Position numbers and translations under genes: made by a program. A model generated the notes under the pieces. The model did no database searches. It saw nothing but the letters and a program-made list of their open reading frames with translations, and was not told where the DNA came from. Source: a virus. Taken from it: a stretch of DNA of 40,918 nt. The stretch covers positions 1-40,918 of the IMG/VR virus record IMGVR_UViG_3300012189_000006. The stretch is one strand, 5' to 3'. This document shows, piece by piece, positions 1-40,918 of this stretch; positions within the stretch are counted from its first letter, which is position 1; each line of letters opens with the position of its first letter.

Positions 1-123
1 CAAGAACTCCACTGCAGAGTACCTCGCAATGTGGATAAGCCGCAAGTTCTCGCAAGACATGGGATACGACGGCAAACTAATGTACGTGAAGCGCGTACGT
101 GTCTACGAAACGGAGGATAGCTA
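1..123. repeat. Terminal direct repeat, left copy (circular assembly overlap)
   Basis: Bases 1-123 are identical to bases 40796-40918. The repeat lies inside a single gene (queD), which reads continuously across it. A perfect short overlap at contig ends is the usual signature of a circular assembly rather than of physical direct terminal repeats, although a circularly permuted or cohesive-ended molecule would look the same. The unique genome length is therefore about 40,795 bp. Confidence 0.95.
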
Positions 124-139
124 CGCTGAGTGGAGCTGA
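1..139 (+). CDS. queD: QueD (6-carboxy-tetrahydropterin synthase), 3' part
   Basis: This is the end of the gene that starts at 40557. It reads in frame from the right end of the window through the repeat and stops with TGA at 137-139, giving a complete 125-residue protein. The part encoded here carries the STAEYLA segment (family Glu near residue 86) and the C-terminal strand with the final Glu. The last five codons spell Tyr-Ala-Glu-Trp-Ser and are repeated, with only synonymous changes, at 489-506 at the end of the homing endonuclease gene that follows. The catalytic and zinc residues are described with the 40557 entry. Confidence 0.93.
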   Translation, partial: KNSTAEYLAMWISRKFSQDMGYDGKLMYVKRVRVYETEDSYAEWS

Positions 140-506
140 GCTCGACCCCAGGTACGTAGCAGGACTCTTCGACGGAGAAGGATGGATCAGTGTAGCCGTC
201 AACCAGAGTGGCTACACTAACGTCCACATAGGGATAGCTATGAAACACTCAGTAGTGGCAGACGTACACGATAAGTACGGAGGAAGTCTACGCATCAGAA
301 AGGACGGGCTCTACCAAGTTGATCTTCAAGGAAAAAGGGATGCCTTAAGGTTCCTACAAGACATTAAAGGCCACCTGAGGGTAAAAAGACGAGTGGCAGA
401 GCTTGCGGAACAACACCTACTAGGAAGTCTCGAGGAACGTGAACCAGTTGCAGCTAAGATCCTAGCCTTAAACGCGAGGGGAAAAAAGTATGCCGAATGG
501 AGTTGA
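99..506 (+). CDS. LAGLIDADG homing endonuclease inserted at the end of queD
   Basis: Predicted single-motif LAGLIDADG DNA endonuclease of at most 135 residues, which would act as a homodimer. The signature VAGLFDGEG is at residues 20-28, with the catalytic acidic residue as the last Glu/Gly pair, followed by the usual beta-rich half (residues 29-85) and a basic helical tail. The only conventional start is GTG at 99, inside queD and without a good ribosome site. A GGAGG at 112-116 points instead to a CTG at 126 (nine-base spacing), giving about 126 residues. The reading frame differs from queD. The last five codons (Tyr-Ala-Glu-Trp-Ser) duplicate the C-terminus of QueD, and the next gene begins inside them at 490. 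No intron core is visible around it, so it appears free-standing. Family assignment is firm; the start is not. Confidence 0.85.
   Translation: MSTKRRIATLSGAELDPRYVAGLFDGEGWISVAVNQSGYTNVHIGIAMKHSVVADVHDKYGGSLRIRKDGLYQVDLQGKRDALRFLQDIKGHLRVKRRVAELAEQHLLGSLEEREPVAAKILALNARGKKYAEWS
122..488 (+). mobile_element. Inferred homing-endonuclease insertion unit with recoded queD terminus
   Basis: The 18 bases at 122-139 and at 489-506 both encode Tyr-Ala-Glu-Trp-Ser-stop. They match at 14 of 18 positions and all four differences are synonymous third-base changes. Removing 122-488 restores an intact queD whose natural end overlaps the next ATG at 490, matching the overlapping style of the rest of the operon. 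The simplest reading is that a 367-bp homing unit entered the last codons of queD and brought its own recoded 3' end. This keeps QueD intact and destroys the target site. The repeat pair is observed; the direction of events is inferred. Confidence 0.6.
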
Positions 507-744
507 CGGCGACGTCAAGAAGATCACAATCACTATCACAGCGGAGCTGCACCCTCAGGGCATAAAGATGCACATCGACGTGCAACCCACCACTACGTAC
601 CCCGACTTCGTGGAAGACATGTGCCTTCGAGCAGGCAGATGGTACGGACGCAAGATCCAAGCTTCGGAGGTACTAACTACCACGATTGCACACCAAGCTG
701 CGCAGCGGGAGCTCAACAAGTTCCCAGGTATCATTAGGCCTTGA
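490..744 (+). CDS. Hypothetical protein, 84 aa
   Basis: No family is recognised. The ATG at 490 lies inside the last codons of the homing endonuclease gene, and the stop overlaps the queE start in a TTGA arrangement. The first half is a run of alternating hydrophobic and charged residues (about 10-35) that looks like two or three beta strands; the second half is helical with conserved-looking Cys, Trp and Tyr around residues 45-55. Its position between queD and queE in a tightly packed modification operon suggests co-expression with preQ0 synthesis, but nothing in the sequence shows a role. Confidence 0.7.
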   Translation: MPNGVDGDVKKITITITAELHPQGIKMHIDVQPTTTYPDFVEDMCLRAGRWYGRKIQASEVLTTTIAHQAAQRELNKFPGIIRP

Positions 745-1418
745 ACCTCCTCGTCTCCGAAACGTTCTACAGTATCCAGGGTGAAGGTCCTCTCATGGGC
801 ACCCCATGCCTGTTCATACGCACGGCGTACTGCAACCTGCACTGCACGTGGTGCGATGCATGGTACACGTGGGATCACAAACGCGCGGACGTGAAGAAGG
901 AGTCCTTCAGTATCCCGGTGGAGGACCTCATCAAGGACGTGAGGCGTCATAGAGTCATTATAATAACCGGAGGTGAGCCGTTACTACAACGCGACGCCTT
1001 AGAAGAGCTTATAGGCTGGGCAGGTGCCTACGGTAGACTATGGCAGTTTGAGACGAACGGCACAAGGCCACCGCTACGCACAAACGTTGACATACGCTAC
1101 GTCGTGTCACCTAAGCTAAGTAACAACGAGGCAGACCCGTTTGGGCGTCGCATCAAGTACGACGTGCTACGTCAGTTCTTGGGACGTACACACTACTTCA
1201 AGTTCGTCATCGACCATCCAGAGGACGTGGACGAAGCTGTCCACATAGTGAACTTCCTTGGCCTAGACAACAGGATAGTATGGCTCATGCCACAGGCCGT
1301 CGACAGTGACATGCTGTCGCTGAAAGGAGAATGGATAGCAGAGGAGTGTAAGCGTCGAGGATGGATGTACAGTGACCGACTGCATATTCGGTTATACGGT
1401 GACCAAAGAGGGACGTAG
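741..1418 (+). CDS. queE: QueE, 7-carboxy-7-deazaguanine synthase
   Basis: Radical SAM enzyme that converts 6-carboxy-tetrahydropterin, the QueD product, into 7-carboxy-7-deazaguanine. The N-terminus SETFYSIQGEGPLMGTP is typical of QueE. The [4Fe-4S] cysteines are C31, C35 and C38 in a CxxxCxxC arrangement, and the SAM-binding GGEP is at 77-80. Its length of 225 residues is normal for the family. The start is TTG at 741, overlapping the previous stop in TTGA; no closer ATG keeps the conserved N-terminus. The stop TAG shares its last base with the GTG start of folE at 1418. All key residues seen are intact, so the enzyme should be functional. Confidence 0.95.
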   Translation: MNLLVSETFYSIQGEGPLMGTPCLFIRTAYCNLHCTWCDAWYTWDHKRADVKKESFSIPVEDLIKDVRRHRVIIITGGEPLLQRDALEELIGWAGAYGRLWQFETNGTRPPLRTNVDIRYVVSPKLSNNEADPFGRRIKYDVLRQFLGRTHYFKFVIDHPEDVDEAVHIVNFLGLDNRIVWLMPQAVDSDMLSLKGEWIAEECKRRGWMYSDRLHIRLYGDQRGT

Positions 1419-1972
1419 TGAAAGATCATCTCATCGTTCAAGGCGTTAAGCTCATCCTTCAAGGATTGGAAGTCAACACGAACGACCGCAACTACATCAA
1501 AACCCCACACCGCGTCCTCGACGCGTACAAGGAGATGTTTACCCGTCGCACGGAGTTTCCACCAGTATTTGAGGAGAAGTACGATGAAATGGTCGTCATG
1601 CGTCATCACACTGCTTGGACTCTATGTCCTCATCATCTCTTGCCTGTGCTACTCGACATATCAGTCGGTTATGTCCCTAATGGAGGTGTTGTCGGTCTAT
1701 CCAAACTTGCGCGTATCGCGGAAATGCACCTCACAGGTCCCATACTTCAGGAGACAGCGACGAACGGGATCGCTGACGACCTAATAAACAGAATATCACC
1801 TCCACCTCTAGGAGCAGGTGTCGTCATAGAAGGAGAACACCTATGCATGAAGATGAGAGGTTTGAGGACAAGCGGCAAGGTGACGACGTCAGCCATGAGG
1901 GGCAGCTTGTTGAACAAGCCGGAGACCAGGGCAGAGTTCCTAGCCCTCGTACGCAACTCACCAAGCAGGTAG
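1418..1972 (+). CDS. folE: FolE, GTP cyclohydrolase I
   Basis: Opens GTP to 7,8-dihydroneopterin triphosphate, the first step towards preQ0. The protein is 184 residues, near the usual length. The zinc ligands C70, H73 (in CPHHLLP) and C143 (in EHLCMKMRGL) are present, as are the GTP-site segment TTSAMRG (156-162) and the helix GLSKLARI (93-100). It starts with GTG sharing one base with the queE stop, so the two are probably translationally coupled. A host FolE would normally be available, so carrying a copy suggests a need for high flux during infection. The last 130 bp overlap a second reading frame that starts at 1843. Confidence 0.96.
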   Translation: MKDHLIVQGVKLILQGLEVNTNDRNYIKTPHRVLDAYKEMFTRRTEFPPVFEEKYDEMVVMRHHTAWTLCPHHLLPVLLDISVGYVPNGGVVGLSKLARIAEMHLTGPILQETATNGIADDLINRISPPPLGAGVVIEGEHLCMKMRGLRTSGKVTTSAMRGSLLNKPETRAEFLALVRNSPSR

Positions 1973-2241
1973 ACCTCATACGTGAGCTTGCACGTGAAGG
2001 CGTCTTCCTGGATGGGGACGGATGGAGTCGTATAGACATCCACCTCACACCGAAGGCAGGTCTACTTGTAGAAGCGAAAGCGACAGCCATTGCTTTAGCG
2101 AAGCGTCAAGCAGTTAGAGTCTATATCACGGACCTGCATCAACAGACAGGCGAAGTGGTGTGGTGTGACCAGGAATACGTGTCGTTAGACTACGGAGGCA
2201 CGTACAACGTATGGAAGAGAGCGGAACTAGGCCTACTATGA
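1843..2241 (+). CDS. Hypothetical protein overlapping the 3' end of folE
   Basis: 132-residue reading frame with no recognised family. The ATG at 1843 has an AAGGAG seven to eight bases upstream and is the only ATG, GTG or TTG in the first half of the frame, so a 130-bp overlap with folE is required unless a rare start is used. The first 40 residues are charged and look like a by-product of the folE frame; residues 45-132 look like an ordinary small alpha/beta protein ending in a Tyr/Trp-containing strand. The stop overlaps the next start in ATGA. The C-terminal part is likely real; the N-terminal boundary is uncertain. Confidence 0.6.
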   Translation: MHEDERFEDKRQGDDVSHEGQLVEQAGDQGRVPSPRTQLTKQVDLIRELAREGVFLDGDGWSRIDIHLTPKAGLLVEAKATAIALAKRQAVRVYITDLHQQTGEVVWCDQEYVSLDYGGTYNVWKRAELGLL

Positions 2242-2681
2242 CGCTGCCGACGCGGGAGGAAATCGCCGAGATCGTGGCGAAGGTGTTTACTACGTTACGT
2301 CTCGAACCTCAAGGGCGTTGGGATGCGGATGTCGTAGAGTTTGAAACGAAGTCCGCGTCGTTTGAGGAGTTAAGCGGCTGGATCGCCGACGCCCTCCGCG
2401 CCGACCTGCAAACGCTCAAGCTGGAAGCGAATGCCTTGCTGACCGCGCGAACAGAATTGAAGAAGAGAGTCACGGACGTTGATTCTCTCTACGACGCCAC
2501 TTTCAAAAATCTTGAGCAAGTTCGCGCTGACTTGCACGCGTGTGCGGAGGCGCTGACACGAGTACAGACGTTCCTTGATCGTGTAGCCTTCAAGCGCGCA
2601 TCATTTGAGCAGCTTGACGAAGAATACAAGGCGCTCAGCGTCGCCCTCGCCCGCCCCGGTGTGAGGGACGCCCTGAAGTGA
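2238..2681 (+). CDS. Hypothetical coiled-coil protein, 147 aa
   Basis: Starts at ATG 2238 in an ATGA overlap with the previous gene; an in-frame upstream start at 2211 is less likely. The protein is almost wholly helical, rich in Leu, Ala, Arg and Glu, with a probable coiled coil over about residues 55-135. There are no catalytic motifs. The stretch is visibly richer in G+C at third positions than its neighbours, hinting at a different origin. It ends in a GTGA overlap with the polymerase gene, so the two are coupled. It could be a polymerase accessory protein, but that is only positional inference. Confidence 0.75.
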   Translation: MTLPTREEIAEIVAKVFTTLRLEPQGRWDADVVEFETKSASFEELSGWIADALRADLQTLKLEANALLTARTELKKRVTDVDSLYDATFKNLEQVRADLHACAEALTRVQTFLDRVAFKRASFEQLDEEYKALSVALARPGVRDALK

Positions 2682-4882
2682 TTGACTGCGGCTGTCACCC
2701 AGCCAATAAGTGGGGTGCTAACCACGTAGGAGGAGACGGACCATCACCTAGTCAAATCATGCTAATAGGGGAGGGACCAGGAGCCGATGAAGACCAAGCA
2801 GGCACACCTTTCGTTGGAGGCGCAGGGAGAATACTTGGAAGGTGGCTTTATGAAGCTGGAGTCTTTCGGGGCGAAGTGCGAGTTGACAACGTCTTCAGTC
2901 ACCGCCCGCCTGGAAACGAGCTTGCAACTGCTAAACCCGATTACTATTCAGCACACGCCGCCCTTGACCAACGAATCAATATTGTTAATCCTCGAGTCAT
3001 TGTTGCACTCGGTGAGACAGCGCTTAACTTCTTCGGCCACAGCGGAATCACCAACTGGCGTGGTTCGTGCTTTGAGTGGAAAGGACGGAGAGTAGTTGCA
3101 ACATTGCACCCAGCCTTCATTATGCGTCAGCAAGGCATGTGGCGCTTCTGCGTCGAGGACATGCGCTTCGCTCTGCGACACGCAGCAACACACTCCATGC
3201 CAAAGCCTACGTACACAATCAACCCTTCTCCACAATGGTTAGAAGAGTGGTGCAGGGAGATCCCCCCTGAGGAGGAGGTGAGTCTTGACCTTGAAACCAC
3301 TATGGACATGGGCACCATCACTCAAGTTTCCCTTGCGTGGCGTCCTCACGAAGCGGTTTGCTTTGACATGGAAGAAGAGTACCTCACAACCCTACTGCGA
3401 CTGCTCCACAGGCCAATTCGTTGGGTGGGTCAGAACATTATCATGTTCGATTCTTTGCGTCTCGCTGAGTTGGGAGCACCACTCATTACGGTGTTTGCCG
3501 ATCTCATGCTCGCTCACCACTTACTGGAATCGCCGGCACCTCATGACCTTGGGTTTATCAACGGCTGCCTTGTGCGTGATCCTTTCTACAAGAACGAGAT
3601 CGTTAGTAATCGACATGTATACGCCTGTAAAGACGCCGACGTCACTCTTCGGTGCTGGCACGTCGCTAAACAACGTCTACAGACGGAGGGAATGCGGGAT
3701 CTATTTCAGGTTGTGATGAAAGTAGCCCACTACGTACGTGCCATGCACCTACGGGGAGTCCCCGTTGATAAGTCGCTTGTCGCAGAGGAGGCGAAGAAGC
3801 TTGGTAAGGAAGCCGAGGAAGTACTCACCAAGATACGGGACGTTACTGGTAACAAGTGGTTCAATCCACGCTCATTCAAGGATTGTCAAGAAGCTCTTTA
3901 CGCCAAGCTCAAACTCCCAGTTCAATATAACCGTAAAGGACGAGAACGGAAGGTTACTACTGACGATGACGCTCTCGTCAAGCTTGGCAAGCAGCATCCA
4001 CTCCCAGGACTAATACTCCAATACCGGAGGCCCGCCAATGACCTCTCGAAGTACTTCCGCGTCGAAACGATCAAGGACGGTCGTTGGTACGTCGATTGGC
4101 GGATTCATGGAACTGAGACTGGACGTTACGCCGCTTGGTTCCACACTATACCTCCAAGGGCACGTTACGTTGTCCGCCAAGATGGCAAAAAGATTGCGTA
4201 TGTTGACGCCCAGCAGGGAGAGTTTCGTGTTGCAGCCTGGTGTTCTGACGATCGAGCTGCCAAAGACGTTTGCGAAGCACCCGGTGGAGTTCACGTTGCG
4301 AACTCTTGCCTCCTCTTCAAATGCAAGCCAGCCGACGTAACACCAATGCGGAAGTTCTACTCTAAGTTCACTACGTATGGCTGGCTTTACGGACGCCAAG
4401 CGGAAAGCATTGAGGAGCAGTACGGAGTACCACGTAAACATGCCCAAGAGATCATAGACGCACTCAACGACACGTACCGCAGGATCGTCATCTGGAAGGC
4501 CGAGACAGCATCTCTGGCGCTACGCCAGGGTTGGTTAAAGAACCCATATGGGCGTAAACGTTACTTTGCGGAGGGGTCAGATGGAGACAAAGAACGTGAG
4601 GCTTATGCGTTCATCCCACAATCTACCTTACATGACATTACACAACGTGCTCACATTCTGGTGGAGGAAAACATACCTACCACAGAGGTCGAGGTCGTGG
4701 CTGACATGCATGATGCCCTCCTACTGGTTGTTGCTCCTATATTTGATCCAACATCGCTCGTGTCCATGGTGTCTAGAGAATACCTTTCAGGACTTGTGAT
4801 GCCATTTGACTACGACGTCCATAACTGGTGGCACGACAAACGCGCTGAAGAAGACGCAAGAGGGAAAGTGATAGTACAATGA
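2678..4882 (+). CDS. Uracil-DNA glycosylase / DNA polymerase A fusion
   Basis: 734-residue replicative polymerase. Residues 28-150 form a family-4-like uracil-DNA glycosylase: GEGPGADED at 31-39, TPFVGGAG at 43-50, RPPGN at 76-80 and LHPAF at 143-147. The cysteines that bind the iron-sulfur cluster in relatives are not conserved: the residue before RPP is His75, and the N-terminus has CGC rather than CxxC. Residues 200-335 are a complete 3'-5' exonuclease (DLET 204-207, NIIMFD 253-258, YACKDAD 315-321). The polymerase domain has motif A Asp510, motif B 557-572 (RKFYSKFTTYGWLYG) and motif C MHDA at 677-680, where most family members have HDE. There is no 5'-3' exonuclease domain. A glycosylase-like N-terminus is also known in the SPO1 polymerase. 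GTG start overlaps the previous stop. Confidence 0.93.
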   Translation: MIDCGCHPANKWGANHVGGDGPSPSQIMLIGEGPGADEDQAGTPFVGGAGRILGRWLYEAGVFRGEVRVDNVFSHRPPGNELATAKPDYYSAHAALDQRINIVNPRVIVALGETALNFFGHSGITNWRGSCFEWKGRRVVATLHPAFIMRQQGMWRFCVEDMRFALRHAATHSMPKPTYTINPSPQWLEEWCREIPPEEEVSLDLETTMDMGTITQVSLAWRPHEAVCFDMEEEYLTTLLRLLHRPIRWVGQNIIMFDSLRLAELGAPLITVFADLMLAHHLLESPAPHDLGFINGCLVRDPFYKNEIVSNRHVYACKDADVTLRCWHVAKQRLQTEGMRDLFQVVMKVAHYVRAMHLRGVPVDKSLVAEEAKKLGKEAEEVLTKIRDVTGNKWFNPRSFKDCQEALYAKLKLPVQYNRKGRERKVTTDDDALVKLGKQHPLPGLILQYRRPANDLSKYFRVETIKDGRWYVDWRIHGTETGRYAAWFHTIPPRARYVVRQDGKKIAYVDAQQGEFRVAAWCSDDRAAKDVCEAPGGVHVANSCLLFKCKPADVTPMRKFYSKFTTYGWLYGRQAESIEEQYGVPRKHAQEIIDALNDTYRRIVIWKAETASLALRQGWLKNPYGRKRYFAEGSDGDKEREAYAFIPQSTLHDITQRAHILVEENIPTTEVEVVADMHDALLLVVAPIFDPTSLVSMVSREYLSGLVMPFDYDVHNWWHDKRAEEDARGKVIVQ

Positions 4883-5217
4883 TTCACCCTAAAGATATAG
4901 GCTGGCTTGCAGCTCTACTCGATGGAGAAGGACACTTTAACCTAAACGGAGGATGTAGCCCACGGTTTACGGTGGCTATGTACGATAGCGACCTCATAGA
5001 GAGGGTATGCCGTCTCACCGGAGGTGTTCATAGAAGTAGAACCAACCGGTTGGGGAAGAAAGTTCACTACACGGACTTGAGCGGTGCTCCTGCCATCGAG
5101 TGGTGTATGACTCTATACACCCTTATGGGAAGAAGGAGAAAGGCCACGATCCAAGGGCTGATCACTATATGGAAGGAAGCTCCTGGTAAAGGTTGGCGCT
5201 TAGGTAAAGGCGCATGA
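4879..5217 (+). CDS. LAGLIDADG homing endonuclease (second copy)
   Basis: 112-residue single-motif LAGLIDADG protein with the signature LAALLDGEG at residues 10-18 and the same overall plan as the copy at 99-506, though the two are well diverged outside the motif. It should dimerise to cut DNA. It is slotted between the polymerase and the dpdA-like gene, with ATGA overlaps at both ends (4879-4882 and 5214-5217), so it is translated as part of the operon. Unlike the first copy, its C-terminus shows no duplication of the flanking gene ends. Start ATG 4879 places the motif at the expected distance from the N-terminus. Confidence 0.88.
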   Translation: MIHPKDIGWLAALLDGEGHFNLNGGCSPRFTVAMYDSDLIERVCRLTGGVHRSRTNRLGKKVHYTDLSGAPAIEWCMTLYTLMGRRRKATIQGLITIWKEAPGKGWRLGKGA

Positions 5218-5900
5218 AACTCTCCTTCCAGGTACCCTTTCCCAACCTTGATGACTTCATTGGGGAACAAGACTTTTTCTACGCTCTTGCGCACCTCGTA
5301 CTCATGGATGATAAGTATCGAGACTTCTTCGTGGGCAGACCTACCATGCTAGACAACGGCCTACATGAGAACGGGTTTCCTATAAAGTCCAGCGACCTCC
5401 TAGACGCGTACCACATTATTAAACCTGACGTGCTTATCCCACCGGACTTCTTCTTCGACGCTGAAGGTAGTATTGTAGGTTTCCTAGAGATGGCTAACCT
5501 CTTAGGAAGTGTAGAACACCTTTACCCCGTAGTACACGGTAAGTCGTGGAAGGAACTAATGCGTTGCTACGAGACGTACCTCAGCCACAGAGTAAAGGGT
5601 GTGTGCTGGCCTTACCGTATTGGCATGGCGCGCACGCTAATGATCCCCAACATGGCCAACAACATCAGACATCACTTCCTGGGAGTAGGTTGGTTCAATG
5701 AGCTTGTGGCAATACGCTTCGCACCCAACGCGTCTTTGGACACGGGTAAACCGTTTCGGTACGCACAGGTTGGGCTTCCATGGAGTCACGAGAACGACCT
5801 AATGAAGCTACCTAAACTGGATATGGAACTGCAGTGCGATGTACAAGCTGCCAAGGAGAGCATCGCAGGTATGAAGAGGATACTTGACTTTGCTTCCTAG
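5214..5900 (+). CDS. dpdA: DpdA-like DNA-guanine transglycosylase
   Basis: 228-residue member of the tRNA-guanine transglycosylase superfamily of the short phage type. Expected role: exchange of guanine in the phage DNA for the 7-deazaguanine base made by FolE, QueD, QueE and QueC. Candidate catalytic aspartates are Asp47 (in MLDNG, equivalent to the base-recognition Asp) and Asp78 (in LIPPDFFFD, equivalent to the nucleophile). HHFLGVGWFNEL at 153-164 matches the superfamily helix-strand near the C-terminus. The zinc-binding cysteine set of true tRNA enzymes is absent, which fits a DNA-acting member. It is the last gene of the tightly overlapping operon before a 95-bp structured gap. Superfamily is clear; DNA as substrate follows from context. 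Confidence 0.85.
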   Translation: MKLSFQVPFPNLDDFIGEQDFFYALAHLVLMDDKYRDFFVGRPTMLDNGLHENGFPIKSSDLLDAYHIIKPDVLIPPDFFFDAEGSIVGFLEMANLLGSVEHLYPVVHGKSWKELMRCYETYLSHRVKGVCWPYRIGMARTLMIPNMANNIRHHFLGVGWFNELVAIRFAPNASLDTGKPFRYAQVGLPWSHENDLMKLPKLDMELQCDVQAAKESIAGMKRILDFAS

Positions 5901-5903
5901 GCT

Positions 5904-5992
5904 CCGGCCCCACCTACCCAGAACAAGGTTGGGCGTCGCGCCACTCTACCCGGGGGCCGGCATACGCCTATACCAGAACGCTGGGTAGGTGG
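5904..5992 (+). promoter_or_regulatory. Structured leader that buries the ribosome site of the next gene
   Basis: CCACCTACCCAG (5910-5921) is perfectly complementary to CTGGGTAGGTGG (5981-5992), a 12-bp stem with a 59-base loop. The right arm contains the purine-rich AGGTGG just before the ATG at 5996, so the ribosome site is inside the stem. A competing pairing exists between CCGGCCCC (5904-5911) and GGGGCCGG (5953-5960), which overlaps the first stem by two bases. The layout fits translational control of the DUF3987-type gene, with upstream ribosomes or a ligand changing the fold. The pairings are seen; the regulatory role is inferred. Confidence 0.55.
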
Positions 5993-5995
5993 TTT

Positions 5996-7207
5996 ATGTC
6001 TCGGCCACACGAAGTGTTCGAAGAACACGTGCCGTCAAGGGGGTGGATACGTAACTATGTTGAGTGGACAATGGGTTCTGAGTCGCCTATGCCGTATCAT
6101 TTTTTTGTGGGCACTGCAGTTCTCGGCGCGTCTATGGGGCGCAACGTTTTCTTCAACAAGGGGTACTATAAAGTTTATCCGAATCTACAACTCATGCTCG
6201 TTGGACCAACGGGACGAGTCCGTAAGACCTCAGCTATCAATCTCGGCGTGTCGGTCCTGCGGAAACTTAACCTTAACATTGTCTCCGAGAAAACTACCCC
6301 CGAGGCCCTAGTTGACGCCGTTGCAGGAGACCAGGGAGTCGACCTCACCACCGGAAGGCTGCTAGCACCAAAGGACTCCCAAGCCGTCATAGTCGCTCCT
6401 GAGCTGGCCGTCCTGCTTGGCAAGCAGAAGTACAACGAAGGTATGATTGCCATGCTCACCACGTTGTTCGACTCGCCGGACGAGTGGACGTACCGTACCA
6501 AGGGTAGGGGGGAGGTGAAACTTCACAATGTCACTCTCACAATGCTCGGCGCCTCAACACCAGACTGGCTTGTTACTGCAATACCTCAAGACGCCTTTGG
6601 AGGAGGCTTCATGTCACGTCTGCTTTTTATTGTCCAAGAGAATACAGACCGCTGTTACCCTATACCTGAGCCACCTCCAGCTTTTGACACCCTCGTCGAG
6701 GACCTCCAACGAATCCGAAGTATTACCGGAGAAGCTAAGCTGACCCCAGAGGGGCTAAGCTGGTACAGTCAGTGGTACGCCGCGTCCCGTAAGGACATAC
6801 CCGAGGACGAGAAGATGGCGGGTTACCACGAACGCAAGCCAGACCACATCCTACGACTCGCTATCATCATGTCCCTGTCAGAACGTAAGACCGTGGTTGA
6901 CGTAGAGCAGCTCGTGAGGGCGTCCCGCATCTTGACGTTTCTGGAAAAGGAGATGCTCTACACGTTCAAGTGGCTGGGCATGCGCCCTATCGGACAAGAC
7001 CAGGAACGTATTGTGAGAACACTAAAGGCGTCCGGGGGTAGACTCCAACACAGTGAGCTTCTGCGCAAGTTGATATACTTCATGAACGTAGTGCAGTTTC
7101 GAAACGCGATCGAAACACTGAAACAGAGCAACGTCATTACGGAACACGACACACCCACTAGCCACTGGTACGCGCTGACTGAGCTGGCTACTCCCGCCCG
7201 CGACTAG
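5996..7207 (+). CDS. DUF3987-type P-loop ATPase (primase/helicase-associated)
   Basis: 403-residue protein resembling the DUF3987 family found next to phage primases and helicases. The N-terminal region (10-60) carries the PYHFFVGTAVLGASMGR-like segment of that family, followed by a Walker A-like GPTGRVRKT at 70-78 and a hydrophobic strand with an acidic residue (AVIVAPELAVLLG, about 129-141) as Walker B. The C-terminal 70 residues look like a winged helix. A role in replication is likely because it follows the polymerase and no other helicase gene is visible. It is the last gene of the rightward arm. Its ribosome site lies in a hairpin (5904-5992). Confidence 0.8.
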   Translation: MSRPHEVFEEHVPSRGWIRNYVEWTMGSESPMPYHFFVGTAVLGASMGRNVFFNKGYYKVYPNLQLMLVGPTGRVRKTSAINLGVSVLRKLNLNIVSEKTTPEALVDAVAGDQGVDLTTGRLLAPKDSQAVIVAPELAVLLGKQKYNEGMIAMLTTLFDSPDEWTYRTKGRGEVKLHNVTLTMLGASTPDWLVTAIPQDAFGGGFMSRLLFIVQENTDRCYPIPEPPPAFDTLVEDLQRIRSITGEAKLTPEGLSWYSQWYAASRKDIPEDEKMAGYHERKPDHILRLAIIMSLSERKTVVDVEQLVRASRILTFLEKEMLYTFKWLGMRPIGQDQERIVRTLKASGGRLQHSELLRKLIYFMNVVQFRNAIETLKQSNVITEHDTPTSHWYALTELATPARD

Positions 7208-7264
7208 GCATAACGAGAGAAACCCCGACAAGGGGGCCCGCCGCATTGATACGGTTTCGCCAGC
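7208..7264. terminator. Convergence point of the two arms, possible bidirectional terminator
   Basis: This short gap separates the stop codons of the rightward and leftward arms. It holds GAAACC (7219-7224) facing GGTTTC (7253-7258), and inside it CCCC (7223-7226) facing GGGG (7232-7235). The stems are short and there is no clear T-tract on either strand, so a classical intrinsic terminator is not demonstrated. Transcripts from both arms must end somewhere near here. Confidence 0.3.
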
Positions 7265-7495
7265 TCATTCCCGCAATCGACTCAACAAGACTTCGAGCGC
7301 GTGTTGGAGGCTTGGCCCCCGACACATGACGGTTTTCCCAACGGCTCGCCCCGTCACATACCATTCACGCGGGGATTCCTTCACCGGCTGTCCTCGGGCG
7401 CGTCGACCGCCGGACTTTGTACCCCGTGTAATTAAGAGCGACGCCTTCTCTGAACGTATCACACACTCCAACACGAATCGCCCAATTACGGCCAT
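7265..7495 (-). CDS. Hypothetical protein, 76 aa, last gene of the late arm
   Basis: No family recognised. The start ATG at 7495 lies seven bases after the stop of the two-helix membrane protein, with a GAGG very close in front of it. The middle (residues 25-43) is basic and Arg/Gly-rich; the last 30 residues (tyrosine-valine strand, then a Leu-rich amphipathic helix) look like a real folded segment. The reading frame runs in the direction of the operon and fills what would otherwise be an empty 290-bp stretch. The alternative is that the region is untranslated 3' sequence. Confidence 0.5.
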   Translation of the reverse strand: MAVIGRFVLECVIRSEKASLLITRGTKSGGRRARGQPVKESPREWYVTGRAVGKTVMCRGPSLQHALEVLLSRLRE

Positions 7496-7502
7496 TTCCT
7501 CG

Positions 7503-7709
7503 TTAGTGATTGTTGCCCACCACCATTACCGCCTGCCAGAAGAAGTGACCCATCAACGCTCCGAGGGCAAACGGTACTAAGGGGTGATACTTGCTCATCC
7601 CCCAGATGATCTCCGAGATTGTGTGTCCGCGATGTTGGTACAAGGCGACGACCTCATATATTCCCATCAGAGCGCAAAGGCACGCGAACATCCACGGACG
7701 GGCGGTCAT
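7503..7709 (-). CDS. Two-helix membrane protein, holin or spanin candidate
   Basis: 68 residues with two predicted membrane helices, about 6-24 (WMFACLCALMGIYEVVALY) and 43-64. The linker of about 18 residues contains several His. The size and two-helix plan fit a small holin or a lysis accessory protein. The ATG at 7709 overlaps the stop of the lipoprotein gene in ATGA, and the endolysin is one gene further upstream, so it belongs to the lysis cassette. Another membrane protein at 8355-8651 competes for the holin role. Confidence 0.75.
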   Translation of the reverse strand: MTARPWMFACLCALMGIYEVVALYQHRGHTISEIIWGMSKYHPLVPFALGALMGHFFWQAVMVVGNNH

Positions 7710-7921
7710 GGAGTCTTACTCCCAGTAATAGTGCAGGATCCCCCTGAGACGTTCACACTCGTCATAGGTGTACCACGAGCGAACACGACCGTTCCGGCGT
7801 AAGGTGTCCCTATAGATATACACGCAGCTGCAGGGTCTTTCGCTAGCTGGCCTACAAGGTCGCTAACGTTAGTCATGGAACATCCTGCGGTAAGCAGGGC
7901 CAGAAGAAGCAGCTTCTTCAT
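7706..7921 (-). CDS. Small lipoprotein of the lysis cassette (outer-spanin candidate)
   Basis: 71 residues beginning with a textbook lipoprotein signal: two Lys, a run of Leu and the lipobox LTAGC with the acylated Cys at position 14. Ser follows the Cys, which favours outer-membrane sorting in diderm bacteria. The mature part is only 58 residues and has two further cysteines (about 34 and 62). Overlapping the endolysin stop by ATGA, it sits where phages often carry the outer-membrane spanin, but it lacks the Pro-rich mature part typical of some o-spanins. Evidence for a diderm host. Confidence 0.75.
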   Translation of the reverse strand: MKKLLLLALLTAGCSMTNVSDLVGQLAKDPAAACISIGTPYAGTVVFARGTPMTSVNVSGGSCTITGSKTP

Positions 7922-8358
7922 GCGTAACTCCTCACCAAGAGTTGTACGAACTCTCTGTCTAGAGGTTTGTACAAACCGTCCTTGTCACGCCACCACCTCT
8001 TGCCTAGGTACGGATGGTCACGTCCTAGACGTCGCAGGTCGCAGTGCAGGCCTGGATGCGTCCAGTATGGGTACAATCCGATACCATTCCATGGGTACCG
8101 CTCAGCGAACAACCACTGGTCTAAGAGGCTCCAGCTCTTCATGTAGAAATCTACAGCGACCGCCAAGTCGCGCGTTCCTGTGTAGTGCGACGAATCATTC
8201 ACGTGTCCATCGTCATCCCACGCTACAAGGATGATGAACGGAACACCCGCGTCTTCTCGCATAGAATCAAGCATCATCACAACGTCAGGCGATATCTTGT
8301 CTGGGTCCTTGACCCACTCCTCACGTTTGAAGTGTTTAACCTGAGTCCAATCAATCAC
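7918..8358 (-). CDS. Endolysin, M15-family peptidase
   Basis: 146-residue cell-wall peptidase of the VanY/D-Ala-D-Ala carboxypeptidase (M15) group. Zinc ligands are H58 in SSHYTG, D70 in AVAVDF and H105 in HPGLHCD, where the final Asp107 completes the HxD motif. The N-terminal segment (1-40) resembles the REEW(V)KDP-type opening of phage M15 endolysins. No signal peptide or binding domain is present, so export would depend on a holin. It starts at GTG 8358 in a GTGA overlap with the upstream membrane protein, and its stop overlaps the lipoprotein start. Confidence 0.9.
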   Translation of the reverse strand: MIDWTQVKHFKREEWVKDPDKISPDVVMMLDSMREDAGVPFIILVAWDDDGHVNDSSHYTGTRDLAVAVDFYMKSWSLLDQWLFAERYPWNGIGLYPYWTHPGLHCDLRRLGRDHPYLGKRWWRDKDGLYKPLDREFVQLLVRSYA

Positions 8359-8651
8359 CGATGTCTCTCCAACGCGTTCAATCGACCCTTGATTTCCGCG
8401 AACTCGTCCCTAAACTGCTGGATAATTTCAGTACGTTTGTCTCGGTCAGTGGCAATGTTGGCTGTGAGCTTTTCCACGTTCTCAACCCGTCTCTCAATCT
8501 CCGACCTCTTGTTGAGTTCTGACTGAAGTACACCAACGTCACGAAACAATTTGACCATACCACCACCCGCGGACACCAAGCCAGCAGTGAGTACTCCAAT
8601 GATCACCTTGAGGAAAAGCCCGTTACGGTTGTTAAGTACTCCATTTGGCAC
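8355..8651 (-). CDS. Membrane-anchored coiled-coil protein, holin or inner-spanin candidate
   Basis: 98 residues with one membrane helix (about 12-32, Gly-rich) and then a continuous coiled coil (about 38-97). This plan recalls XhlA-like lysis proteins or inner-membrane spanins. It directly precedes the endolysin and overlaps it by four bases. The GTG start at 8651 shares a base with the stop of the repeat protein upstream. Assignment to lysis is by topology and position, not by homology. Confidence 0.75.
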   Translation of the reverse strand: MPNGVLNNRNGLFLKVIIGVLTAGLVSAGGGMVKLFRDVGVLQSELNKRSEIERRVENVEKLTANIATDRDKRTEIIQQFRDEFAEIKGRLNALERHR

Positions 8652-10027
8652 TAACGTCTCCTCGGTCTGTGGACCGGTATGTATACTCCTTCTCCGGCAA
8701 CCTCCGGAGTCGGTGCAGCAGTTACTATCTTCGGAATCAGAGTAGGTACCCCGACTTCAACAAGCAGCTGAACTATTCCAGCAAAAGGCTTCTGGAACAA
8801 AACGTTGATTGGTATGGGTGGAATATCAGCTGGTATAACTCGTATGACCCCAGGTCGACCAACCTCAGCAATGTCCTGAACTAGGCCAACAAGTGGACGC
8901 TGGAAAAGCGGGTCCAGGTGTGGTGTGGGTGCAGTGACGACAATAATCTGCGGTTGCCCCGCGACCACGGGTGGCTGATCTTTGCCCACCAGCGGATGAA
9001 GGAACAACACATCTCGATCTGGCTCTAGACCAAAGAGTATCGTCGAGATAAATTCTGGCAGACTCTCATCTTGTGGTTGATCCGTACCAGTAAGTGGCTT
9101 CTGGAATAGGACATTGAACGGAGTAGGAGGAATGTCAGCAATTGGAACCCTAATGATACGTGACAATAAATCACGATCGACAACATCCTGCTGAACACCA
9201 ATGATTGCCCGCAAGGGTGTTGGTGTAATCGGTAATCGTGAGCCAATAAGCAACGACACGCCGAAACGTGGCTGATCTAGCTGCTCTCCACCTGTCAGGG
9301 GTTGGAGGAATAGACCGATAGGAGCAGGAGGAACGTCAGCGACTGGCACACGTATGATTCTAGATGAAACATCAAATATAACTTCTTGGACCGCCACAAG
9401 TGGTCTTTGGAACAAAACATTGATCGCAGAGACAATGTCTGCAACAGGGACTCGAACAACATTAGATGGCTGAATAATTACATCAGGTTGAAATACACCT
9501 GTAACCGGTCGCTGGAACAGTAAGTTCACCAGCCCTTGCTCGACAATAGACCCAGGTGTAGCAAGGTGCGACGGTGATGGTTCTTCAAGCGCTTGTAGCC
9601 GTCCAAAGAGAGGTCTATCAAGTTGAGGTGGCGGTAGATCAGCAGCCGGGACATTGATAAACTTCGATACTAGAGGTGCTTCGTCTACCTTTTCAACGAC
9701 TGCTACGAGTGGTTTAAGTGGTGTCGGTGCAGCTGGCGCTGCCACAGTCGGGACAAGTATAAGTGTAGAGGCTGCGGCAACTGCTGCAAACTCTCGTGCA
9801 ATCCCACCAAGTGATCTAAAGAACAGTAATGCAGTTGCGTCTGGATTAGGAAGAAACTGGCTGAGTCTAGGATGCGACTCTAATGTGCTTGCGCCATCGT
9901 CACGTGTGACCGGACCTACATTGATGTTGCTGTATACTAACGGACGAGCTTCAAATGGGGTCTCACGCGCTGGAAACCAACGTCTGCCGCGTGGATCACG
10001 CCCCGGCTTATGAAGCGGAACAGGCAC
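8651..10027 (-). CDS. Virion-region protein made of about eleven 34-residue repeats
   Basis: 458 residues with an unrecognised repeat architecture. After a basic N-terminal segment (PGRDPRGRRW near 8-17) and about 50 further residues, repeats of 33-36 residues run from about residue 66 to 440. Anchors of the form LFQ(R/K)P(L)(V/T)G fall near 68, 104 (LKPLV), 140, 170, 205, 239, 273 (degenerate), 307, 341, 374 and 410. Between anchors is a second motif, IIRVP(V/I)ADIPPxP. Proline and hydrophobic residues dominate and Cys is absent, suggesting an extended fibrous or beta-solenoid rod. It ends in a Pro/Arg tail (VHRPRRR). It sits between tailspike-type proteins and the lysis genes, so an adsorption fibre is the best guess. 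GTG start directly abuts the previous stop. Confidence 0.8.
   Translation of the reverse strand: MPVPLHKPGRDPRGRRWFPARETPFEARPLVYSNINVGPVTRDDGASTLESHPRLSQFLPNPDATALLFFRSLGGIAREFAAVAAASTLILVPTVAAPAAPTPLKPLVAVVEKVDEAPLVSKFINVPAADLPPPQLDRPLFGRLQALEEPSPSHLATPGSIVEQGLVNLLFQRPVTGVFQPDVIIQPSNVVRVPVADIVSAINVLFQRPLVAVQEVIFDVSSRIIRVPVADVPPAPIGLFLQPLTGGEQLDQPRFGVSLLIGSRLPITPTPLRAIIGVQQDVVDRDLLSRIIRVPIADIPPTPFNVLFQKPLTGTDQPQDESLPEFISTILFGLEPDRDVLFLHPLVGKDQPPVVAGQPQIIVVTAPTPHLDPLFQRPLVGLVQDIAEVGRPGVIRVIPADIPPIPINVLFQKPFAGIVQLLVEVGVPTLIPKIVTAAPTPEVAGEGVYIPVHRPRRR
8708..9826 (-). repeat. Coding tandem repeat, about 102-bp unit
   Basis: DNA encoding residues about 68-440 of the 458-residue protein. The unit is about 102 bp and occurs about eleven times with 99-108 bp spacing. 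The copies are diverged at the nucleotide level, with conserved protein motifs, so this is an old duplication series under protein-level selection and not a recent slippage product. Confidence 0.75.
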
Positions 10028-10609
10028 TTAGAACCCGGTGGAAGTCTTTAGTGACAACGCATAGTTGTGCAGGGTGACGCTGCCTGTAGCTACGGTTTGA
10101 GTCCAGTTGAAGTCTAGGATATTGGCCACGGTCATGTCCACGTTCGACCCGATGACTGGTGCCGTGTTGAACGGCAATGTGTTACCACCTGGACCTGGAC
10201 CTGTGCTTGGTACTGCTGTATTTAATGCGGCTTCCGACAACCAATAACCTAGCCAGAACATGTTTCCGGCATTACCAATTGTCCTGACAATCCCTTCCAT
10301 ATCAAGAATCCACGGTACGTTCGTCTTGGCGACGATATTCAAGGTGATGGCTAACGTGTCCATTACCGCCGTCCCGCCAACACCAAAGCTTAAGTCGAAG
10401 CGCGCTGTACCAGGAGTTGTCACCGCACAACTAATGCGTCCTGCTGCACGAATATGAAGCACATCACCAACACGCAATTTGTTGGGTGGGAGTGTATAGA
10501 GTCCCTGCTTCCCACCCGCGCCCTGCAGCAAGCTCGCCCTAGCGGCGGCTGTCAATGCGGTGCCATCACCCGAGATGGTTGCTAGCGTTTCCCAATACCC
10601 AAGGCTCAT
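10028..10609 (-). CDS. Beta-rich virion protein, 193 aa
   Basis: No named family recognised. The sequence is dominated by alternating hydrophobic/polar strands with Gly, Thr and Asn turns, typical of jelly-roll decoration or fibre-head proteins. It begins MSLGYWETLATISGDGTAL and has a Gly/Pro-rich loop near residues 136-142. It contains one Cys in the strand after RIS. Located between the small protein at 10620 and the repeat protein, among receptor-binding type genes, so a surface or tail-tip role is likely. The ATG at 10609 follows a short AGG-containing leader. Confidence 0.75.
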   Translation of the reverse strand: MSLGYWETLATISGDGTALTAAARASLLQGAGGKQGLYTLPPNKLRVGDVLHIRAAGRISCAVTTPGTARFDLSFGVGGTAVMDTLAITLNIVAKTNVPWILDMEGIVRTIGNAGNMFWLGYWLSEAALNTAVPSTGPGPGGNTLPFNTAPVIGSNVDMTVANILDFNWTQTVATGSVTLHNYALSLKTSTGF

Positions 10610-10619
10610 ATAACCTCTC

Positions 10620-10886
10620 CTATACCACTGAAACTACTAAGTCGTTGAATACGACGCCATCCACCGTCAACCCATACTGATCCAAAGCTGCTGCAACTAC
10701 CGCATCGCGTATGCGTGTTCGCCACGTTGGTAAGATTGGATCAAGTATGGAAGAAGTAGCGACGCATGTGAGCGTCACGTAAGATTCAGTGCCATAACCG
10801 ATCGCAGCAGTAATGCCAACTTGAAAATCGCCATTAGCAGCTTTCTTGATATAGTCCAGATGTTTTATTATTGCTTTCTCAGCCAT
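10620..10886 (-). CDS. Hypothetical small virion-region protein, 88 aa
   Basis: No family recognised. Residues 1-20 form a basic helix, 20-50 two or three strands, and 55-75 a helix with Trp and Arg (LPTWRTRIRDAVVAAALDQ). It is placed one base from the start of the next upstream gene's stop and is transcribed with the tailspike group. It could be a chaperone or a small structural subunit for the flanking beta-rich proteins; nothing in the sequence decides. Confidence 0.7.
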   Translation of the reverse strand: MAEKAIIKHLDYIKKAANGDFQVGITAAIGYGTESYVTLTCVATSSILDPILPTWRTRIRDAVVAAALDQYGLTVDGVVFNDLVVSVV

Positions 10887-11567
10887 TTACCACCTCAATG
10901 CTGATTGGATGACATGTGCGGCGAACGTGGGATCTGGAGCCCCAGCAGCCTGGACTTGCTGTACATGGATACCTGCTGTGGCCCAACCCGCAGAAGAAGC
11001 TAATGTAAAACCGTGGACATTTGACGTGCCGCCTAACGCATATGTCGCGTCGGCAGCCATGTTGCCGACAACGCGGAAAATCTGTGTTTGTGTCTCAGCA
11101 TTGATCCCTACCTGGGCCGATAAACCAGCGATGGTCGCGCCATTTATATCGCTTGTAACGGTCACTGACGGAGCGGTGCTTGTCCCGTTCGCAGCTGCTG
11201 AGTCAGCTACGACGACCGGGGTGGTCTGATTCACACCAGAGAAGTTGATGGCGCCTAGGACAAAATCGCTCACGCCCGTCCAACTTGCCGACAACGTTTT
11301 ATTCCCGGTGGCCGGGTTTGCCAGGCTGAAAATGATGACGCGCTGAGGCCCAGGCCCCGTGGAAGTAATTTCACTAGTCATACTTTGATTCGCGCCAACG
11401 CTATCCCACACAAGCGCTGGCCCTGTTGGCAGTGTCCCGTTGGCGAAACACAGGATTCCAATGAGACACGTGTTGCCATTCGTCCCCACAGTCAGGGTCG
11501 TTAGGCTTGCCGATGTCCCGTTTCCACTCGTGTTGTTGGCACCGCTATCGTCTTTCGCGACGCTCAT
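10887..11567 (-). CDS. Beta-rich virion protein, 226 aa
   Basis: Low-complexity Ala, Gly, Ser, Thr and Asn-rich sequence with regular hydrophobic strands across its whole length and almost no charged residues. It contains two Cys near residues 34-42. The composition is that of an extracellular fibre or jelly-roll domain rather than an enzyme. It lies directly after the beta-helix tailspike gene (26-bp gap) and before the 88-residue gene. A tail-associated receptor-binding or decoration role is likely. Confidence 0.75.
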   Translation of the reverse strand: MSVAKDDSGANNTSGNGTSASLTTLTVGTNGNTCLIGILCFANGTLPTGPALVWDSVGANQSMTSEITSTGPGPQRVIIFSLANPATGNKTLSASWTGVSDFVLGAINFSGVNQTTPVVVADSAAANGTSTAPSVTVTSDINGATIAGLSAQVGINAETQTQIFRVVGNMAADATYALGGTSNVHGFTLASSAGWATAGIHVQQVQAAGAPDPTFAAHVIQSALRW

Positions 11568-11592
11568 CGTGCGATTCCTGACCGATCAGTCA

Positions 11593-13089
11593 TTAGCGTA
11601 AGCGCCGACGATGATGGTGGAAGATCACCCCCGGTGGGGTAAGGGCAGATCCGTATTCGTAGGCTCCCCGACTGTAGGCGACACGCTGCACTAATCGAAT
11701 ATCTTTGTCATAGGGCACCCCCAAGACAATCCCTCCTGTCGCGGCCGGTGAGGTCGAGCCGATATTCAACCCATCTGCGTTGGGGATGTTCCCGTTAAAA
11801 CCAGTCGGGAGGTTCGTGACTGTGCCGAGGCTTCCACCATTAAACAGTGCATCGGCCACACCACTGCCACTAGCGACGTTACTACTCCCGGCTTCCCAGG
11901 TATTGAAATTTGTCTCCCAGTCTGTGACGTTTGAATAGGCGTTCGCGCCACTGATGTTATGCCGTATACGATCGGCCGTAGAGACCGTATCACCCGTGGT
12001 TTTGAAAAAGAGGTTGTTTTGGAACACATTGCCATTACTGGTATCGTCTTTCATATAGACGAACATATCTGCGGCTTGCCCGCTCCCACCGGCCATATAG
12101 TAAATCAGGTTATTTTTAAACTCGTTCCGCAGGAGTCTGGGGATTGAAAAGGGGGCCACGCCATTGTCAAACAAGGCCAGCGCGACCTCATCGTTGCTCC
12201 CGTGATACCCACCCCCATTCATCCCGATGCCATAAATCGTATTACTGTAGAACTTGTTGTCATCTCCCGACAACACCCCGAGCCCGGCGTTGCATTTGTA
12301 AAAAAGATTGTTATAGATGGCACAACGTGACCCTTCATCGACCTTGAGCCCGTACCCTGGATTCGGGCTATTGGGGATCGTCCCATCTTGCGTCTGATAG
12401 ACGATGTTGCTGTAGAACGAGTCGTCATCACTCGTCAGGACCACCCCATGAACCGCGGCGTTGTGTAGCGTGTTGAAACGAATCGTGTTGTGGTTCGAAT
12501 CCTTGGTGCCACGCGTCAAACCACCGAAGTTTTCGATCAGTTTATCGGTGCAATTGTAAATCTCGTTGTACTCGTAGGTATGTGTGGAACCGTGGTTATT
12601 CTCGATTCCATAGCCGATGACGTAGGGCGCGGACCAGTTGACATTGTGAATCAGGCAGTATCGAACACGGTTGTTATCTGCCACACCTGCAGCGTTCTCG
12701 TAGTCCACGGCCGCAGCGTTCGCGGTTGGAGCGCCGATATTACGAATCTCCAGCCCTTCGATGTCGACCCACGACTTGCCGTTGACCAAAAAGCCGAACT
12801 TCCGTGTGACCTGTCCGTCGATAATCCCTCTCCCAGCACCATACGCCGGGGTCGCGCGATCGCCAGACAAGAACGTAATCCTATTGCTCGACGTGCCGCT
12901 GGCATTCACGTCGATCTCGCCGTTATATTGCACGCCTCCCTTGAAGATGACGGTGTCACCAGCAGCAAGCGTGATGGCGGCGTTGAGCGTCGCATTCGCA
13001 TCCCCAGGAGAGTGCTGCCAAGGGGCTGACGAAGATAGACCACTGTTGGAGTCGCTTCCGCCGACGAAATCAACGAAATACGTCGCCAT
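11593..13089 (-). CDS. Tailspike with right-handed parallel beta-helix
   Basis: 498 residues. After the N-terminal FVDFVGGSDSN segment and the AAGDTVIFKGG-type opening common to pectate-lyase-like proteins, the chain shows repeating NxI/NxL coils (for example NTIRFNTLHN, SNIVYQ, NNLFYK, SNTIYG, NNLIYY) with stacked Asn, the pattern of a right-handed parallel beta-helix from about 90 to 380. Such phage proteins usually bind and often cut surface polysaccharide. Acidic residues lie in several loops but the active site cannot be assigned by eye. The C-terminus ends in a His/Arg cluster. ATG start; the next upstream gene ends four bases away. Confidence 0.85.
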   Translation of the reverse strand: MATYFVDFVGGSDSNSGLSSSAPWQHSPGDANATLNAAITLAAGDTVIFKGGVQYNGEIDVNASGTSSNRITFLSGDRATPAYGAGRGIIDGQVTRKFGFLVNGKSWVDIEGLEIRNIGAPTANAAAVDYENAAGVADNNRVRYCLIHNVNWSAPYVIGYGIENNHGSTHTYEYNEIYNCTDKLIENFGGLTRGTKDSNHNTIRFNTLHNAAVHGVVLTSDDDSFYSNIVYQTQDGTIPNSPNPGYGLKVDEGSRCAIYNNLFYKCNAGLGVLSGDDNKFYSNTIYGIGMNGGGYHGSNDEVALALFDNGVAPFSIPRLLRNEFKNNLIYYMAGGSGQAADMFVYMKDDTSNGNVFQNNLFFKTTGDTVSTADRIRHNISGANAYSNVTDWETNFNTWEAGSSNVASGSGVADALFNGGSLGTVTNLPTGFNGNIPNADGLNIGSTSPAATGGIVLGVPYDKDIRLVQRVAYSRGAYEYGSALTPPGVIFHHHRRRLR

Positions 13090-13092
13090 TAC

Positions 13093-13329
13093 TCATCCAA
13101 CGCGCAAGACCTTCTTCGGACACTCCCAACACTTCGCCCCGCCGCAGTGTGGCCCACCACAGTAGTGACACCACCCTCGACGGGTGCCGGACCCAGGTAC
13201 CACGTACCAGAACACGCCGCAGTGTCGGCACCGCAAGAGATCACGTTCGCGCGTGGTCTTGCCTCCAGGCGCGAACGCACGCTCATTGCCATCAGGATTC
13301 TTAACAGTCCATCGACCACTTCTACCCAC
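13093..13329 (-). CDS. Zinc-ribbon protein, 78 aa
   Basis: Contains seven cysteines: C34 and C37, C54 and C57, C62, C67 and C70, giving one clear four-Cys zinc ribbon and a second Cys-rich knuckle (HCGGAKCWEC). The N-terminal third is basic. Short Cys-rich proteins of this kind occur among phage tail genes but their job is unknown. The GTG start at 13329 overlaps the stop of the upstream gene by a few bases. A different frame over the same DNA (13089-13319) lacks the ordered cysteines and is not the gene. Confidence 0.75.
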   Translation of the reverse strand: MGRSGRWTVKNPDGNERAFAPGGKTTRERDLLRCRHCGVFWYVVPGSGTRRGWCHYCGGPHCGGAKCWECPKKVLRVG

Positions 13330-13537
13330 AGTGCTCTAGCGGCAAGTCATAAAGCTTACCTTGTTGATACTGCGTCTTGCGGAGTACAAGCAGCTTGATC
13401 TCCAAAATCGTGCCAGGACCGTGCTCTGACGTCACGGCAGCTAGATGAACCTCGAACGCCCGCGACGGTGTAGACTGCCCATCAGTGTCGGTATAACCTG
13501 CCGTCGTAGCGGAGACCTGTGTGCAATGGAATTGCAT
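13322..13537 (-). CDS. Hypothetical protein, 71 aa
   Basis: No family recognised. It starts ATG and shows a strand-rich core (residues 27-55) with a basic turn. Its end overlaps the zinc-ribbon start and its beginning lies six bases after the stop of the 145-residue protein, so it is clearly part of the virion operon. Probably a small structural or assembly protein. Confidence 0.65.
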   Translation of the reverse strand: MQFHCTQVSATTAGYTDTDGQSTPSRAFEVHLAAVTSEHGPGTILEIKLLVLRKTQYQQGKLYDLPLEHCG

Positions 13538-13543
13538 TCTACG

Positions 13544-13981
13544 TTACTCGTCCCACACGATGTCCGCTTGCACTGCCTGTCCAGTTCCGTTCTCGACGAG
13601 AACGCCAACACCGTTGGTCACAGCGACAGGTGGGGTGATCCCTTGCTCACCGAACGTCCAGATGACTCCTGCGCCCACCGCTGCACCAAGCGATGCACGA
13701 TAACCGAGATCGCCACCTAGCGTTGGGGCAACAGTATGAGTGGTGAATGCTGTTGCTGATGCGGCAGCAGCACCATCCCGATACTTTGTCCTCGTCAGAG
13801 CCGCACCTTGTGTGCCTGCGGACGTCAGATAGATCAGCTTCAGGGCAACAGCGGTGCTCGTAGTGTTCGTGAGCCCACACTCACGAATCACCGGGCTGAC
13901 CGCCGCAGCAGAATACACTGAGATGCTAGGCAGAGTCGTTGATCCTGCACCTGTCAAGACACCGGTTGCATAGCGTGCCAT
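13544..13981 (-). CDS. Beta-rich virion protein, 145 aa
   Basis: Strand-rich sequence with Ala, Thr and Gly dominating and few charges. It has the look of a capsid or tail decoration jelly roll: ten or so strands separated by GxG and NT turns. One Cys near residue 35. It starts at ATG 13981 with an AAAGGAGAA-type ribosome site in front. Function cannot be assigned beyond probable virion component. Confidence 0.75.
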   Translation of the reverse strand: MARYATGVLTGAGSTTLPSISVYSAAAVSPVIRECGLTNTTSTAVALKLIYLTSAGTQGAALTRTKYRDGAAAASATAFTTHTVAPTLGGDLGYRASLGAAVGAGVIWTFGEQGITPPVAVTNGVGVLVENGTGQAVQADIVWDE

Positions 13982-13998
13982 TACACTTCTCCTTTCAG

Positions 13999-14463
13999 TT
14001 AAGCTTCTGCCAGCTTCGCCAACATCTTATCCCTGTTGTCCTTTGCCACCTGCAACTGTTGTTCCATTCGAGTCACGTCGTTCTTCAGGCCTTCAATCAC
14101 CCCCGTGTACTTGACTTGTGCATCAGTTGCCCTTGTAGCCCACTCATCAATGGCGGCCTGAGCAACAGCCTTAGCCGCGTCGGTAGCACTACGAGCGTCC
14201 TGTATGCTCTTGTTCGTTTCCTCAGTGACCCTACGTAGCTCAGTAGCGAGAAACGTTTGCCGGTCAGTCAGAGCCCTGTCTAGTTTCTCGAGTTCAGTTT
14301 TCCTATCACTGATTGAAGCATCCAGGTCTGCTTTCACCTTCTGTGCTTCAACTACAGCCTGCTTTGAGTTTCTCGCGGTCGTTATCACGTCCTTTAGCTT
14401 CGCGAAAGCGACGTAGTGGTTTTCCAACTGTTCCGCGATGCTGAACGCTTCACTCTCATCCAT
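13999..14463 (-). CDS. Coiled-coil protein, 154 aa
   Basis: Almost entirely heptad-like helix from residue 10 to the end, with frequent Ala, Lys, Glu and Gln and no Cys or Trp clusters except one Trp near 108. Likely an elongated oligomeric coiled coil. In this position it could be a trimeric fibre stalk, a tail chaperone or an internal virion protein. ATG start. Confidence 0.75.
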   Translation of the reverse strand: MDESEAFSIAEQLENHYVAFAKLKDVITTARNSKQAVVEAQKVKADLDASISDRKTELEKLDRALTDRQTFLATELRRVTEETNKSIQDARSATDAAKAVAQAAIDEWATRATDAQVKYTGVIEGLKNDVTRMEQQLQVAKDNRDKMLAKLAEA

Positions 14464-14472
14464 TAACCCCTC

Positions 14473-14841
14473 CTACAACTTGAACTGCGGCTTGCACACC
14501 ACTACTACGGTCAATGACGTTGTACCATCTCCTGCAGTCACGTGAGGATAAATGAGCAACGGGTTCTCAAGGATCTGCTTCAACCCTGCAGCCGTGAACG
14601 TCAAAGCGTTGGCCTGAGGGTCCCTCAAGATGATGTCCGCACCCGTAACGATCGGAGACGTGTTGGTGCCTTTCAGTGAAACACTACCACCTACTCCGAA
14701 GGTACCAGTCACGTGGAAGCATTTCTCTGACTGCCACGGGATCTCCTGCCCATCCCCGTTATCGCCGTTCAGGAGACCTGACCACGTGATCACCACAACT
14801 CCGTTGGCCCTTGTTGTGACAACTGCGCTCCTAGTCGCCAT
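14473..14841 (-). CDS. Beta-rich virion protein, 122 aa
   Basis: Small strand-rich protein with a Gly/Asn/Asp loop (LLNGDNGDGQEIPW, residues 23-36) and Val-rich strands at the C-terminus. No family recognised. It overlaps the stop of the ATP-grasp gene by 11 bp and is probably coupled to it. Best read as a structural or decoration protein. The joint translation with the ATP-grasp enzyme raises the possibility that it is a substrate, which is speculation. Confidence 0.7.
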   Translation of the reverse strand: MATRSAVVTTRANGVVVITWSGLLNGDNGDGQEIPWQSEKCFHVTGTFGVGGSVSLKGTNTSPIVTGADIILRDPQANALTFTAAGLKQILENPLLIYPHVTAGDGTTSLTVVVVCKPQFKL

Positions 14842-16096
14842 CAGACACCCCTCTCAGGAGTTCTGGCACCTCACGTATTGCCCTTTCGCCTATGTCCAAA
14901 CGGTACTGTACATCAGGTACTAGTACCTTTCTAACGCGTTCGTACACAACCTTGCGTGACTCAGTCACCGTAGGTCCCACAGCAGTCATTATTCCTACAA
15001 TCCCGTCGTTACCTGCAGTTACAAGGTCGCCATCCCCGTCAAGCATCACGTCGCCGAGGTGGAAGTGCTTCATCAAGTTGTCAGGCATCCTAATAGGCGT
15101 ACCCTGCTCCTCAGCAAGTTCCTCCACGTTGTCACCAGGATGAGGTGGTACCGTCATCGTAACACCCGTTGCGAAGCCAAAGTTCACTTTGAACTGCTTC
15201 GCTTGACCCCTCGCAACGTCGCTAAACATCCTTCCAATCTCCATGTCCAATAGTTCCACCATAGTCTGAATCGCGTCATAGCCAAGACGCGGAGTAAACT
15301 CCAAAGCAAACCCACCTTTGGTGTTAACATCCAAAGGCCCTCTGTAGTCGACACGACGCAGGTAATTGGTGAGCTTAAGAAGAGTATCCTTAGCGAGCTT
15401 GGGTCGCGCGTGCCTGTAGAAGAACACGACGTTGCCCATACACCCAGTGTTTGGACCGAGACCACCGGTGAGAAATCGCTTTTCCTCCAAAGTGGAGTTA
15501 ATCGAATGAAACACCCAGTCTTGACCATTGAACCACCCCTCAATGCTGACTTCTAGACCTTCGACTTTTTCCTGTAACTCGAAGTCCAAATCCTCTCCTA
15601 CGGCTCGTGCAACACGTTCCATGTCCTTGACTAGTTCCTCGTTACTGTCAGCTACAACCGTCAACGCCGCAGGAATGTCCTTCCCGTGTGGCTTGAACAC
15701 CAACGGTTTGCCGTGGTGCTGCGCAAACTCAATACCCTCCTTAATGTTAGTGAACCCAGCTGTAGGTGGCACCTTAATGCCAGAGGCTGCCATCAGTCGA
15801 GTGGCGAAAAGACGATCATGCTCCAAAGCATCGTTGAAAGTGCCGCCGCAACAAACAGCAAATCCGCGCCGACGAAGCTCGTCTGCTTTCTTTCCAGCTC
15901 CGGTGAAATCGAACACAACAACGCTATCGTCGTCAACACGAACAGACTCAACCAGAGGAACAAGGCCTTCACCTACCCTTCCTCGGGACTTCCTGTTGAC
16001 CTCTTCCTGGTAGAACTTAACCTCGTTGCCCTCAGCTTGTATACGCTGCGCCAAGCTCAACGAGAACCCCTTGACGCTGTAGAAGAAGAACTTCAT
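14831..16096 (-). CDS. PurD-like ATP-grasp ligase in the virion operon
   Basis: 421-residue ATP-grasp enzyme closest in motif to phosphoribosylamine-glycine ligase (PurD). Seen are GPNTGCMG at 214-221 (PurD has GPNTGGMG), an ATP-binding Lys in VFKPHG (132-137), the EGLEVSIEGWF strand (179-189) and the metal-binding EFTPRLGYD (266-274; PurD has EFNxRFGDPE). The N-terminal domain (1-85) is a degenerate pre-ATP-grasp fold without the usual PurD GGREH start. A larger open frame begins at 16222, but the ATG at 16096 overlaps the previous stop in ATGA and begins a typical strand. Such ligases join a carboxylate to an amine using ATP. Its substrate is unknown; purine synthesis, protein modification and base hypermodification are all possible. 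Confidence 0.85.
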   Translation of the reverse strand: MKFFFYSVKGFSLSLAQRIQAEGNEVKFYQEEVNRKSRGRVGEGLVPLVESVRVDDDSVVVFDFTGAGKKADELRRRGFAVCCGGTFNDALEHDRLFATRLMAASGIKVPPTAGFTNIKEGIEFAQHHGKPLVFKPHGKDIPAALTVVADSNEELVKDMERVARAVGEDLDFELQEKVEGLEVSIEGWFNGQDWVFHSINSTLEEKRFLTGGLGPNTGCMGNVVFFYRHARPKLAKDTLLKLTNYLRRVDYRGPLDVNTKGGFALEFTPRLGYDAIQTMVELLDMEIGRMFSDVARGQAKQFKVNFGFATGVTMTVPPHPGDNVEELAEEQGTPIRMPDNLMKHFHLGDVMLDGDGDLVTAGNDGIVGIMTAVGPTVTESRKVVYERVRKVLVPDVQYRLDIGERAIREVPELLRGVSDGD

Positions 16097-16362
16097 CCCA
16101 TCAACATCTGCAGTAGTGGTAGCATTTGCATACCCGTTTGTACACCTTGGCCAAGACCACCTTGCTGTTGGGGCTGCTGTTGAGGTTGCTGCTGTTGTTG
16201 TCCTAACTGTGTTTTCAACCACATCAACAGGCGTTGTCTTCGGCGTTCCTCTTCACCCTGCCTCGCTTGGTCAGCAGCACCTGCTCCGCCGCTTCTGCCA
16301 AGAGACTCCACAGGCATTCCTGCCATTAGGACCTCAGCGAGACCTCCCATGTCACCATTCAT
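16093..16362 (-). CDS. Small Gln-rich virion-region protein, 89 aa
   Basis: Helical protein with a Met/Gly-rich N-terminus, a basic helix (RRRQRLLMWLKTQ) and a polyglutamine/proline stretch (about residues 54-67), ending in a Met/Leu-rich hydrophobic tail. It has no family match by eye. Located four bases after the 1515-residue internal protein and coupled to the ATP-grasp gene. The composition is shared with the Gln/Met-rich protein at 20914, suggesting a common role among internal or ejected virion proteins. Confidence 0.7.
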   Translation of the reverse strand: MNGDMGGLAEVLMAGMPVESLGRSGGAGAADQARQGEEERRRQRLLMWLKTQLGQQQQQPQQQPQQQGGLGQGVQTGMQMLPLLQMLMG

Positions 16363-16366
16363 GTCG

Positions 16367-19300
16367 TCACCTCGCCGCTGGCAAAGGCATCTGCTGCCTC
16401 GTGATTAACTCGCGTTCCGCAAGCTCTCGTGGCAACCCACGTACAGCGCGTTGAGCAGGAGTCTGCATTCTCTCCTGCATATGACGTTGTAGGTCCTGTG
16501 GAGTAATCTGCTGTCCCCACTTCTTCATGAACCCAACTGCAGCTGACTGGTCACCATTCAACAACGAGTCAACAGCGTCACGCTTCTCGAGACGATACTC
16601 CTGTGACATATTGAAGAGCGTCCTCGACAACGTCCTCGTATTGTACGCAGCTGTGGGTGGTAGACCTACCACGTTGAGTACCTCACCGAAGGGCGTCGTC
16701 TCGTACATGAACCTGCCACGTTGGTCAACGGCGTACCTACGTTCAATGTTCTCGAAGCTCCTCTTCGCCTTACCACCAAACCTGTACTGTGGAATGAGCG
16801 TTGTACCAATAGAATCCTTCAACCTACCCCACGCCTTTTCACCTTCATCCGTGGTACGTCCCGACACAGTGTTCGACAAGTCACTCAAGAACTTGTAGAA
16901 CGGCAACCCAAAGATGTCTCTTACAATGTGTTGCGTAAAGAACCTACGCGTGTCTACGCCAACCATATCTGTCAAATACGGTATACCTAACCAGAACCCC
17001 GTAAACGCCGCAAACCTTAGTAACCTCGAAGGCTCGTGCTTCAAAATAGCGTCTGAGAAACCGCGACGCATCTGGTTCACATAAAACTGCGTAATGTGCC
17101 CTGGGAACGACAACAACATAGTGGACAGCCGGCCCAGAGGGTTACGCCCCAACGCGAAGAGGAGAGGCGCCATCGACCCTGGACTAAAGCCACGTTCAAC
17201 ACGGAACGCCGCTTCCAAAGCCTTCATCTGTGCCTGGGACATCATCAAGTCAGGGAAAATCTTGCTCTGTGCAGAAAATCCCGCTCTCAGGACTTTGTCC
17301 GAGCTTGCACCACGTGCTATGGCCTCTTCCATAGCCGCAATACCCGTAATCCCCCTAGTGACATTCTCAGCAAACTGGTGTGGCGACAGCACTACCTGGG
17401 TGAGCTTCCTGTCCCACTCGAGTGCCTTCTGCTGCCAACCACGTTCTGCACGAACACCCGGCCCGTACACTCTCCCAAACTCCGTGAAAATGCCAGGAAC
17501 GTCGACACCCGTAGCACCCTTCTGGATGTACTTTGCCAACGGCCCCGCCAACCTGCCAGTCTCCATCCATGTGCTCAACATCTGGTTTGCGTGCAACAAC
17601 GCAGTGTCAGGACCTAGAGCACCCCTAAACCACGCGTTCCGCATGATCTGTGCTGCAGCATTAATGTCCGGTAGACCAAACATCTCGTGCCCGAGCTTAA
17701 CGTTGACCCACTCAACCATCTGCTGCATCGTTCTATCAGCCCACATTGGACGATGCGTGATCGCGTTGTTAAGCTGCATCTCCAAGAAGCCACGTTCCGT
17801 GAACGGGTTCTTAGCACCTGGAAGAGACTTCACAAGCGGATCGTACTTGTTCAGCACAGGCACCATCTGTAGCTTGAACTCCGTGTCCGTGACAAACTTC
17901 TCCAACATCTGGAAGAAGTCCTTGTTGTGCTCAAGCTTCGCCTTCGGCAGTACAAACTGTGTGTACGTCTCGTTCGGCAACGCGTCTCGTAGGAACCTAG
18001 GTACCCCTTCAGGTGACGTTACCACGTCACTCATGTCAAACACTTCATTCCTAACGGCACGAAACGTCTGTGCCGGCACCTTCCCCCTCTCAGGGAACCT
18101 CATAAACACGTCACGGAACCTCGCAAACTGCTTCGGATCTAGCTTTGCACGTAACGTGGGATCGAGCATCTCGTACCGCTGCGCGTCCATGAAGTGTTGG
18201 CGGAATGCTGCCCACACAGCGTCCATGTCTGTTGGGTATTTCGCCGCGTTGGCAAAGCTCTGCGAGTCCTTTAGGAAGCCCTGCGCTCTAGCACGTTGCT
18301 CATAGTCCGTCAACAGCGCGTTGAACTGTCGCAGGAACTGACGCTCATTGTCGTTAGCTGGCCTAGCCGTACCCTGTCTCAAAGACAACGCTCGCGCAGA
18401 CGCAGGTGTATTTTTACCACCACCTACCAGCCTTTCAAGGCCTTGTACGTACTCCTGCACCTTTGGCATCCGTTCCGCGTATGCCGTTTCAGCGTTGATC
18501 AAGTCACGAGTCGCTTGTCTAATCAGAGGAGACCCACTGTTAGCACCTCCAGCCATTGGGTTGGCAATACGTATCCGTCCTTCAGCTGGCCTCTCAGGAC
18601 TCATCCTGTTGGCAAGACTTACAAGAGACCGCGGGTACTCAAACCTACCACCTGCCCCGCCAGCAATAGGCTTGTAGTCCCTCAAGAACTGCTCAACCTG
18701 TGGCTCAGGAATACCAAACATCCTACCTAGGAACCTGTGCTCCTCTGGCGTGACTGCGTCGTTACCCTTCTGCAACACTCTGTTATGCAACGCTATTGCG
18801 CGTCCAATGTCGGGTGTCACCGTAGGTGCAACACCACCTTCTCGACCTGGCGCTTCTGCACTATAGAACATCACTTCATATCCACCGTCCGGTGTCCGAA
18901 ACATACGTGCACCAAAACCTTTGGCACGTGCTGCGGAAAACACTTGCATGGCCTCAGGCCTGGATGCCAGGTCTTCAACCGTGCCGACCTGTGCACCTTC
19001 TCTCAGGTCGATAGGCCTTACAAGTTGCGTCTGTTCTGTCTTCGGAAGCTCACTCGTCCGTACCTCAAGAGGTGCAGCACGTTGCATCAACACGCCTTGC
19101 TTCTGCAGATTGATGCGCTGTTCCTTAGTCAACTGCTTACCCTGTGCAACAGCTTCGAACGCTGACTCACCCGTAGCTGGGGACTTTATCTCTACAGGCT
19201 GCTTCGGAGCATCACGCGTCGTTAGCAAGTACGAATGAGCCTCCCGAAGGGACTCAAAGTCACGTACCTTACCGCCATTACCGATCAGACGAACAACGCT

Positions 19301-20914
19301 CTTCTCGCCAACCTTCTTGACCTGCAACTCGAGACCCTTATCCTCAGCAAACCTACGCAGTAGGCCAATCTTAGGGAACGGCGCCTCCGGAGGTTTTTCG
19401 GGAAATCGTACCGCGGTCATAGTTTCTCGGAAGTATTTGCTAAGCTCCTCTGGACTCATCGTTTCAACAAGAGGAGTTGATATAAACCTTCCACCTGAAG
19501 GCGTCTCTGGTTCACGTGGTCGGCCAGGAAGGCCCGTCACTTCACCCTCGGCACGACGGAACCGACGTAGTTCCACTGCAGCCTCGAGCATCATCTTGTC
19601 AAGAGGCATCTTCTCTACTTCCTGCAAGGCGCGCTCACGCGGAATGTTCCTTCGCATCAACGCTTGTACGGCCACGACCTTAGCTTGGTCTGGAGTGAAT
19701 GTAGCACGTGGTTCACGCTCCGTAGGAGGCGCTGTCTCTTCCAGAATACTGCGAGCAGCAGCAGCGAGCCTACGACGTACCGGTTCATCCACAAGGCTAA
19801 CATCTGGCAACTCACCTGTGGGTGTCCCACCACGCAGCGCCTGCGTCAGCTTCGCAGTCTGCTGTTCACGTACAATCTGCTCAGAACGTTCCACAACCTC
19901 GCGAGGTGCTGTACCAGCAACAGGCTTACCGCGACGGAACTTTAGGAGACCTCGCTGTACTAGCTCCGTAACGTCAGGAAGCTCCGCCAAGTCCTGTTGT
20001 TTCTCCAAGTTGGCGGCGACCGTCGCAGCTTTATCCGCAGGCGTTTCTGTTGCGATAGGACCTCGTGGAGACTGAGCAACAACCGTGACAGGCCCTTCCG
20101 GCGTAGACACTTTTGAGCCAATAGCGGAGACAGGCTCATCCGGAGGAGAAGGAGGCACAACCTCCGGTTCGGTCGTGAGCCTGTCTCCGCGTCTTACAAT
20201 TCGTCGCATAGCAGCTTCACCCACACGCTGCTCACGCATCATAGCCTGCGTGCCAAGCTCAGCAGCAGGCGTTACACGTGGCATGCCACCAAATGGCAAA
20301 CTGAGCGCAGTCTCCCCAATTGCCCTTACGACGGGATCGCCCTGTAACACACGAGGCAACATAGGCTCGATACCACGTCGGAACGTCGGCTCCACCACAG
20401 CGGTCACAGGTGCAAATGCACCACGCACTGGTGCTATCACTGACATGGCTCCGCCAAGAGCGCGTTCTAACGCAGACGCTCCTGGTCGGAAGATTTGTTT
20501 AATACCCTCAGTGAACTGCTGAGGTGCCTCACGAATCTCCCTACCAAACGTCGACGCAGTCTCGAGAGCTGCCTCAGAGAGGCCACGCATCAAACCACCT
20601 GGCGACAAATCCGCCTCGCTGCGAGGTTGCCATGTACGCATCGCCATACGAGACTCTTCAGGTGAAACCGTCGTCTGACGTTGGAACTGACGCATTTGCT
20701 CAACGTCAGGTATAGGACTACGATCACCTGGCCTACGGATAGGTGAAGGTCTACCCTTCAAGTACGCATCGACGGCTTCCCCAGTATGCCCAGACTCTCG
20801 CAGGAATTTCGCACGCCCCGCCACCCCACTGAGGATTTCTTGGTCAGAGAAACCCTGCTGACGGAGCGTACGAATCTCGAACGACATTCCAGGGAAGTCT
20901 TCTTCGAGAGACAC
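16367..20914 (-). CDS. Very large internal virion (ejection) protein, 1515 aa
   Basis: The largest gene of the genome. The N-terminus has a short helical motif (GFSDQEILSGV) common in big phage internal proteins, followed by long Pro, Arg and Glu-rich low-complexity stretches (about 60-560) and a more globular second half. Around residues 1290-1370 the sequence turns hydrophobic (LLSFPGHITQFYV, FTGFWLGIPYLT), suggesting membrane interaction. No lytic transglycosylase motif was seen. Short-tailed phages eject such proteins to build a channel through the envelope, and no tape-measure candidate exists elsewhere. GTG start shares a base with the upstream stop. Role is inferred from size, composition and order. 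Confidence 0.8.
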   Translation of the reverse strand: MSLEEDFPGMSFEIRTLRQQGFSDQEILSGVAGRAKFLRESGHTGEAVDAYLKGRPSPIRRPGDRSPIPDVEQMRQFQRQTTVSPEESRMAMRTWQPRSEADLSPGGLMRGLSEAALETASTFGREIREAPQQFTEGIKQIFRPGASALERALGGAMSVIAPVRGAFAPVTAVVEPTFRRGIEPMLPRVLQGDPVVRAIGETALSLPFGGMPRVTPAAELGTQAMMREQRVGEAAMRRIVRRGDRLTTEPEVVPPSPPDEPVSAIGSKVSTPEGPVTVVAQSPRGPIATETPADKAATVAANLEKQQDLAELPDVTELVQRGLLKFRRGKPVAGTAPREVVERSEQIVREQQTAKLTQALRGGTPTGELPDVSLVDEPVRRRLAAAARSILEETAPPTEREPRATFTPDQAKVVAVQALMRRNIPRERALQEVEKMPLDKMMLEAAVELRRFRRAEGEVTGLPGRPREPETPSGGRFISTPLVETMSPEELSKYFRETMTAVRFPEKPPEAPFPKIGLLRRFAEDKGLELQVKKVGEKSVVRLIGNGGKVRDFESLREAHSYLLTTRDAPKQPVEIKSPATGESAFEAVAQGKQLTKEQRINLQKQGVLMQRAAPLEVRTSELPKTEQTQLVRPIDLREGAQVGTVEDLASRPEAMQVFSAARAKGFGARMFRTPDGGYEVMFYSAEAPGREGGVAPTVTPDIGRAIALHNRVLQKGNDAVTPEEHRFLGRMFGIPEPQVEQFLRDYKPIAGGAGGRFEYPRSLVSLANRMSPERPAEGRIRIANPMAGGANSGSPLIRQATRDLINAETAYAERMPKVQEYVQGLERLVGGGKNTPASARALSLRQGTARPANDNERQFLRQFNALLTDYEQRARAQGFLKDSQSFANAAKYPTDMDAVWAAFRQHFMDAQRYEMLDPTLRAKLDPKQFARFRDVFMRFPERGKVPAQTFRAVRNEVFDMSDVVTSPEGVPRFLRDALPNETYTQFVLPKAKLEHNKDFFQMLEKFVTDTEFKLQMVPVLNKYDPLVKSLPGAKNPFTERGFLEMQLNNAITHRPMWADRTMQQMVEWVNVKLGHEMFGLPDINAAAQIMRNAWFRGALGPDTALLHANQMLSTWMETGRLAGPLAKYIQKGATGVDVPGIFTEFGRVYGPGVRAERGWQQKALEWDRKLTQVVLSPHQFAENVTRGITGIAAMEEAIARGASSDKVLRAGFSAQSKIFPDLMMSQAQMKALEAAFRVERGFSPGSMAPLLFALGRNPLGRLSTMLLSFPGHITQFYVNQMRRGFSDAILKHEPSRLLRFAAFTGFWLGIPYLTDMVGVDTRRFFTQHIVRDIFGLPFYKFLSDLSNTVSGRTTDEGEKAWGRLKDSIGTTLIPQYRFGGKAKRSFENIERRYAVDQRGRFMYETTPFGEVLNVVGLPPTAAYNTRTLSRTLFNMSQEYRLEKRDAVDSLLNGDQSAAVGFMKKWGQQITPQDLQRHMQERMQTPAQRAVRGLPRELAERELITRQQMPLPAAR

Positions 20915-21543
20915 TATCTCTCCATTCCCGGCATGCCACTTGGTGCAGGAGCCCTGAAGCCCCTACCCTGCTCCTGACTAGGCGACGACATTGGGCCCAT
21001 CACACCTTGCATCTGTGCCTCGCGGAGCAGCTGTTGAAACTCAGGCAACTGATGCAGGTCTTCAAACCCAAGGGCGAGGTTCTTCAACATTGTCTGAAAG
21101 TCCTGTTGTTCCTGAGCACGCGATGACTCTTCCATGAACTTCCCGAATTCCTCGTCGCCAAACCGAGACTTCATCATGTTGATCATGAACGCGTTCTGGC
21201 TCTTCTTGTTGTGATGCTCCTGCATTGCATTTCCTAGGTGCTGTCGAAAGTCGTTCAGCCTCTTCTGCAACACTCTGCCACGTAGACCTTGCAGCTGCTG
21301 CATAACACCAGGAATAGCTTCCTTGCGAGTACCTTGCGCTCCTAGGAACTGCTCCATCAGCTCAGGTGGAATCTCCTGCTCGCCAAACTGCCCTTGGAGC
21401 TGAAGTACACCAGGCAAAGCCGCGCCTGTAGGGTTCTCTCTCTCAGCCTTGCGTTGGCGGAGCTGTTCCATGAAACGCATGATCTGCTGCGTTTGTTGGA
21501 TCCCTGACCCTAGGTCGAACCCACCTCGTCCGCCGTTAGGCAT
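20914..21543 (-). CDS. Internal virion protein, Gln/Met-rich, 209 aa
   Basis: Helical, Gln, Met and Leu-rich protein with Gly-rich ends. It resembles the small partners of large ejection proteins in composition only. The N-terminus (PNGGRGGFDLGSG) and the C-terminal GMPGMER are disordered, with helices from 15 to 175. The stop TAG shares a base with the GTG of the 1515-residue gene, so the two are coupled, which supports a joint role in the core of the virion. Confidence 0.75.
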   Translation of the reverse strand: MPNGGRGGFDLGSGIQQTQQIMRFMEQLRQRKAERENPTGAALPGVLQLQGQFGEQEIPPELMEQFLGAQGTRKEAIPGVMQQLQGLRGRVLQKRLNDFRQHLGNAMQEHHNKKSQNAFMINMMKSRFGDEEFGKFMEESSRAQEQQDFQTMLKNLALGFEDLHQLPEFQQLLREAQMQGVMGPMSSPSQEQGRGFRAPAPSGMPGMER

Positions 21544-21551
21544 TTATCACC

Positions 21552-22355
21552 TCACGTCAACAACGCGAACATTAAGAGCGGGAGTAGTGAACCGACGGCT
21601 GATCCCGCCTCCGCCCCTGCCGTAGGTCCTGACGTTCCACCACCCCGTGTAAACTGTGTTGTGCTTGGAGGTGCGAACGGCACATTGAAGATCGGATTAT
21701 TCGCGCCACCCATTAGTATCTGCGCAAGGGAAATAGGTGTCTGAGCACGTTGAACCGCAAGCCCCCTCTCCTGGCCTTCCAAGCCTGCCTGGGCTTGAGG
21801 CCCTGCTAGAGCAAACTGGAAGGCTTGAGACAAGCCAGGGATGGCTGCACCATACCTTGCCGCCGCACCTCTCTGCAACTCACTCGTGGCAGCCCTTCCA
21901 AACTCCCTCGTAGCACGCGTCGTCAGATCCTGCTCGGCACTGCCACCAGGTGCACCTGCACGTATCGCTGCGCTGGAAATACCTGGCAGCACCGTCTCAC
22001 TGAACGACTGTTCCAACGGAGAGATGATCGACCTCGGAGTAGAGCTGAGAAGGTCAGCACCTCCCGCACCTAGAATACCTGCAAGAGGTCCTCCTGCAGC
22101 TCCTATTTGTCCCGGTAGTGCTCGTTCCGCTTGCCCTGTTTGCAACGCGCCAAGTAGTGGATTCTGCGCACCTGCCACGGCCTGCTGTAGCATCGGAACG
22201 GCCTGCTGCTCTGTACCAAACTGGAGTTGGGCTTCACCTACTTCAACGGGCGTCAACTGTCGTATCAGCTCTTCCTGGGCAGGGGAGATGTTCTGGTTAG
22301 TCACCGTGCTTCCACGTTGACTTGACTGACTACCACCGCCGAAGAAGCCACCCAT
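21552..22355 (-). CDS. Internal virion protein, Ala/Gly-rich, 267 aa
   Basis: Starts with a Gly-rich MGGFFGGGSQSS segment, then ISPAQEELIRQLTP, a pattern common to phage internal or ejection proteins of podovirus-like genomes. The rest is Ala, Gly and Gln-rich helix, and the C-terminus ends in a hydrophobic stretch (VGSLLPLLMFALLT) that could insert in a membrane. The start ATG overlaps the previous stop (TAATG). With the next two genes it forms a likely three-protein ejection set. Confidence 0.8.
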   Translation of the reverse strand: MGGFFGGGSQSSQRGSTVTNQNISPAQEELIRQLTPVEVGEAQLQFGTEQQAVPMLQQAVAGAQNPLLGALQTGQAERALPGQIGAAGGPLAGILGAGGADLLSSTPRSIISPLEQSFSETVLPGISSAAIRAGAPGGSAEQDLTTRATREFGRAATSELQRGAAARYGAAIPGLSQAFQFALAGPQAQAGLEGQERGLAVQRAQTPISLAQILMGGANNPIFNVPFAPPSTTQFTRGGGTSGPTAGAEAGSAVGSLLPLLMFALLT

Positions 22356-22795
22356 TACAGTTTCTTATGGAAGACCATTCGGAACGGCCTAAGGCCAGTA
22401 AGTCTCATGTACGCCTTCAACTTCGTCCATGGACCATTCTCGTCCAAGAAGCTGACGATCGCCTCACACCCACGTGCTTCAGCCCACTGCTCCACGACAC
22501 GCTGCGCCGTACGAGGTGAATAGTGGTCAGGGTTTTGTACCCAGACTAGCACGCAAATTTTGCCAAAAAAGTCGTGCTCGAGCACGGACGCGATCATACA
22601 GCTTCGACCGTACTTCAGGATGAGCGTCTCCGGGTCGTTGAAGTGTTTCATCACGTACTTCTGAGCCACGTCGTTGTTCGGAAGGCATTCCATCAACAAC
22701 GCCTGCAGGGAGTCCAGCGTCTGAACACGCTCGATGTGCAGCTCGGAACCCGAGGGTGAGCTCTCCTTCGTCTCCACAACGTTGGCAACGTCCAT
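22355..22795 (-). CDS. GNAT-like protein of the virion operon, 146 aa
   Basis: Alpha/beta protein that looks like an acetyltransferase-type fold: strand SCMIASVLEH, strand ICVLVWVQNP, helix TAQRVVEQWAEARGCEAIVSFL and terminal strand FRMVFHKKL. The acetyl-CoA binding Q/RxxGxG/A loop is not evident. A similar small protein is found between tail and ejection genes of several podoviruses, where it is thought to act in assembly. The start at 22795 is forced, because a stop lies in frame just upstream. Confidence 0.7.
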   Translation of the reverse strand: MDVANVVETKESSPSGSELHIERVQTLDSLQALLMECLPNNDVAQKYVMKHFNDPETLILKYGRSCMIASVLEHDFFGKICVLVWVQNPDHYSPRTAQRVVEQWAEARGCEAIVSFLDENGPWTKLKAYMRLTGLRPFRMVFHKKL

Positions 22796-22854
22796 ACTCT
22801 GGTACCCCCTTCAACCTCTCTCCAAGCTCTTCGCTTGTGAGCTCACGAACGACG

Positions 22855-24423
22855 TTAACCCCCTGCTGGTTCAAAGCTCGCAATGAACCCATCCAACCTG
22901 AACGCTGAAGGCGATTCAGCAGCGAACACGAACCACTTACCCCTAATCGGCTTCGTTGGCACGTACCCTCTCACACCCCTCGTAAACGGTCCCTGAAAGG
23001 GAAACGGTCCTGTTGGGTTGTCACTCGTACCAATGAACCAGTTGACGCTCGGAGCGCCTGCTTCGCTACCAAAAGGTTGAATACTCGTGCACACAGCCTC
23101 GCGTACAGGTGGCTTAAACAACTGCTGTCCAGGATCTACGGACCTCGTCTCAACTCTGCCCGTAAACGGCGTCCCGTCCTCGAGCGCAATCAATGGATCC
23201 AGCTCGTACACCGTCACGAGTTGGTTCCCAAACAGATTTACAGGAAACGCAGCAATGTTGGCTGCTGAATCCCATGCACCAGACTGTTGGTCCCACGTAC
23301 CCGTTGCGCTGTCCCACGACCTATTACTTCGACGTTCAAACACGCCACCTGCAGTCAACTTCCTATTCCTGATAGGACCACTCCACGCACCTGTGGTGAG
23401 ATTCCAGAACCACCACGTATCAGGGATTCCCCCACCTGACGTTGACGGCATAATCAACATCATCTCATTTCGTGGCTCACTCAACATGATCACGGAACGG
23501 CTAAGATTAGCCGGGTCGGTCGACTCAAATATCTCATCCCGAATCTGATCACCAATAGGCTCAACGTCAATCCCGTTAAAGATGTACACGTTGTCGTTCC
23601 CTAGAAACACATGCTTCTGATCCAAATTCAACAACGCACCCTCTGCCGCAAGACCTACCCCGTCAATCACCTGGCGCTGAGCCATAAAGAAGGGAGATCC
23701 CACAAAGGTAACCAGATGAATGGCACGCTCACGGTACGCTGCCAAATACGTGCTCAGTGGATGTAACGAAACTCCATGGGACGCTCCCTGAAACAGAGTT
23801 AGAAACCCAGCTTCGCCTCCGGCATATACCTCAGGTACGCCATTATCACTCCACCTCAACATACGGGGCTTTGCCGTACCTGCCTCAGTACGGTTAAGGT
23901 GCATCAGGTGATTCTGGAACGCTGCCACACTCTTCGAGAAATGATCCCCAGCGTCAAAGGGACTCCCCGCCAACTTAGTTAACCTGTTCGCAGTGTTACC
24001 ATCCCACTTGTGGACAGGATCCTTCTTACTGTTCGTAACAACGTAGAACAGATCCCCACCTGGGTTAACAACCACGTCCGCCTGGAACCCATCATCTAAC
24101 CCACCCGTGTAGTCAACGTCCACGGCTGCAACCTGCCTAGTGATGTCAACCCACGTTGTGCCATCAAACCTGTACGCCTTCGTGTTCGAAAACGCCAACA
24201 GGTGTGAAACACCAGACTCCATGGGAAACTCGTCAATGTTCATCACCTCAGCACCTGCCAACGTCGTAGTGATGAACTTCTTGTACCCAGGAGCTGTGCC
24301 GAGCTCTCCCTTGAACTCCGTCATTCCGTCAGCGACGAACACACCCCCGTCAGGTATCAAGTGCCTCGGAAGGTTCTTGAAAATCCCTTTCGGTGTCAGT
24401 TGGACGAGCATTCCAGTAGGCAT
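22855..24423 (-). CDS. Beta-propeller tail protein, 522 aa
   Basis: Repeating blades with HLLAFSNTKAYRFDG, LFYVVTNSKKDPVHKWDG and HVFLGNDNVYIFNG show a seven- or six-bladed propeller of the kind found in short-tail accessory or DNA-stabilising proteins (P22 gp10-like in position and type). The N-terminus describes a target-independent strand-rich region, and the C-terminal third contains WDSATGTWDQQSG repeats and another beta domain. It lies between fibre-like genes and the ejection set, as in podoviruses. The stop is followed by 59 bp without a convincing gene. Confidence 0.8.
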   Translation of the reverse strand: MPTGMLVQLTPKGIFKNLPRHLIPDGGVFVADGMTEFKGELGTAPGYKKFITTTLAGAEVMNIDEFPMESGVSHLLAFSNTKAYRFDGTTWVDITRQVAAVDVDYTGGLDDGFQADVVVNPGGDLFYVVTNSKKDPVHKWDGNTANRLTKLAGSPFDAGDHFSKSVAAFQNHLMHLNRTEAGTAKPRMLRWSDNGVPEVYAGGEAGFLTLFQGASHGVSLHPLSTYLAAYRERAIHLVTFVGSPFFMAQRQVIDGVGLAAEGALLNLDQKHVFLGNDNVYIFNGIDVEPIGDQIRDEIFESTDPANLSRSVIMLSEPRNEMMLIMPSTSGGGIPDTWWFWNLTTGAWSGPIRNRKLTAGGVFERRSNRSWDSATGTWDQQSGAWDSAANIAAFPVNLFGNQLVTVYELDPLIALEDGTPFTGRVETRSVDPGQQLFKPPVREAVCTSIQPFGSEAGAPSVNWFIGTSDNPTGPFPFQGPFTRGVRGYVPTKPIRGKWFVFAAESPSAFRLDGFIASFEPAGG

Positions 24424-24683
24424 CAGAAAGGGGCTCCGCCAGCAATTCTGTACCGTTGGCCCTTGATGTACAAGATCAGGTTAGCAACATTGACTCCTCC
24501 ATCCTCTATAATCACAGTTCCGTCGTCCGACGCCCCAGCAGCAGGCAAACTGGCTGTTGCAATCTTCTCCATAAGAGAACGGTTAACCCTAAAAGCCGTC
24601 AGAGACAGGAAAGTGTCAAGTGTGAGTACCAGAGCTTCAATCTCAGGGGGAAGAATAGGCTGCTCAGGAAGCTTGTCAGCCAT
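24423..24683 (-). CDS. Hypothetical small virion-region protein, 86 aa
   Basis: The first half is a Leu/Pro-rich helical region (PPEIEALVLTLDTFLSLTAF), the second half strand-rich (GTVIIEDGGVNVANLILYIKGQRYRI). No family is recognised. It overlaps the propeller start (ATGA) and directly follows the fibre-like gene. Possibly a fibre chaperone or tail adaptor. Confidence 0.65.
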   Translation of the reverse strand: MADKLPEQPILPPEIEALVLTLDTFLSLTAFRVNRSLMEKIATASLPAAGASDDGTVIIEDGGVNVANLILYIKGQRYRIAGGAPF

Positions 24684-25559
24684 CTATAACCACGCTCTCA
24701 CAACGAATTTCCAGTTAGCTGCCGTAATGTCAGTCCTAGTTCCGGTTGACTTGTCAGGCACAAGAGCCCTACTTGTAGTAAACACCTTGACGTTGGTCGC
24801 GTCCCAAGCGTACCAAATGAAACCGTTCACCGTGGACCCGTCAGCACTCAACGACACGCACACTTCATCACCAGTACTGTAGTTCAACTCAGCCGTCGCG
24901 TTCTTTAGAGACACTTGCACAAGTTTTGGCTTAGATGCCAGACCGTGTGCCACAGTGAGGACACTAGAGAACGTGACAGTTTGGTCAGCACTGATGAACT
25001 CAGTTGAGAAAGGAGACGGAACTGCACCAACTACGGTGGTACCTGAACGCTTCAAAAACTGTCCGTCAGTAATGGCACCCAGAACTAGGTTTGTTGGTCC
25101 ACCTGACTCCTTAACGGTCCTGACGCCATCCCATTTTACTCCCAACGTCTGTGCTGAATCGGCAACGGGTGACAGGTCATTCGCACCTACGGGGAAACGC
25201 TGAGGCGTTGACGCGTCCCTAACAATTAAATCGCCCTTCGTTGTCAACAACGACGCCAGAATCGCGCCCGAAACGTCCGTCAGGAGTGTCCGAGACGCTG
25301 TGCCGTCATGGAACTTAAGGTTAGCCGCATTGCGCTGAACCCGTCCCGCGACGGTTGGATCAGCAGCAATGTCCTGAAAGTTGATGATCTGGAGACCCGC
25401 AGCTACGAAGGAAAACCCTGCAACGCTGATGTTCGTATTTGATGGCAATCCAAAAATGTCAATGATAGCCTGCTTAAGTTCCCTGATACGATCATCACCC
25501 AGACTAATGTCCTGACTTCCAGGTGGTGTTGCTGGATCAATCAGGTTTGGTAGCGCCAC
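24684..25559 (-). CDS. Tail fibre-like protein, 291 aa
   Basis: Begins with a typical fibre opening (LIDPATPPGSQDISLGDDRI followed by a helix) and contains the LLTTKGDLIVRD segment and strand repeats that recur in phage fibres and collar proteins. The C-terminal 110 residues form a compact beta domain ending in Trp-Leu. Probably an attachment fibre or its base. GTG start shares bases with the stop of the adaptor gene. Confidence 0.8.
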   Translation of the reverse strand: MALPNLIDPATPPGSQDISLGDDRIRELKQAIIDIFGLPSNTNISVAGFSFVAAGLQIINFQDIAADPTVAGRVQRNAANLKFHDGTASRTLLTDVSGAILASLLTTKGDLIVRDASTPQRFPVGANDLSPVADSAQTLGVKWDGVRTVKESGGPTNLVLGAITDGQFLKRSGTTVVGAVPSPFSTEFISADQTVTFSSVLTVAHGLASKPKLVQVSLKNATAELNYSTGDEVCVSLSADGSTVNGFIWYAWDATNVKVFTTSRALVPDKSTGTRTDITAANWKFVVRAWL

Positions 25560-26281
25560 TACTCAACACTCCTCACAAAGGGGCTTTGCCAGTAATTCGT
25601 CGTGTATACTGTACCAGTAGCCCTGTACGGCCTGAGTTCGTACTCCACGTCGGGTTCGCGCTTGTCCTCCACAATCATCTTCTGGATACCAGCATCGTAC
25701 ATCGCCAGCTTCTCTTTTGCCAAAGCTTGATCGTGGAGCTTCAACGCGCCAAAACCCGCAACGCCGTATACCGCCACCGTCTGGTGGTACCGGGACGGTA
25801 TGGCCGTCACCTCGGTTGAGAACACAGTAATCGTAGCGGGCTTAAACGTACCCGCCATCCGTATTGTGTACACAGCATTAGGAATCGGCGCAACCTCAAA
25901 CGTCGTCTCGTTTACTGTCGTGTACTCCGTCGGTTTGTCTTGTGCTAAATACGGCTTGTTAGCCCACTTCTTCCTGAAGGTACGAAGCGGACGTTTCGTC
26001 ATCGGTCTCGCGTCGATTGCACCTGTATCGAGCGTCGCCTCCACAATCTCTAGCATGCCTGACGGCACGGTGTATAAGTCCGTACCCGCGACGGTGGCAA
26101 CAGTACTGGCAGGTGACCCAACCAAGAACTGGAAGGGCCACCTCACCGGTATATCATCGACAACGATGGCGTTAAGGGCGTCCTGCAACTCCTGCTGCAG
26201 AGTACGCCCTGTCTCGAGAAGCCTCGAACCTTCTGAGGCTAACTCGATCAACGCTTTGTCGATGATCCCCTGGCCTGTCAT
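25559..26281 (-). CDS. Head-tail adaptor protein, 240 aa
   Basis: N-terminal helices (IIDKALIELASEG, then a long helix) followed by a strand-rich part with YTVPSGMLEIVEATL and a C-terminal helical bundle around residues 165-205, the plan of podovirus head-completion/adaptor proteins that sit under the portal. Position after capsid and decoration genes and before tail proteins supports it. Assignment is by fold pattern and order; sequence identity to a named family was not established. Confidence 0.7.
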   Translation of the reverse strand: MTGQGIIDKALIELASEGSRLLETGRTLQQELQDALNAIVVDDIPVRWPFQFLVGSPASTVATVAGTDLYTVPSGMLEIVEATLDTGAIDARPMTKRPLRTFRKKWANKPYLAQDKPTEYTTVNETTFEVAPIPNAVYTIRMAGTFKPATITVFSTEVTAIPSRYHQTVAVYGVAGFGALKLHDQALAKEKLAMYDAGIQKMIVEDKREPDVEYELRPYRATGTVYTTNYWQSPFVRSVE

Positions 26282-26574
26282 CTCCTCATCAACGCGCAGA
26301 ACCTGAACGTCTGTGCGCTCAGGTTCGTCGTTGCTGCTACCTCCGTCAACGGGTTTCCTGCCGCTGCACTCTGAAACGCTTTGATCAGCTTGTTCGTGTA
26401 GTCCACCACTGTCACGAAACCACCTTCAACGTCGACAGCGCACCAGATGATCGTCCCGTTGGGAAATCCGGGATCGAACCCACCTGTTGCGTACGATGTA
26501 GGCCCAGCTGCACTGCCTGCAACAACCTGCCCTGCCATGCCTAGAGGGTATACGTCGATCGCCGCTACGGTCAT
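26278..26574 (-). CDS. Small beta-rich structural protein, 98 aa
   Basis: Short strand-rich protein with Gly, Ala and Val; two Cys (near 45 and 93). It follows the 143-residue protein by two bases and overlaps the adaptor gene start in ATGA. Probably a capsid decoration or head-stabilising protein. No family recognised. Confidence 0.7.
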   Translation of the reverse strand: MTVAAIDVYPLGMAGQVVAGSAAGPTSYATGGFDPGFPNGTIIWCAVDVEGGFVTVVDYTNKLIKAFQSAAAGNPLTEVAATTNLSAQTFRFCALMRR

Positions 26575-26576
26575 GG

Positions 26577-27008
26577 CTAAGCCCCAGCGATGATCAAGTC
26601 AAACGTCCCGCTAGACGTACCACTGAACGTCACGAAGACCCTTACCCAGTTCCTTCCACCGTCAGGGTTCATCCCCTCCATGAAGAACGACACGATTGGG
26701 TTAGTTCCTGGAATCGCGCCGATAGCCTCCGACAACCCTGGTTGGGCTTGCGCTATTCTACGGCGATTCGTGGTGAAACCCGTGTTGTCCGCCGTCTCCA
26801 GCGCGAAGATGGGATACACCGTACCCGTACCTACGGTGAACGACTTGAGCGAGATCATGCAACTAACCCACAGCGCGCTGACGTTCCGTCCACCAGTGCC
26901 TACGAACTGCTGCGACGCAGTAGTCGCGGTTTGGTCCGCAAGCGGAATAACCATTCCTGGACCACTGATGAAGTCCCCGTGTAGTGGTGCCGTAATTGTC
27001 TGTGCCAT
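26577..27008 (-). CDS. Beta-rich structural protein following the capsid gene, 143 aa
   Basis: Immediately downstream of the capsid gene. It is strand-rich with a long central loop, few charges, and an FDLIIAG C-terminal strand. In HK97-type phages this slot often encodes a decoration or head-completion protein. ATG start with a GGGGGGCC leader and no classical ribosome site. Confidence 0.7.
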   Translation of the reverse strand: MAQTITAPLHGDFISGPGMVIPLADQTATTASQQFVGTGGRNVSALWVSCMISLKSFTVGTGTVYPIFALETADNTGFTTNRRRIAQAQPGLSEAIGAIPGTNPIVSFFMEGMNPDGGRNWVRVFVTFSGTSSGTFDLIIAGA

Positions 27009-27017
27009 CGGCCCCCC

Positions 27018-27971
27018 CTACGCTATGCTCGTCAGGACGCCTTGCATCCTGCGATTCGACGTGACAAGGTCGGCCTGAGTCACAACCTGTGCGACACGGT
27101 CGAGCTGGTTGGGAATCGGCTTCCAGTCAGTCATGACGAAGTCAGCTCCTGCCTCGATCACTAACTCCAGGTAGCGCTCGTTCAACATGTACGCGTTACC
27201 CGTCAGTGCCGAGGGAGAAAACGTCAGCGCGCCACCCTTGAACCCAACCGCCTCAAACCCTGCGTCACCGAACTTGTTGTCCATGATGCGTAGAATGTTC
27301 GTCAACGTGTCCTCGTACATCTCCATCACGGCCTGCGTCGTGAGGATCAACGTCGGGTGATCGTTGCCGATCGAAACGTTGTTATACAGCGTGGTCAGCT
27401 CCTTACGGATGCCGTTGGCGCCCACGAACGTCCTGCGGCTGTTGTCCCACCACGTCTGAGTGGTACTGTTGATACCACCTACGGTCAGACCCGCCGTGGT
27501 TGACACGAGGTTGCCTAGGCCGTCAAAGTCCAGACCACCGTTACCCGTACCGTCTCCGAAGCCCATCGACTCGAGCTTGTCAATCTTCGACAGCTCAAGG
27601 TTCTTGAGCTTTGCACGCACTAGGTTCATGATAGCGTGCTGACCAGCGTTCATGTGATCCTCTGCAAACAACCTGACCACGCTGCCCGCCAGCCACTTCC
27701 AGTCGTACTTCGCCGTCGTGATAGGGTCCTGTGGCGTGATGTCCACAACACCACCTGGACCTAGCGTCTTGACGGTAGTGTTCTTGGCGTACATCAGCTG
27801 AATGCCAATCCACCTACCACCCGTCTCACGTCGAACGCGTTGTCGGGACGACAACCAGAACCACAACGGCGTCGCCGTGAAGATGTTGTCCACGACTTCG
27901 TCGCGCATCAACTGCCACGTCGTGGAGTACAGTGTGTCAAACTGCTCTGTCAGACTTGCTGGAGCAGCCAA
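27018..27971 (-). CDS. Major capsid protein, 317 aa
   Basis: Recognised by position after scaffold and portal and by content. It starts with a helical N-terminal arm (TLYSTTWQLMRDEVVDNIF), then TPLWFWLSS, a long central helix around 120-140 (MNLVRAKLKNLELSKIDKLE) and the strand-rich LILTTQAVMEMYEDTL / AYMLNERYLELVIE region typical of HK97-fold capsid proteins of podoviruses and related phages. No protease gene is visible, so maturation cleavage is not obvious. The only fitting start is TTG at 27971, preceded by AAAGGGTGAT, which is unusual for a protein needed in hundreds of copies. Confidence 0.88.
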   Translation of the reverse strand: MAAPASLTEQFDTLYSTTWQLMRDEVVDNIFTATPLWFWLSSRQRVRRETGGRWIGIQLMYAKNTTVKTLGPGGVVDITPQDPITTAKYDWKWLAGSVVRLFAEDHMNAGQHAIMNLVRAKLKNLELSKIDKLESMGFGDGTGNGGLDFDGLGNLVSTTAGLTVGGINSTTQTWWDNSRRTFVGANGIRKELTTLYNNVSIGNDHPTLILTTQAVMEMYEDTLTNILRIMDNKFGDAGFEAVGFKGGALTFSPSALTGNAYMLNERYLELVIEAGADFVMTDWKPIPNQLDRVAQVVTQADLVTSNRRMQGVLTSIA

Positions 27972-27985
27972 TTAGATCACCCTTT

Positions 27986-28594
27986 CTATTCCTTCTCAGT
28001 CATGCCCGCTTGACGCCAAGCCTCAAGAAACTTCGACTCGAAACCCTCTGCTGGCTTTCGCTTCATCTGGTTACCACCCACGGGAGGCTCCGAAGGCTTA
28101 GCTGGCTTCTTTGGTGCCTTGCTAGCCTTACCCTTAGCTATGAGGTACGCGTCCTCAGCCGTCAACGTAGGATGGTTCCGTGCCAGATTAACCATGTCGT
28201 TCCTGAAGTCCCAGAAGTCCGGGTACTTGGCTGACGTCTCGTTGACTTGACGCTGCATCTCGGCAAACTGGACACCCTTCTGCACGGGCTCCACAGTCTG
28301 CCGCAGTTCACCACGCATCGTAGCCAAGATGTAGTCCACGAGTTCCTTGTTCGACATGGAGTCCAAGTCAACCTGCTCTTCAGCAGCGCGTTGCACAACC
28401 TTTCGTTGTACCTGCTGGTGACCGTCTTGGCCACGACCCGCCACGAACTCTAGGTACGACGGGTCAAGAAGCAGTCGCTCGTACTCAGCGATCCTGTTGT
28501 TAGCCGCATCGAGTTTCCCTTGGACCTCTTTCGCCTGATCGTCAGTTTGGGCTTGCTGTTGTTCCTTCGGTTCCTCTTTTTTCTCTTCTGGCAT
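27986..28594 (-). CDS. Scaffolding protein, 202 aa
   Basis: Highly charged helical protein rich in Glu, Gln and Lys: residues 1-60 form an acidic coil, 70-130 further helices, and the C-terminus is Lys/Pro-rich before a final basic helix (FESKFLEAWRQAG). This is the usual composition of a capsid scaffold, and the gene sits directly upstream of the capsid gene. ATG start; 14-bp gap to the capsid start. Confidence 0.85.
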   Translation of the reverse strand: MPEEKKEEPKEQQQAQTDDQAKEVQGKLDAANNRIAEYERLLLDPSYLEFVAGRGQDGHQQVQRKVVQRAAEEQVDLDSMSNKELVDYILATMRGELRQTVEPVQKGVQFAEMQRQVNETSAKYPDFWDFRNDMVNLARNHPTLTAEDAYLIAKGKASKAPKKPAKPSEPPVGGNQMKRKPAEGFESKFLEAWRQAGMTEKE

Positions 28595-28622
28595 CTCCGC
28601 CTCCTCGGCGTCCTACGCTTTG

Positions 28623-28883
28623 TCAGCTCGCCAGCTCATTGGAAGCGCCACGCTCCCTGAGAAGCTGCTTATAATGTTTCCACGAACGCACTTCGACGGG
28701 CTTGTGGGACAAGTGTGGGTGTACAAAGGGAAAAAGCCTGTCTGTTGGGCACTGAACGGTACCGAGAGATATAATTGGTCGCATTAGCCGCAGACAGGCG
28801 CAGCAGGCAACGGGCACACCGATATCAACGCGCAGCTCCCGCCTGTGGCCTCGCCTGCACTCCAGGTCTCTGAGCACCGCCAC
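28623..28883 (-). CDS. FmdB-like zinc-ribbon protein, 86 aa
   Basis: Resembles the small FmdB-type zinc-ribbon proteins found near portal and scaffold genes. It has CRRGH at 9-13, then CCAC (27-30) with further Cys, and the typical C-terminal motif EVRSWKHYKQLLRERGASNE that in relatives follows the ribbon. Start GTG at 28883 lies within the last 59 bp of the portal gene in another frame. Its role in head assembly is unknown. Confidence 0.75.
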   Translation of the reverse strand: MAVLRDLECRRGHRRELRVDIGVPVACCACLRLMRPIISLGTVQCPTDRLFPFVHPHLSHKPVEVRSWKHYKQLLRERGASNELAS

Positions 28884-30558
28884 GTTGTTGTCCTCCTCCT
28901 GCTCCTGCCTGCAGTACTGCCATTAACATCTGCTGTTGCTGTTGCTTCTGAAATTCTTCCTCGCTGAGCAATAGCTCCGACGGATCGGGGATAATCTCTT
29001 TGAACGTCTCCAACACACGTTCACGCAACCTGCGCTGCTTGATCCACGGATCGTTGTTAAACATCTGCAGTGCCTGAATGGCAAGTTGTTGCTCCTGTTG
29101 CTTACTCACCGGCAAAGTGGAATCAGGTACCACGGTGACGTCATAGTCACCCTTGATCTGCTCCCCTGTATACTTAATCCACCCGCCCAGGGCAGTCACC
29201 TCAATGGTGCGTTGCTGTGTCCAGTTCTGGAAAATGAGCGGGTGCATCTTATCTTGGAAGACCTCTTTGATGAGGTCTGCTACGAGGTCACGACGCTCAT
29301 CAGAACGCAAGAGACTTGCCTCACGCACAATATTCGCTTCCGTCGCGGTACGACGTGGCACATCAAACTCACCTGACTGGTTGCGGCTGAAGCCGATGAC
29401 TTCGCGAATGTCCTTGTCAATGATGTCGTCGATGCGGTACAAGTCAGGAGGCACAGTGATGGAGAACTGTGTAAACGCCCCCTGAGCTGGCCCGTTGGTA
29501 CGCACCAAAGGACCAGGTTTACCTTTCTCTAGTTTGGTAAGCTCCGCTTCGTCAATAATGTTGGTATCAATTAGACCCTTCACGTTCGCAAGACGCTTGG
29601 TCTCCATCTCATGCGTGCGGTTCTCATTAAGCTCAATAACCTGCTTGTGAATTTGTTCCACGTCAGAGACACCCCAGAAGTCCTCACCATCGGGATTAAA
29701 CCGTAGGATACTACCCGGGACGCCGTGGATCTCCATCTGGTGGTCTTCGTTGCGAAGCCACTTGTCATGATCAATAGACAACACATGTACCATACCGTCA
29801 CGTTTGTCCCAAATCTCGAACATCTCAACAAAATCGCCCGACGCTTCTTTACCAAATAGGTTAGGTGACACTACCCCAGCAGTACCCGTGTCCGGCTTGA
29901 CGTTCGGCGCGAGACGCGACGTGTTATGGTATATCGGGTCGTGTTTCACATCCTCTAGAGGCCGTATGATACGGAACGCCATCCAGGGCACTTCGTGCTC
30001 GTCATAGTACCCCCACGGCACAAGTGCGTCCTGAGGCCGTATCCGTAGGAACCAAGGCGAATCAGGTCGTATGTAATCGTGGTAGGACCACCTACGACGT
30101 TGAAGCTCGTCTTCCAGTTCCTGTGGGGCTGCTCCGAGCATCTCTGCCACAGCCTCTGTCGTCTCAGGTGAAGGTGTAGGCAACTCCGTTGCGATCGAAT
30201 GGTACCCCACCTTGCCCACACCTACATTGACCTGGTACGCGTCGAGGATCATCTGCTTCACTTGCATCTTGAACCCGATGTGGTCAATCAGCCACGAGTC
30301 AACGGCCTCCAGCACTTTGGCCATCTGCGAAAACATCGGCTTACGTGCCCGGCACACAATCGTGGGAGACTTGAAGTACAACTGAGGCACGATGGCTCGC
30401 CCTACCCCGAACACCTTATTGACACTCACAACCCCAGACGGATAGACGTTGCGGTACCAGTTCCGGTACCGGCGCCACTTCTCCATCCTACCCTGGTGTT
30501 CGAGGTAGAGCTTCGCCCTACGAATTTCGCCCTTCCAGTCGTTAAGGTCCATACTCAC
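28825..30558 (-). CDS. Portal protein, 577 aa
   Basis: Forms the dodecameric vertex through which DNA enters and leaves. Length and content match podovirus-type portals: N-terminal helices with WRRYRNWYRNVYP (28-40), the PQLYFKSPTIVCRARKP strand region, and the long clip/stem part ending in helices with DIREVIGFSRNQSGEF (the typical PxxxG-like turn) around 387-402 and a Gln-rich disordered C-terminus. It is transcribed after terL and before the scaffold. Start could be GTG 30558 or ATG 30552, the second having a GGTGAG just in front. Confidence 0.9.
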   Translation of the reverse strand: MSMDLNDWKGEIRRAKLYLEHQGRMEKWRRYRNWYRNVYPSGVVSVNKVFGVGRAIVPQLYFKSPTIVCRARKPMFSQMAKVLEAVDSWLIDHIGFKMQVKQMILDAYQVNVGVGKVGYHSIATELPTPSPETTEAVAEMLGAAPQELEDELQRRRWSYHDYIRPDSPWFLRIRPQDALVPWGYYDEHEVPWMAFRIIRPLEDVKHDPIYHNTSRLAPNVKPDTGTAGVVSPNLFGKEASGDFVEMFEIWDKRDGMVHVLSIDHDKWLRNEDHQMEIHGVPGSILRFNPDGEDFWGVSDVEQIHKQVIELNENRTHEMETKRLANVKGLIDTNIIDEAELTKLEKGKPGPLVRTNGPAQGAFTQFSITVPPDLYRIDDIIDKDIREVIGFSRNQSGEFDVPRRTATEANIVREASLLRSDERRDLVADLIKEVFQDKMHPLIFQNWTQQRTIEVTALGGWIKYTGEQIKGDYDVTVVPDSTLPVSKQQEQQLAIQALQMFNNDPWIKQRRLRERVLETFKEIIPDPSELLLSEEEFQKQQQQQMLMAVLQAGAGGGQQRGGAQRPGVQARPQAGAAR

Positions 30559-30628
30559 CCAGTACGGCTAGACGGCGAAGTTCGCGCTCCGCAGCCTCTA
30601 GCGATGCCACCGCTAGGGCCAACGTCAC
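30542..30628 (-). CDS. Possible 28-residue microprotein before the portal
   Basis: GTG at 30628 overlaps the stop of the 59-residue gene in a GTGA arrangement, and the frame runs 28 residues through an amphipathic helix (ASLEAAERELRRLAVLGEY) to TAA at 30542-30544, overlapping the portal start. Helical content and perfect coupling are suggestive, but the length is too short to be confident. Confidence 0.3.
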   Translation of the reverse strand: MTLALAVASLEAAERELRRLAVLGEYGP

Positions 30629-30804
30629 GAGCTCGTCCGATGCCCGCTCTTGTCCGGGTGAGCCGCACCGCTCGGCAGCGTCTTCCCGGTCTGCACGTTC
30701 ACGCCGTCTGATGACTCGTGCTCCTTCGGTGACTCGATTGGGTCGTAAGCGAACTTCCCGCTTCCCTTCGGTGCGTACGTGTCGGCTCCACCTTCACCAG
30801 CCAT
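30625..30804 (-). CDS. Small hydrophilic protein, 59 aa
   Basis: Begins with ATG 30804 after a strong GAGGAGGG ribosome site and ends at TGA 30625-30627. The sequence is rich in Gly, Ser, Lys and Glu with no hydrophobic core, so it is probably disordered. It lies between the coiled-coil gene and the portal. The clear ribosome site makes it a likely real gene. Function unknown. Confidence 0.65.
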   Translation of the reverse strand: MAGEGGADTYAPKGSGKFAYDPIESPKEHESSDGVNVQTGKTLPSGAAHPDKSGHRTSS

Positions 30805-30858
30805 TATGATTCCCTCCTCATCCTTCGGCGCATCGCGCCAGTTGACGTGCGTAGCATC

Positions 30859-31083
30859 TTAGGTCCCCGGGTCGGACCTTCCGGGTTTGCTACTTGGGAG
30901 CCGCCTGACATCAGGCTGCGCTCCAACATCCCCGTCTTGCGGGAGCCTCTCCCCTTCGGCCTTCTTGGCATTCTGCACCTCCTGCAGTTTGAGCTGCAAC
31001 AGCTCGACCTGTTCCTGCAACGCGGCGTTACTCACCACTAGTTGCCCAATGAACTGTTGTACACGTTCCGTGGCGGTCATCAC
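30859..31083 (-). CDS. Small coiled-coil protein, 74 aa
   Basis: Residues 5-42 form a classical heptad coiled coil (VSNAALQEQVELLQLKLQEV); the C-terminus is Pro, Arg and Ser-rich and disordered. Start is GTG 31083 or the adjacent ATG 31080, overlapping the previous stop. It lies between the fibre-like gene and the small gene upstream of the portal. It may oligomerise with the fibre-like protein. Confidence 0.65.
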   Translation of the reverse strand: MMTATERVQQFIGQLVVSNAALQEQVELLQLKLQEVQNAKKAEGERLPQDGDVGAQPDVRRLPSSKPGRSDPGT

Positions 31084-32069
31084 GGTTCCGTCGCTAGAAT
31101 CTGAACCGCACCCGTAGCAAATCTTACGGCAAGCTGTCCTTTACCCACGCCATTATCCTTCTGGAATATAAGCATGGAGGTACTTCCAGGTGCTGCGGGG
31201 TCCGCCGTGACTTTATGGAGAAAACTTAACATAATAGCGGAATTTATCTCCGTCAATTCTAGCCTTTGAACTCCAGCAAAACGGAAGCCAAAAGTCCCTC
31301 CAGAGGTCCCCAACATAAAAGTCAGGTTGTTAGAGCCGGTGAACGTGCGAATCCCAAGGTTGTTCGTGTCATTACCAGCGTCGTTCACGAAGCGGAGCTG
31401 CGCGTTGTGTGGGAGCACCAAGTCACCAGCAGAAGCATTAGTCACGATCGTCGTACCTACAGCAACAACTCCAACTGCGGTGATACGCATCTTCTCAGTA
31501 AGTAAAGTGTAAAACACAATGGGTGTTACGTCTAACGTACCGATTTCTAGACCACTAGAGGCGCTTATGTCCTCAAGGCGGGTACCCGTGGAAGGCAGTA
31601 CACGTGACGCAGCCCCAAATATGCCGTTACCACGAGTAAGTGTTGTGCCGTCAAACGTTAAATTCGCTGAGGATTGAAAAGCACTTGCGCCGTTCCCGAA
31701 TGGTACTCGATTGACGGTAAGGGACGATATTCCTGTACCACCATCTGCCACGGGAATGGGGGTCACTTGAACGGTGAGTGGGCTCGTACCTGCACCTTTC
31801 AAGTAAGCACCTGACGCAAGCGTTGCAACACCAGTACCCCCGGAACCTACGACGAGTGGGGTTGCCAACGTGATTCCCGCAAGCACAGGTGACCACCTGA
31901 CCCACCCCGACCCGGTGCCCTTCCACACGTCTTGAGTATCTGTGGAGAACCACAACTCGTCAGCAAAACCTACAGTGGGGCGAAACGCATCGACTGCAGC
32001 AAGCAGGTTAGGACCAGGCCGCATACGTACCTGAGGTGCGTCCTTCTGCTCAGTTGTTGCAATCGTCAT
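31080..32069 (-). CDS. Fibre-like protein next to terminase, 329 aa
   Basis: Contains PLVVGSGGTG and PIPVADGGTG with following turns, a repeat characteristic of phage fibre proteins, and a C-terminal strand-rich domain starting near residue 165. The N-terminal RMRPGPNLLAAVDAFRPTVGF segment and FSTDTQDVWKG strand look like an anchor. It overlaps terL by four bases (ATGA). A fibre gene between terminase and portal is unusual; a head fibre or a decoration fibre is possible. Confidence 0.75.
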   Translation of the reverse strand: MTIATTEQKDAPQVRMRPGPNLLAAVDAFRPTVGFADELWFSTDTQDVWKGTGSGWVRWSPVLAGITLATPLVVGSGGTGVATLASGAYLKGAGTSPLTVQVTPIPVADGGTGISSLTVNRVPFGNGASAFQSSANLTFDGTTLTRGNGIFGAASRVLPSTGTRLEDISASSGLEIGTLDVTPIVFYTLLTEKMRITAVGVVAVGTTIVTNASAGDLVLPHNAQLRFVNDAGNDTNNLGIRTFTGSNNLTFMLGTSGGTFGFRFAGVQRLELTEINSAIMLSFLHKVTADPAAPGSTSMLIFQKDNGVGKGQLAVRFATGAVQILATEP

Positions 32070-33622
32070 TCGGGTTTAGTCTCCACCAACCACTCAGCGA
32101 CCTCATCCAGTGTCTGTGGTAGGACGAGACGTCCTAGGAAGGGCGGGCGATTCGCTTCTGGGTGCTGGAAGACCCAAGGCCCTTCCGGTTCGCGCCGAAG
32201 CTTGAGCTCTTTAGTGATGATTTCCCACGAGAACGGGTTCCAACGCAGTTCCTGCTCGTCCTTGGACGGGTACACCAACATCTGCATGGCATACGCCAAC
32301 GCGTCCAACATATCGTCGTGTGCCACTGCGGGCCAGCCTCGGAGCTCCGCGAGGAGATCCTCGTGTCTACGGTTCAGCCAGAGACTACCATTTGCAAAGA
32401 ATTCGTGCAACGCCTGAATGCGCGCCTCTTTGGAGACCTTTGACGACGGCCGCAACTCGACCATGGGTAGGATAACGTCTTCACGTCGCATCGCCTCACG
32501 GAAGGGCCACAGCAATGCCTTCTGAAAGACCGCTGTCTCCAGACCTATACGGGACGGTTTCCACAGTTTGTGTACTTCCAGAACTTGATCGATGAGTTCA
32601 TCGATTCCCCATCGACCACGACGTGCGTCCACAACGTATCGATTCCGATCGACGTCAGCTGCCACGGTAACGATCGCACTAAAGTCTCCATGCTTCTTCT
32701 GCGATATCGCTGGGTCAATCGCAGACACACACTTTGTAGCCTTCGGCTCTCCACGGTCGTTCACGAGAGGCCATTGTGTGTAGAACCTGAACCACGTTGG
32801 GTCAAATGACCGCGCGTCCTCGTGTACCGGGTCGTTCATGTACTGGCAGGAGAAGATGCGTGGACCTTGCTGCTCTAGTATACGGTCGACCACGTCCATG
32901 TTGAAACGTTCTGCCCATATCGGTGTGCCTCCCTGCGTGACACTCTTGTAGTAGGCGGGGAGGAACCACGTCTCGTTCTGGAAGAGGTACGCGATGAAGT
33001 CGTCGTACAACCACCTCGTACCGACGATGACTTGCTCACCAACTGCGGGATTAACGAAAAGCGAGGTCGAATACTTATGCCACTCGATGGTTTTTTGCAC
33101 CAGTTCATTCGTGACGAACCCATCCTCTGGAGCGATCAGGTCGTCCTCGATGATTAGGTCGTAGTGCCGGGACACAACTGTCCCGCCGACTCCTATTGAC
33201 TCGACGCTTGACTCGGGATACGTCCCCTTACGACGTATCTCAATTTCCGTCTCAGTCCACTTAACCTTGGAGGTATCAGGCACCACCTCGGGGAACAGCC
33301 ATCTAAGCCTCTCGTTAACGCTGAACACTGAAGAGATTGCTCGAAGCATGTGGGACGCATTCGTAGCCGTCGCATTAGCAACAAGAATGCGGAGCTCAGG
33401 GTTAGCACAGAGTCTCCATATGGCGTAACCAATGGTACAGATGGACGTCTTTAGATGTCCACGAGGTAGGACCACTAGCTTGTGCTGCTTGGCCTGCTGC
33501 AGGTACTTGCACACACCTCCGTGCAAGACGGGTACCATGTCCTTATACCCAAGGACCATCTTGCAGAACACGTACAAACTACTGAGGGCTTGTTCTCTCA
33601 GGTAGCTGCGTAACGCAGTCAA
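32066..33622 (-). CDS. terL: Terminase large subunit, 518 aa
   Basis: DNA-packaging motor. ATPase domain: Walker A variant LPRGHLKTS at 52-60 and Walker B LIIEDD at 156-161, with the adjacent acidic residue for catalysis. Nuclease domain: Asp302 in AIDPAIS, a GLET segment, and HDDMLDALAY near residue 430 supplying the third acidic position. The Arg-Gly-His-Leu-Lys Walker variant is typical of podovirus-related terminases. The start given is TTG at 33622, which overlaps the terS end by 44 bp; a later TTG in frame is also possible because neither has a clear ribosome site. Confidence 0.93.
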   Translation of the reverse strand: MTALRSYLREQALSSLYVFCKMVLGYKDMVPVLHGGVCKYLQQAKQHKLVVLPRGHLKTSICTIGYAIWRLCANPELRILVANATATNASHMLRAISSVFSVNERLRWLFPEVVPDTSKVKWTETEIEIRRKGTYPESSVESIGVGGTVVSRHYDLIIEDDLIAPEDGFVTNELVQKTIEWHKYSTSLFVNPAVGEQVIVGTRWLYDDFIAYLFQNETWFLPAYYKSVTQGGTPIWAERFNMDVVDRILEQQGPRIFSCQYMNDPVHEDARSFDPTWFRFYTQWPLVNDRGEPKATKCVSAIDPAISQKKHGDFSAIVTVAADVDRNRYVVDARRGRWGIDELIDQVLEVHKLWKPSRIGLETAVFQKALLWPFREAMRREDVILPMVELRPSSKVSKEARIQALHEFFANGSLWLNRRHEDLLAELRGWPAVAHDDMLDALAYAMQMLVYPSKDEQELRWNPFSWEIITKELKLRREPEGPWVFQHPEANRPPFLGRLVLPQTLDEVAEWLVETKPE

Positions 33623-34040
33623 TGACGGTTCCGTCGACCGTCTCCTTCTCGCGTAGAACGCCGCGGATCAGTTCCGCAAACTCGGGTGACAACACGTGTT
33701 CATGCACTTCGTGAACCACGTCGATGGCCTTAAAGCCCGCTCTGTCCAGCAGGTCGCGGGACGCGTCTAGCGACACCTTCTCGAGGCGCGCGTTGTCTCG
33801 AAGGTACACTATACGGTTCAGAGCGGGCTCAGCCTCCTGGGCGAGACGTCCTTGAATGATAGACGTAACCTGCTCAGCCATGGCGTTGCGCATCTTGTCG
33901 AACGCGTCCTGAAACGTTGGTTCACGACGCCAGAGATACAACGTCTGTTGGGTGATACCCAGCTTTCTGGCAGTAGCCAGTATAGGCTCGCCCTCAAGCA
34001 ACGCTCGCATTGCTGCGTAGTGTTTGGCTGTGAGCACCAT
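33579..34040 (-). CDS. terS: Terminase small subunit, 153 aa
   Basis: N-terminal helix-turn-helix (ILATARKLGITQQTLYLWRR, about residues 20-39) that recognises phage DNA, then a helical oligomerisation region (50-110). Located directly before terL, the standard order. It is the first gene of the leftward late arm; the promoter-like site 27-55 bases upstream would drive it. ATG start 34040 with no strong ribosome site. Confidence 0.85.
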   Translation of the reverse strand: MVLTAKHYAAMRALLEGEPILATARKLGITQQTLYLWRREPTFQDAFDKMRNAMAEQVTSIIQGRLAQEAEPALNRIVYLRDNARLEKVSLDASRDLLDRAGFKAIDVVHEVHEHVLSPEFAELIRGVLREKETVDGTVIDCVTQLPERTSPQ

Positions 34041-34066
34041 GGCCAGAGGCCTTTCGCTCTACGTCC

Positions 34067-34095
34067 ATGGTACTACAAAGAACTTCGGTTTTCAA
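34067..34095 (-). promoter_or_regulatory. Promoter for the leftward late arm
   Basis: On the minus strand TTGAAA (34095-34090) and TACCAT (34072-34067) are separated by 17 bases, a good sigma70-type pair. The -35 continues as TTGAAAACC, the same extended box seen in the other promoters of this region. The start site would fall near 34060, about 20 bases before terS. Confidence 0.65.
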
Positions 34096-34192
34096 ACGTT
34101 CTTGGGGTTGAAACCTGGGTAGATTTAGTCGGACGAAGTGGTGGGTGGAGCGTACCCGCATAAGGGGGCCCCCCAGGAGGGAGGTGACCACG

Positions 34193-34258
34193 ATGGACGA
34201 CAGCGACGCAACGTTCGACGCAGCAGCAGCACTAGAGAGAAGTTTTCCGGTTGACTAG
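34193..34258 (+). CDS. Possible 21-residue leader peptide
   Basis: ATG 34193 is preceded by GGAGGGAGGTGA, a very strong ribosome site, and the frame stops at TAG 34256-34258, inside the next promoter. The peptide is Ala/Asp-rich. Just upstream is the palindrome GGGGGCCCCC (34164-34173). It could be a leader peptide or a microprotein; a transcript would need a promoter upstream that I could not identify. Confidence 0.35.
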   Translation: MDDSDATFDAAAALERSFPVD

Positions 34259-34279
34259 AGCAGTGTGCTGAAGTAGAAT
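34251..34279 (+). promoter_or_regulatory. Promoter for the first rightward gene
   Basis: TTGACT (34251-34256), 17-base spacer, TAGAAT (34274-34279): strong sigma70-type match. The predicted start near 34286 coincides with the first base of the 14-base ribosome site, so the transcript would have a minimal leader. Confidence 0.75.
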
Positions 34280-34285
34280 GAAGTC

Positions 34286-34299
34286 AGAAAGGAGGTGAT
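34286..34299 (+). promoter_or_regulatory. Perfect 14-base Shine-Dalgarno site
   Basis: AGAAAGGAGGTGAT is complementary over its full length to a 16S rRNA 3' end of the ATCACCTCCTTTCT type. The start ATG at 34304 follows after four bases, which is close. It signals strong early translation and gives a clue to the host (see findings). Confidence 0.75.
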
Positions 34300-34303
34300 A
34301 CTC

Positions 34304-34492
34304 ATGTCTGACTTCACCCAGGCCGAACTGGAGAAGGCCGTGACGGCCTACCTGAAGCGCTTGGAGTACAACAAGCGCTGGCAGGAGAAGAACGCCGACA
34401 AAGTCGCGGCGTACCGTCACAAGTACAACGTTGCCAAGTGGCAGAAGGAGAAGGCAGCGTTGAAGCAGGCTCGCGAAGCGGGACTGCTGTAA
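34304..34492 (+). CDS. Small Lys/Tyr-rich helical protein, 62 aa
   Basis: First gene of the rightward arm. An in-frame GTG at 34295 exists, but ATG 34304 has the perfect ribosome site. The sequence is highly basic and helical with spaced aromatic residues: YLKRLEYNKRW, then YRHKYNVAKW. The Leu-Lys-x-Ala-Arg/Lys-x-Gly-Leu ending recurs in the gene at 35654. Likely a nucleic-acid-binding or early host-takeover protein. No named family. Confidence 0.75.
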   Translation: MSDFTQAELEKAVTAYLKRLEYNKRWQEKNADKVAAYRHKYNVAKWQKEKAALKQAREAGLL

Positions 34493-34512
34493 CATAACAC
34501 CAACACGCAGCC

Positions 34513-34542
34513 TGCACGTCACTGCGTTAACAACGACGTGCA
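34513..34542 (+). terminator. Hairpin after the first rightward gene
   Basis: TGCACGTC (34513-34520) and GACGTGCA (34535-34542) are perfectly complementary with a 14-base loop, beginning 20 bases after the stop codon. No T-run follows, so it may slow or protect the transcript rather than terminate it. Confidence 0.35.
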
Positions 34543-34657
34543 CTACATAGACGAGCTACACAATATCCCGCGTCGCGTTGACGTGGTAGGAGTAAGCACC
34601 CGTCTGCGTCCCGCGGAGCGTGTACGTCTTGTATGAATCGTTGCTTGCCACACACTT

Positions 34658-34734
34658 GCATGTGTGGCCATTATTATAGATATGGTAAAAGAAGAAGACG
34701 AAGATTCCATATGTATAATAATGGACACACGTGC
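34658..34734. repeat. Long imperfect inverted repeat between convergent small genes
   Basis: The core arms CCATTATTATAGATATGG (34668-34685) and CCATATGTATAATAATGG (34707-34724) pair with one mismatch; GCATGTGTGG and ACACACGTGC extend the stem outward with few mismatches to about 28 bp. The loop is 21 bases and purine-rich. It lies 16 bases beyond the stop of the minus gene at 34750 and 166 bases beyond the stop of the plus gene ending at 34492. Options: bidirectional terminator, small RNA, replication or recombination site, or relic of a mobile element. The rest of the 257-bp gap holds no convincing gene. Confidence 0.7.
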
Positions 34735-34749
34735 AGCGGAGTGACACTG

Positions 34750-35070
34750 CTACGTTTCTTTTGGTTTCTCAGTAATCTTCCTAACAAAATCTTCGTTGCT
34801 CCTCCTTACGAGCTCGTCATGCCGTTGAATCATCCCAAGCCACTCATCCGCGTTGCGGGCTAGGAACGCCCACCTCGCTTCACGTTTCATCTGCCTGCGC
34901 GCCTCTTTCCTAGCAGGTGACTTGTCGTACCACCTTCTTCGCTGCTTCGCGTTCTGGTACGACGCAGCTGCAGCTTCGTGTGACATCGCCTTTAACATCT
35001 CGCTCCAACACTTGTCGCACCACTTGTCAACAACTGCTCTCGGATCACCTTCGCGACAACCTGGGCACAT
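34750..35070 (-). CDS. Zinc-knuckle basic helical protein, 106 aa
   Basis: The start is ATG 35070, with AAGGAGGT five bases upstream; the longer frame starting at 35091 would begin inside the promoter -10 box. The protein begins MCPGCREGDPR and continues to WCDKCW: a CxxC...CxxC zinc ribbon (C2, C5, C18, C21), then a long Arg/Lys/Ala-rich helical tail with regularly spaced aromatic residues. A lone minus-strand gene among rightward ones with its own promoter, so it may be a regulator. No family named. Confidence 0.8.
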   Translation of the reverse strand: MCPGCREGDPRAVVDKWCDKCWSEMLKAMSHEAAAASYQNAKQRRRWYDKSPARKEARRQMKREARWAFLARNADEWLGMIQRHDELVRRSNEDFVRKITEKPKET

Positions 35071-35089
35071 GTGTACCTCCTTGACGTCC

Positions 35090-35118
35090 ATTGTACCTCA
35101 CCATTGTCTTGTTTTCAA
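35090..35118 (-). promoter_or_regulatory. Promoter for the minus-strand zinc-knuckle gene
   Basis: On the minus strand TTGAAA (35118-35113), 17-base spacer, TACAAT (35095-35090). The -35 reads TTGAAAAC, as in its neighbours. The start site would fall near 35083, giving a leader of about 13 bases that includes the AAGGAGGT. Confidence 0.7.
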
Positions 35119-35241
35119 TCTTTCATTCGTGTCTCACCCGTAGTCACCAACAGTCACCGCAGGCAGGTTTGGTTTCAGAAGATATTCATAGAAATCTATT
35201 TGCAGAAAGAAAGGAAAGGAGGATCCAAGCCAAAAGAACAT

Positions 35242-35271
35242 TTGAAAACCACCTTAGTCTTATGTTATCAT
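35242..35271 (+). promoter_or_regulatory. Promoter for the second rightward gene cluster
   Basis: TTGAAA (35242-35247), 18-base spacer, TATCAT (35266-35271) with a TGT extension before the -10. The element CCAAAAGAA upstream of the -35 and the ACCACCTT after it are shared with the promoter at 36132, so the two are copies of one module. Confidence 0.75.
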
Positions 35272-35293
35272 GTAAGGGTAGAGAGGAGAGACT

Positions 35294-35518
35294 ATGAACC
35301 TCGACGAGACGCTCGCACTCGTGAAGAACCTGGAAACCCGACTTAGGGAACTCCCCCGCCCAACAGACTTGAGCTCCTACACCATCAACTACCTCTGCGC
35401 TCAAGCATTCACCGCGGGTGTAGCCATCGGTGCTGAGATTGTGGCAGTCAACTCGACTTTCGAGGAAGCGCTCCAACGCATCGACGCAGTGCTGCACAAG
35501 ATGGGAGTAAAGATATGA
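35294..35518 (+). CDS. Hypothetical protein, 74 aa
   Basis: First gene after the promoter at 35242, with AGAGGAGAG before the ATG. Residues 1-25 are a Leu-rich amphipathic helix; residues 30-70 form another helical pair (AQAFTAGVAIGAEIVAVNS, then FEEALQRIDAVLHKMG). No Cys clusters or catalytic motifs. It ends in an ATGA overlap with the next gene. Function unknown. Confidence 0.75.
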   Translation: MNLDETLALVKNLETRLRELPRPTDLSSYTINYLCAQAFTAGVAIGAEIVAVNSTFEEALQRIDAVLHKMGVKI

Positions 35519-35661
35519 ACACGTACGTGCACTCCCTCAAAATCATGAACACACCTGGCACCGAGCCATGGTACCAATGCAAGGTGTGCATGAAGTGGTT
35601 CCACAGCGTCATGTCCTCTCACTACGAGCCGTGCACCAAGGAGGTGAGGCGCAGTGCCTGA
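35515..35661 (+). CDS. Single zinc-finger-like protein, 48 aa
   Basis: Short gene between two overlapping neighbours (ATGA at 35515-35518, and the next GTG begins inside it at 35654). It has WYQCKVCMKWFHSVMSSHYE, a CxxC plus distal His/Cys (C22, C25, H36, C40) arrangement like a classical C2HC zinc finger. Probably a DNA- or protein-binding small early protein. Confidence 0.65.
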   Translation: MNTYVHSLKIMNTPGTEPWYQCKVCMKWFHSVMSSHYEPCTKEVRRSA

Positions 35662-35959
35662 ACTAGAGCAGATGAAGTGCACCATATGTGAGGAGATCAA
35701 AACCGTCGAGGAAATCTCTGCCAACGACGGTATGTGCAAATCGTGTGCCGACATCCTAGCGGACCGCAACATAGACGCTGGAGACGAGTCCGACCCAGAA
35801 GTGCGCGACGCTGTGAAGCGGTACTTGAAGCGGCGAGAGTACATGGCGAAGTACAACGCACGTCCTGACGTACGAGAGGCTCGCAAAGCATACATGGACT
35901 CGAGGCGCGAGAAGGACGCTAAACTGCTCAAGCGAGCGAAGGAGCTGGGACTTATATGA
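35654..35959 (+). CDS. Zinc-ribbon plus Lys/Tyr-rich helical protein, 101 aa
   Basis: N-terminal CxxC...CxxC ribbon (C9, C12, C28, C31) followed by an acidic linker and a basic helical half with KRYLKRREYMAKYNARPDV and YMDSRREKDAKLLKRAKELG. This second half is alike in pattern to the proteins at 34304 and 36706. GTG start at 35654 overlaps the previous stop; the stop overlaps the next ATG. Likely nucleic-acid binding. Confidence 0.75.
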   Translation: MPELEQMKCTICEEIKTVEEISANDGMCKSCADILADRNIDAGDESDPEVRDAVKRYLKRREYMAKYNARPDVREARKAYMDSRREKDAKLLKRAKELGLI

Positions 35960-36117
35960 AACGGAAAAACCGCAAGTCCAAAGGTAGGGTCAACAACATG
36001 CACGACCTCAACGCCAAGATGCGTCTGCTCAGCAAGCTACGCACCAAGGTGATCAACCTCCACGTCGAAGCGGACAACATGGAGCGAGTTCTCAAAGTGG
36101 TGGAGCATGAACTTTAA
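35956..36117 (+). CDS. Small basic helical protein, 53 aa
   Basis: ATG 35956 overlaps the previous stop in ATGA and the frame stops at TAA 36115-36117. The first 12 residues are nearly all Lys, Arg, Asn and Gly; the rest is one long helix (KMRLLSKLRTKVINLHVEAD). No family. Coupled to its neighbour, so probably translated. Confidence 0.55.
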   Translation: MKRKNRKSKGRVNNMHDLNAKMRLLSKLRTKVINLHVEADNMERVLKVVEHEL

Positions 36118-36131
36118 TCCCAAAAGAAAGG

Positions 36132-36160
36132 TTGACAACCACCTTTCCTCAGGTTATCCT
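36132..36160 (+). promoter_or_regulatory. Promoter giving an apparently leaderless message
   Basis: TTGACA (36132-36137), 17-base spacer, TATCCT (36155-36160), nearly consensus. Only six bases separate the -10 from the ATG at 36167, so the first transcribed base should be at or next to the start codon. The CCAAAAGAA before and ACCACCTT after the -35 match the promoter at 35242. Confidence 0.75.
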
Positions 36161-36166
36161 CGTACC

Positions 36167-36703
36167 ATGAGCAAAGTTGAACTCCTCGCCAAGGCGCTCC
36201 ACGGCACTGTCGTGGAAGACTTCGGCTATCGAGGCATAATCTATGTCGAAGCGAAGAAGGAGTTTGTCCGTTTCCATTCTGCCCACGGGGTACACGTTGT
36301 CGCTCGTAACCCCAAGACATGGCGTGTGGTCCGTCCAATGTTCTCGCCAGACGAAGTCAGGCCGTTCCTCGAAGAGGCTGGCGTTCTACCCAAGGTTGGT
36401 ACCATTGAGACCAAACCACTAGACCGTCTGGCCAAAGCCACGCAGGGTGAAGTGGTGCAGGTGTTCCACACCGGAGGTGGTGTCGTCAAACTGCCATCAG
36501 GCACTTGCCTAAGGTACAGCAACATCTCAGGTCTAGACATCGTAGACTACATCGTCTCAAAGTGGAGGGTCATTATCCACGTGATGAGTCGCAACGACGC
36601 TCTGAAGCTCCTATTGGAGGACCCTTCAAAGCTCGTTGACAGGCTTGCGGAATTCGGGACGCTCCGCGAACCTATCGTGCAAACGCGTTCCGCTGGAGGT
36701 TAG
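36167..36703 (+). CDS. Protein with two tandem copies of a 65-residue domain, 178 aa
   Basis: An in-frame ATG at 36107 would lie upstream of the promoter, so 36167 is chosen. Residues about 5-67 and 83-147 are homologous to each other: LLAKALHGTVV against RLAKATQGEVV, WRVVRPMFSPDEVRPFLE against WRVIIHVMSRNDALKLLLE. Each copy looks like helix, four strands, helix. No family is recognised. The protein could bind a repeated or symmetrical ligand. Its message appears leaderless from the promoter at 36132, with read-through transcription from upstream also possible. Confidence 0.8.
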   Translation: MSKVELLAKALHGTVVEDFGYRGIIYVEAKKEFVRFHSAHGVHVVARNPKTWRVVRPMFSPDEVRPFLEEAGVLPKVGTIETKPLDRLAKATQGEVVQVFHTGGGVVKLPSGTCLRYSNISGLDIVDYIVSKWRVIIHVMSRNDALKLLLEDPSKLVDRLAEFGTLREPIVQTRSAGG

Positions 36704-36705
36704 TC

Positions 36706-37059
36706 ATGGCAGTCACCGAGACGGAGTACGAACCCACACAGGAGGAAGTGCAGAAGGCCCTCGAGCGGCTTCGCAAGCAGAAGGCGTACCGCAGGGAGTA
36801 CCAGGGGAAACGGGCTGAGAAGCTCGCCAGCGACCCGGCACTCGCCGAGAAGCAGCGTGAGGCGCGCCAGAAGTACTTCGAGGAGCACAAGGACGAAATC
36901 TACGCGAAGCGGAAGAACTACTACGAGAACAACAAGGAGAAAGTGAAGCTGTACCACGCCAACTACCAGGCGAAGCAGAAGGCCATCATGGACCGCTTGA
37001 AGGTACAGGCCAAAGAGGCGGGGATGAAGCTCGAGGAGTACCTCGAGAGCATCGCGTGA
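36706..37059 (+). CDS. Lys/Glu/Tyr-rich repetitive helical protein, 117 aa
   Basis: A GGAGG precedes the ATG at 36706. The protein is a highly charged helix with repeating Y/F-x3-K/R spacing: KAYRREYQGKRAEKL, KYFEEHKDEIYAKRKNYY, NNKEKVKLYHANYQAKQKA. Similar NKEKxKxYxxxY repeats occur in small phage proteins often attached to zinc or HNH domains and thought to bind DNA. Related in pattern to the proteins at 34304, 34750 and 35654. Function not established. Confidence 0.8.
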   Translation: MAVTETEYEPTQEEVQKALERLRKQKAYRREYQGKRAEKLASDPALAEKQREARQKYFEEHKDEIYAKRKNYYENNKEKVKLYHANYQAKQKAIMDRLKVQAKEAGMKLEEYLESIA

Positions 37060-37106
37060 ACGTCAGAGGCGAAACACGGTATGTGTTTAACCCAAAGGAG
37101 AGCACA

Positions 37107-37292
37107 ATGGCCGACTGCACGAAGTGTGGCAAGACGTTCAAGGAAGGCGACACGATCATCGAGCTTCAAAAGGGCACATGGAGCCTCACTGTTGAGGCTC
37201 CAGAGGAGGCTGAGGGCGAGTTCATCTTCGAAGAAGTCGTCTCACAACTCCACGAGGACTGCGTCCCAGCCGACGTGGCGCAGGAGGCCTAA
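37107..37292 (+). CDS. Small zinc-binding protein, 61 aa
   Basis: ATG 37107 has AAAGGAGAG in front and is preferred over the upstream in-frame ATG at 37056. MADCTKCGKTFKEGD supplies CxxC (C4, C7), and LHEDC near residue 52 supplies His and Cys, so a zinc site is likely, interrupted by an acidic strand region. TAATG overlap with the DUF3310 gene. Role unknown. Confidence 0.7.
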   Translation: MADCTKCGKTFKEGDTIIELQKGTWSLTVEAPEEAEGEFIFEEVVSQLHEDCVPADVAQEA

Positions 37293-37537
37293 TGGCAATA
37301 CCCACGGGCAGCGCCCACTACAAGAGAGGCGAGGTAGAACCCCTGGAGCTGATTGAAGCTCAGGACCTAAACTTTCACCTCGGCTGTGTGGTGAAGTATG
37401 CAGTAAGAGCTCACTACTACACCGGCACTCTGCAACCCAGTGACGCTTTGGAAGCAGTAGACAAAGCTATGTGGTACCTACAGAGGTACAAGGAGGTAGT
37501 GCTCGGATGGAAAGAAAAGGAACAGTCGCACTCGTAA
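37292..37537 (+). CDS. DUF3310 protein, 81 aa
   Basis: Matches the DUF3310 family: SAHYKRGEVEPLELIEAQDLNFHLGCVVKYAVRA (residues 7-40) and DALEAVDKAMWYLQRYKE are the two hallmark segments. It is common in phage early regions and annotated loosely as nucleotide-kinase-like without proven activity. Start ATG overlaps the previous TAA, and its end overlaps the queC start by 31 bp. Confidence 0.85.
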   Translation: MAIPTGSAHYKRGEVEPLELIEAQDLNFHLGCVVKYAVRAHYYTGTLQPSDALEAVDKAMWYLQRYKEVVLGWKEKEQSHS

Positions 37538-38187
37538 GTGGGGGTCTCGACTCATGCGTCGCACTAGCATGGGCAGTGGCCTCTCTGGCTGACGTGCGCC
37601 TGGCGGTGCAGTTCGACTACGGCCAGACCCACCACAAGGAGTTAGAGCACGCACGTAAGGTGTGCGAACACTACGGCATACCACGCACTATGATCCACGT
37701 CAACATGGGACACATCAAGCCCACAGAGGTGGGTCACCTGCTGCGCAGCGAGCTAGACACGCAGCTCGCACACGGCACCGTCGTGGACCAACATGGTGAA
37801 CACGTCTCCGCGACGTTCGTTCCGGGACGGAACATCATCTTCCTCGCGTACGCAGGCAGCCTGTGTGACTCAGAAGGTTACCGGGGTATCGTCGCGGGCA
37901 TGAACGCCGTGGACTACAGCGGGTACCCAGACTGCAGACCACAGTTCCTACATGCTATGGAACGAGCCCTTGGACACGGTCTCCGTTGGGGTGTGCAGAT
38001 CCACACACCTCTGGTGATGCTTAAGAAGTCTGAGATCATCAAGCTCGGCATGGACCTCAAGGCACCGTTGCACTTGACGTGGTCGTGCTACACGGGCAAC
38101 ACGAGGCCGTGTGGTGCATGTCCAAGCTGCCTAGTGCGTGCCAAAGGCTTCAAGGAGGCGGGTGTTGTTGACCCGGCGTTGATATGA
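37507..38187 (+). CDS. queC: QueC, 7-cyano-7-deazaguanine (preQ0) synthase
   Basis: Converts 7-carboxy-7-deazaguanine to preQ0 with ATP and ammonia through the amide intermediate. 226 residues from ATG 37507, with AAGGAGG 10 bases upstream; the in-frame GTG 12 codons earlier lies in the DUF3310 gene. PP-loop SGGLDS at 11-16, FVPGRN at 104-109, GMNAVDYSGYPDC at 131-143, and zinc cysteines C194, C202, C205 and C208 are all present. Normal length and intact motifs. No Gat domain is fused, and no QueF or amidotransferase gene was found, so preQ0 itself, or the amide if the second step is slow, should be the base delivered. Confidence 0.96.
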   Translation: MERKGTVALVSGGLDSCVALAWAVASLADVRLAVQFDYGQTHHKELEHARKVCEHYGIPRTMIHVNMGHIKPTEVGHLLRSELDTQLAHGTVVDQHGEHVSATFVPGRNIIFLAYAGSLCDSEGYRGIVAGMNAVDYSGYPDCRPQFLHAMERALGHGLRWGVQIHTPLVMLKKSEIIKLGMDLKAPLHLTWSCYTGNTRPCGACPSCLVRAKGFKEAGVVDPALI

Positions 38188-39047
38188 TCCTTGATCACTC
38201 CGCCAGGCAAGTGTGGGACACGTGCAAACGTAAGTACTACTGGACGTACGTCCGTCACCTTGACGCAGGACGTACCGACCCTATGGAGGAGGGTCGTGCC
38301 ATTCACGAGGGTCTGTACACACTGTACAAGACGGGGTCCTTGGACCAGGCACTCGCTAGTGTGGTCGTAGAACGACCTGAAGGTATGCTACCACAGGAGG
38401 AGCAGCACTACGTCGAGATGGAACTCGCGATGCGTGAGCTACTACGAGGGTACGTCCGGGAGTTCATCCCAAAAGAGGAGTTCGAGGTACTTGCCGTGGA
38501 AGTACCTCTAGCGATGCAGTTAGCAGAGGACTACCACTACGTCGGTATCGCAGACGCACTCATCAAGGTGCAACCCATTGGAGTACTCGTCCACGAGTAC
38601 AAGCGAAGCAAACAGATCGCTGCAGACTGGGTTGCACGCTTCCAGATCGACGCTCAATCCACCGGATACGTACAACTCGCACGGGCGAACAACATCGACG
38701 CGAGGGGCGCGGTTATAAGTATATTACGCGCAACGAAGTACCCTGAGTACGTGCGCGACACCGTGCTCACTCCAGAGTGGCTCCTAGCTGAGTGGGAAGC
38801 GGAGATCCGTAACCTCGTCGCGGAGATCAGCTACAGGTTGAAGGAAGCGTCCAACGGTGACTATCAGCAGTGGTTCCCCAAGAACACCAACGCGTGCTTC
38901 CAGTACAACACAGCATGCCCGTTCCGTAAGCTATGCACAGAGTCACCACAGGTACGTGAACAGGCCATCAAGGAAGGTTTCTTCAAACAACGTAAGGACC
39001 GCGAGGGAGACATTCTAAGGAGGGCACTTAATGCCAACGTACGGTGA
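38184..39047 (+). CDS. Cas4/RecB-like PD-(D/E)XK nuclease with iron-sulfur cysteines
   Basis: 287-residue nuclease. The core is D124 in GIADALI, then E138 and K140 in VHEYKRS (the E-x-K of the motif), with Q-x3-Y near 158-162. H41 in RAIHEG fits the upstream metal ligand. Cys at 14 (WDTCKRKYYW), 238, 245 and 251 (ACFQYNTACPFRKLC) make the four-Cys [4Fe-4S] set typical of Cas4 and AddB-type enzymes. Probably acts in recombination with the Sak4-like ATPase. ATGA overlap with queC. No CRISPR genes are present. Confidence 0.9.
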   Translation: MILDHSARQVWDTCKRKYYWTYVRHLDAGRTDPMEEGRAIHEGLYTLYKTGSLDQALASVVVERPEGMLPQEEQHYVEMELAMRELLRGYVREFIPKEEFEVLAVEVPLAMQLAEDYHYVGIADALIKVQPIGVLVHEYKRSKQIAADWVARFQIDAQSTGYVQLARANNIDARGAVISILRATKYPEYVRDTVLTPEWLLAEWEAEIRNLVAEISYRLKEASNGDYQQWFPKNTNACFQYNTACPFRKLCTESPQVREQAIKEGFFKQRKDREGDILRRALNANVR

Positions 39048-39222
39048 AGCCAAGAATCCGTCAGCGGCGATGCAATTGATTCCCCCAGACGGGCTTGCAA
39101 AGCAGCTTGAATGGAACATCCAAAACCTTGAAGAGGCCCTTGCACGCTTCAAGAAGGCAAAGGAGTACCTCCAACAGCACCCTGAGCTGGAGGAAGTACT
39201 CACCACGCTAAAGCGTCTATGA
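39031..39222 (+). CDS. Hypothetical helical protein, 63 aa
   Basis: ATG 39031 with AAGGAGG in front; overlaps the nuclease gene by 17 bp and the next gene by four (ATGA). A Pro-rich N-terminus is followed by a coiled helix from residue 22 to the end (LEWNIQNLEEALARFKKAKE). May be a partner of the nuclease or ATPase. No family. Confidence 0.75.
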   Translation: MPTYGEAKNPSAAMQLIPPDGLAKQLEWNIQNLEEALARFKKAKEYLQQHPELEEVLTTLKRL

Positions 39223-39962
39223 AGCACACGACAAGCGGTGAAGCAAAGCACCGGTCAGGGACAACATGGCTCATATACGGTGTTGCGGGCACGGGTAAGA
39301 CGCCTCTAGCGTCTCTGTTTCCACACCCGTGGTTCTGGGACTTCGAAGCTGGAACGGCTAGCATGATCAAGGACGACATTCTAGTGTCGTCACCCGAGAG
39401 CTACGCCGAAGTGGTGGGACTCGTGCAAGCTGCAGTGTCGTCACCACCTGGTAAGGTCACACTTGCTGGAAAGCAGTACAGCTACTGCTCCATCATTGTG
39501 GACACTACAGGTGAACTCGCACGTGTGTTCGAAGGTACCAAGATGGGTACCGAGAAGCCTCGAGCCAACTTCGGTGAATGGTATCTCATCGTAGAGCGGT
39601 TCCGCAACGTCACACGCGAGCTGCGTAACCTTCGGGACAAGGGCATCAACGTAGTATTCCTTGCACACGAGCAGTACCTGAAGCAGGCTGAGATTGAGGT
39701 CATCGCTGGCTTACCGGACCTTCCAGGTAAGGAACTACCTACAGACCTACCGAAGTTGTGCGACATCGTAGGGCACCTGCGGTACCAACAAACCGCCACA
39801 GGAACCGTGAGACAGCTAGTGTGCGAACCGTCAGGAGTATTCATTGGCCGCGATCGTCGCGGCATCCTCAAGACACACGTCATTGACCTACACGACAAAG
39901 CCGGAACGGAGAAGTTCATCGTCGAGCAGGGCGGAGCCAATCATATCTGCCAAGGAGGGTAA
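39219..39962 (+). CDS. Sak4-like RecA-fold ATPase, 247 aa
   Basis: RecA-type ATPase of the phage Sak4 group used in single-strand annealing or repair. Walker A GVAGTGKT at 21-28, an acidic strand WFWDFEAG near 38-45, Walker B-like SIIVDTTGEL near 90-99, and the VVFLAHEQ sensor strand around 145-152. It is followed by the DUF669-like gene, the common order in this module. ATGA overlap with the small gene before it. Confidence 0.88.
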   Translation: MKHTTSGEAKHRSGTTWLIYGVAGTGKTPLASLFPHPWFWDFEAGTASMIKDDILVSSPESYAEVVGLVQAAVSSPPGKVTLAGKQYSYCSIIVDTTGELARVFEGTKMGTEKPRANFGEWYLIVERFRNVTRELRNLRDKGINVVFLAHEQYLKQAEIEVIAGLPDLPGKELPTDLPKLCDIVGHLRYQQTATGTVRQLVCEPSGVFIGRDRRGILKTHVIDLHDKAGTEKFIVEQGGANHICQGG

Positions 39963-39963
39963 C

Positions 39964-40386
39964 ATGGCGGACATCAAAGGAGACCAGGTTCAAGTCAACT
40001 TCGAAACCGAAGCGACTTTGTCTGACTGGCCACCAGCCGGTCCACACGCAGCTCGTGTGATGAAGTGTGAGCCGCAAAACGCCAAAGGTGACGGCAGTCC
40101 CATGTTGTACTGGGAGTTCGACGTCGTGGCCGATGACGGCAACAAGTACCGCAGAGTGTGGACCAACACCTCGCTGAAGCCGAACGCCCTCTGGCGCTTG
40201 CGCGATCTCGTCAACGCATGTGGGATATTCCCAGGCCCGGACGGTTTCAAGCGCAGCGAGATGTTGGGCAAGATGCTACGTATCTGGGTCAAGCACGAGA
40301 AGTTCTGCAAGAAGCACAACGCGCAGGACACCTGTGAGGACGCAGCGGTGATGGCTCGTGTCGACGATTACGCGCCACTCGCGTAA
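39964..40386 (+). CDS. DUF669-like single-strand-binding partner, 140 aa
   Basis: ATG 39964 with AAGGAGGG upstream; longer frames are shadows. The segment PMLYWEFDVVADDGNKYRRVW followed by NALWRLRDLVNACG is typical of DUF669-type proteins, which lie beside Sak4-like ATPases and probably bind single-stranded DNA. Two or three late Cys/His near 115-127 might bind metal. No OB-fold could be proven by eye. Confidence 0.75.
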   Translation: MADIKGDQVQVNFETEATLSDWPPAGPHAARVMKCEPQNAKGDGSPMLYWEFDVVADDGNKYRRVWTNTSLKPNALWRLRDLVNACGIFPGPDGFKRSEMLGKMLRIWVKHEKFCKKHNAQDTCEDAAVMARVDDYAPLA

Positions 40387-40567
40387 TTGTGCTGATTGCA
40401 TGCACTGCAAGGTGAAGCGAGGCGTGCTCGCTTACTGCGCAAAGGGCTTGTGGCAGAAACAAGACGGCAAGCCTAAGTTCATTAGCGCAGCGTTCGTAGC
40501 AAAGTCACGCCTCGCACGAGCAGCTGAACGGTGTCCAGAATACGAAAGTGATGACGATGGCGACTAG
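40358..40567 (+). CDS. Small zinc-finger-like protein, 69 aa
   Basis: Contains CADCMHCK (C11, C14, C17) and YCAKG with C27, then C59 near the acidic C-terminus. The only full-length start is GTG 40358 in the end of the preceding gene; an ATG inside the Cys motif would destroy it. The stop at 40567 overlaps the queD start at 40557 by 11 bp. Role unknown; likely a metal-binding accessory protein. Confidence 0.65.
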   Translation: MSTITRHSRNCADCMHCKVKRGVLAYCAKGLWQKQDGKPKFISAAFVAKSRLARAAERCPEYESDDDGD

Positions 40568-40918
40568 AGTCTGCAAGACGTTCAGGTTTGAAGCAGCGCA
40601 CCGCTTGGAAGGCTGGCCCCCTGAACACAAGTGTCACAACATGCATGGACACTCGTACCGGGTAGAGGTTGAAATCGAGGGTAAGGTCAACCCAGAGACC
40701 GGGGTAGTCATCGACTTCGGTGTCATTGCTGAGTACTGGAAGAGGGCACTACTTCCAACACTTGACCACAAGTACCTTAACGAAGTGCTTGGTGTCAAGA
40801 ACTCCACTGCAGAGTACCTCGCAATGTGGATAAGCCGCAAGTTCTCGCAAGACATGGGATACGACGGCAAACTAATGTACGTGAAGCGCGTACGTGTCTA
40901 CGAAACGGAGGATAGCTA
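40557..40918 (+). CDS. queD: QueD, 6-carboxy-tetrahydropterin synthase (5' part, continues at base 1)
   Basis: Converts dihydroneopterin triphosphate (FolE product) into 6-carboxy-tetrahydropterin for QueE. The full protein is 125 residues across the circular join, the normal length. Zinc ligands H15 (in FEAAHRL), H30 and H32 (in MHGHSY), catalytic C26, and D70-H71 in TLDHKYLN are present, then E86 in STAEYLA. ATG 40557 overlaps the zinc-finger gene. The 3' end ends at base 139 on the circular map and is followed by the homing endonuclease insertion. Confidence 0.95.
   Translation, partial: MATRVCKTFRFEAAHRLEGWPPEHKCHNMHGHSYRVEVEIEGKVNPETGVVIDFGVIAEYWKRALLPTLDHKYLNEVLGVKNSTAEYLAMWISRKFSQDMGYDGKLMYVKRVRVYETEDS
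40796..40918. repeat. Terminal direct repeat, right copy
   Basis: Identical to bases 1-123. Its whole length lies inside queD, with no stop or frame break at the join, as expected for a circular genome. Confidence 0.95.

Follow-up and report, generated by a model that had tools for sequence, protein, structure and literature searches.

The locus at the start of the window (the whole 40,918-nucleotide stretch of viral DNA analysed here) raises the question of how queD and the endonuclease gene that follows it came to end in the same five residues and stop, with the next gene, orf3, beginning inside the second copy of that terminus. The features concerned are as follows.

1–139, + strand: 3' part of queD (Pfam PTPS, E=6.8e-6), a conserved ET motif followed by SYAEWS-stop
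112–116, + strand: GGAGG Shine-Dalgarno sequence, with no ATG after it in the window
122–139, + strand: proximal overlap copy TACGCTGAGTGGAGCTGA, YAEWS-stop in the queD frame, the end of queD
126–506, + strand: LAGLIDADG endonuclease gene, likeliest start CTG126 or ACG123, open frame 90–506
about 141–488, + strand: endonuclease family core; the last five codons and stop (YAEWS-stop) lie beyond it and appear to be queD-derived
489–506, + strand: distal overlap copy TATGCCGAATGGAGTTGA, the endonuclease end and the orf3 start, containing ATG490
490–744, + strand: orf3, a conserved small gene between queD and queE (orthologues at L013:2774-3004 and L014:2765-2995 in two viral contigs)
741–1418, + strand: queE (radical SAM; Pfam, synteny)
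1418–1972, + strand: folE (GTP cyclohydrolase I; Pfam E=9e-41)

The full queD spans the contig ends, and a complete copy is present at L001:2273-2650. Together, queC (37471–38187), queD (1–139), and queE and folE (741–1972) make up the full preQ0 route, the gene content suggesting a preQ0/7-deazaguanine pathway and phage DNA modified with 7-deazaguanine. Such DNA modification is outlined in PMC6884629, and the four genes of the window are consistent with it. Elsewhere, on the minus strand, an ORF at 14831–16222 carries the GARS_A and GARS_C domains of a GAR synthetase-like ATP-grasp protein of purine biosynthesis.

As the earlier note had claimed, queD at 122–139 and the endonuclease frame at 489–506 both encode YAEWS-stop, and the next gene begins, at ATG490, inside the distal copy; both points can be read directly. 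The two 18-mers differ at four positions (TAC/TAT, GCT/GCC, GAG/GAA and AGC/AGT, proximal versus distal), all of them silent third-base transitions. Only 0.02% of all four-substitution changes to the 18-mer, or 0.36% if only transitions are allowed, keep YAEWS-stop. In the orf3 frame all four differences alter residues, the start codon included: the proximal copy reads TLSGA, as against MPNGV in the distal copy, and its start codon is gone. Of the ORF-tail pairs that the window offers, 147,696 in all, the queD/endonuclease pair was the only one sharing its last five residues; when the tails of all loci were compared (2,876 distinct ones), the fraction of pairs that did so was 1.2e-5, homologues included, and no tail other than these two ended in YAEWS. 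In a DNA-level repeat screen of the window the 14/18 match was unremarkable and the pair was not singled out; the evidence comes from the reading frame, from the location of both copies at gene ends and from the silence of every difference. Since other phage QueDs end in ETEDSYAEW or ETEDSYAEY and the family core of the endonuclease stops at 488, we regard YAEWS as QueD material.

The interposed frame is a genuine LAGLIDADG gene, with a single motif and a predicted I-CreI-like fold, in agreement with the homing-endonuclease assignment of the earlier note. It contains the motif YVAGLFDGEGW with an acidic catalytic residue, of which the Y and AGLFDGEG were invariant in 16 aligned sequences. Relatives in other viral contigs showed 31–40% identity, the match to PHROG 5046 had an E value of 4.8e-13, and the Pfam LAGLIDADG_3 score was under the cut-off (18.4 versus 22.5 bits). 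An AlphaFold2 model based on the 16 sequences had a pLDDT of 93.3, and its top Foldseek matches were I-CreI (E=9.5e-7, TM 0.70), I-CvuI and I-MsoI, with E values of about 1e-6; model and matches predict an alpha-beta-beta-alpha-beta-beta-alpha fold. The protein comprises 126 residues with a core of about 116, and in the alignment with its relatives the final family-aligned residues, ALNARGKK, end at 488, with YAEWS beyond them. Relatives from Gordonia, Mycobacterium, Weizmannia and a cyanophage are located within or next to methylase, polA or terminase genes; in the cyanophage, the terminase end and the endonuclease end did not match. The start at 99 given previously is probably not the true one, since GTG99 has no Shine-Dalgarno sequence (-0.2 kcal/mol), whereas CTG126 and ACG123 are preceded by GGAGG (-9.5 kcal/mol). 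The non-standard nature of either of these start codons makes expression of the endonuclease uncertain. No intron or intein had been proposed, and none was found: Rfam gave no group I or II intron match in positions 1–5600, and queD is complete without splicing; Pfam gave no Hint domain, and the endonuclease frame differs from that of queD.

To place the empty site, we compared the locus with the two viral contigs, L013 and L014, in which the order queD-orf3-queE-folE-polA is kept and no endonuclease gene is present at either the queD or the polA site. These contigs are distant, with identities to the window of about 47–52% in QueD, 65–68% in folE and about 65% in polA. In them orf3 overlaps the queD end by 4 nt (L013) and 8 nt (L014), and the orf3 of the window aligns with its orthologues over the full length, save for seven extra N-terminal residues. 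The comparison defines a further feature.

122–488, + strand: inferred inserted unit of 367 bp, one overlap copy plus the endonuclease core

The distance from the ETED codons of queD to the orf3 core is 416 nt in the window and would be 49 nt if base 121 were joined to base 489, as against 53 and 52 nt in L013 and L014, which supports the previously claimed 367-bp unit between these bases. The joined sequence would read ...GGAGGATAGC followed directly by TATGCCGAATGG..., with a predicted queD/orf3 overlap of 17 nt and with GGAGG 6 nt upstream of the orf3 ATG (-9.5 kcal/mol). The latter gives mild support, since the conserved ETED codons favour GGAGG anyway. This junction falls one base away from the middle of the 8-bp palindrome ATAGCTAT; by chance, about 1.7% of points would have a perfect 8-bp palindrome so near. 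The distal copy contains the orf3 start ATG490 and sits where the relatives have the queD-orf3 junction, and would for these reasons be the native queD terminus; the suggestion that the insertion re-supplied the QueD C-terminus is likewise supported. The alternative join of base 139 to base 507, which keeps the proximal copy, was rejected, as it places ACG where orf3 needs ATG and leaves no start codon. An empty allele carrying TACGCTGAG would count against the join of 121 to 489. The earlier note had named as contrary a relative whose queD ends in the 122–139 version or whose next gene does not overlap queD; neither arrangement was seen in L013 or L014. Scans of the viral contigs with orf3, the endonuclease, queE, folE and a degenerate ETED-YAE pattern revealed no close empty allele, turning up, apart from one near-identical contig, no more than three to four distant relatives, and a DNA search of phage records with window positions 1–1500 gave no match.

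The contig ends themselves may bear on the empty allele.

40796–40918, + strand: exact repeat of bases 1–123, indicating that the assembly is circular (40,795 bp) and opened within queD

A second contig crosses the circular joint. Bases 1–123 are exactly what the occupied allele has in common with the predicted empty one; the two differ at 124, and the contig ends at 123. The chance of a break at a given base is about 1/40,795, in a comparison with the allele fork that was made after the fact. The largest k-mer in some de Bruijn assemblies is 123. We take the break as a hint that the sample also contained a variant that departs from the occupied allele at base 124, as expected of the empty allele; a simple substitution at 124 would give the same break. 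The coincidence raises the prospect that the allele fork left by a mobile gene may be preserved as a break point in an assembly.

A second endonuclease gene in the same genome presents a parallel case.

4879–5217, + strand: second LAGLIDADG gene (PHROG 5046, E=6.3e-8), with ATGA at both ends

This gene starts on the ATGA that ends polA and stops on the ATGA that begins the next gene, and in two related contigs lacking it (L050 and L051) this ATGA is shared directly by polA and the next gene. Like the endonuclease at queD, it begins in the frame of the downstream gene and ends in that of the upstream gene. BLASTP between the two endonucleases of the window showed no useful similarity, though PHROG 5046 matches both. 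The polA gene itself (2678–4882) is a single ORF that joins a uracil-DNA-glycosylase domain at its N terminus (Pfam UDG 3.2e-21) to a DNA polymerase of family A (DNA_pol_A 1.8e-37). Since the duplication is trivial at a 4-nt overlap and becomes a visible protein repeat at 17 nt, we read duplication of the overlap, more than recoding in itself, as the core of the arrangement. Of the earlier interpretation, the inserted unit and the re-supplied gene end are supported; its account of the duplication is revised to one in which the overlap is probably the cause, as at this second endonuclease gene.

We consider it likely that the endonuclease gene was inserted into the queD/orf3 overlap and that the overlap was duplicated. 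According to this hypothesis, a free-standing I-CreI-type LAGLIDADG gene would have entered the 17-nt overlap of queD and orf3, the overlap being duplicated during insertion, so that QueD is completed by the upstream copy and orf3 is started by the downstream copy, which also encodes, through the queD frame, the final five endonuclease residues. Any insertion in an overlap must duplicate it if both neighbouring genes are to be kept, and the ancestral queD/orf3 overlap is probably the reason for the duplication. The endonuclease frame would enter in the frame of orf3, beside the ribosome site that orf3 used, and exit on the old stop of queD. In the proximal copy the endonuclease frame is the old orf3 frame (ACG CTG AGT GGA GCT GAG versus ATG CCG AAT GGA GTT GAC), and in the distal copy it is the queD frame; the insertion length of 367 nt causes this switch, by which the endonuclease occupies the stretch from the old start of orf3 to the old stop of queD. 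The two copies may have diverged after, or by, the insertion, and because the upstream copy need only encode QueD, all its changes are silent there. The uninterrupted junction would be the cleavage target, and the altered and split site would no longer be cut. If the proximal copy once had the ATG, the silent TAT-to-TAC change would have removed the endonuclease's own start codon. Several observations speak against insertion into the overlap: the nearest relatives without the endonuclease are only about 50% identical in QueD and have overlaps of 4 and 8 nt, not 17; terminal duplication was found at none of the other surveyed loci of the endonuclease family (28 rows, some of them repeat contigs), family members from a genome scan included, nor in five free-standing T4 genes (segF, segA, mobA, mobB and mobC); and the present start codon of the endonuclease is CTG or ACG.

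One alternative that we take seriously, while giving it somewhat less than an even chance, is homing accompanied by co-conversion, with a diverged phage as donor. The natural queD terminus of the donor, having arrived with the endonuclease, would then form the proximal copy, and the silent differences would be ordinary divergence and not recoding for immunity. The anatomy is the same as for insertion into the overlap, and the two explanations differ in the source of the silent changes. Co-conversion has been proposed for Glomus and Allomyces mitochondria (PMC3630166), and a difference at all four silent sites is what saturated divergence between distant orthologues would produce. Also in its favour, codon preference does not clearly separate the two copies, TAC over TAT apart, and codon usage did not identify the native one. 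Against it, no donor sequence was found.

An unlikely explanation dispenses with endonuclease cleavage and invokes tandem duplication of the junction or illegitimate recombination, by which any small gene could enter phage operons. A case that favours it occurs in L014: a small non-endonuclease gene (4805–5122), which L013 lacks, has beside it a near-perfect 23-bp copy of the preceding gene's end. These flanking copies (L014:4786-5130) encode AEARQR-stop with one silent difference, and the following gene also ends in CAGCGATGA. Nevertheless, both LAGLIDADG genes of the window lie at such junctions, members of this endonuclease family move by cleavage, and the queD junction falls at the centre of a palindrome, all of which speak against this explanation. 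That the YAEWS end arose by chance or convergence is hardly credible, for although DNA similarity of 14/18 is not unusual among repeats of the window, the expectation is about 1e-5 or less per ORF pair, and the two termini share the frame, the ends of neighbouring genes, a QueD-type motif and the position at which relatives end queD.

Two insertions of this kind lie in this one genome, at queD/orf3 and at polA and its next gene. Our preferred reading, insertion into an overlap, may conceivably extend, as a tentative generalization on the doubtful side, to free-standing LAGLIDADG genes of compact phage operons at large, as their usual mode of existence. Their enzymes would cut at a stop/start overlap, and the genes would take over the start of the downstream gene and the stop of the upstream gene, the overlap being duplicated and the neighbours unharmed, and the freed copy drifting, or being selected, to silent variants that are not cut.

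Free-standing phage endonuclease genes have mostly been described as sitting between genes. In T4, the starts of segC, segF, mobA and mobC overlap the end of the upstream gene by 11–24 bp, and coupled translation has been suggested (PMC2988022). The present locus suggests entry into the overlap of two coding sequences, with zero space, no intron or intein and neither gene broken. I-CreI, a single-motif LAGLIDADG homodimer, resembles the endonuclease of the window in predicted fold, motif and size, but is intron-encoded, whereas the latter is free-standing. The ShiLan element in a phage methylase gene (PMC11855218) is likewise a phage insertion with a hidden endonuclease, the first 11 residues of which, in the host frame, resemble host residues past the insertion site; in contrast to the queD case, it is an HNH endonuclease inside an ORF and not at a gene junction, and its authors discuss introns and inteins. 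Searches of the open-access literature brought up no earlier description of a duplicated gene end in a phage; fungal mitochondria and the yeast WHO elements offer known cases of endonuclease genes that carry substitute termini. The WHO elements at FBA1 provide a substitute gene end, with allele-specific cutting demonstrated experimentally, and resemble the queD case in that a 3' fragment is duplicated downstream and no splicing is involved (PMC7282813). WHO proteins are intein-derived and eukaryotic, have zinc fingers and are associated with gene ends of about 400 bp; the endonuclease of the window is not of this type, Pfam and the AlphaFold2 model indicating only the minimal I-CreI-like protein. 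Close counterparts are also the mobile ORFs (mORFs) of fungal mitochondria, found in atp6, atp9, cox2 and nad3 of Glomus and first in Allomyces atp6, in which the substitute C-terminus adjoins the gene body and the native copy lies beyond the endonuclease (PMC3630166). As would be the case at queD, an endonuclease gene with neither intron nor intein carries a substitute C-terminus for its host gene and leaves the native one stranded downstream, and the duplication of the host C-terminus before and after the endonuclease by which mORFs are recognized is present in the window. Unlike the mORFs, the queD case lies in a phage, comprises six codons including the stop and concerns two overlapping genes, and its stranded terminus is read both as the C-terminus of the endonuclease and as the start of the next gene. 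What was already known of fungal mitochondria and of WHO elements in yeast would thereby extend to viruses of bacteria, with a precise prediction: the joined site should be cut by the endonuclease and the present site should not.
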